From: a virus
Length of the DNA stretch: 24,162 nucleotides
Strand: one strand, 5' to 3'
IMG/VR virus record: IMGVR_UViG_3300034198_029340
Coordinates: 1 to 24,162 of that record
Below are positions 1-24,162 of this stretch, piece after piece. The notes beneath the pieces were generated by a model. The model worked only from the letters and a program-made list of their open reading frames with translations, had not been told where the DNA came from and did not search any database. Made by a program: the position numbers and the translations under genes. Every line of letters begins with the position of its first letter. Positions within the stretch are counted from its first letter, which is position 1.

Positions 1-290
1 GACCATTGCCTGATTTCAGATACGGTTGCTGCCTTTATTGTAATCTCTGCATCGTCTGGATAAAATAGTCCACCTGACGGTAAATTGGCCAATGGTATGT
101 TTTTCCAAAAAAGATCGTTTGAGCCACTCACAGTTGATTCAACCATGGGCGTAGTGGCTTTTCCCAGCGAATTAGCAACCGGTGCAGGTGCTTCAGGCAC
201 AGCCTTAACGTCCTGATTCTTTCCGTAGATTTTGTCCTGCTGCTCTAAAAAGGCCAGCCCCTCACTTTGGAGTTCTTCCTCGTCTATCAT
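1..290 (-). CDS. Virion protein, possibly baseplate-hub related (3' end outside window)
   Basis: The reading frame is open from an ATG at 288-290 to the left edge, so only the first 96 codons are visible. The product starts MIDEEELQSEG, has a Pro/Ala/Val-rich linker around residues 35-45, and then the segment LPSGGLFYPDDAEITIKAAT followed by VSEIRQW. From memory, a segment of the type LPS-x-G-x-x-YP...ITI/V...T-x-x-E occurs near the start of T4-like baseplate hub or hub-assembly proteins (gp26/gp28 type) in environmental myoviruses; this is a resemblance, not a search result. The neighbouring genes are virion-like. The missing C-terminus prevents a firmer call. Confidence 0.55.
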   Translation of the reverse strand, partial: MIDEEELQSEGLAFLEQQDKIYGKNQDVKAVPEAPAPVANSLGKATTPMVESTVSGSNDLFWKNIPLANLPSGGLFYPDDAEITIKAATVSEIRQW

Positions 291-313
291 GTACTATACT
301 GGGTTTATTGAAA

Positions 314-769
314 TTATATCACGAAATCTAGGAAAGTTTTCGCTAGATGTGATTTGGACTCATTGAGTCGGTTTAGGCTATCCGCATATACTTCAACCTT
401 TTTTAAGGTTTTCGGATCCTGAATAAATGCCCTAATTGTCTTTGTCTTCTTATCAATCTTAAAGCTGTCAAAACGGCCAATTATGATAGACGGTTCACGC
501 TTATCATTTGAAAAGGTTGAGTTTACCTGTACTCCACTTGTCCTGGAGCCCTTTTTAAAATGCAGGTTCATATTGTGAATCTCACGGTCAAACTCATCAG
601 TTTTGGCTGAAGCTGGCCTAGAAAGATCAGCTAGGGGTAGCAACTTGATTGCAATACCACTACTAAACGGCGACTTGGCTGCAACAAAATTAAAGTCAGT
701 CTTTCCATAGAAAGGAAGACCTCTCATTGCCTGTTGGCGTTGTCCAAATGTTAGTACTGGTGCTGCCAT
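314..769 (-). CDS. Hypothetical protein, 151 aa
   Basis: A complete 151-residue frame with an ATG at 767-769 and TAA at 314-316. It begins one base after the stop of the upstream minus gene (771-1100) and ends 23 bp before the truncated possible baseplate gene, so it sits inside one tightly packed minus-strand operon. The product is basic, with a Lys-rich central part (residues about 70-125) and no signal peptide or membrane segment. The alternation around residues 90-130 (IIIGRFDSFKID...IRAFIQD...VEVYADSL) suggests beta strands. I do not recognise the family. Its position among virion genes suggests a structural or assembly role, which is inference only. Confidence 0.6.
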   Translation of the reverse strand: MAAPVLTFGQRQQAMRGLPFYGKTDFNFVAAKSPFSSGIAIKLLPLADLSRPASAKTDEFDREIHNMNLHFKKGSRTSGVQVNSTFSNDKREPSIIIGRFDSFKIDKKTKTIRAFIQDPKTLKKVEVYADSLNRLNESKSHLAKTFLDFVI

Positions 770-770
770 A

Positions 771-1100
771 TTATAGTATTCCTGCTGTATTTGTTGTTCC
801 TAGCACAGTGATAAATGAGCCGGCCGGTGTTTCAAGTTTAGCAATATTAACGTATTCAGTTGCACCAGGTGCAAGATAAATTGTAGACCCTGTACCGGAT
901 GTGCCCTGATCAACGGTCCAAACTTTTACTGACCGGCCGTTAGCTGGATCCGGATTATGAATTCCAAACCAATTAGGCGACCATGTTCCAATTGACCCAT
1001 TTGAATCTTTGTGACCTGAGCCATCAGTAAAGGTTGGCGTATAGAGTACAGTATTGTTGGCAGGTTGATGAGTTTTTAGAAATTTTGGAATAGGTATCAT
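771..1100 (-). CDS. Small beta-rich virion-like protein, duplicate copy A
   Basis: A 109-residue protein starting MIPIPKFLKTHQPANN. It aligns along its whole length with the product of 1122-1448: both have a short basic N-terminus (KF-[LI]-KTH), then LYTPTFT-[DN]-GSG, DSNGSIGTWSPNWF, HNP, VWTVDQGTSG or IWTVDQGTSG, and a TTNTA/TTNTTA ending. Small Gly/Ser/Thr-rich all-beta proteins of this kind are typical of virion decoration or adhesin subunits, but I do not recognise a named family. It follows copy B in the same operon, 21 bp downstream, and is followed after one base by the 314-769 gene. No Shine-Dalgarno sequence is visible. Confidence 0.7.
   Translation of the reverse strand: MIPIPKFLKTHQPANNTVLYTPTFTDGSGHKDSNGSIGTWSPNWFGIHNPDPANGRSVKVWTVDQGTSGTGSTIYLAPGATEYVNIAKLETPAGSFITVLGTTNTAGIL
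979..1007. repeat. 29-bp identical segment, copy in gene A
   Basis: This stretch, beginning GACCATGTTCCAATTGACCC on the plus strand, is identical to 1327-1355 in the neighbouring paralogue. It encodes the DSNGSIGTWS part of both products. Confidence 0.85.
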
Positions 1101-1121
1101 TTAGGTTAAACTAATTGTTTT

Positions 1122-1448
1122 TTAGATCATGGTTGCAGTTGTATTAGTGGTACCAAAGAGTGTTACGCTACCTGATCCAACCGTTATCTTGGCAATATTT
1201 GCATAGAATGTTCCACCACCAAGCAGATATGCAACAACACCGCTGCCTGATGTTCCTTGGTCAACAGTCCATATTGTTACACTCTTAGCTGTAGCGCTTG
1301 GATTATGGACGGCAAACCAATTTGGAGACCATGTTCCAATTGACCCATTTGAATCACCGCGACCAGACCCGTTGGTAAACGTCGGTGTGTAGAGTGCAGT
1401 GCTATCTGAAGCAGTATGAGTCTTTATGAATTTAGCAATATATGGCAT
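1122..1448 (-). CDS. Small beta-rich virion-like protein, duplicate copy B
   Basis: I place the start at the ATG at 1446-1448 (product MPYIAKFIKTH, 108 aa). The frame is open for 32 further codons upstream, but that extension would run across the end of the preceding gene (1465-2169), and the shorter form matches the length and N-terminus of its paralogue at 771-1100. The two proteins share the order LYTPTFT, DSNGSIGTWSPNWF, TVDQGTSG and a C-terminal LFGTTNT or VLGTTNT motif, so this is a tandem gene duplication. The start lies 16 bp after the stop of the preceding gene. Function is unknown; a repeated surface or tail component is plausible. Confidence 0.7.
   Translation of the reverse strand: MPYIAKFIKTHTASDSTALYTPTFTNGSGRGDSNGSIGTWSPNWFAVHNPSATAKSVTIWTVDQGTSGSGVVAYLLGGGTFYANIAKITVGSGSVTLFGTTNTTATMI
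1327..1355. repeat. 29-bp identical segment, copy in gene B
   Basis: Identical at all 29 positions to 979-1007, at a spacing of 348 bp. It marks the most conserved part of the tandem duplication and could serve as a recombination site between the two genes. Confidence 0.85.
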
Positions 1449-1464
1449 CTGAGTTATATGGTTT

Positions 1465-2169
1465 TTAGCAAGCACAATCGTTTGGATCGGTATTGCTTTT
1501 TGCGTATATGACCACTCCCGTAACTTTGATACTGAAATCAGCATTTGGGTTGTAGATCTCTAGCTTATTTATTAGAGAGTCAGCTCCTCGAGTCTCGGGG
1601 TTTACGAAGTGCGCAAAAAACTCGTGTAATGGCATTGTAAATTCATCTAGATTTCGGTTGGTTATCTTAATCTGGCATTCGTAATCAGCTGGGAGTACAT
1701 CATTTCCATTCTTGTCCTTCATTGGGTACTTGATATAGAGCATGCAGCCCCTAGCATAGTTACGATCGTTTTGAACAACATAATAATAAGGAGTGCCAGA
1801 TGGATCAGCTCCGTTAATCTCAACATACTCATTCCCAGTCCCGAATGGATAATTAGATGGGTTTCCAGAAGGCTGATATGGAATGACGGAATCAGTATCA
1901 TTGTCATATACTGATAAGGTTTCGCCAGCACATACTTCAAAATCAATGGCTAGACTGCTGTCAACTGGGTATGCGAAATTAGACAACTCGCAAAAATTGG
2001 TTTCCTTTTGCGATCCATTAAAGATTGAAAAACATTTGTCAACTAGTCGTAGGGCACGCTTAGTTGGCAAGGTTGAGCAAAGATTAGCGAATGCATCACT
2101 AACTCGTTTAGCTAAAGGATCATCATTGTATTTGATATAAGCCATTCTTGATAGAACATTTTTAATCAA
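1465..2169 (-). CDS. Hypothetical virion-like protein, 234 aa
   Basis: A 234-residue frame starting MIKNVLSRMAYIKYN. A second in-frame ATG at 2143-2145 would give MAYIKYN..., which resembles the starts of the next two genes (MPYIAKF, MIPIPKF), so the true start is uncertain by eight codons. The N-terminal third is alpha-helical in character (LAKRVSDAFANLCSTL, ALRLVDKCFSIF); the rest is beta-like with many Tyr, Asn, Asp and Gly residues. Cys residues are fairly frequent and the protein ends DPNDCAC. No membrane segment or signal peptide is seen. It heads a group of four short virion-like genes running to 314. The family is not recognised. Confidence 0.65.
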   Translation of the reverse strand: MIKNVLSRMAYIKYNDDPLAKRVSDAFANLCSTLPTKRALRLVDKCFSIFNGSQKETNFCELSNFAYPVDSSLAIDFEVCAGETLSVYDNDTDSVIPYQPSGNPSNYPFGTGNEYVEINGADPSGTPYYYVVQNDRNYARGCMLYIKYPMKDKNGNDVLPADYECQIKITNRNLDEFTMPLHEFFAHFVNPETRGADSLINKLEIYNPNADFSIKVTGVVIYAKSNTDPNDCAC

Positions 2170-2183
2170 TTACGATCAGCTTG

Positions 2184-2774
2184 CTATTGAATTCCTCTTG
2201 CTAACCTAGCGTCAATTGATATGTAATTATCTATTTGCGGCTCTGGCTTAATTATCTGGGGTTCAGTCTCCTCGGCAATATCTGGTTCAGCTTTAACTTC
2301 TGCTATGGTCACAATTTCTTCAGCATCTGGCCTAGTCTCGTCGGTCGGCTTTATGTAATCAACCAGTGACTTAATAAAGCCCAGTGCAACAATAGGTAAG
2401 ATAGCACCGCTCACGACTGAAAGTACTCTCTTTTGATAGATTAGATCTTCGTCAACCAGGCCAAATAGCTCAATCCATCCCTGGAATCCTTCTAGGTGGA
2501 CGTACGCGTAGTATGCATTACCCATAGCCTGCATAGCTGTGAGGATTAAGAAGAGGCTCCAAACAATACCCTTGTTCATCTTATCCAATGTTATCAAAGA
2601 TGCCAGAGAGGCAGCTGCTCCAACCTCAAAAGCAACAGCTAGACTAATTGCAAGCCAGGTTGGATTAGACAGCTTAAAGAAGTCAATCACATGCACGGTA
2701 GATATACATGACACAAGTAGGTACAGAGTAACAAACGTGCCAATGATAAAGTAGCTAGTAAGTTTCTTGTGCAT
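2184..2774 (-). CDS. Four-helix integral membrane protein
   Basis: A 196-residue protein with four hydrophobic segments at about residues 8-26, 41-62, 69-90 and 117-138. These are followed by an acidic, Pro-rich soluble tail (about 145-185) with repeated PEPQI and AEP elements. There is no catalytic motif. Its ATG overlaps the stop of the upstream minus gene by one base (TAATG), implying translational coupling with the single-pass protein at 2774-3058. Membrane proteins in a late phage operon are often lysis, superinfection-exclusion or envelope-modifying factors. Nothing in the sequence decides between these. I do not recognise a named family. Confidence 0.7.
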   Translation of the reverse strand: MHKKLTSYFIIGTFVTLYLLVSCISTVHVIDFFKLSNPTWLAISLAVAFEVGAAASLASLITLDKMNKGIVWSLFLILTAMQAMGNAYYAYVHLEGFQGWIELFGLVDEDLIYQKRVLSVVSGAILPIVALGFIKSLVDYIKPTDETRPDAEEIVTIAEVKAEPDIAEETEPQIIKPEPQIDNYISIDARLARGIQ

Positions 2775-3058
2775 TACTTCTCCAACTTTTTAAGCAGGAT
2801 ATCAATCTCAGCTTGGCGATTTACATCAAGCATGGTTCGGTCAGTTGACTGAATCATTCGTTTTTCAGCCTTAAGGCCTTCAATTTCAAGGCGTGAAACC
2901 AATTCATCTCTGTGACAAATTGAGTCAAGTTTGGCATTTGCAGACTTGACCTTTTTCTCTAGCCCGTTAATATTTCTCGAATTACTACACTCTTGCACAA
3001 GGATCACAAGCAGTAAGCCAACTACAATTTTACTAAAGTTTTGATTTATGAAATTCAT
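2774..3058 (-). CDS. Single-pass membrane protein with coiled-coil ectodomain (spanin-like topology)
   Basis: A 94-residue protein with a hydrophobic segment at residues 11-26 (KIVVGLLLVILV core). This is followed by about 65 charged residues with heptad-like hydrophobic spacing (INGLEKKVKSANAKLDSI..., LVSRLEIEGLKAEKRM...), so a short cytoplasmic N-terminus and a coiled coil outside are likely. That topology and size fit an inner-membrane spanin or holin-accessory protein, but no lysozyme or holin is recognisable next to it, so the lysis role is only a suggestion. The start lies 17 bp downstream of an AATAAATA box, and the stop overlaps the next ATG. Confidence 0.65.
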   Translation of the reverse strand: MNFINQNFSKIVVGLLLVILVQECSNSRNINGLEKKVKSANAKLDSICHRDELVSRLEIEGLKAEKRMIQSTDRTMLDVNRQAEIDILLKKLEK

Positions 3059-3075
3059 ATAATAGAATTTTTTAC

Positions 3076-3083
3076 TATTTATT
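3076..3083 (-). promoter_or_regulatory. Late-promoter-like box AATAAATA
   Basis: On the minus strand this reads AATAAATAGT and lies between the stop of the 3089-3403 gene and the start at 3058. It matches seven of eight positions of the T4 late promoter TATAAATA and recurs in front of several other genes here (10255, 19256, 20089, 23218). Confidence 0.45.
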
Positions 3084-3088
3084 CTAGC

Positions 3089-3403
3089 CTATTTAACTGC
3101 ATCCCATTCAATTCGACAGCTTAATCTCTTGTATCGAGCTTCAATATCATCAATTTGACGCTTAATAATCTGGTCAAAGAATGACTTAGCCGACTCATCA
3201 ACCTGACCTTCAAACTTAATAATACCATCTTCTTCGTATAGTCTTCCAATCGTTTTGCCTGTCTTAGGTTCGGTAAATTTAATAAAATGGTCAGCCGGTG
3301 TGAGCCACTTTAAATGATGGTTTGTGGTTAGAATAGCTCCAGTTAGAGCTGGGTCAGCTATTGTGGTACTGTATTCATTGTATGCATAATCTTCTGTTTC
3401 CAT
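3089..3403 (-). CDS. Hypothetical protein, 104 aa
   Basis: A 104-residue acidic protein starting METEDYAYNEYS and ending IEWDAVK. The middle (KFTEPKTGKTIGRLYEEDGIIKFEGQV) reads as a beta hairpin and the C-terminal third (DESAKSFFDQIIKRQIDDIEARYKRL) as an amphipathic helix. There is no membrane segment. It follows the 3407-3907 gene after three bases in the same operon, and an AATAAATA box lies just after its stop. Small beta-plus-helix proteins like this are common unassigned open frames in T4-like phages. I cannot name a family or function. Confidence 0.6.
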   Translation of the reverse strand: METEDYAYNEYSTTIADPALTGAILTTNHHLKWLTPADHFIKFTEPKTGKTIGRLYEEDGIIKFEGQVDESAKSFFDQIIKRQIDDIEARYKRLSCRIEWDAVK

Positions 3404-3406
3404 TGC

Positions 3407-3907
3407 TTATATCGTAATAGATTTAATCCATTCAGTTATTTCCGCACGATAGCATACTGCTTTAATTAGATAGGCTACAGAGACGGTAACCAGGCTAAGC
3501 CAGGCCAGGACATGAGCCCAATCTCCAAAGCCGGACATTGACCTATACTTTATCTGAATAAGATATGCATAGTGATCTGTTGTTTTTATACGTTCAGTTT
3601 TTGCCTCAATTAGCTCAGTAAGCTCGGCTGTCTCAAATATAAGCTTTTTTGAATTTATTGACTCTAGCACCCGACTACGCTCAAGCTCCATTACCTCAGT
3701 TCCCATCATTAGGGTTTCAGGTTCAAGATTTAGTATATAGTAGGCTCGACGTCTCATATCTAACCGCATGCCAACCTGGGAAAGTGAGCCATTCCTGTTA
3801 AGCTTTAGCATTTGGTTAACGTAAAAATTTCTATTTCTGATGTTTCTGACTATCAGCATTAGACTTCTCCAAAAGATAGTTGGGTTTAAGAATTCAAATA
3901 TGGTCAT
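3407..3907 (-). CDS. Hypothetical protein with C-terminal membrane helix, 166 aa
   Basis: A 166-residue protein. Residues 1-60 are basic and contain a semi-hydrophobic stretch (FEFLNPTIFWRSLMLIV). Residues 70-110 are a charged, helix-prone region rich in Glu and Lys, and residues 131-152 (AHVLAWLSLVTVSVAYLIKAV) form one convincing transmembrane segment followed by a short tail. There is no known motif. The gene follows the sigma-factor gene after a single base and precedes the 3089-3403 gene by three bases, so it is co-transcribed with both. A membrane-anchored phage protein of unknown role. Confidence 0.65.
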   Translation of the reverse strand: MTIFEFLNPTIFWRSLMLIVRNIRNRNFYVNQMLKLNRNGSLSQVGMRLDMRRRAYYILNLEPETLMMGTEVMELERSRVLESINSKKLIFETAELTELIEAKTERIKTTDHYAYLIQIKYRSMSGFGDWAHVLAWLSLVTVSVAYLIKAVCYRAEITEWIKSITI

Positions 3908-3908
3908 A

Positions 3909-4535
3909 TTAAAAATATTGCGCTAGGTTATCTTGCATGTGTGGGTTGTTTGCTAACACTCGATCCTTAAGCATTCTACGAGCCTTTCGAATCTTGGTTT
4001 TAACCGTGTTTAGGTTCATTTGATATTTCTCAGCAATTTCATTGCCCTTCATCAAATGAACCTCCTTATCAATTAGAATAGATTTTTCTAGACATTCTGG
4101 TAACTGTCGCATCTCAAGAGTTGTCATTGAATACAGAGAGTCCATGTAGATCTCACGCTCAAAGTTAGAAAGAGAAGTATCCTCGATTATTGGAGGAGTC
4201 AGCATATTATCAAGCCGTACTGCAAAATTGGTCTTTAGCTTATGCTTATGTAGCAATGATTCATTTTTTGCAATAGTATAGATCCAGGTAGTAAATCTAA
4301 ACTTATCACTATATGACGCTAGCCCTTTAAATATTTTGAATAGGGTATTGTGCAAAACCTCATCCGTTTCATCTGGATCGTTAAAAAACTTCCAAATAAA
4401 ATACTTAAGTTTTGGATACATGATTGTTGAAAGCCGATTTCTATCCCTTTCTGTATATTCTCCACTCTTTATTTTCTCAGCGAGAGATTGCATCTCATCG
4501 TTGAGTTGGCGATTGACCGCGTCATATGAACTCAT
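3909..4535 (-). CDS. Phage RNA polymerase sigma factor, ECF-like; candidate late-transcription sigma (gp55 role)
   Basis: A 208-residue protein with the two-domain layout of group IV sigma factors. A region-2 domain spans about residues 38-105 with the core helix LHNTLFKIFKGLASYSDKF followed by FRFTTWIYTIAKNE, which is the usual promoter-melting and -10 recognition part. A region-4 domain spans about 135-192 with the helix-turn-helix EIAEKYQMNLNTVKTKIRKA. There is no anti-sigma gene next to it. It sits between PhoH and small late genes, much as T4 gp55 is phage-encoded for late transcription. The TATAAATA-type boxes in this window are its plausible targets; that link is inference. Family call good, role moderate. 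Confidence 0.85.
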   Translation of the reverse strand: MSSYDAVNRQLNDEMQSLAEKIKSGEYTERDRNRLSTIMYPKLKYFIWKFFNDPDETDEVLHNTLFKIFKGLASYSDKFRFTTWIYTIAKNESLLHKHKLKTNFAVRLDNMLTPPIIEDTSLSNFEREIYMDSLYSMTTLEMRQLPECLEKSILIDKEVHLMKGNEIAEKYQMNLNTVKTKIRKARRMLKDRVLANNPHMQDNLAQYF

Positions 4536-4544
4536 GTTAATATT

Positions 4545-5264
4545 TTACTTAAAAAATTGGTGGTTTGGATTTTCGTCTTTCCATTTTTCATATCTTTCAG
4601 TGATTTGGATAAGAATTTTATTTCGAACAATATCTGAATCTCCGAATTGATGTACTCCAATGCCATTTACACCTGTCATTAATTTAATAAAGTCAGGTAG
4701 AGCTACCTTACTCTTTACTATATCGTATTGGCTAACATCTCCACAAATTAAAACCTTTGAGTCCTTGCCCATCCGGGTTAAAAAGAGCATGAGCTGCTTA
4801 AAATCGGCATTTTGAGCCTCATCTAAGATCATAAGACAATTATCAAAGGTTGCACCACGCATATAGGCAAGAGGTCTAAACTCAATGACGCCAGTGTTCT
4901 CTAACCAATTAACAAGTTGAGAGTCTTGCAGGATTTTACTTAGATTAGACCTGTAACTTTCCATAAACGGATCAATCTTGTCCTTTATTTCGCCTGGAAG
5001 AAAACCTAGTTTTTCGCCTGATTCCTGAATGGGCTTGGACAGGATGATTTTTTTAATTTTACCTGAGATATACAAGTTTAGAGCAGCCAGGCAAGCAGTA
5101 AAAGTTTTACTTGTACCTGCTGGCCCATAACAGAATGTAATATCATTAGACATGATTGTATTATGATAGGCCTTTTGTGCCGATTTTAGAACAACTGATC
5201 GAAGGTCATATTCAGTTATTTCGGTAATTGGCTTATTTCGGGTTGGTGCTTTAGGCTTTGACAT
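4545..5264 (-). CDS. PhoH-like P-loop ATPase
   Basis: A 239-residue protein with a PhoH-type nucleotide-binding domain: Walker A GPAGTSKT at residues 47-54, the family segment ILSKPIQESGEKLGFLPG at about 74-91, Walker B LMILDEAQN at about 144-152 and the sensor-like strand VLICGDVSQ at about 171-179. Length and motif order match single-domain phage PhoH proteins, which bind and hydrolyse ATP; some PhoH family members are linked to RNA metabolism, and the phage role is not settled. The N-terminal 20 residues are basic. It lies 9 bp upstream of the sigma gene and 4 bp after a 91-residue gene, so the set is likely one operon. Confidence 0.93.
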   Translation of the reverse strand: MSKPKAPTRNKPITEITEYDLRSVVLKSAQKAYHNTIMSNDITFCYGPAGTSKTFTACLAALNLYISGKIKKIILSKPIQESGEKLGFLPGEIKDKIDPFMESYRSNLSKILQDSQLVNWLENTGVIEFRPLAYMRGATFDNCLMILDEAQNADFKQLMLFLTRMGKDSKVLICGDVSQYDIVKSKVALPDFIKLMTGVNGIGVHQFGDSDIVRNKILIQITERYEKWKDENPNHQFFK

Positions 5265-5268
5265 AATG

Positions 5269-5544
5269 TTATATTTTTTTGGTGATTTTGTCTAATAGGG
5301 TCACGCACTCTTGGCACGACTCATAATCTTCAGTGCTCTCAAAAAAGGTCAGGGCCTTTTTAATGCAAATAGGCCATTCAGACTTTTGTGCAACGGCATC
5401 AACCGTTTCCTCCATTATCTTAACCTCCTTTACATAGATCTTGGTTGCACCTGACCGATGGGCTTCGTCAATTGATGCAAGTATTTGCTTAAACACTTCA
5501 CGTTTAACCCCTAAGTAGTTTTGAACTTCATCGAACTTTTTCAT
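5269..5544 (-). CDS. Hypothetical protein, 91 aa
   Basis: A 91-residue protein, MKKFDEVQNYLGVKREVFKQ..., mainly helix-forming and charged, with Cys residues in the C-terminal half (WPICIKKAL; YESCQECVTLLDKI). The CQEC pair alone is not enough for a zinc site. Its ATG overlaps the end of the terminase gene by four bases (5541-5544), so translation is probably coupled to the terminase, and PhoH follows four bases after its stop. Its location suggests a small accessory protein of packaging or late expression. The family is not recognised. Confidence 0.6.
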   Translation of the reverse strand: MKKFDEVQNYLGVKREVFKQILASIDEAHRSGATKIYVKEVKIMEETVDAVAQKSEWPICIKKALTFFESTEDYESCQECVTLLDKITKKI

Positions 5545-7487
5545 GTTTCTCCATAAAATTTTTGTACCGTATCGCGGTACTTCTGTATATAGGATTCATC
5601 TAGCCTAGACTGTGAACCTGATTGTTTAGCTGTGCCGCCTGCATTTAGGGCATTTAAAGTTCCAAAGTCATAGGTTGAGCCCTTAGTTAGGTACACCTCA
5701 TTTAAAAATTTGGCGTGGACTTCTGCAACATATTCTTTGGGTAATCTGTCCAATTCTGCATTTGCCAATTCCCAAAAGTTAGGAGACTCAAAAAATGCTG
5801 CTGTGTTAACACATGTCATTGCAAGGTCATCATTACCGCTTTGGCTTCGGTATGAACCGTTTGATGTTTTACCAAAGGATCCAAGTTCGTGTACTGTCTT
5901 AAATTCATTAGGCAAGATCTTATTGACTGCTGCTAGATATTTAAACCTCTCGCAAAATTTGATCTTATTTGTCATTGTGAGCTTAAGGCCTGGCTTCCAG
6001 TTTTGGGCTGCTTCTGTGTGTTTTGAAAAGACTAGCATTCCTGGCCAATAGAGCTCGTGCTTTGTGATCTTGTCCATTACGTATTCGCCTTTATGGTTTA
6101 GCTCAACCAGCAATTTAACCCTATCTGGGTTAAACACATTGAACATTATGTGTTCTAGTGAATTACAGTATTGATTAATGTCTTTACGATTTGTGCGAAA
6201 GGTTGCAACTTGCACCAGAGAAAATATATCGGTTTCATTTTTTATGAAATCTTTTACCTGCTCTAGCATCTTAATTGGCAAGGCTGTAAATTTGAATACA
6301 TTGACAACTGAGTAATCACGACTTAGCCCATCTGCTGTATCCAGTGATAGCACATAGAAGTTGGGATCCGCTTTAATATCATCTATTGTTAACTTGCTAA
6401 AGTTTGGATGAACCAAGAAACCATCTAATAGATCAAGATTATCGGGCGTTTGAGCCCAATCTGGTACAACATAATCAGTTCTGAGCTTAAATATCTTTTT
6501 CAGGTCCTTTGATGGCAATAATAGCTTATCGGATGAAAAGAACTGTAGACCATATTCTTGGTTAAAGTCTTCTTCTGAACCTAAGTTAGCAATTGTCATC
6601 TTCTTCCATGCCTCATCACGACCTGGTACTTGCCACCAATCAACACGTAATGGTACATATGTATTCTTGAGATCAAGTGCTTCCATATAGATCTCATAAA
6701 ACCTGTTCATACCATTAGGAGTTGATGTGATAATAATCTTTGAGTTACTTGAGGCTGAGATGGTCGGGTAAATTGCTCGATAAAAGAAATCAAGATAAGA
6801 CGGGTTAATGTGAGCAAATTCGTCAATGTACAGTACGTGAATTGTAAAACCAATACCCGTGTTCTTGGTAGTGGTACGGCCAATTAGACGACATCCATTA
6901 TCAAACTTCATTGACATTACGTTATTCGATACGCAGCCGGGCTTTAGGAAGAACGGCAAGTTCTCAAAGACTGATTTAATCTTGTCTAATACCTCTTTGG
7001 TAGTAGAGGCAATGTTAGCAACAGCCAACACATTTTTATCCGTATGGAATATGAGATACCAGGCAATAAACACGCCAGACATCACAGTTTTACCAATTTG
7101 TCGACTTGCCATTAGGATATTAAAACGATTATCCTTAAATGCCTTGATAATCTCCTCCTGATAATCCCTAAGAGTTATTTGTTGAATACCCTCTTCGGTC
7201 ATTACCTGTGCATACTTTGATGCAAAGTAAACCGGGTCAGCTTTACATCGACGAATCTCTTCTAATTCTTCTGGTGTATACTCAAAAACAATATTTGCCT
7301 TTTTCCAGGCTGGATCGTTATCCTTAAATGGAGAGTTTTTGACGGTCTTGATATCAATCACACCGTTTTCAAAATCATCTAGCAGCTGTTGGACTTTTAC
7401 ACTTGTCCAAATTGCATTGTTCTCCTGATCAAGGTTTGAGAGCTTAATTCTGGAAGCACCTCCACTATTACTTAAAAAGTCCTTCAT
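5541..7487 (-). CDS. Terminase large subunit (gp17-like DNA packaging ATPase/nuclease)
   Basis: The 648-residue product has both halves of a packaging motor. The ATPase domain has Walker A SRQIGKT (residues 128-134), Walker B VLYIDEF (218-224, Asp222/Glu223) and a coupling motif TSTPNG (254-259). The RNase H-like nuclease domain has the three acidic motifs SLDTADG (Asp383), LLVELNH (Glu462) and GNDDLAM (Asp553/Asp554). Spacing agrees with T4 gp17 (about 610 aa). The protein docks at the portal, translocates DNA into the prohead and cuts concatemers. It overlaps the candidate small subunit by four bases upstream and a small gene by four bases downstream. No frameshift or intein is seen. Confidence 0.96.
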   Translation of the reverse strand: MKDFLSNSGGASRIKLSNLDQENNAIWTSVKVQQLLDDFENGVIDIKTVKNSPFKDNDPAWKKANIVFEYTPEELEEIRRCKADPVYFASKYAQVMTEEGIQQITLRDYQEEIIKAFKDNRFNILMASRQIGKTVMSGVFIAWYLIFHTDKNVLAVANIASTTKEVLDKIKSVFENLPFFLKPGCVSNNVMSMKFDNGCRLIGRTTTKNTGIGFTIHVLYIDEFAHINPSYLDFFYRAIYPTISASSNSKIIITSTPNGMNRFYEIYMEALDLKNTYVPLRVDWWQVPGRDEAWKKMTIANLGSEEDFNQEYGLQFFSSDKLLLPSKDLKKIFKLRTDYVVPDWAQTPDNLDLLDGFLVHPNFSKLTIDDIKADPNFYVLSLDTADGLSRDYSVVNVFKFTALPIKMLEQVKDFIKNETDIFSLVQVATFRTNRKDINQYCNSLEHIMFNVFNPDRVKLLVELNHKGEYVMDKITKHELYWPGMLVFSKHTEAAQNWKPGLKLTMTNKIKFCERFKYLAAVNKILPNEFKTVHELGSFGKTSNGSYRSQSGNDDLAMTCVNTAAFFESPNFWELANAELDRLPKEYVAEVHAKFLNEVYLTKGSTYDFGTLNALNAGGTAKQSGSQSRLDESYIQKYRDTVQKFYGET

Positions 7488-8221
7488 ATTAGTGAGTTAA
7501 CATCGTCCGAAAAATCTTCTGGATCTGCTTCCGGTTTAATTATTTGAGAAAGGCCACGCTCTTGCATGACACCAATCTTGTGTTCCGGGTGAGTGAGATG
7601 TCGAGTATCTTCAGGTTCATCCTCATCCTCAACTGTTATCTCTTTGATTAAATTTTTTGTACCAGCAGTTATGTAGTACTCATTTGGATTGCCAAGCAAT
7701 GGAGTAACTGAGCTTTGTCCAGTCATTGACTTTTGTTCAACATCACTGACTATTTTCTTATACGTATCCTCTAGGAAAAGTACATAATTGGCCTGGGTCT
7801 TGATTACGGTTGTAAGCTTGTCCTGTAATTGACCAAACACCTCAAATAGACGAGGGTGTGTATTGCCCTGATTAATCTCTTCAGCAATCTTTTCAATTGC
7901 CATTCGGATTGTCTTGAGCTGAAAGAATATGTTTTGAATGTTTGAATTGTCAAGAGCCTGCTTCTGCTTTATGTAATCATGCTTATCGAGTATGCCCAGG
8001 TCAACATAAAACTTGAGCATTGAATTTGTGATGGCCTTTGCCTGCTTTTCAAAGCCAGCATTCATCTCTGCAAAATCTAGCGGCGGAGCTGCAGCAATTT
8101 CGCCAAGTTGCTCATCGACAATATCCTCCTCGCCATTAGGTCCACCGGCATAGCCTCGTAGCAAATCCTCGAGTTCACTTTTGATTTGGGCCTTCTTTTC
8201 CTTGTTGAATACTTGAGCCAT
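7484..8221 (-). CDS. Hypothetical acidic helical protein, candidate small terminase subunit
   Basis: A 245-residue protein starting MAQVFNKEKKAQIKSELEDLL. Residues about 50-165 are strongly helical with coiled-coil spacing (FEKQAKAITNSMLKFYVDLGIL, LDNSNIQNIFFQLKTIRMAIEKIAEEINQG). The C-terminal 60 residues are acidic and probably flexible, ending DFSDDVNSLI. It ends in a four-base ATGA overlap with the large terminase, the position where a small terminase is often found, and T4 gp16 likewise has a central oligomerising coiled coil. There is no recognisable DNA-binding helix-turn-helix, so the packaging role rests on context. It could instead be a head or neck assembly factor. Confidence 0.5.
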   Translation of the reverse strand: MAQVFNKEKKAQIKSELEDLLRGYAGGPNGEEDIVDEQLGEIAAAPPLDFAEMNAGFEKQAKAITNSMLKFYVDLGILDKHDYIKQKQALDNSNIQNIFFQLKTIRMAIEKIAEEINQGNTHPRLFEVFGQLQDKLTTVIKTQANYVLFLEDTYKKIVSDVEQKSMTGQSSVTPLLGNPNEYYITAGTKNLIKEITVEDEDEPEDTRHLTHPEHKIGVMQERGLSQIIKPEADPEDFSDDVNSLI

Positions 8222-8226
8222 GCAAT

Positions 8227-8472
8227 TTAGTTTAGACGATTTTCGTTTTTATCAAGTGCCGGGTTTGCAAATATTTTAATCTGCTTAACAGCCTCAATGT
8301 GTTCATATATGAATGTCTCAATGTATGATAGGAATCCATCAAGTACAGGATTTGCACCAAACATCTGGTTTGACAATGTCTTGGGTAGGATATTGTCCTT
8401 GTATCTGTATCCTAAATGAAGTCTTTGGTCCTTACGGTTATAGAGAGGCCAATATAGTGAGTTTCTTATCAT
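8227..8472 (-). CDS. Hypothetical protein, 81 aa
   Basis: An 81-residue protein beginning MIRNSLYWPLYNRKDQRLHLGYRYKDN and ending ALDKNENRLN. The first half is basic and aromatic, the second half a probable amphipathic helix (FLSYIETFIYEHIEAVKQIKIF). Its ATG overlaps the stop of the gp6-like baseplate gene by four bases (8469-8472) and its stop lies five bases before the candidate small terminase, so it is translated from the same message. The coupling to gp6 suggests a small tail or baseplate component, but no family is recognised. Confidence 0.6.
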   Translation of the reverse strand: MIRNSLYWPLYNRKDQRLHLGYRYKDNILPKTLSNQMFGANPVLDGFLSYIETFIYEHIEAVKQIKIFANPALDKNENRLN

Positions 8473-10232
8473 AATAATGTGAGTCTTTTTCTGATTGACC
8501 TAACTGATTTAATCTCAATGTTGATAGCGCCAAGAGCTGAATCTGAAATTGCAGTTTGATATGCATTACCGTTTCGGTCTGTCCAACCACCTCGAATTAC
8601 TGGGAATTGAGTTGGTGTCATTATGATATCGTTAAATTCATCAAGCCCAATTAATTGAGTCTCGTCCCTAGCTGGATTATTTGAAAATGCAAGTTCATTA
8701 AGTTCAGATAGAATAGTAACACTAACTGAGTCAACTCCATTGATCTCTTCAATTATTTTAATAAGATCACTTTTTGGAACTCGATTATTTCGATTAAGCT
8801 TAATAAAGTAATTGCCAATTTTGTCAGCTATGTCTGACTTAATAACATCACCGGCTATATCATCAAATGCAATAACACTGACATTGATTACATATCTAAT
8901 GATTACAGGATCAAGAATATTAACCTCACTTGATATCATCTTTGTACCAGACCGCTCAATATACTTTAGCAGTTCAGTCTTTTGAAAAGCGGTTAACGAA
9001 AATTTAGAAGTCGGTAGATTAAAGTAGTCTGCACCTGACTTAAACATTTGAGAAACATCTGGTACCAGGAACAGGCTTATTATTCGGGTGTCTGGTACAA
9101 TAGGGGCAACTCCATACTTCTTACGAAACTCAATTATCTCCTTTTTAGTTGAGTCACTAATTTTACTATATGGCTCATCTAAGAATACCCTAACTGTTGA
9201 AAACATTTGCATCTTATGCAATAAAACCTCATAGTTATCAACATTGACTAGGGCAAAGTTTTTAGAGGCCTTTGGTGCAATAAGTCGGGTTAGCGCAATC
9301 TCCTCTGGATCAACTCCAAAGCTCGGTGGACTCACTGTGTAAATATCAAAATAGTCATTTAGATTAATCTCGTCACCGATTGGAGAGAATGCTGTCTCAG
9401 CAAAGGTAAACAGCACCTGCGATGGGTCATCAACCTTAATATTACCACCAGCGCCTTCTGATACCAGATACTCAACTGTAATTTGAGCACCAGCCTGCGG
9501 AATCTTACCAAATGATCCGTTACCGAAATAGAGATCAAGGCCATTTGTTATACCAGTCTTAAGCACATAGCCCTTTGCATTTCTGGGAATATCAAGCATT
9601 GAATCAAACCTGGTCCATGGCTCTCCATTGACATAAACATTAACTCGAAAGTTATCAATGTAATAATTATTTGGATAGCCTAGCTGATAGCTCTCCATTG
9701 CTATACCTTTGCCAGTAAAGGTTTGATTCTCAATTATTCCCTGCTTTATACTAAAGATCGCTGGAGTATCTGGGCCAGTAAGATTTAACCGGATTTCGTC
9801 TTGTGGTAGCTCTATCACATAGGTTAGGCCGTTTACTTCGCATCGTAGCCTAAGAAGGTCATTTAATATAACCTTATTGGCTGGCGCAGGAATGCCAAGT
9901 TTCCTAACTAGTCTAACTTGAGCAGTTGCACCAATTGCCCGGCTTGGATTATGGCCGGCGATTGCCGCTAATGAATAGATTGAAGATGGCCTAGATGCCT
10001 CATATATGTTGAGCTCAGTGATTGAATCTTCAATGTAATAGAATATAAGCTGACTCAGGTTTTCAAATACAATTAGTAGCTGACCGAATGGTGATGCTGC
10101 TGTGAATATTGTCTTTGCCTGCTTGAATCTGTCCTGCAAAAAGGATATGGTCTCGCCCAGAATATCATTAATTCTAATCTTGAGACTTGTAAAGAGTCTA
10201 AGCGATGTATTTTGGTCTGAAATATTAGCCAT
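8469..10232 (-). CDS. Baseplate wedge protein, gp6-like / baseplate J-like
   Basis: A 587-residue protein whose centre carries the signature of gp6 and baseplate J proteins: LDLYFGNGSFGKIPQAGAQI followed by TVEYLVSEGAGGN at about residues 232-264. The N-terminal 100 residues are helical, with a segment FYYIEDSITELNIYEASRPS typical of the part that packs against neighbouring wedge proteins. The C-terminal half alternates strands and helices, including a region of the type IIRYVINVSVIAFDD and LIKIIEEINGVDSVSV found in J-like domains. T4 gp6 is 660 aa, so the size fits. It would form the ring joining baseplate wedges. A GATAAATA box lies 23 bp before its start. Confidence 0.85.
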   Translation of the reverse strand: MANISDQNTSLRLFTSLKIRINDILGETISFLQDRFKQAKTIFTAASPFGQLLIVFENLSQLIFYYIEDSITELNIYEASRPSSIYSLAAIAGHNPSRAIGATAQVRLVRKLGIPAPANKVILNDLLRLRCEVNGLTYVIELPQDEIRLNLTGPDTPAIFSIKQGIIENQTFTGKGIAMESYQLGYPNNYYIDNFRVNVYVNGEPWTRFDSMLDIPRNAKGYVLKTGITNGLDLYFGNGSFGKIPQAGAQITVEYLVSEGAGGNIKVDDPSQVLFTFAETAFSPIGDEINLNDYFDIYTVSPPSFGVDPEEIALTRLIAPKASKNFALVNVDNYEVLLHKMQMFSTVRVFLDEPYSKISDSTKKEIIEFRKKYGVAPIVPDTRIISLFLVPDVSQMFKSGADYFNLPTSKFSLTAFQKTELLKYIERSGTKMISSEVNILDPVIIRYVINVSVIAFDDIAGDVIKSDIADKIGNYFIKLNRNNRVPKSDLIKIIEEINGVDSVSVTILSELNELAFSNNPARDETQLIGLDEFNDIIMTPTQFPVIRGGWTDRNGNAYQTAISDSALGAINIEIKSVRSIRKRLTLL

Positions 10233-10254
10233 TTACCCTGTGCTTCTTTTTGTT

Positions 10255-10262
10255 TATTTATC
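10255..10262 (-). promoter_or_regulatory. Late-promoter-like box GATAAATA
   Basis: Reads GATAAATAAAC on the minus strand, 23 bp upstream of the ATG of the gp6-like gene and at the head of the long minus-strand operon. It matches seven of eight positions of T4 TATAAATA. Confidence 0.45.
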
Positions 10263-10295
10263 AGCCCAATTCTTTATTTGGCTAAGCGTGACCGC

Positions 10296-10303
10296 TATAA
10301 ATA
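10296..10303 (+). promoter_or_regulatory. Late-promoter-like box TATAAATA upstream of tmRNA
   Basis: An exact match to the T4 late promoter octamer on the plus strand, ending 28 bases before the tmRNA 5' end. A sigma-70-like TATAAT at 10311-10316 is an alternative -10 element. Either would give a short 5' leader to be removed during maturation. Confidence 0.45.
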
Positions 10304-10331
10304 AAGTTAGTATAATAATCTTATACAATAT

Positions 10332-10701
10332 GGGGACGAAAGGATTCGACGTAGGTTATTCCAGTCCACTTGCATGCCGGGAAAGATGCTCTACCCGTAA
10401 AATTCGTATCAAAACGTACGTGGCAACACTACATCCTTCTGGAGCCTTGTTAACGCAACTGTTAGCACTCCTGCTGGTACTGAGCTTGTAGAAGCATAGT
10501 CCAGTAAGCGGCAACTGCTTAAGTAAACCAAAGTTGCAAAACCAGTATGGCACCAGGGCCAAGTCTAACCCAGGTCGGCTTTTCGCAGTAAGCCGTTAAC
10601 TAATCTGCTTGTTGGCAACATTCGAAAATGTTGGTAAGCATGTGAATGAAGGTGTGCTTGAGAGCAATACGGACGCGGCTTCGATGCCGCCGTCTCCACC
10701 A
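10332..10701 (+). ncRNA. ssrA: Transfer-messenger RNA (tmRNA)
   Basis: A complete 370-nt tmRNA. The acceptor stem pairs GGGGACG (10332-10338) with CGTCTCC (10691-10697), followed by encoded ACCA. The D-loop hallmark GGATTCGACG follows the 5' strand, and the T-arm is GCGGC-TTCGAT-GCCGC near the 3' end, preceded by the typical GGAC. A first pseudoknot can be drawn with stems CGGG/CCCG and GATGC/GTATC. The tag frame opens exactly 11 nt after it, the same spacing as in E. coli. Further pseudoknot-capable hairpins lie between the tag stop and the T-arm. Its role is rescue of stalled ribosomes by trans-translation, and it depends on SmpB from host or phage; no smpB gene is seen here. It lies between divergent operons with its own terminator. 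Confidence 0.95.
10422..10499 (+). other. tmRNA tag reading frame (25 codons plus stop)
   Basis: The frame starts with GGC at 10422, 11 nt after the first pseudoknot, and ends at TAG 10497-10499. The tag begins GNTTSFWSLVN and ends TPAGTELVEA. A Gly first residue agrees with Bacteroidetes tags as I recall them (for example GENNYALAA), but this tag is about twice as long and ends LVEA, not the usual ALAA-type degron. The two other frames fit the spacing rule less well: one stops earlier, the other ends in a Leu-rich run. Confidence 0.7.
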
Positions 10702-10705
10702 CAAC

Positions 10706-10738
10706 AAAGGGGTTCCAAATTGGAGCCCCTTTCTTTTT
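10706..10738 (+). terminator. Rho-independent terminator of the tmRNA
   Basis: An 11-bp stem AAAGGGGTTCC (10706-10716) pairs with GGAGCCCCTTT (10722-10732) with one G-U pair. It has a 5-nt loop and is followed by CTTTTT. It begins four bases after the tmRNA CCA end and so terminates plus-strand tmRNA transcription before the gp15-like gene. On the opposite strand there is no clear U-tract. Confidence 0.9.
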
Positions 10739-10746
10739 GATAAATA
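10739..10746 (+). promoter_or_regulatory. Late-promoter-like box GATAAATA
   Basis: Directly after the tmRNA terminator and six bases before the ATG at 10753. If used like a T4 late promoter, transcription would start at or near the start codon, implying a leaderless or nearly leaderless message. It may instead reflect the A/T-rich start context. Confidence 0.35.
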
Positions 10747-10752
10747 ACTAAT

Positions 10753-11502
10753 ATGAAAGCTCTTAATACTGACGATATATTTCTTAGGAACCTAACAATT
10801 GCTCTGCTTGACCTGCTAAATGGATCAATGAGCATTGACCTGGCTAGAAATGATACGGTTGAAACATTTAATGTGCCGTTCCTCTATAATTACGGCACGG
10901 ACGAAGGATTTCTCAAAGACTTCTATATTGGTCTACCTGATGATTGCCGAATCCCGGTTGCTGAGGGCACATATGATATTGTTCCAAGAGGAATTGTGAC
11001 TCTTAGCACATTTCAGGTAAAAACATCGGATATTACAAATAAGTTTGTTCGAGGTAGCTTTACTGAACCCGAAAAGGGCTCACAAGATGAAAATGTGTTG
11101 ACCGGTTATTCAGCCCAGCTCTACTCTCTACCTATGTCAGTTAAATTCGATGTCAAGATTATTTGTGATAATCTAAATAAAGCATTTAAGATAGCTGAGC
11201 GCATGATTGATGTCAACTATGCAAATCGAGTAATGTATTTCCAATATCACGGAGTAAGAATCCCAGCTCAATTCCAATTTCCAGCAGTAGAAACGGTTGA
11301 TAAGATCTACAAGTTTACCTATGCTGAAAATAATAAAATTAATGTCTCTTTATCGCTTGATGTTGAGACCTATTTCCCAAGCTTTGAACAGAGTTCACGC
11401 AGAAAGAGTACCAATGTTATGGAAAGAATAAACATTGGTGTTAAGGACGCAGGCGGAACCCTATTAAAGGATGAATGGGTTGATCAAAATACCAAGGCCT
11501 AA
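10753..11502 (+). CDS. Tail sheath stabiliser/terminator, gp15-like
   Basis: A 249-residue protein whose layout resembles T4 gp15 (272 aa). The N-terminal helix FLRNLTIALLDLLNGSMSIDL is followed by a strand TFNVPFLYNYGTDEGFLKDF. The middle has the paired segments LPMSVKFDVKIICDNLNKAFKIAERM and a Phe/Pro-rich strand, and the C-terminal strand is INVSLSLDVETYFP. In T4, gp15 caps the tail and joins sheath to head. The match is by pattern memory, not a search, so a related neck protein is possible. The gene follows the tmRNA terminator and its stop overlaps the next ATG by one base, so the two plus-strand genes form an operon. Confidence 0.65.
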   Translation: MKALNTDDIFLRNLTIALLDLLNGSMSIDLARNDTVETFNVPFLYNYGTDEGFLKDFYIGLPDDCRIPVAEGTYDIVPRGIVTLSTFQVKTSDITNKFVRGSFTEPEKGSQDENVLTGYSAQLYSLPMSVKFDVKIICDNLNKAFKIAERMIDVNYANRVMYFQYHGVRIPAQFQFPAVETVDKIYKFTYAENNKINVSLSLDVETYFPSFEQSSRRKSTNVMERINIGVKDAGGTLLKDEWVDQNTKA

Positions 11503-12284
11503 TGAAATATCTACTTGAGTTTCGGCAATTTTTTATAAACGAAGGCGGTAATGCCTTTCCAGATGCTAAAAGCATAGATCAAGCGGATGTACTACCTGCA
11601 TTTAATAAATTCAAAGCGGAGATTGTTCAAATATTTGGAGGCCCTGAACCTGAATTAATTGGATCTTGGCGTCAAAAAGCCGTATCTGGTGATCTTGATA
11701 CACTAGTGTATTCAGACCTATCGCTTGAAGAGATTTCCAATAAATTACAGGGCCTAGGCTTTGAAACCCGTGTATTTTACGGTTTTAATATTGTCTCAGT
11801 TAAGTTTGAAATTGCACCTGGCCATTTTGCTCAGTTTGATATGTTTATCCGACCACTTGACATAAATCGTGAGATAAATGATCTTTTCTATAAATCTCCA
11901 GATAATGAAAGGTATTCAACCAAGCATCGAGTTTTTCTGCTATTTGCAGCACTTGACTCAATGAAGTTTGATAAGCTTGAACAGGACGGTAAGGTTAAAA
12001 GCTTTAAGGGTTATATGCTTAGACCAGATGGACTCTATGAGTTTACAAAGGAGCTAAAGCGGCTTAACTACTCAATTGTTGGTAAACAGAAATTAACTGA
12101 TGATATTGACAAAATATCTGAGATTCTATTTGGCAAGGTATATCCTTACCAGAAATGGAATACTTTTGAGCAAACTCTTGCACTACTCGGTAATAATCCT
12201 GAACTGGATATGCCAGCAATCCTAGCCGAGTACAGAAAAAAGTTAGAGAACGAGGGTCTTCGTATTCCGGCTGAGATTAGTTAA
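11502..12284 (+). CDS. Nucleotidyltransferase-fold protein (DNA polymerase beta superfamily-like)
   Basis: A 260-residue protein with the hallmark of the Pol-beta-type nucleotidyltransferase fold: a GS motif at residues 54-55 inside LIGSWRQKAVSGDLDTLVY, two metal-binding Asp residues (Asp64, Asp66), and a third Asp in the strand FAQFDMFIRP (Asp113). This GS-W/F-R...SGD-x-D form is closest to the family X polymerase palm. The N-terminal finger and helix-hairpin-helix parts of a full polymerase are absent, so it is more likely a small nucleotide- or end-modifying transferase. It is coupled (one-base overlap) to the gp15-like gene, an unexpected neighbour. The substrate cannot be read from sequence. 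Confidence 0.7.
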   Translation: MKYLLEFRQFFINEGGNAFPDAKSIDQADVLPAFNKFKAEIVQIFGGPEPELIGSWRQKAVSGDLDTLVYSDLSLEEISNKLQGLGFETRVFYGFNIVSVKFEIAPGHFAQFDMFIRPLDINREINDLFYKSPDNERYSTKHRVFLLFAALDSMKFDKLEQDGKVKSFKGYMLRPDGLYEFTKELKRLNYSIVGKQKLTDDIDKISEILFGKVYPYQKWNTFEQTLALLGNNPELDMPAILAEYRKKLENEGLRIPAEIS

Positions 12285-12891
12285 AGTCTAATTCAAGGTC
12301 GAAATTGAAGTATTTAAAGTCCACGGTAAAGGTTTGAAACTGTGGTGTAGTTGACGAATACGATAATGTTAGGGCACTAAGGCTTGTAATCATGGGCCGG
12401 TTAAATATAATTGAGCTTACCCCATAGCCTTCATTATTTAGTAAGGTGAGCCTGATTGGCGAAAAGTATGGGTGATTGCCATTCTGCGTCTGCGTATTAC
12501 TTAGTGCCTGGCCCAAAGAATTTTGGGTGTTATTTGGATTGACATTGGCCGGCTCAAGATAATTGAGCAGGTTATCCATCATAATAAAGTAGTTGAGATA
12601 GGAGTCTGTTAACTTAAAGGTTAATTTCAGGTCCCGTGTAAACATGTCAGCAATTGGTTTTGCAGATTGTACCTCCTGTACCTTACCCAATGTTCGGGTT
12701 TGAGTTGGTAATATTGTTGCTAACCCAGGAAAATTAACTGTTTGGATAGTAGATGCCATGAAATCTGATATTGACCGGTAAGGTAATATCAGATTCCGGT
12801 AGTACTTTTCGTACTTTACATCTATCTCAGAATTAAAGAAATCCTGTGGTAGATTTACTAAAAAACTGTTTTGTCTTGAATTCAGTACCAT
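12277..12891 (-). CDS. Tail tube-fold protein (gp19/gp54-like)
   Basis: A 204-residue protein with a pattern typical of tail-tube proteins: an early strand STIQTVNFPGLATILPTQTR, a central LKLTFKLTDSYLNYFIMMDNLLNYL (strand then helix), a strand PIRLTLLNNEGYG and the characteristic end LSALTLSYSS...FQTFTVDFKYFNF. T4 gp19 is 163 aa and the tube initiator gp54 about 320 aa; this is between them, so the exact role (tube or tube-baseplate adaptor) is open. Its stop region overlaps the end of the convergent nucleotidyltransferase gene by eight bases, with no terminator between. It starts ten bases after the glycosyltransferase stop. Confidence 0.6.
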   Translation of the reverse strand: MVLNSRQNSFLVNLPQDFFNSEIDVKYEKYYRNLILPYRSISDFMASTIQTVNFPGLATILPTQTRTLGKVQEVQSAKPIADMFTRDLKLTFKLTDSYLNYFIMMDNLLNYLEPANVNPNNTQNSLGQALSNTQTQNGNHPYFSPIRLTLLNNEGYGVSSIIFNRPMITSLSALTLSYSSTTPQFQTFTVDFKYFNFDLELDFN

Positions 12892-12901
12892 ACTGAATTA
12901 T

Positions 12902-15205
12902 CTATACGAGACCAAGTACAGACTTCAGCTTATTGATTACTGTCTCACTTGTGATAGTTTTGGAACACTCAAATTGGCGGTTTGTATCCTTGTGTATTGG
13001 ACACCAGTTCCAGTCAGCTGGGTCAAGTCTATGAAAGTTAAAACAGCCTGAGCACTTACCAGCCGGCGCATTTATCCTAACAATATCCTGCATTTCATTA
13101 TAGTCTTCAGTAAAACCTGATATCATTATGACGGGCGTAGTTGTTGCCCAGGCTAGCCAAGTAAGACCGCTACTGATTCCAACAAAAGCCTCAGCTGATT
13201 CAATCTCCTCAAGTGCTTTATCAATTGGCCCAGCTGGTAACTTTCTAGCGCCAGTTGGATACATGTTACCCATAAAACCGTTTGGTTCAGATGATACAAT
13301 AACAGCTTCATAGCCATTGACATTACACCAATTGACAACATCTTGCCAACCAGTTGGATTATTCCAGTACTTTGTTTGGCACGTGCCGTGTATTCCAATT
13401 GCAATCTTTTTTTGCTTGGCAACTTTAGGTAGAGTGAGAACCGGTTTAGTATCTTTGAAATCTAGTCCAAGTATATCAAATGCAGCCTTTTGCATTGGCT
13501 GAGTCTTAACCTCTTTTGGATTAAGAGTCTTGACTATTTGATCGTTCTCATCATAATAAAATCCAATTGAATACATTGCCGTAAGGCTACCAACATTTGA
13601 ACCAGGCTCAATAAACTCAATCTCTGGATAGTTGTCCTTAAACATGTGATTCCAAAAGGTTGAGCACATCATCCTGCACCCGTGCTTTTTACGAAACTCT
13701 TCGGCGGCTGGCATCCAGGCAAGAGTATCACCAAGCGATTTAGACTCAACTGACACAAGCACATTGGCCCCAGCTAAATCAAGCTTTTCATCTAGTAAGA
13801 CCTCATTTGTCTTTAGGTCAGTAACTCGATAGCCCCAATCCACGTAATAGGCTCGATTTGTTCTGGCCCACATGTTATTGGTTATCTTTTGTGAAAAATC
13901 AATATTGCCGGTTGACCTGTCAATAAATTCAACCAAGAACTCTCCAGGTTCTTCCCGGATCACTTCAATGAATGCTCCTTTAACTGCATGATAGTTAATA
14001 CTATCAGGTCTACGATTCGCCTGGTTCACATGCTTGATGTGATCTTGCTTTTCCAGGAGACGTTCATTTGCAATCTCAGCAGCTCTCTCCCAACTAAACT
14101 CGGATCTGATCTTTTTAGATTCTTTCAAAGCCCGTTTCTTATGCAGTGGCCAGTTTTCATAAGCATCACGCATTACCTGTCTAAGGTCATCAAAATCAGG
14201 TTCATACCAATTACATGATTCCTCAAAGCCAGTTGCCTGAATTTCGCCTTTAACCTTAACTGGTAGGCCTCTACCCTCTGCAAATTCTAGCTGACCTGAC
14301 ACATTTGAATAGATTGATGGAGTTCCACAAGCCATTGCCTCAATTAGTGGCAAATTCCAGCCCTCTGACCTAGAACACGATAGGAAAACATCAATTGACC
14401 GGAGTAGATCAATATACTCTTGAGTAGGAGGTAGATGAATTATCTTAATACGTGGGTCCTCAAGCCCATAGTGAGCTAATCTTTCCTCTGTTGTTTGCAT
14501 ACCGTCTTTTGCAAAACGATTATCAACAGATAAGATTAGATCAATTGGCTCATCCTCTGAAAATTCGGCTAAGAAAGCCTCAATCATTTCAGTGGTTGCT
14601 TTACGTGGTTCCCATCTGCCGAAAATTGCAAATGTAAATCGACCTGTGCCCGTTAATGGATGCCCGGCTTCACCTGGACAAAATACGGTACCGTCAACTC
14701 CTTCTGGCACAACTGCAATTCGATCAGCTGGATAACCTTGAGCAATAGTCATATCGCGTTGCCATTTGCTTGGAACCCATAGCTCATTTATCTCAAGTAA
14801 CCGGTTAAAGAATTTAGCAGGTTGTCGAGTTGCTTCCCAAACATTATAGGCAATAGTGTATTTTGGATAGCCTTGATAAAAATAGGCATGACCTGTTTCA
14901 CCAAGCACAATATTGACCTCTGCCTGGCCTGGATTTGGCCAATTTGTATAGATTGGAAAGTCCTTAAGCTGACCGTTGTCGGCCCATAGAGTCTGCTCAA
15001 CCATCATGGTTTTCAGCTCATCTGTCATATAGGGTTCCTCATTATGAGGCTCATCTGACGGCTCTGTCCAGGTTGGGCCAATTGAAAAATTACGGACCTC
15101 AACTGGTCGTAATTTAGCTAGTTTAGTAAAAAATTGTTGGGCATGATTATTGAAACCGGTTGTGCCAATTAGCGGCACGTGGGCCTTTATCTTTAGGTCC
15201 TGCAT
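12902..15205 (-). CDS. Bifunctional glycosyltransferase: GT4 domain fused to autotransporter heptosyltransferase-like domain
   Basis: A 767-residue protein. Residues about 1-395 form a GT-B fold GT4 unit: FGRWEPRK near 195-202 and the EX7E motif in SEGWNLPLIEAMACGTP (Glu281, Glu289). A strand-rich segment (about 405-485; FLVEFIDRSTGN, YYVDWGYRV) leads into a second unit with SLGDTLAWMPAAEEFRKKHG (490-509), IHGTCQTKYWNNPTGW (605-620), GISSGLTWLAWATTTPVIMI (676-695) and a Cys finger C718-x2-C721-x13-C735-x11-C747. That second half resembles TibC/Aah-type O-heptosyltransferases, which modify Ser of autotransporter repeats and bind iron through four Cys. It probably glycosylates virion fibres or a host surface structure; the target is inferred from the neighbouring Ser/Thr-rich fibre genes. 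Confidence 0.85.
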   Translation of the reverse strand: MQDLKIKAHVPLIGTTGFNNHAQQFFTKLAKLRPVEVRNFSIGPTWTEPSDEPHNEEPYMTDELKTMMVEQTLWADNGQLKDFPIYTNWPNPGQAEVNIVLGETGHAYFYQGYPKYTIAYNVWEATRQPAKFFNRLLEINELWVPSKWQRDMTIAQGYPADRIAVVPEGVDGTVFCPGEAGHPLTGTGRFTFAIFGRWEPRKATTEMIEAFLAEFSEDEPIDLILSVDNRFAKDGMQTTEERLAHYGLEDPRIKIIHLPPTQEYIDLLRSIDVFLSCSRSEGWNLPLIEAMACGTPSIYSNVSGQLEFAEGRGLPVKVKGEIQATGFEESCNWYEPDFDDLRQVMRDAYENWPLHKKRALKESKKIRSEFSWERAAEIANERLLEKQDHIKHVNQANRRPDSINYHAVKGAFIEVIREEPGEFLVEFIDRSTGNIDFSQKITNNMWARTNRAYYVDWGYRVTDLKTNEVLLDEKLDLAGANVLVSVESKSLGDTLAWMPAAEEFRKKHGCRMMCSTFWNHMFKDNYPEIEFIEPGSNVGSLTAMYSIGFYYDENDQIVKTLNPKEVKTQPMQKAAFDILGLDFKDTKPVLTLPKVAKQKKIAIGIHGTCQTKYWNNPTGWQDVVNWCNVNGYEAVIVSSEPNGFMGNMYPTGARKLPAGPIDKALEEIESAEAFVGISSGLTWLAWATTTPVIMISGFTEDYNEMQDIVRINAPAGKCSGCFNFHRLDPADWNWCPIHKDTNRQFECSKTITSETVINKLKSVLGLV

Positions 15206-15250
15206 GAAGTTTTGAGATTTAAAAATTATACTTTACTAGACTGGCTGGTT

Positions 15251-15565
15251 TTAGGCAAGCAGTATCTCAAATGCTTCAAGCTCTTCAGGTCCACCAATCA
15301 TAGTCTTTAGATCTTCTTCGGTAAATACCGGTAGAGTATATTCTGCAACTCTTGTATCAAGCACAATTTCCTGAATTGTAACCTTGGCCTGTTCCATTGC
15401 ATCAATGTCAGTTTGGACTGCCTTTTTTACATTGAGCAACTTAACAATTAAGTCATAGTTTTTGGTGAGAAATCCATCTGTCTTGTTGCGATTTGTAATT
15501 GAAAGAACAGACGAAAATAGCGCATAAACCTGTGTCTTACTTAGACTTTTTACGTGAGTGGTCAT
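15251..15565 (-). CDS. Hypothetical protein, 104 aa
   Basis: A 104-residue acidic, mostly helical protein starting MTTHVKSLSKTQVYALFSSVL. It ends with an acidic segment (FTEEDLKTMIGGPEELEAFEILLA). There are no membrane segments and no recognisable motif. It is preceded by 29 bp and followed by 45 bp of non-coding sequence, slightly looser spacing than its neighbours. Small helical proteins between fibre genes and tail genes often act as tail-fibre or tape-measure chaperones, but there is no direct evidence for that here. Confidence 0.6.
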   Translation of the reverse strand: MTTHVKSLSKTQVYALFSSVLSITNRNKTDGFLTKNYDLIVKLLNVKKAVQTDIDAMEQAKVTIQEIVLDTRVAEYTLPVFTEEDLKTMIGGPEELEAFEILLA

Positions 15566-15594
15566 TTATTCTGAGTTTTTTAGGCTCTTATACT

Positions 15595-16020
15595 CTACTT
15601 TTTCAAAAAGGTATTGGCTGTAGCTAACCAATGTTTATCGAATCCAAAAATATATGCTAGACTTTGAAAACAATTGGTGCTCTGGTTTGAAGACTTTTTT
15701 CGGGTTAGGTAAGTCCAGTATCCAACATCATACCTGTTTCCAAGCAGTTCAGTAAATCTCTCATGGGAATAGCCTGGCAAATTTAAAACCCTATAACTTC
15801 TGTCTAGGATAAACTGTTCATCTCTCCATTTGGCCAGAGTCTTGGTGATACGAAATCCACTGACATCACTTTCGCAAATATAGAGTTCGCCATTAAGATC
15901 TCTTACCAATTGGCAATGGTTATACTCTGCACTGGTAAATAACCGGATAAGGCTCCAATAGATACGCTGTAGCCAGGTACCATATTCATTTCTAACTAGA
16001 ATAATACTCCAATCCTTCAT
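15595..16020 (-). CDS. Permuted NlpC/P60 (YiiX-like) papain-fold protein, putative amidase or peptidase
   Basis: A 141-residue protein with the order of catalytic elements seen in circularly permuted NlpC/P60 proteins. His35 lies in AEYNHCQLV, an acidic residue in LYICESDVSG (Glu50), and the likely nucleophile Cys117 in STNCFQSLAYIFG near the C-terminus. The spacer includes GNRYDVGYW, similar to the Y-D-x-x substrate-side loop of these enzymes. There is no signal peptide. The family includes cell-wall or lipid amidases; in a tail-fibre operon a cell-wall-degrading or maturation role is possible. Its ATG overlaps the stop of the next upstream gene (16020-16388). Moderate family confidence, low for substrate. 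Confidence 0.55.
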   Translation of the reverse strand: MKDWSIILVRNEYGTWLQRIYWSLIRLFTSAEYNHCQLVRDLNGELYICESDVSGFRITKTLAKWRDEQFILDRSYRVLNLPGYSHERFTELLGNRYDVGYWTYLTRKKSSNQSTNCFQSLAYIFGFDKHWLATANTFLKK

Positions 16021-16388
16021 TAATCAAATCTATTTCCGCCAGCTGGAGAGTCAGCCCAGGCAATTTTTTGAGATACCATATCCTCAATAACTATTGGTAT
16101 AGTCATCAGCATCATAAAAAACTCATATTCTGTCATAACGGCGGTAGGGTCGCCAGCAGGTACAATAGTTCCATTTTGATCAACCTGAGTTGTTGTATCA
16201 GCAATAAGCGGTACTTTTTTAGGAGGAATAAAGTCGATTACTGTAGTGCCATCTGGAGAATAGTATTTAACAATTAGAGAGAGTACTACGGCCTTATTAA
16301 ATAAATCACCGATACTGATATTAATACTATCAACGTGTACTTTTCTTTTAAAGCCATAGTTAGGCTCATCACTTATACTGTATATCAT
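16020..16388 (-). CDS. Hypothetical virion-like protein, 122 aa
   Basis: A 122-residue protein starting MIYSISDEPNYGFKRKVHVDSINISIGD, with strands around residues 15-60 and a central loop rich in Thr, Val and Asp (ADTTTQVDQNGTIVPAGDPT). A helical C-terminal part (MTEYEFFMMLMTIPIVIEDMVSQKIAW) is strikingly Met-rich. It is hydrophobic in places but has no clear transmembrane helix. The gene lies 12 bp after the large fibre gene and its stop overlaps the ATG of the papain-like gene by one base. I do not recognise the family; a small tail-associated protein is the contextual guess. Confidence 0.6.
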   Translation of the reverse strand: MIYSISDEPNYGFKRKVHVDSINISIGDLFNKAVVLSLIVKYYSPDGTTVIDFIPPKKVPLIADTTTQVDQNGTIVPAGDPTAVMTEYEFFMMLMTIPIVIEDMVSQKIAWADSPAGGNRFD

Positions 16389-16400
16389 AGCTTTATTATT

Positions 16401-19232
16401 TTATTGGAATAGGCCATATGCTTGTAGATCATCAATGACAGAATTTATTAAATTTTTAACAACTGTAACATCTGCGGCTAATTGACCCAATGAAGTTCTT
16501 GCATTTGCATCAATCGTTGCACCACCGGATGGAGCAGCATAAGTAGAATTTGAGTGTGTCTTAGTAGTAGTAGAATAGGTTTGGGTATACACACTTGCTC
16601 GCGTACCTCCAGCTAATCCAAAAAATCCTAATGTTCCCCCAGAAGTTCCTAATGTTAAATTTCCTCTAATAATAGTATTAACTGTACCATTAGTAGCTCC
16701 AATAGTAATTGCGGTTGTACTACCGTTTGCTCCTCCAGTACCTATATTTATAGTTTTAGTAAATGTACTTGCTGTAATTCCTGTTCCTATATTTATTTCA
16801 CTAGCTGCTGTTTGAAGTGTAGCAAAGTTAATGGTTGGTGAATAAGAACACATGTGAATAGTATCAGTTACACCTATATGTGAAAATAAATGCCAACCTA
16901 TTCTGTTATTAAAAGACGCTGCACCAAATCCAATTTCATAACTTAAGGCTGGTGTTACTGGATAGTATGGAAAAGTTGTAGTTGATGCTCCACCGAAAAC
17001 TGCGCCTATTTCAAAAGATATTCTAGCAGAAGAAAAGCCGTTGCTACCCATTAAACTAGCTCCACTTACATATGTACCAGTTGGAACAGTACCTGGTATT
17101 TTTACAACAACTGAATCTCCTATATTAGTTGTTGTATAAGTTAAAGCAGAAACTCTTCCTGAGCCAACAAAATTAGAAGGAACAACAGTAGGAGATTGAT
17201 TACCTCTACCGAAAACAACAATTTCAAAAACTGCAGGTATTACGCCGGCTGTTGCAATTGTAAATGTAATATCTATATCTGCTCCATTCTGCACAACGCT
17301 TGTTACTGTACCATAATTTCGGGCAGTGTTTCGTGCAACGGCTAATACAACTTCATTATATGTACCAGAATTAGCAGTATAACTAGTAGAATTGATTCTA
17401 AAAAATGGATAACCTTTAGAGATACCCTGACCTGAATCGAAATCTCCAGCGGCTCCAACTGCATAATTATAAAAATGATAACTTGAAAATGGAAATACAC
17501 CGCCGAGGTATGATCCAGTAGTTGAAAACCAAATAGCTGGCGATCCACCGATGCCTCCTCCGGCGAGTCCGTTACTAGTAGAAACTCCTATTAAAGCATG
17601 AGCTCCAGCATTAGAGCTAAAATTAATTTTAGTTCCAAGAGAAACCGCACTACTAGCATTAAATATTGGAAAATAATCGGCAAAGGTAGGGTAAGTTGGA
17701 ATTGCAAACGATAAAAAACTACCTCCAGCCATAGTAGCAGAAGGCACTGTTGTCGAACCTCCTCCTATTGTTAAGGTTGAACCTGCTGGACCACTTAGGG
17801 TTCCGGATATGGCTAATCCGCCAGTTATGCTAGAGCCGCTTCCGCTAAGTCTAAGTCGTTCAGCTGCTGCAGCCCCAGCTAATGAAGTCCTAAACACTAA
17901 ATCAACCGTAGGATTTCCAACACTGGCACCATATGAACTCAATACAGAGTCAATTGCCGAACCCGAAATACTAGTTGGTGTTGATCCTATTCCACTGATA
18001 AAATTTAAAGTAGTACCAGTTCCTACTGAGGAATATAATGTCATAAGAGCATTACCTCCAGAATAAGTACCACTAGCTGTAGTTATAGCAGTTCCAGCTA
18101 TTGCATTTGCATACGATGATGCTAAAAACAAGGTAGTTCCAGAAGAACCGTATACGTAATAATCAGTAGTTGTAGCCAATCCGGTAGTTCCAGTAATATT
18201 AGCTAACCTTACTAGAGTACCAGTAGGAGTAGTTGCGCTTGCAGTAAAGGTTAATTGAACAGATCCGCCAACGCCATTTACAATAGTCATACTGGAATAA
18301 GTTCTAGTTTGGCTATTATCGTATAGGTTTCTTATATTTAATGCTGTGCCTAATGAATTTTGAGTAGTTGTTACAGACGATGACGTTATAGCACTGGTAA
18401 AAGTCTTAGCTCCAGCAATAGTTTGAATACCTTCTGTCATTACAAAGCTTGCAGCAGCACTTACATCTGGAATAGTATAAACCCTAGATGCGGCTGGTGC
18501 AGGAGAAGTTATTGTAATCGTATTAGTTGTACCAAGTATAAGTTGGTTGGTTGTAGCAGAGACAGTTAATGTAGAACTAAAAGTCTTAGGTCCTGCAATT
18601 CCTTGAGTGCCTTGAGTCATTACAAAGCTTGCATCAGCATCTGTCACAGGAATGGTAAGAGTCCTGCTGGTTGTGAGAGTTGCTGTTCCCAAGATTATAG
18701 TAGAAGTGTGTGGGCTAGTTTGAGTAAAGGTGTCATCTATTGTGGTACCTGCAGCTGGGTAGAGTGCAATTGCGCGAACTGCTCCAGCATTCACTGCACC
18801 ACTTCCAACTCCAGCAGGCCCTTGAGCACCACTTGTCCCACTTGAGCCAGAAGTACCTGAGCTACCTGATGTACCAGAACCAGACGTGCCTGAGCTACCT
18901 GATGTACCAGAACCAGACGTGCCTGAGCTACCAGATGTACCATCTGTTCCTGATGTACCTGAGCTACCGGATGTACCATCTGTTCCTGATGTACCTGAGC
19001 TACCTGAAGAACCTGCTATACCAGATGTACCTGAGCTGCCGGACGTACCGTTTGACCCAGAAGAACCTGACCCGCCAGTTCCTCCGCCAGTTGATGAAGT
19101 CCCAGAAGAGCCTGATGTACCTGAAGTATTGTCAAAGTTAGACTTCCATGCAAAACCATTCCAAATCCAGTCATTGCCTGCATACGAATAGGTTTGGCCG
19201 GACGTGGCTGGGTATGGGAATAGTATTGCCAT
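16401..19232 (-). CDS. Large modular tail fibre with collagen-like Gly-Thr-Ser region
   Basis: A 943-residue protein. Residues 1-32 are a short N-terminal module (PATSGQTYSYAGNDWIWNGFAWKS) shared with the next two fibre genes. Residues about 36-146 are a low-complexity Gly-Thr-Ser region with long runs of Gly-X-Y triplets. Residues about 160-290 hold two copies of a fibre repeat (R-x-x-TIP...ASFVMT-[EQ]-G...IAG-[PA]-KTF). The middle is a long Gly/Ser/Thr-rich beta region, and the end (GFFGLAGGTRASVYTQTYS... then a helix LAADVTVVKNLINSVIDDLQAYGLF) resembles C-terminal trimerisation ends of environmental phage fibres. The likely role is host recognition at the virion surface. An AATAAATA box lies upstream. 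Confidence 0.85.
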   Translation of the reverse strand: MAILFPYPATSGQTYSYAGNDWIWNGFAWKSNFDNTSGTSGSSGTSSTGGGTGGSGSSGSNGTSGSSGTSGIAGSSGSSGTSGTDGTSGSSGTSGTDGTSGSSGTSGSGTSGSSGTSGSGTSGSSGTSGSSGTSGAQGPAGVGSGAVNAGAVRAIALYPAAGTTIDDTFTQTSPHTSTIILGTATLTTSRTLTIPVTDADASFVMTQGTQGIAGPKTFSSTLTVSATTNQLILGTTNTITITSPAPAASRVYTIPDVSAAASFVMTEGIQTIAGAKTFTSAITSSSVTTTQNSLGTALNIRNLYDNSQTRTYSSMTIVNGVGGSVQLTFTASATTPTGTLVRLANITGTTGLATTTDYYVYGSSGTTLFLASSYANAIAGTAITTASGTYSGGNALMTLYSSVGTGTTLNFISGIGSTPTSISGSAIDSVLSSYGASVGNPTVDLVFRTSLAGAAAAERLRLSGSGSSITGGLAISGTLSGPAGSTLTIGGGSTTVPSATMAGGSFLSFAIPTYPTFADYFPIFNASSAVSLGTKINFSSNAGAHALIGVSTSNGLAGGGIGGSPAIWFSTTGSYLGGVFPFSSYHFYNYAVGAAGDFDSGQGISKGYPFFRINSTSYTANSGTYNEVVLAVARNTARNYGTVTSVVQNGADIDITFTIATAGVIPAVFEIVVFGRGNQSPTVVPSNFVGSGRVSALTYTTTNIGDSVVVKIPGTVPTGTYVSGASLMGSNGFSSARISFEIGAVFGGASTTTFPYYPVTPALSYEIGFGAASFNNRIGWHLFSHIGVTDTIHMCSYSPTINFATLQTAASEINIGTGITASTFTKTINIGTGGANGSTTAITIGATNGTVNTIIRGNLTLGTSGGTLGFFGLAGGTRASVYTQTYSTTTKTHSNSTYAAPSGGATIDANARTSLGQLAADVTVVKNLINSVIDDLQAYGLFQ
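18795..19127 (-). repeat. Low-complexity repeat coding for Gly-Ser-Thr triplets
   Basis: Covers residues about 36-146 of the large fibre. Units such as GTSGSSGTSGTDG recur, with Gly at every third residue over long stretches and almost no Pro. The DNA is a family of near-identical short repeats (plus strand CCTGATGTACCTGAGCTACC and variants), which also creates spurious long open frames on the opposite strand. Confidence 0.9.
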
Positions 19233-19255
19233 TGAGTATTTAGCTAAATTTAGTC

Positions 19256-19263
19256 TATTTATT
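19256..19263 (-). promoter_or_regulatory. Late-promoter-like box AATAAATA
   Basis: Reads AATAAATAGACTAAATT on the minus strand, 23 bp upstream of the large fibre start. The 17-base context differs at one position from the box before the 19283-20068 gene. Confidence 0.5.
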
Positions 19264-19282
19264 TAGGCTCCATTGCCTCTAG

Positions 19283-20068
19283 TTAAAAGTTATAGTTTAG
19301 GTAATCAAATGAATAGCTAAAGAATGTTCCAAACCTATAATATGCTCTAATACAAACCGCTAAACTTCGTAATCCTGGAAGAGTAGCTGACATGGTTAGA
19401 TCGGAGCCATTTACCGGAGCTGCCGCTTGTATGCCTGTCCTGGTTTCGTACGTAGGGAATGAGTCCTTACTTGTATTCCAAATAAAACCTGCCTCAGTAA
19501 ATTCGCTAGTTAGTCCAGCCCCAGGCCCAGTAAAACCAAAACCAAATTCAACAGTTGCTACGATATCACTGTTTGATGGTGTTACACTACTCATAAATGA
19601 CTGAGGTAAACCCCAAGGATATAGAGCTGAATACCCTATTCCCTGCTCATTTTGTGCATATGCTCGATAATATGCAATCTCGCTAACACTAACACTAAGG
19701 TCTGGTATTGAAAATCCAGGTGAAACTGTTGGATCGCCTGTTCCAGCATAAGTACCATAAGAGTAGTGATCGGTTGGATATTCACTAATATGATTAGGAT
19801 TTGAATCTATTGTTATATAAATACCCCAATCACTTATACCAGAGGCTCCTTGATTTAGCACAAGCCCTCCAAATGTTGCATTAAAGGTAGAGTTGTTTTG
19901 GACAATTGAGTTTAGCTGAACAGTTGGTAATATACCAGATGTTGTGGTTGTAGTAGTTGCAGCCCCGCCAACTGCTGCACCTGAGAACCTCCAAGCTGAG
20001 CCGTTCCAGGCCCAACCCTCGTAAATTTGACCCGTATTTAAGCTCGTTGATGGAAAGTCAAGTGCCAT
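19283..20068 (-). CDS. Tail fibre/adhesin protein with shared N-terminal module and poly-Thr linker
   Basis: A 261-residue protein. Residues 1-29 (MALDFPSTSLNTGQIYEGWA then WNGSAWRFS) are the N-terminal module shared with the 20096-22453 protein and, more weakly, the 943-residue fibre. A poly-Thr linker of six residues (38-43) follows. The rest reads as two beta-sandwich-like units: a segment EIAYYRAYAQNEQGIGYSA resembles fibronectin type III-like modules of Bacteroidetes surface proteins, and a similar LAVCIRAYYRFGTFF ends the second. The shared N-terminus probably fixes the protein to a common tail site while the C-terminal part binds a host ligand. An AATAAATA box lies 20 bp upstream of its ATG. 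Confidence 0.75.
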   Translation of the reverse strand: MALDFPSTSLNTGQIYEGWAWNGSAWRFSGAAVGGAATTTTTTSGILPTVQLNSIVQNNSTFNATFGGLVLNQGASGISDWGIYITIDSNPNHISEYPTDHYSYGTYAGTGDPTVSPGFSIPDLSVSVSEIAYYRAYAQNEQGIGYSALYPWGLPQSFMSSVTPSNSDIVATVEFGFGFTGPGAGLTSEFTEAGFIWNTSKDSFPTYETRTGIQAAAPVNGSDLTMSATLPGLRSLAVCIRAYYRFGTFFSYSFDYLNYNF

Positions 20069-20088
20069 TTAAGTTGTGCAATTTGGTC

Positions 20089-20096
20089 TATTTATT
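20089..20096 (-). promoter_or_regulatory. Late-promoter-like box AATAAATA
   Basis: Reads AATAAATAGACCAAATT on the minus strand, 20 bp upstream of the 20068 start. It touches the stop codon of the upstream BspA-like gene, which is the same arrangement as the box at 23218. Confidence 0.5.
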
Positions 20097-22453
20097 TAAG
20101 GTCCAGTTGTTGTAGTGGTCGTAGTTGCACAGGCAGCTCCCCAATTAGGTTTAGGTAGGGTCCAGGCAGTCGCGCCTGTACTGAAATTTGAAGGCTGAGT
20201 AGGTATTAGCGAAACACACCAACCACTAAGGTCCTGATTAAATATGGATGCTCCATTAAACATTGAAAGCATACTAATGACCTTTGCGGTGTTCCAAGTG
20301 GTAATTGCTGAGTTAAACGAGGTTGCACCTGAGAACATTTGATTCATACCAATGACATTTGATGTATTCCAGCTATCGAGAGGCTGATTAAACGAGGTTG
20401 CATCACGGAACGTTGAATTCATAGCTGTGACACTGCTAGTATTCCAGCTATCGAGAGGCTGATTAAACGAGGTTGCACCTGAGAACGTAGCGCTCATACC
20501 AATGACATTTGATGTATTCCAGCTATTGAGAGGCTGATTAAACGAGGTTGCACCTGAGAACATCTGATTCATGTTAGTGACATTTGCCGTATTCCAACTA
20601 TTGAGAGGCTGATTAAACGAGGTTGCACCATAGAACATTAAGCTCATATTACCGACATTAGCTACATTCCAACTACTGAGCGGCTGGTTAAATGCGGTTG
20701 CATTTTGAAATATTCTACTCATGTCTGTGATGCTTGCTGTGTTCCAGCCAGCAACTGACGAGTTAAACGAGGTTGCACCATAGAACATTGAGCCCATGGC
20801 TATTAGACCGGTAGTGGTCCAATTATTAAGCGGCTGGTTAAACGAGGTTGCATTGTAGAACATAGCTGCCATATTAGTGACTTTTATTACGTTCCAACCA
20901 TTAAGAGCCTGATTAAAGGCTATTGCAGATTGGAACAGGTTAGCCATGCGTGTGACATTTGCTACGTTCCAGCTATTGAGCGGCTGGTTGAATGAGCCTG
21001 CATTTCGAAATACATTGCTCATATCTGTGATATTCGTTGTGTTCCAGTCAGCAACTGATGAGTTAAACGCGGTTGCACCATAGAACATTGAGTCCATGCT
21101 AGTGAGCGCAGTAGTGGTCCAATTATTAAGAGGCCGATTAAAGGCTGATGCAAGTTGGAACATACTAGTCATACTACTGACATTTGAAACGTTCCAGCTA
21201 TTAAGAGGCTGGTTAAATGAGGCTGCACCGTAGAACATTGCGACCATATTAGTGACGTTTGCTACATTCCAGCTATTAAGAGGCTGGTTAAACGAGGTCG
21301 CGTTGTAGAACATTGAGCCCATATTAGTGACATTTGCTGTTCCAGTTCCACTGGTCCATGCAACGGATGAGTTAAATGAGGTTGCACCATAGAACATTTG
21401 GTACATGTATGTAACACTTGAAACGTTCCAGCTATCTAGCGGCTGGTTAAAAGAGGTTGCGCCATAGAACATTGAGCCCATGTTAATAACACTTACTGTA
21501 TTCCAGCTATCTAGCGGCTGATTAAATGAGGTTGCATTTTGAAATATGCTACTCATACTTGTAACGCCACTAGTATTCCAACCAGTAACAGATGAGTTAA
21601 ATAAGGTTGCGCCTTGGAACATACTGCTCATATTAGTGACATTTGCTGTATTCCAGCTATCAAGAGGCTGGTTAAATGAGCTTGCACTATTAAACATTTG
21701 AGTCATGTTAGTGACATTTGCTACATTCCAGCTATTAAGAGGCTGATTAAACGCGGTTGCACTTGAGAACGTAGCGCTCATATTAGTGACATTTGCTGTA
21801 TTCCAGCTATCAAGAGGCTGGTTAAATGAGCTCGCGGATTCGAACATTTGAGTCATGTCAGTGACATTCGCTGTGTTCCAATTGCTAATATCATAATTAA
21901 AATATTGGGCTGATTGGAACATACTGGCCAAGCTGGTCACCTGACTTAGATTTGGAGTATTGGTTGCGGTGAATCCAGTTAGGTTACTTGCTCCAGCAAA
22001 CATGGATTCCATTGAAAGCCAGCCGTCATACGACCAGTCCGTAACATCTGTTAAGTAAGGTGCAAGGTCTCCAGCTATAAAATGCGGAAATACTCCGGTA
22101 ATTGCAATTGACCAACTTGGACTGTCTCCACCGGATAAATTAATTATGTGATCATCGGTTAAGCCGTATGCACTACCACTTTGACTAGGATCACCAATAT
22201 TATACCAGGAAAGGTTGTAATCATATGGATATATTGGGACACCTTCCTTGGTTTTTTGAATTGATATAGTAACTTCATTTGGTGAATCGGTTAGTATAAA
22301 TGTAAAACCGTTAGGTGGTGCTGTTGTAGTAGTAGTAGTATCTCCAGGCGCGCCTATTGCCTCGGTAAAAAAGTCCCAAGCAGATCCATTCCAGATCCAA
22401 GCTTCGTATATTTGGCCGACTGTTAGACCGGCTGATGGAAAATCTAATGGCAT
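20096..22453 (-). CDS. BspA-like (DUF285) repeat adhesin / tail fibre
   Basis: A 785-residue protein. Residues 1-30 are the shared fibre module (FPSAGLTVGQIYEAWIWNGS), residues 39-44 a poly-Thr linker, and residues about 50-147 a beta-rich lead-in. Residues 148-752 consist of 24 units of about 25 residues of the form M-x-x-MF-x-x-A-x-SFNQPL-[DN]-SWN-[TV]-x-x-V-T-x, the bacterial surface 26-residue repeat of DUF285/BspA-type leucine-rich proteins. The end has two Cys (WCVSLIP, GAACA) typical of these arrays, then a second poly-Thr run and GP. Such repeats bind host surface or matrix ligands in bacteria; here they probably form the receptor-binding part of a tail fibre. Confidence 0.88.
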   Translation of the reverse strand: MPLDFPSAGLTVGQIYEAWIWNGSAWDFFTEAIGAPGDTTTTTTAPPNGFTFILTDSPNEVTISIQKTKEGVPIYPYDYNLSWYNIGDPSQSGSAYGLTDDHIINLSGGDSPSWSIAITGVFPHFIAGDLAPYLTDVTDWSYDGWLSMESMFAGASNLTGFTATNTPNLSQVTSLASMFQSAQYFNYDISNWNTANVTDMTQMFESASSFNQPLDSWNTANVTNMSATFSSATAFNQPLNSWNVANVTNMTQMFNSASSFNQPLDSWNTANVTNMSSMFQGATLFNSSVTGWNTSGVTSMSSIFQNATSFNQPLDSWNTVSVINMGSMFYGATSFNQPLDSWNVSSVTYMYQMFYGATSFNSSVAWTSGTGTANVTNMGSMFYNATSFNQPLNSWNVANVTNMVAMFYGAASFNQPLNSWNVSNVSSMTSMFQLASAFNRPLNNWTTTALTSMDSMFYGATAFNSSVADWNTTNITDMSNVFRNAGSFNQPLNSWNVANVTRMANLFQSAIAFNQALNGWNVIKVTNMAAMFYNATSFNQPLNNWTTTGLIAMGSMFYGATSFNSSVAGWNTASITDMSRIFQNATAFNQPLSSWNVANVGNMSLMFYGATSFNQPLNSWNTANVTNMNQMFSGATSFNQPLNSWNTSNVIGMSATFSGATSFNQPLDSWNTSSVTAMNSTFRDATSFNQPLDSWNTSNVIGMNQMFSGATSFNSAITTWNTAKVISMLSMFNGASIFNQDLSGWCVSLIPTQPSNFSTGATAWTLPKPNWGAACATTTTTTTGP
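20198..22012 (-). repeat. Array of 24 tandem 75-bp coding repeats (BspA-like)
   Basis: Each unit codes for about 25 residues; unit 1 has 27 and unit 9 has 28. Within it, units 12-15 (20873-21172) and units 16-19 (20573-20872) correspond one to one, for example PLNNWTTT, then MxSMFYGATxFNSSVAxWNT, then FNQPLxSWNVANV. The array therefore also grew by duplication of a block of about 300 bp. Confidence 0.9.
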
Positions 22454-22471
22454 TCTGCGAGCTTGGATTTG

Positions 22472-23059
22472 TTATGTAATATCGATCAGGTAAGCAGCTA
22501 CGTAAATCTTTACCGTGTAGTCTTGAGCGCCAACTAGCAGGTCACTAGCTTGGGTTGTGACCTGTATTGCTGCATTCTCAATTAGGTTAGACCAGCCATC
22601 AAAACCAGCAGGGGTTGGATAGCCTTTTGCAATATATGTGCCATCTGTATCCATTATTCGAGTATTAAAATTAAAAATTGGGTCAGTTGAGGCTGCATTG
22701 ACATCTAGCGTACTACCGCTTAGTGATCCACTGCCTCCAGTCCTACGTGCAACGGCAGAAATCACATCCCAGGCTTTTCCAACACCTGGCGCTTCAAGAC
22801 CTATCACTGCATAACTAGCAGCTGGAAAAGCTAACTGAGCAACTGTCAGCTCAACCGTGCCCATTACTAGACTTGGTCCGCTAGTTGGCTTAGGCTGAAT
22901 CCACTGGTAAGAATCATCGTCATAGACGTAAACGTACTCGATACCAGTATCAGTATTAAACCACCGATCGCCCTCGTTTATTGTACCTTCTGGCGCAATG
23001 TTCTGCGAATAGTAGGCTCCTCCACCGCCTCCTGCATATACTTGTGGATAGTGTCCCAT
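22472..23059 (-). CDS. Tail fibre/virion surface protein, 195 aa
   Basis: A 195-residue protein starting MGHYPQVYAGGGGGAYYS. Residues about 25-54 (INEGDRWFNTDTGIEYVYV then YDDDSYQWIQ) are a short Trp/Tyr-rich module of the type found at the N-termini of environmental phage fibres, and the same module is seen in the truncated gene to the right (LEYAYVTDGGSNFWIQ). Residues 65-195 are a beta-rich domain with Gly/Ser loops, ending KIYVAAYLIDIT. The message starts with an unusually long, structured 5' region (23060-23223). Probably a receptor-binding or spike component; the family of the C-terminal domain is not recognised. Confidence 0.7.
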   Translation of the reverse strand: MGHYPQVYAGGGGGAYYSQNIAPEGTINEGDRWFNTDTGIEYVYVYDDDSYQWIQPKPTSGPSLVMGTVELTVAQLAFPAASYAVIGLEAPGVGKAWDVISAVARRTGGSGSLSGSTLDVNAASTDPIFNFNTRIMDTDGTYIAKGYPTPAGFDGWSNLIENAAIQVTTQASDLLVGAQDYTVKIYVAAYLIDIT

Positions 23060-23080
23060 TGGTTAGTTAAAAATTTCAGT

Positions 23081-23203
23081 GAAGGACCGGTGTAAGGTAG
23101 GGGAGGTCACGAACAAGATTCCGCCCGTAGGCATAGCATGAACAAGATTCTGCCCGTAGGCATAACACGAAACCGACAACCCCTACTCTACACCAAATCC
23201 TTC
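23081..23203 (-). ncRNA. Candidate structured leader RNA / long imperfect inverted repeat
   Basis: The 164 bases between two fibre genes are not covered by any gene of normal size. The arms 23089-23103 (GGTGTAAGGTAGGGG) and 23180-23194 (CCCCTACTCTACACC) pair over 15 bp with one G-U and one A-C mismatch. Inside, GTC (23106-23108) pairs with GAC (23175-23177) after a 2x2 loop. Outside, GAAGGA (23081-23086) pairs with TCCTTC (23198-23203). The apical part holds two 29-bp repeats, each with its own hairpin. On the minus strand this sits after an AATAAATA box and before the 23059 start, so it would form a 5' leader. No known riboswitch, ribozyme or attachment-site motif was recognised. Confidence 0.6.
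23108..23165 (-). repeat. Two tandem 29-bp repeats, each with a UACG-tetraloop hairpin
   Basis: Copies 23108-23136 and 23137-23165 match at 26 of 29 positions; a third partial copy (CACGAA) starts at 23166. On the minus strand each contains UGCC-UACG-GGCR, a 4-bp stem closed C-G over a UACG (UNCG-class) tetraloop. One of the three differences (23122 versus 23151) changes the last stem pair from U-G to U-A, so pairing is kept. Confidence 0.75.
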
Positions 23204-23217
23204 GATTTAAGTATTTC

Positions 23218-23225
23218 TATTTATT
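23218..23225 (-). promoter_or_regulatory. Late-promoter-like box AATAAATA
   Basis: Reads AATAAATAGAAATAC on the minus strand and overlaps the stop codon of the right-edge gene. A start roughly 10 bases downstream would make the inverted repeat the 5' leader of the 22472-23059 message. Confidence 0.45.
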
Positions 23226-24162
23226 AAGGAAGTCGTGTCTCAAACCAACATCTAAGTTCTGTGTTTGTAAAGCCTGTAGAAAGACTAGCACACGGCCCAA
23301 ATTCCGAATAGACTCCAAACTCGTAATTGAAAGGAAATTTATCATGGGATATTGCAACAACTCTGCTTAGTGGGCCGGATATTAATTGACCCAATCCTCC
23401 ATTTGCGCTTGGTGACCATGCCACATACCTAAATGCAATATACATTGGAGCATAATTCCTAGAATATGGAAAGCGTCGAGTTGGTGGGCCGCTAGCTCCG
23501 CCTATACCAGGAACAAGCATGGTCTCGTTAATTGGTGCACCCGAAGTTGACCTATACTTCACTAAACGATTTGCAAATCTGCCATTAATGTATTGAGCTA
23601 CGTCTATCACTTGATTAATTGCAGTAACCTCGTAATGATTTGGTCTACTTACGCCAACTACATCATTAAAAATAGCGCGCTTGTGAGTTCCTCCACGCGT
23701 CCAACCGCCTGATGTTGATTGCCATGGAAAATATGGACTACTATTTGGTGGTACGTCTCCACCTACAAAGTGAGGTGGAGATACTACATATCCCGCTCCA
23801 CGACTATTCTGGCCTGCGGTGTAGCTAACTCGGCGACGATAATACACCATTTCCACAAAAATTCGGTATTGAGAGAGCAGCTCAGTAGTTAAATCAACTG
23901 CTACAACGTATGGAGCTGATTTTAAATTAAATCCGCTACCTGGAGAATTGGTTGCAGTATCCCAATCCTGTAGTGAAACTGCTCCGCTCGTACCATTGAC
24001 CTGTTGATATACTGCTCGTAATTTTACGATTGGAACTGGCAAGACTATGCCTACTCCGCCTGTACCTGAACCGCCTGACGAGCCGCCTCCGCTTATCCCG
24101 GATATCTGTATCCAGAAGTTTGAGCCGCCGTCAGTAACATATGCATACTCAAGACCGTCATC
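23224..24162 (-). CDS. Tail fibre/virion surface protein (5' end outside window)
   Basis: The frame is open from the right edge to TAA at 23224-23226, giving 312 visible residues. A TTG at 24040-24042 could be taken as a start (LPVPIVKLRAVYQQ), but the 40 codons before it are in frame and clearly coding: they contain LEYAYVTDGGSNFWIQ, the N-terminal module also found in the 22472-23059 protein, then a Gly/Ser linker (ISGGGSSGGSGTGG). The gene therefore starts beyond the window. The remainder is rich in Tyr, Arg, Pro and Gly with beta-strand character (YRIFVEMVYYRRRVSY, MYIAFRYVAWS) and ends CWFETRLP. Receptor-binding or spike role by context; C-terminal family unknown. Confidence 0.7.
   Translation of the reverse strand, partial: DDGLEYAYVTDGGSNFWIQISGISGGGSSGGSGTGGVGIVLPVPIVKLRAVYQQVNGTSGAVSLQDWDTATNSPGSGFNLKSAPYVVAVDLTTELLSQYRIFVEMVYYRRRVSYTAGQNSRGAGYVVSPPHFVGGDVPPNSSPYFPWQSTSGGWTRGGTHKRAIFNDVVGVSRPNHYEVTAINQVIDVAQYINGRFANRLVKYRSTSGAPINETMLVPGIGGASGPPTRRFPYSRNYAPMYIAFRYVAWSPSANGGLGQLISGPLSRVVAISHDKFPFNYEFGVYSEFGPCASLSTGFTNTELRCWFETRLP

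What the first reader, a model, noticed from the sequence alone, without database searches (positions are those of the whole stretch)
12902..15205. Two-domain glycosyltransferase: GT4 fused to a TibC-like heptosyltransferase with a four-Cys finger
The C-terminal half carries the segments of autotransporter O-heptosyltransferases, including C-x2-C-x13-C-x11-C; in TibC four Cys hold an iron ion. In bacteria these enzymes glycosylate Ser in repetitive beta-structured adhesins. Finding one in a phage tail operon, preceded by a complete GT4 domain with an intact EX7E motif, suggests one protein that adds a first sugar to a fibre protein and extends it, or modifies with two different sugars.
Basis: partly seen in the sequence, partly recalled or inferred. 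Interest (0 to 1): 0.75.

Follow-up and report, generated by a model that had tools for sequence, protein, structure and literature searches.

The report
Phage enzyme sugar-coating collagen-like fibres
A phage gene encodes two joined sugar-transferring enzymes, one a true relative of the E. coli adhesin-heptosylating enzyme TibC, and in phages and bacteria alike such genes sit beside proline-free collagen-like Gly-X-Ser repeat proteins, which are therefore the likely, so far unrecognised, target of the sugar coating.

Summary
The 767-aa ORF, on the minus strand, is a GT4 domain (EX7E intact) fused to a full TibC-type heptosyltransferase: TIGR04414 266.7 bits against a cut-off of 200; model matches TibC 4RAP at Z 39.2. 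Catalytic Asp, two phosphate ligands, sugar-binding Trp and all four iron-finger Cys are kept. The adenine-reading Arg286 of TibC is not.

The new result is the probable acceptor. TibC relatives are common in phages and are linked to collagen-like Gly-X-Y repeats whose Y residue is Ser in 85% of triplets. Seventeen of 50 phage contigs drawn by that repeat carry TibC, against 0 of 50 random contigs and 0 of 49 contigs drawn by Gly-Pro-X repeats. In 14 bacterial genomes with TibC relatives, 12 have a Gly-X-Ser/Thr repeat protein within 1.2 kb. None of these genomes has the autotransporter target repeat. Some phages also carry HldE-like heptose genes next to TibC.

Best reading: the enzyme O-glycosylates Ser in Gly-X-Ser collagen-like regions of phage fibres, probably with heptose, and GT4 extends or complements it. 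Family membership is tested. The substrate is strongly supported genetically but not biochemically. The sugar and the GT4 role are inferred.

The parts
12902..15205 (-). GT4-TibC fusion glycosyltransferase, 767 aa
   Evidence: ORF; families; fold
14030..15205 (-). GT4 domain (aa 1-392), GT-B fold, retaining type; aa 41-92 modelled with low confidence
   Evidence: PF00534, phrog_2170; Z 31.2 to GlgM 6tvp, 30.9 to MshA 3c4q
14339..14365 (-). EX7E motif of the GT4 domain (E281, E289)
12917..14008 (-). TibC-type O-heptosyltransferase domain (aa 400-763) including the N-terminal beta-barrel
   Evidence: TIGR04414 266.7 bits, cut-off 200; 4rap E 2.7e-53; Z 39.2
13727..13729 (-). Asp493 = TibC catalytic base Asp110
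   Evidence: alignment; invariant in 77/77 phage and 18/18 genome-contig homologues
12965..13054 (-). iron-finger cysteines C718, C721, C735, C747
16401..19232 (-). 943-aa fibre-like protein carrying the candidate acceptor region
   Evidence: Pfam Collagen 23.9 bits (cut-off 27.2) and BppL_N 29.2 bits; collagen-like tail PHROGs
18807..19121 (-). Gly-X-Y collagen-like region (aa about 38-142): 24 strict triplets in two runs, Y=Ser in 18; predicted glycan acceptor
12277..12891 (-). tail tube protein, next gene downstream (context)
   Evidence: phrog_45
8469..10232 (-). baseplate wedge subunit (context)
   Evidence: phrog_219

Best explanation
The protein is a bifunctional protein-O-glycosyltransferase that glycosylates the phage's own fibre. 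SHOWN: the C-half is a complete TibC-family (BAHT) enzyme with its catalytic residues kept, the N-half is a complete GT4 domain, and genes of this family are genetically linked to proline-free collagen-like Gly-X-Ser repeat proteins in phages and bacteria. INFERRED: (1) the TibC half transfers a heptose, from an ADP- or other nucleotide-activated donor, onto the hydroxyl of Ser, chiefly the Y-position Ser of Gly-X-Ser triplets. (2) The GT4 half then extends that sugar or adds a second one. Elsewhere its place is taken by other GT4 or methyltransferase domains, or by an adjacent gene. (3) The result is a densely glycosylated collagen-like stalk, in which sugars may replace proline and hydroxyproline in stabilising the fibre or shielding it. 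(4) As in TibC, the iron finger and thumb would drive oligomerisation on a repetitive substrate.
For: Family and fold. Phage linkage: TIGR04414 over cut-off in 17/50 contigs of at least 15 kb drawn by a G-T-S-G-[ST]-S DNA pattern, 0/50 random contigs, 0/49 contigs drawn by Gly-Pro-X repeats; Fisher P 3e-6 against random. Among contigs of at least 66 kb it is 15/19 (any match) against 0/13 random over cut-off. In 12 of 17 TibC-bearing repeat contigs the repeat lies within 8 kb of TibC; about 4 expected if placed at random, P about 2e-5. Cellular linkage: of 14 bacterial TibC loci, 12 have a Gly-X-Ser/Thr run within 1.2 kb, 1 at 5.6 kb and 1 none. In most of these 2.3-9.2 Mb genomes all or nearly all pattern matches fall beside TibC. 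Background: 2 of 274 class-mate genomes match a stricter form of the pattern. No autotransporter target repeat in any of 26 records tested, while E. coli rings. Y-position Ser 3597/4211 against Thr 79, while X is Ser 2250 and Thr 1655; TibC modifies Ser but not Thr (PMC4358343). Donor: HldE-C-like gene in 14/48 TibC phage records, close downstream of TibC where examined, with an HldE-N-like kinase; GmhA over cut-off in one huge phage.
Against: No biochemistry. The window's own repeat is short (24 strict triplets) and 3.6 kb from the gene, separated by three small genes. Only about a third of TibC phage loci have the repeat within 8 kb; some large contigs carry it elsewhere and one has none. 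Arg286, which reads adenine in TibC, is replaced in 76 of 77 phage domains, so ADP-heptose is not assured. Phage HldE-like matches are well below the curated cut-offs. No HldE-like gene was recognised among the window's ORFs, but the window is a fragment. The role of GT4 is untested.
Confidence: 0.7

Rival explanations
1. The enzyme glycosylates the virion but on another protein, such as the 785-aa PARCEL (DUF285) repeat protein at 20096-22453 or the beta-structured shaft of the fibre.
For: The PARCEL protein is highly repetitive and in the same gene run; TibC's known substrate is a beta-helix (PMC4358343).
Against: No other TibC locus tested has PARCEL-type repeats, and no TibC record tested has the autotransporter target repeat, whereas Gly-X-Ser repeats recur.
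Confidence: 0.12
2. It is a host-takeover enzyme that alters host surface sugars or LPS to block superinfection or adapt receptors.
For: PHROG category of the GT4 half is moron/host takeover; GT9-like heptosyltransferases act on LPS.
Against: It keeps the N-terminal barrel, iron finger and thumb region of a protein O-glycosyltransferase, lies in the tail gene run, and has repeat linkage also in bacterial chromosomes outside phage context.
Confidence: 0.1
3. TibC and Gly-X-Ser genes travel together in tail-fibre modules of one phage lineage without an enzyme-substrate relation.
For: Many positive contigs are large phages that may share ancestry.
Against: The same pairing occurs beside housekeeping genes in Methylobacter and other Gammaproteobacteria with secreted or lipoprotein-like partners, and collagen-like fibres of the Gly-Pro-X type have no TibC.
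Confidence: 0.08

Closest known systems
TibC / AAH, bacterial autotransporter heptosyltransferases (BAHT, TIGR04414; PDB 4RAP, 4RB4)
   Same: Whole domain architecture, catalytic Asp110, Thr226, Lys230, Trp305, four iron-binding Cys, beta-barrel; Ser at the position of TibC Pro300, as in AAH, which accepts both heptose epimers (PMC4358343).
   Different: Fused to GT4, phage-encoded, no autotransporter target repeat, linked to collagen-like Gly-X-Ser repeats, adenine-reading Arg286 replaced by Ala.
GT4 retaining glycosyltransferases (MshA 3C48/3C4Q, GlgM 6TVP); phrog_2170
   Same: GT-B fold, EX7E, Z about 31.
   Different: N-terminal half of a two-enzyme polypeptide; low-confidence stretch aa 41-92; donor and acceptor unknown.
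BclA of Bacillus spores and other glycosylated bacterial collagen-like proteins (PMC8968730)
   Same: Collagen-like Gly-X-Y stalk that is glycosylated, thought to aid hydration and stability.
   Different: Bacterial collagens typically have Pro at X and Thr at Y; here there is almost no Pro and Ser at Y, and the enzyme family is TibC.
Mimivirus collagen-modifying enzymes (Luther et al. 2011, cited in PMC8968730; PMC9546862)
   Same: A virus encodes enzymes that glycosylate its own collagen.
   Different: Acts on hydroxylysine, eukaryotic-type enzymes, not the TibC family (own knowledge; not compared here).

Membership tests
TibC/BAHT family (TIGR04414) | Match above the curated cut-off | tested here: met
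   266.7 against 200 bits
TibC/BAHT family (TIGR04414) | Catalytic Asp110, Thr226, Lys230, Trp305 | tested here: met
   D493, T608, K612, W683; invariant in 77 phage and 18 genome-contig homologues
TibC/BAHT family (TIGR04414) | Adenine-contacting Arg286 | tested here: not met
   Ala664; V/L/T/A/I in 76 of 77 phage domains, Arg in 6 of 18 genome-contig ones. A donor-specificity residue, so it limits the claim about the donor rather than family membership
TibC/BAHT family (TIGR04414) | Four iron-finger Cys | tested here: met
   C718/721/735/747; iron itself not testable
TibC/BAHT family (TIGR04414) | Fold with N-terminal beta-barrel | tested here: met
   Z 39.2, 359 residues aligned to 4rap
TibC/BAHT family (TIGR04414) | Dodecameric ring assembly | not testable with these tools
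   Thumb residue F265 is Phe (F644), V266 is Met (M645), F368 is Phe (F745)
TibC/BAHT family (TIGR04414) | Autotransporter substrate with TIGR04415 repeats in the genome | tested here: not met
   0 of 26 records with TibC relatives, including the 24-kb window fragment. So it is a TibC-family enzyme by sequence and fold, not an autotransporter-modifying one by context
TibC/BAHT family (TIGR04414) | ADP-heptose transfer to Ser | not testable with these tools
   Indirect only: HldE-like genes in 14/48 TibC phage records
GT4 | GT-B fold and EX7E | tested here: met
Collagen-like protein (fibre 16401-19232) | Gly-X-Y triplets; Pfam Collagen over cut-off | tested here: inconclusive
   24 strict triplets in two runs; 23.9 bits against cut-off 27.2 in the window, but 782 and 366 bits in the L003 and L057 counterparts

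The most novel reading that the evidence does not exclude
A widespread glyco-collagen system shared by phages and bacteria: TibC-type enzymes put heptose, sometimes from phage-encoded donor synthesis, on nearly every Y-position Ser of proline-free Gly-X-Ser collagens, and the sugar takes over the stabilising role of hydroxyproline in very long fibres (up to 638 uninterrupted triplets in one run).
Probability: 0.4. Interest if true: 0.92.

Novelty: new variant of a known kind. Interest (0 to 1): 0.8.

Why it matters
The TibC family has been tied to autotransporter adhesins of pathogens. The linkage seen here predicts a second and perhaps larger substrate class, proline-free collagen-like repeats, in environmental phages and bacteria. 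It would explain how phages make long Gly-X-Y fibres without proline or hydroxyproline, would mean that many tail fibres are glycoproteins (relevant to host recognition and to proteomics that misses modified peptides), and offers a simple enzyme-repeat pair for making glycosylated collagen-like materials. The automatic name 'autotransporter O-heptosyltransferase' is likely wrong about the substrate for these genes.

Tried and rejected
PARCEL repeat protein as general partner: no other TibC locus has such repeats. GmhA as part of a phage pathway: found in only one of 48 records. Repeat linkage as a mere property of collagen-like fibres: rejected, as Gly-Pro-X contigs have no TibC. The exact DNA pattern misses some true repeats (Mel-JY01 has SGTSGTRG-type repeats but no exact match). 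Literature searches found no paper linking TibC-type enzymes with phages or collagen-like repeats in the held library. A terminase-based control sample was not used, because most contigs were too short.

Full report
OBSERVATION. The ORF at 12902-15205 is on the minus strand and encodes 767 aa. Residues 400-763 match NCBIfam TIGR04414 (autotransporter strand-loop-strand O-heptosyltransferase) at 266.7 bits, above the equivalog cut-off of 200, and TibC in the PDB at E 2.7e-53. Residues 1-392 are GT4. Mapping onto TibC, using the residues named in PMC4358343, shows the catalytic Asp110, Thr226, Lys230, Trp305 and Cys339/342/358/370 all present, as D493, T608, K612, W683 and C718/721/735/747. Arg286 is Ala664 and Pro300 is Ser678. 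An AlphaFold model built with 19 relatives (mean pLDDT 82.5) matches TibC at Z 39.2 over 359 residues and GT4 enzymes at Z about 31 over residues 2-393.

CONTEXT. The gene is in a minus-strand run with the tail tube (12277-12891), the baseplate wedge (8469-10232) and terminase. Upstream in the same run lies a 943-aa fibre-like protein (16401-19232). Its N-terminal part is a Gly-X-Y region (GTSGSSGTSG...) and it also has a BppL_N lower-baseplate motif. A 97%-identical enzyme occurs in L002, beside a different fibre that again carries Gly-X-Ser triplets.

RELATIVES. The window-type GT4-TibC fusion recurs in L003 and L004, in Microcystis phage Mel-JY01 (L005, with an extra middle segment), and in two contigs binned as Bacteroidota (L425, L426). 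A profile scan found at least 566 viral stretches encoding TibC relatives, of which the best 80 were kept. About half of the kept ones are standalone; the others carry an N-terminal extension, which where tested is another GT4 type or a methyltransferase domain. In the standalone cases examined a separate glycosyltransferase gene lies directly upstream (GT4 plus methyltransferase in L015). Fused in some phages and adjacent in others is a classic sign of joint function (inference). All catalytic and Cys positions are invariant in 77 phage and 18 genome-contig domains; Arg286 is not.

DONOR. In L015, L023, L027, L032, L034, L050, L057 and L072 the genes just downstream of TibC include relatives of the heptose-1-phosphate adenylyltransferase and heptose-7-phosphate kinase domains of HldE (adenylyltransferase tested for L015, L023, L032 and L034 and kinase for L015 and L034). 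The adenylyltransferase family rings in 14 of 48 TibC records. The best families are rfaE_dom_II and rfaE_dom_I, but scores are well under the curated cut-offs. This points to an activated heptose. With Arg286 lost, the nucleotide remains open.

ACCEPTOR, PHAGE TEST. I noticed that L003, L004, L005 and L006 all carry (S/T-S-G)n repeat ORFs near the enzyme and tested this in both directions. Contigs of at least 15 kb drawn by a DNA pattern for G-T-S-G-[ST]-S repeats carry TIGR04414 over cut-off in 17 of 50. Contigs drawn by an arbitrary 14-mer do so in 0 of 50. Contigs drawn by Gly-Pro-X repeats, most of which encode ordinary collagen-like runs, do so in 0 of 49. In 12 of 17 positive contigs examined the repeat is within 8 kb of TibC, with about 4 expected if placement were random. 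From the TibC side, about a third of loci have the repeat within 8 kb. Of four large TibC contigs without a nearby repeat (G015, G017, G032, G034), three have it elsewhere in the contig.

ACCEPTOR, CELLULAR TEST. A scan of bacterial and archaeal genomes returned 18 loci, selected without regard to repeats. Of 14 bacterial TibC loci, 12 have a Gly-X-Ser/Thr run within 1.2 kb, one at 5.6 kb and one none. The partner proteins are short, and several begin with a signal-peptide-like or lipobox-like segment (sequence reading). In whole genomes of 2.3-9.2 Mb, 13 of 14 contain the pattern, and in most of them all or nearly all matches lie beside TibC; for example all 33 matches of a 3.8 Mb genome lie within about 1.5 kb of it. 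Two genomes (Methylobacter, G145 and G146) have their exact matches elsewhere, although a weaker repeat adjoins TibC. Only 2 of 274 class-mate genomes match a stricter pattern, one of them a Gly-Thr-Arg repeat, and only one of the 274 has TIGR04414 over cut-off, the centre genome itself. None of 26 records tested has the known target repeat of autotransporters, TIGR04415, while the E. coli control does.

ANATOMY OF THE REPEAT. The repeats are strict Gly-X-Y triplets, with up to 638 uninterrupted triplets in one run. Y is Ser in 3597 of 4211 and Thr in 79, whereas X is Ser 2250 and Thr 1655; proline is nearly absent. Pfam Collagen matches them strongly in L003, L057 and L441, above cut-off in L428, and just below cut-off in the window. 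TibC modifies Ser and not Thr (PMC4358343), so the Y-position Ser is the predicted acceptor.

MECHANISM. Shown: a TibC-type enzyme and a GT4 enzyme with intact motifs, and strong genetic linkage to Gly-X-Ser collagen-like proteins across phages and bacteria. Inferred: Ser-O-heptosylation, then extension or a second sugar by GT4, giving a sugar-coated stalk. Known glycosylated bacterial collagens such as BclA, and the view that sugars help hydration networks (PMC8968730), make a stabilising role plausible, but nothing here tests triple-helix formation.

LIMITS. The window is a 24-kb fragment of an uncultivated virus; its own repeat is short and 3.6 kb from the gene. The phage association is not corrected for phylogeny; the cellular data and the Gly-Pro-X control mitigate this. 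No biochemical data were found for this clade in the searched library.

Noticed in passing
window 16401-19232, 19283-20068, 20096-22453 (all -): Three adjacent proteins share an N-terminal motif (FPxxxxxGQxYxxWxWNGxAW), probably a common virion-anchoring module carrying exchangeable C-terminal parts.
   Followed up: no
window 20096-22453 (-): 785-aa protein of many PARCEL/DUF285 repeats (Pfam 777 bits), a repeat named after Listeria and Mycoplasma surface proteins, in a phage tail region.
   Followed up: partly
window 3909-4535 (-): Sigma-70 family (ECF-like) sigma factor beside terminase and a PhoH-like gene.
   Followed up: partly
L002 130-2364 versus window 16401-19232: Two near-identical phages (97% in the enzyme) carry different fibre proteins, both with Gly-X-Ser triplets: fibre exchanged, enzyme kept.
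   Followed up: partly
L057 9076-9459, L072 9076-9459: Cupin-like gene (KGWGKEVIIENNELYCGKLL) between TibC and the HldE-like genes, perhaps another sugar-pathway enzyme.
   Followed up: no
LR756504.1 430182-430640: Huge phage (636 kb) encodes a GmhA sedoheptulose-7-phosphate isomerase above the curated cut-off, 27 kb from its TibC gene.
   Followed up: partly
LR756501.1 (735 kb phage): More than 1000 matches to the Gly-Thr-Ser-Gly pattern in one phage genome, an extreme load of collagen-like repeats.
   Followed up: no
L003 and L004, 10280-11158: A second, 292-aa TibC paralogue lacking the N-terminal barrel directly follows the fusion gene; it keeps the catalytic residues and all four Cys.
   Followed up: partly
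window 11502-12284 (+): Plus-strand gene with a nucleotidyltransferase-like GSWRQKAVSGDLD motif within an otherwise minus-strand run; no Pfam match.
   Followed up: partly
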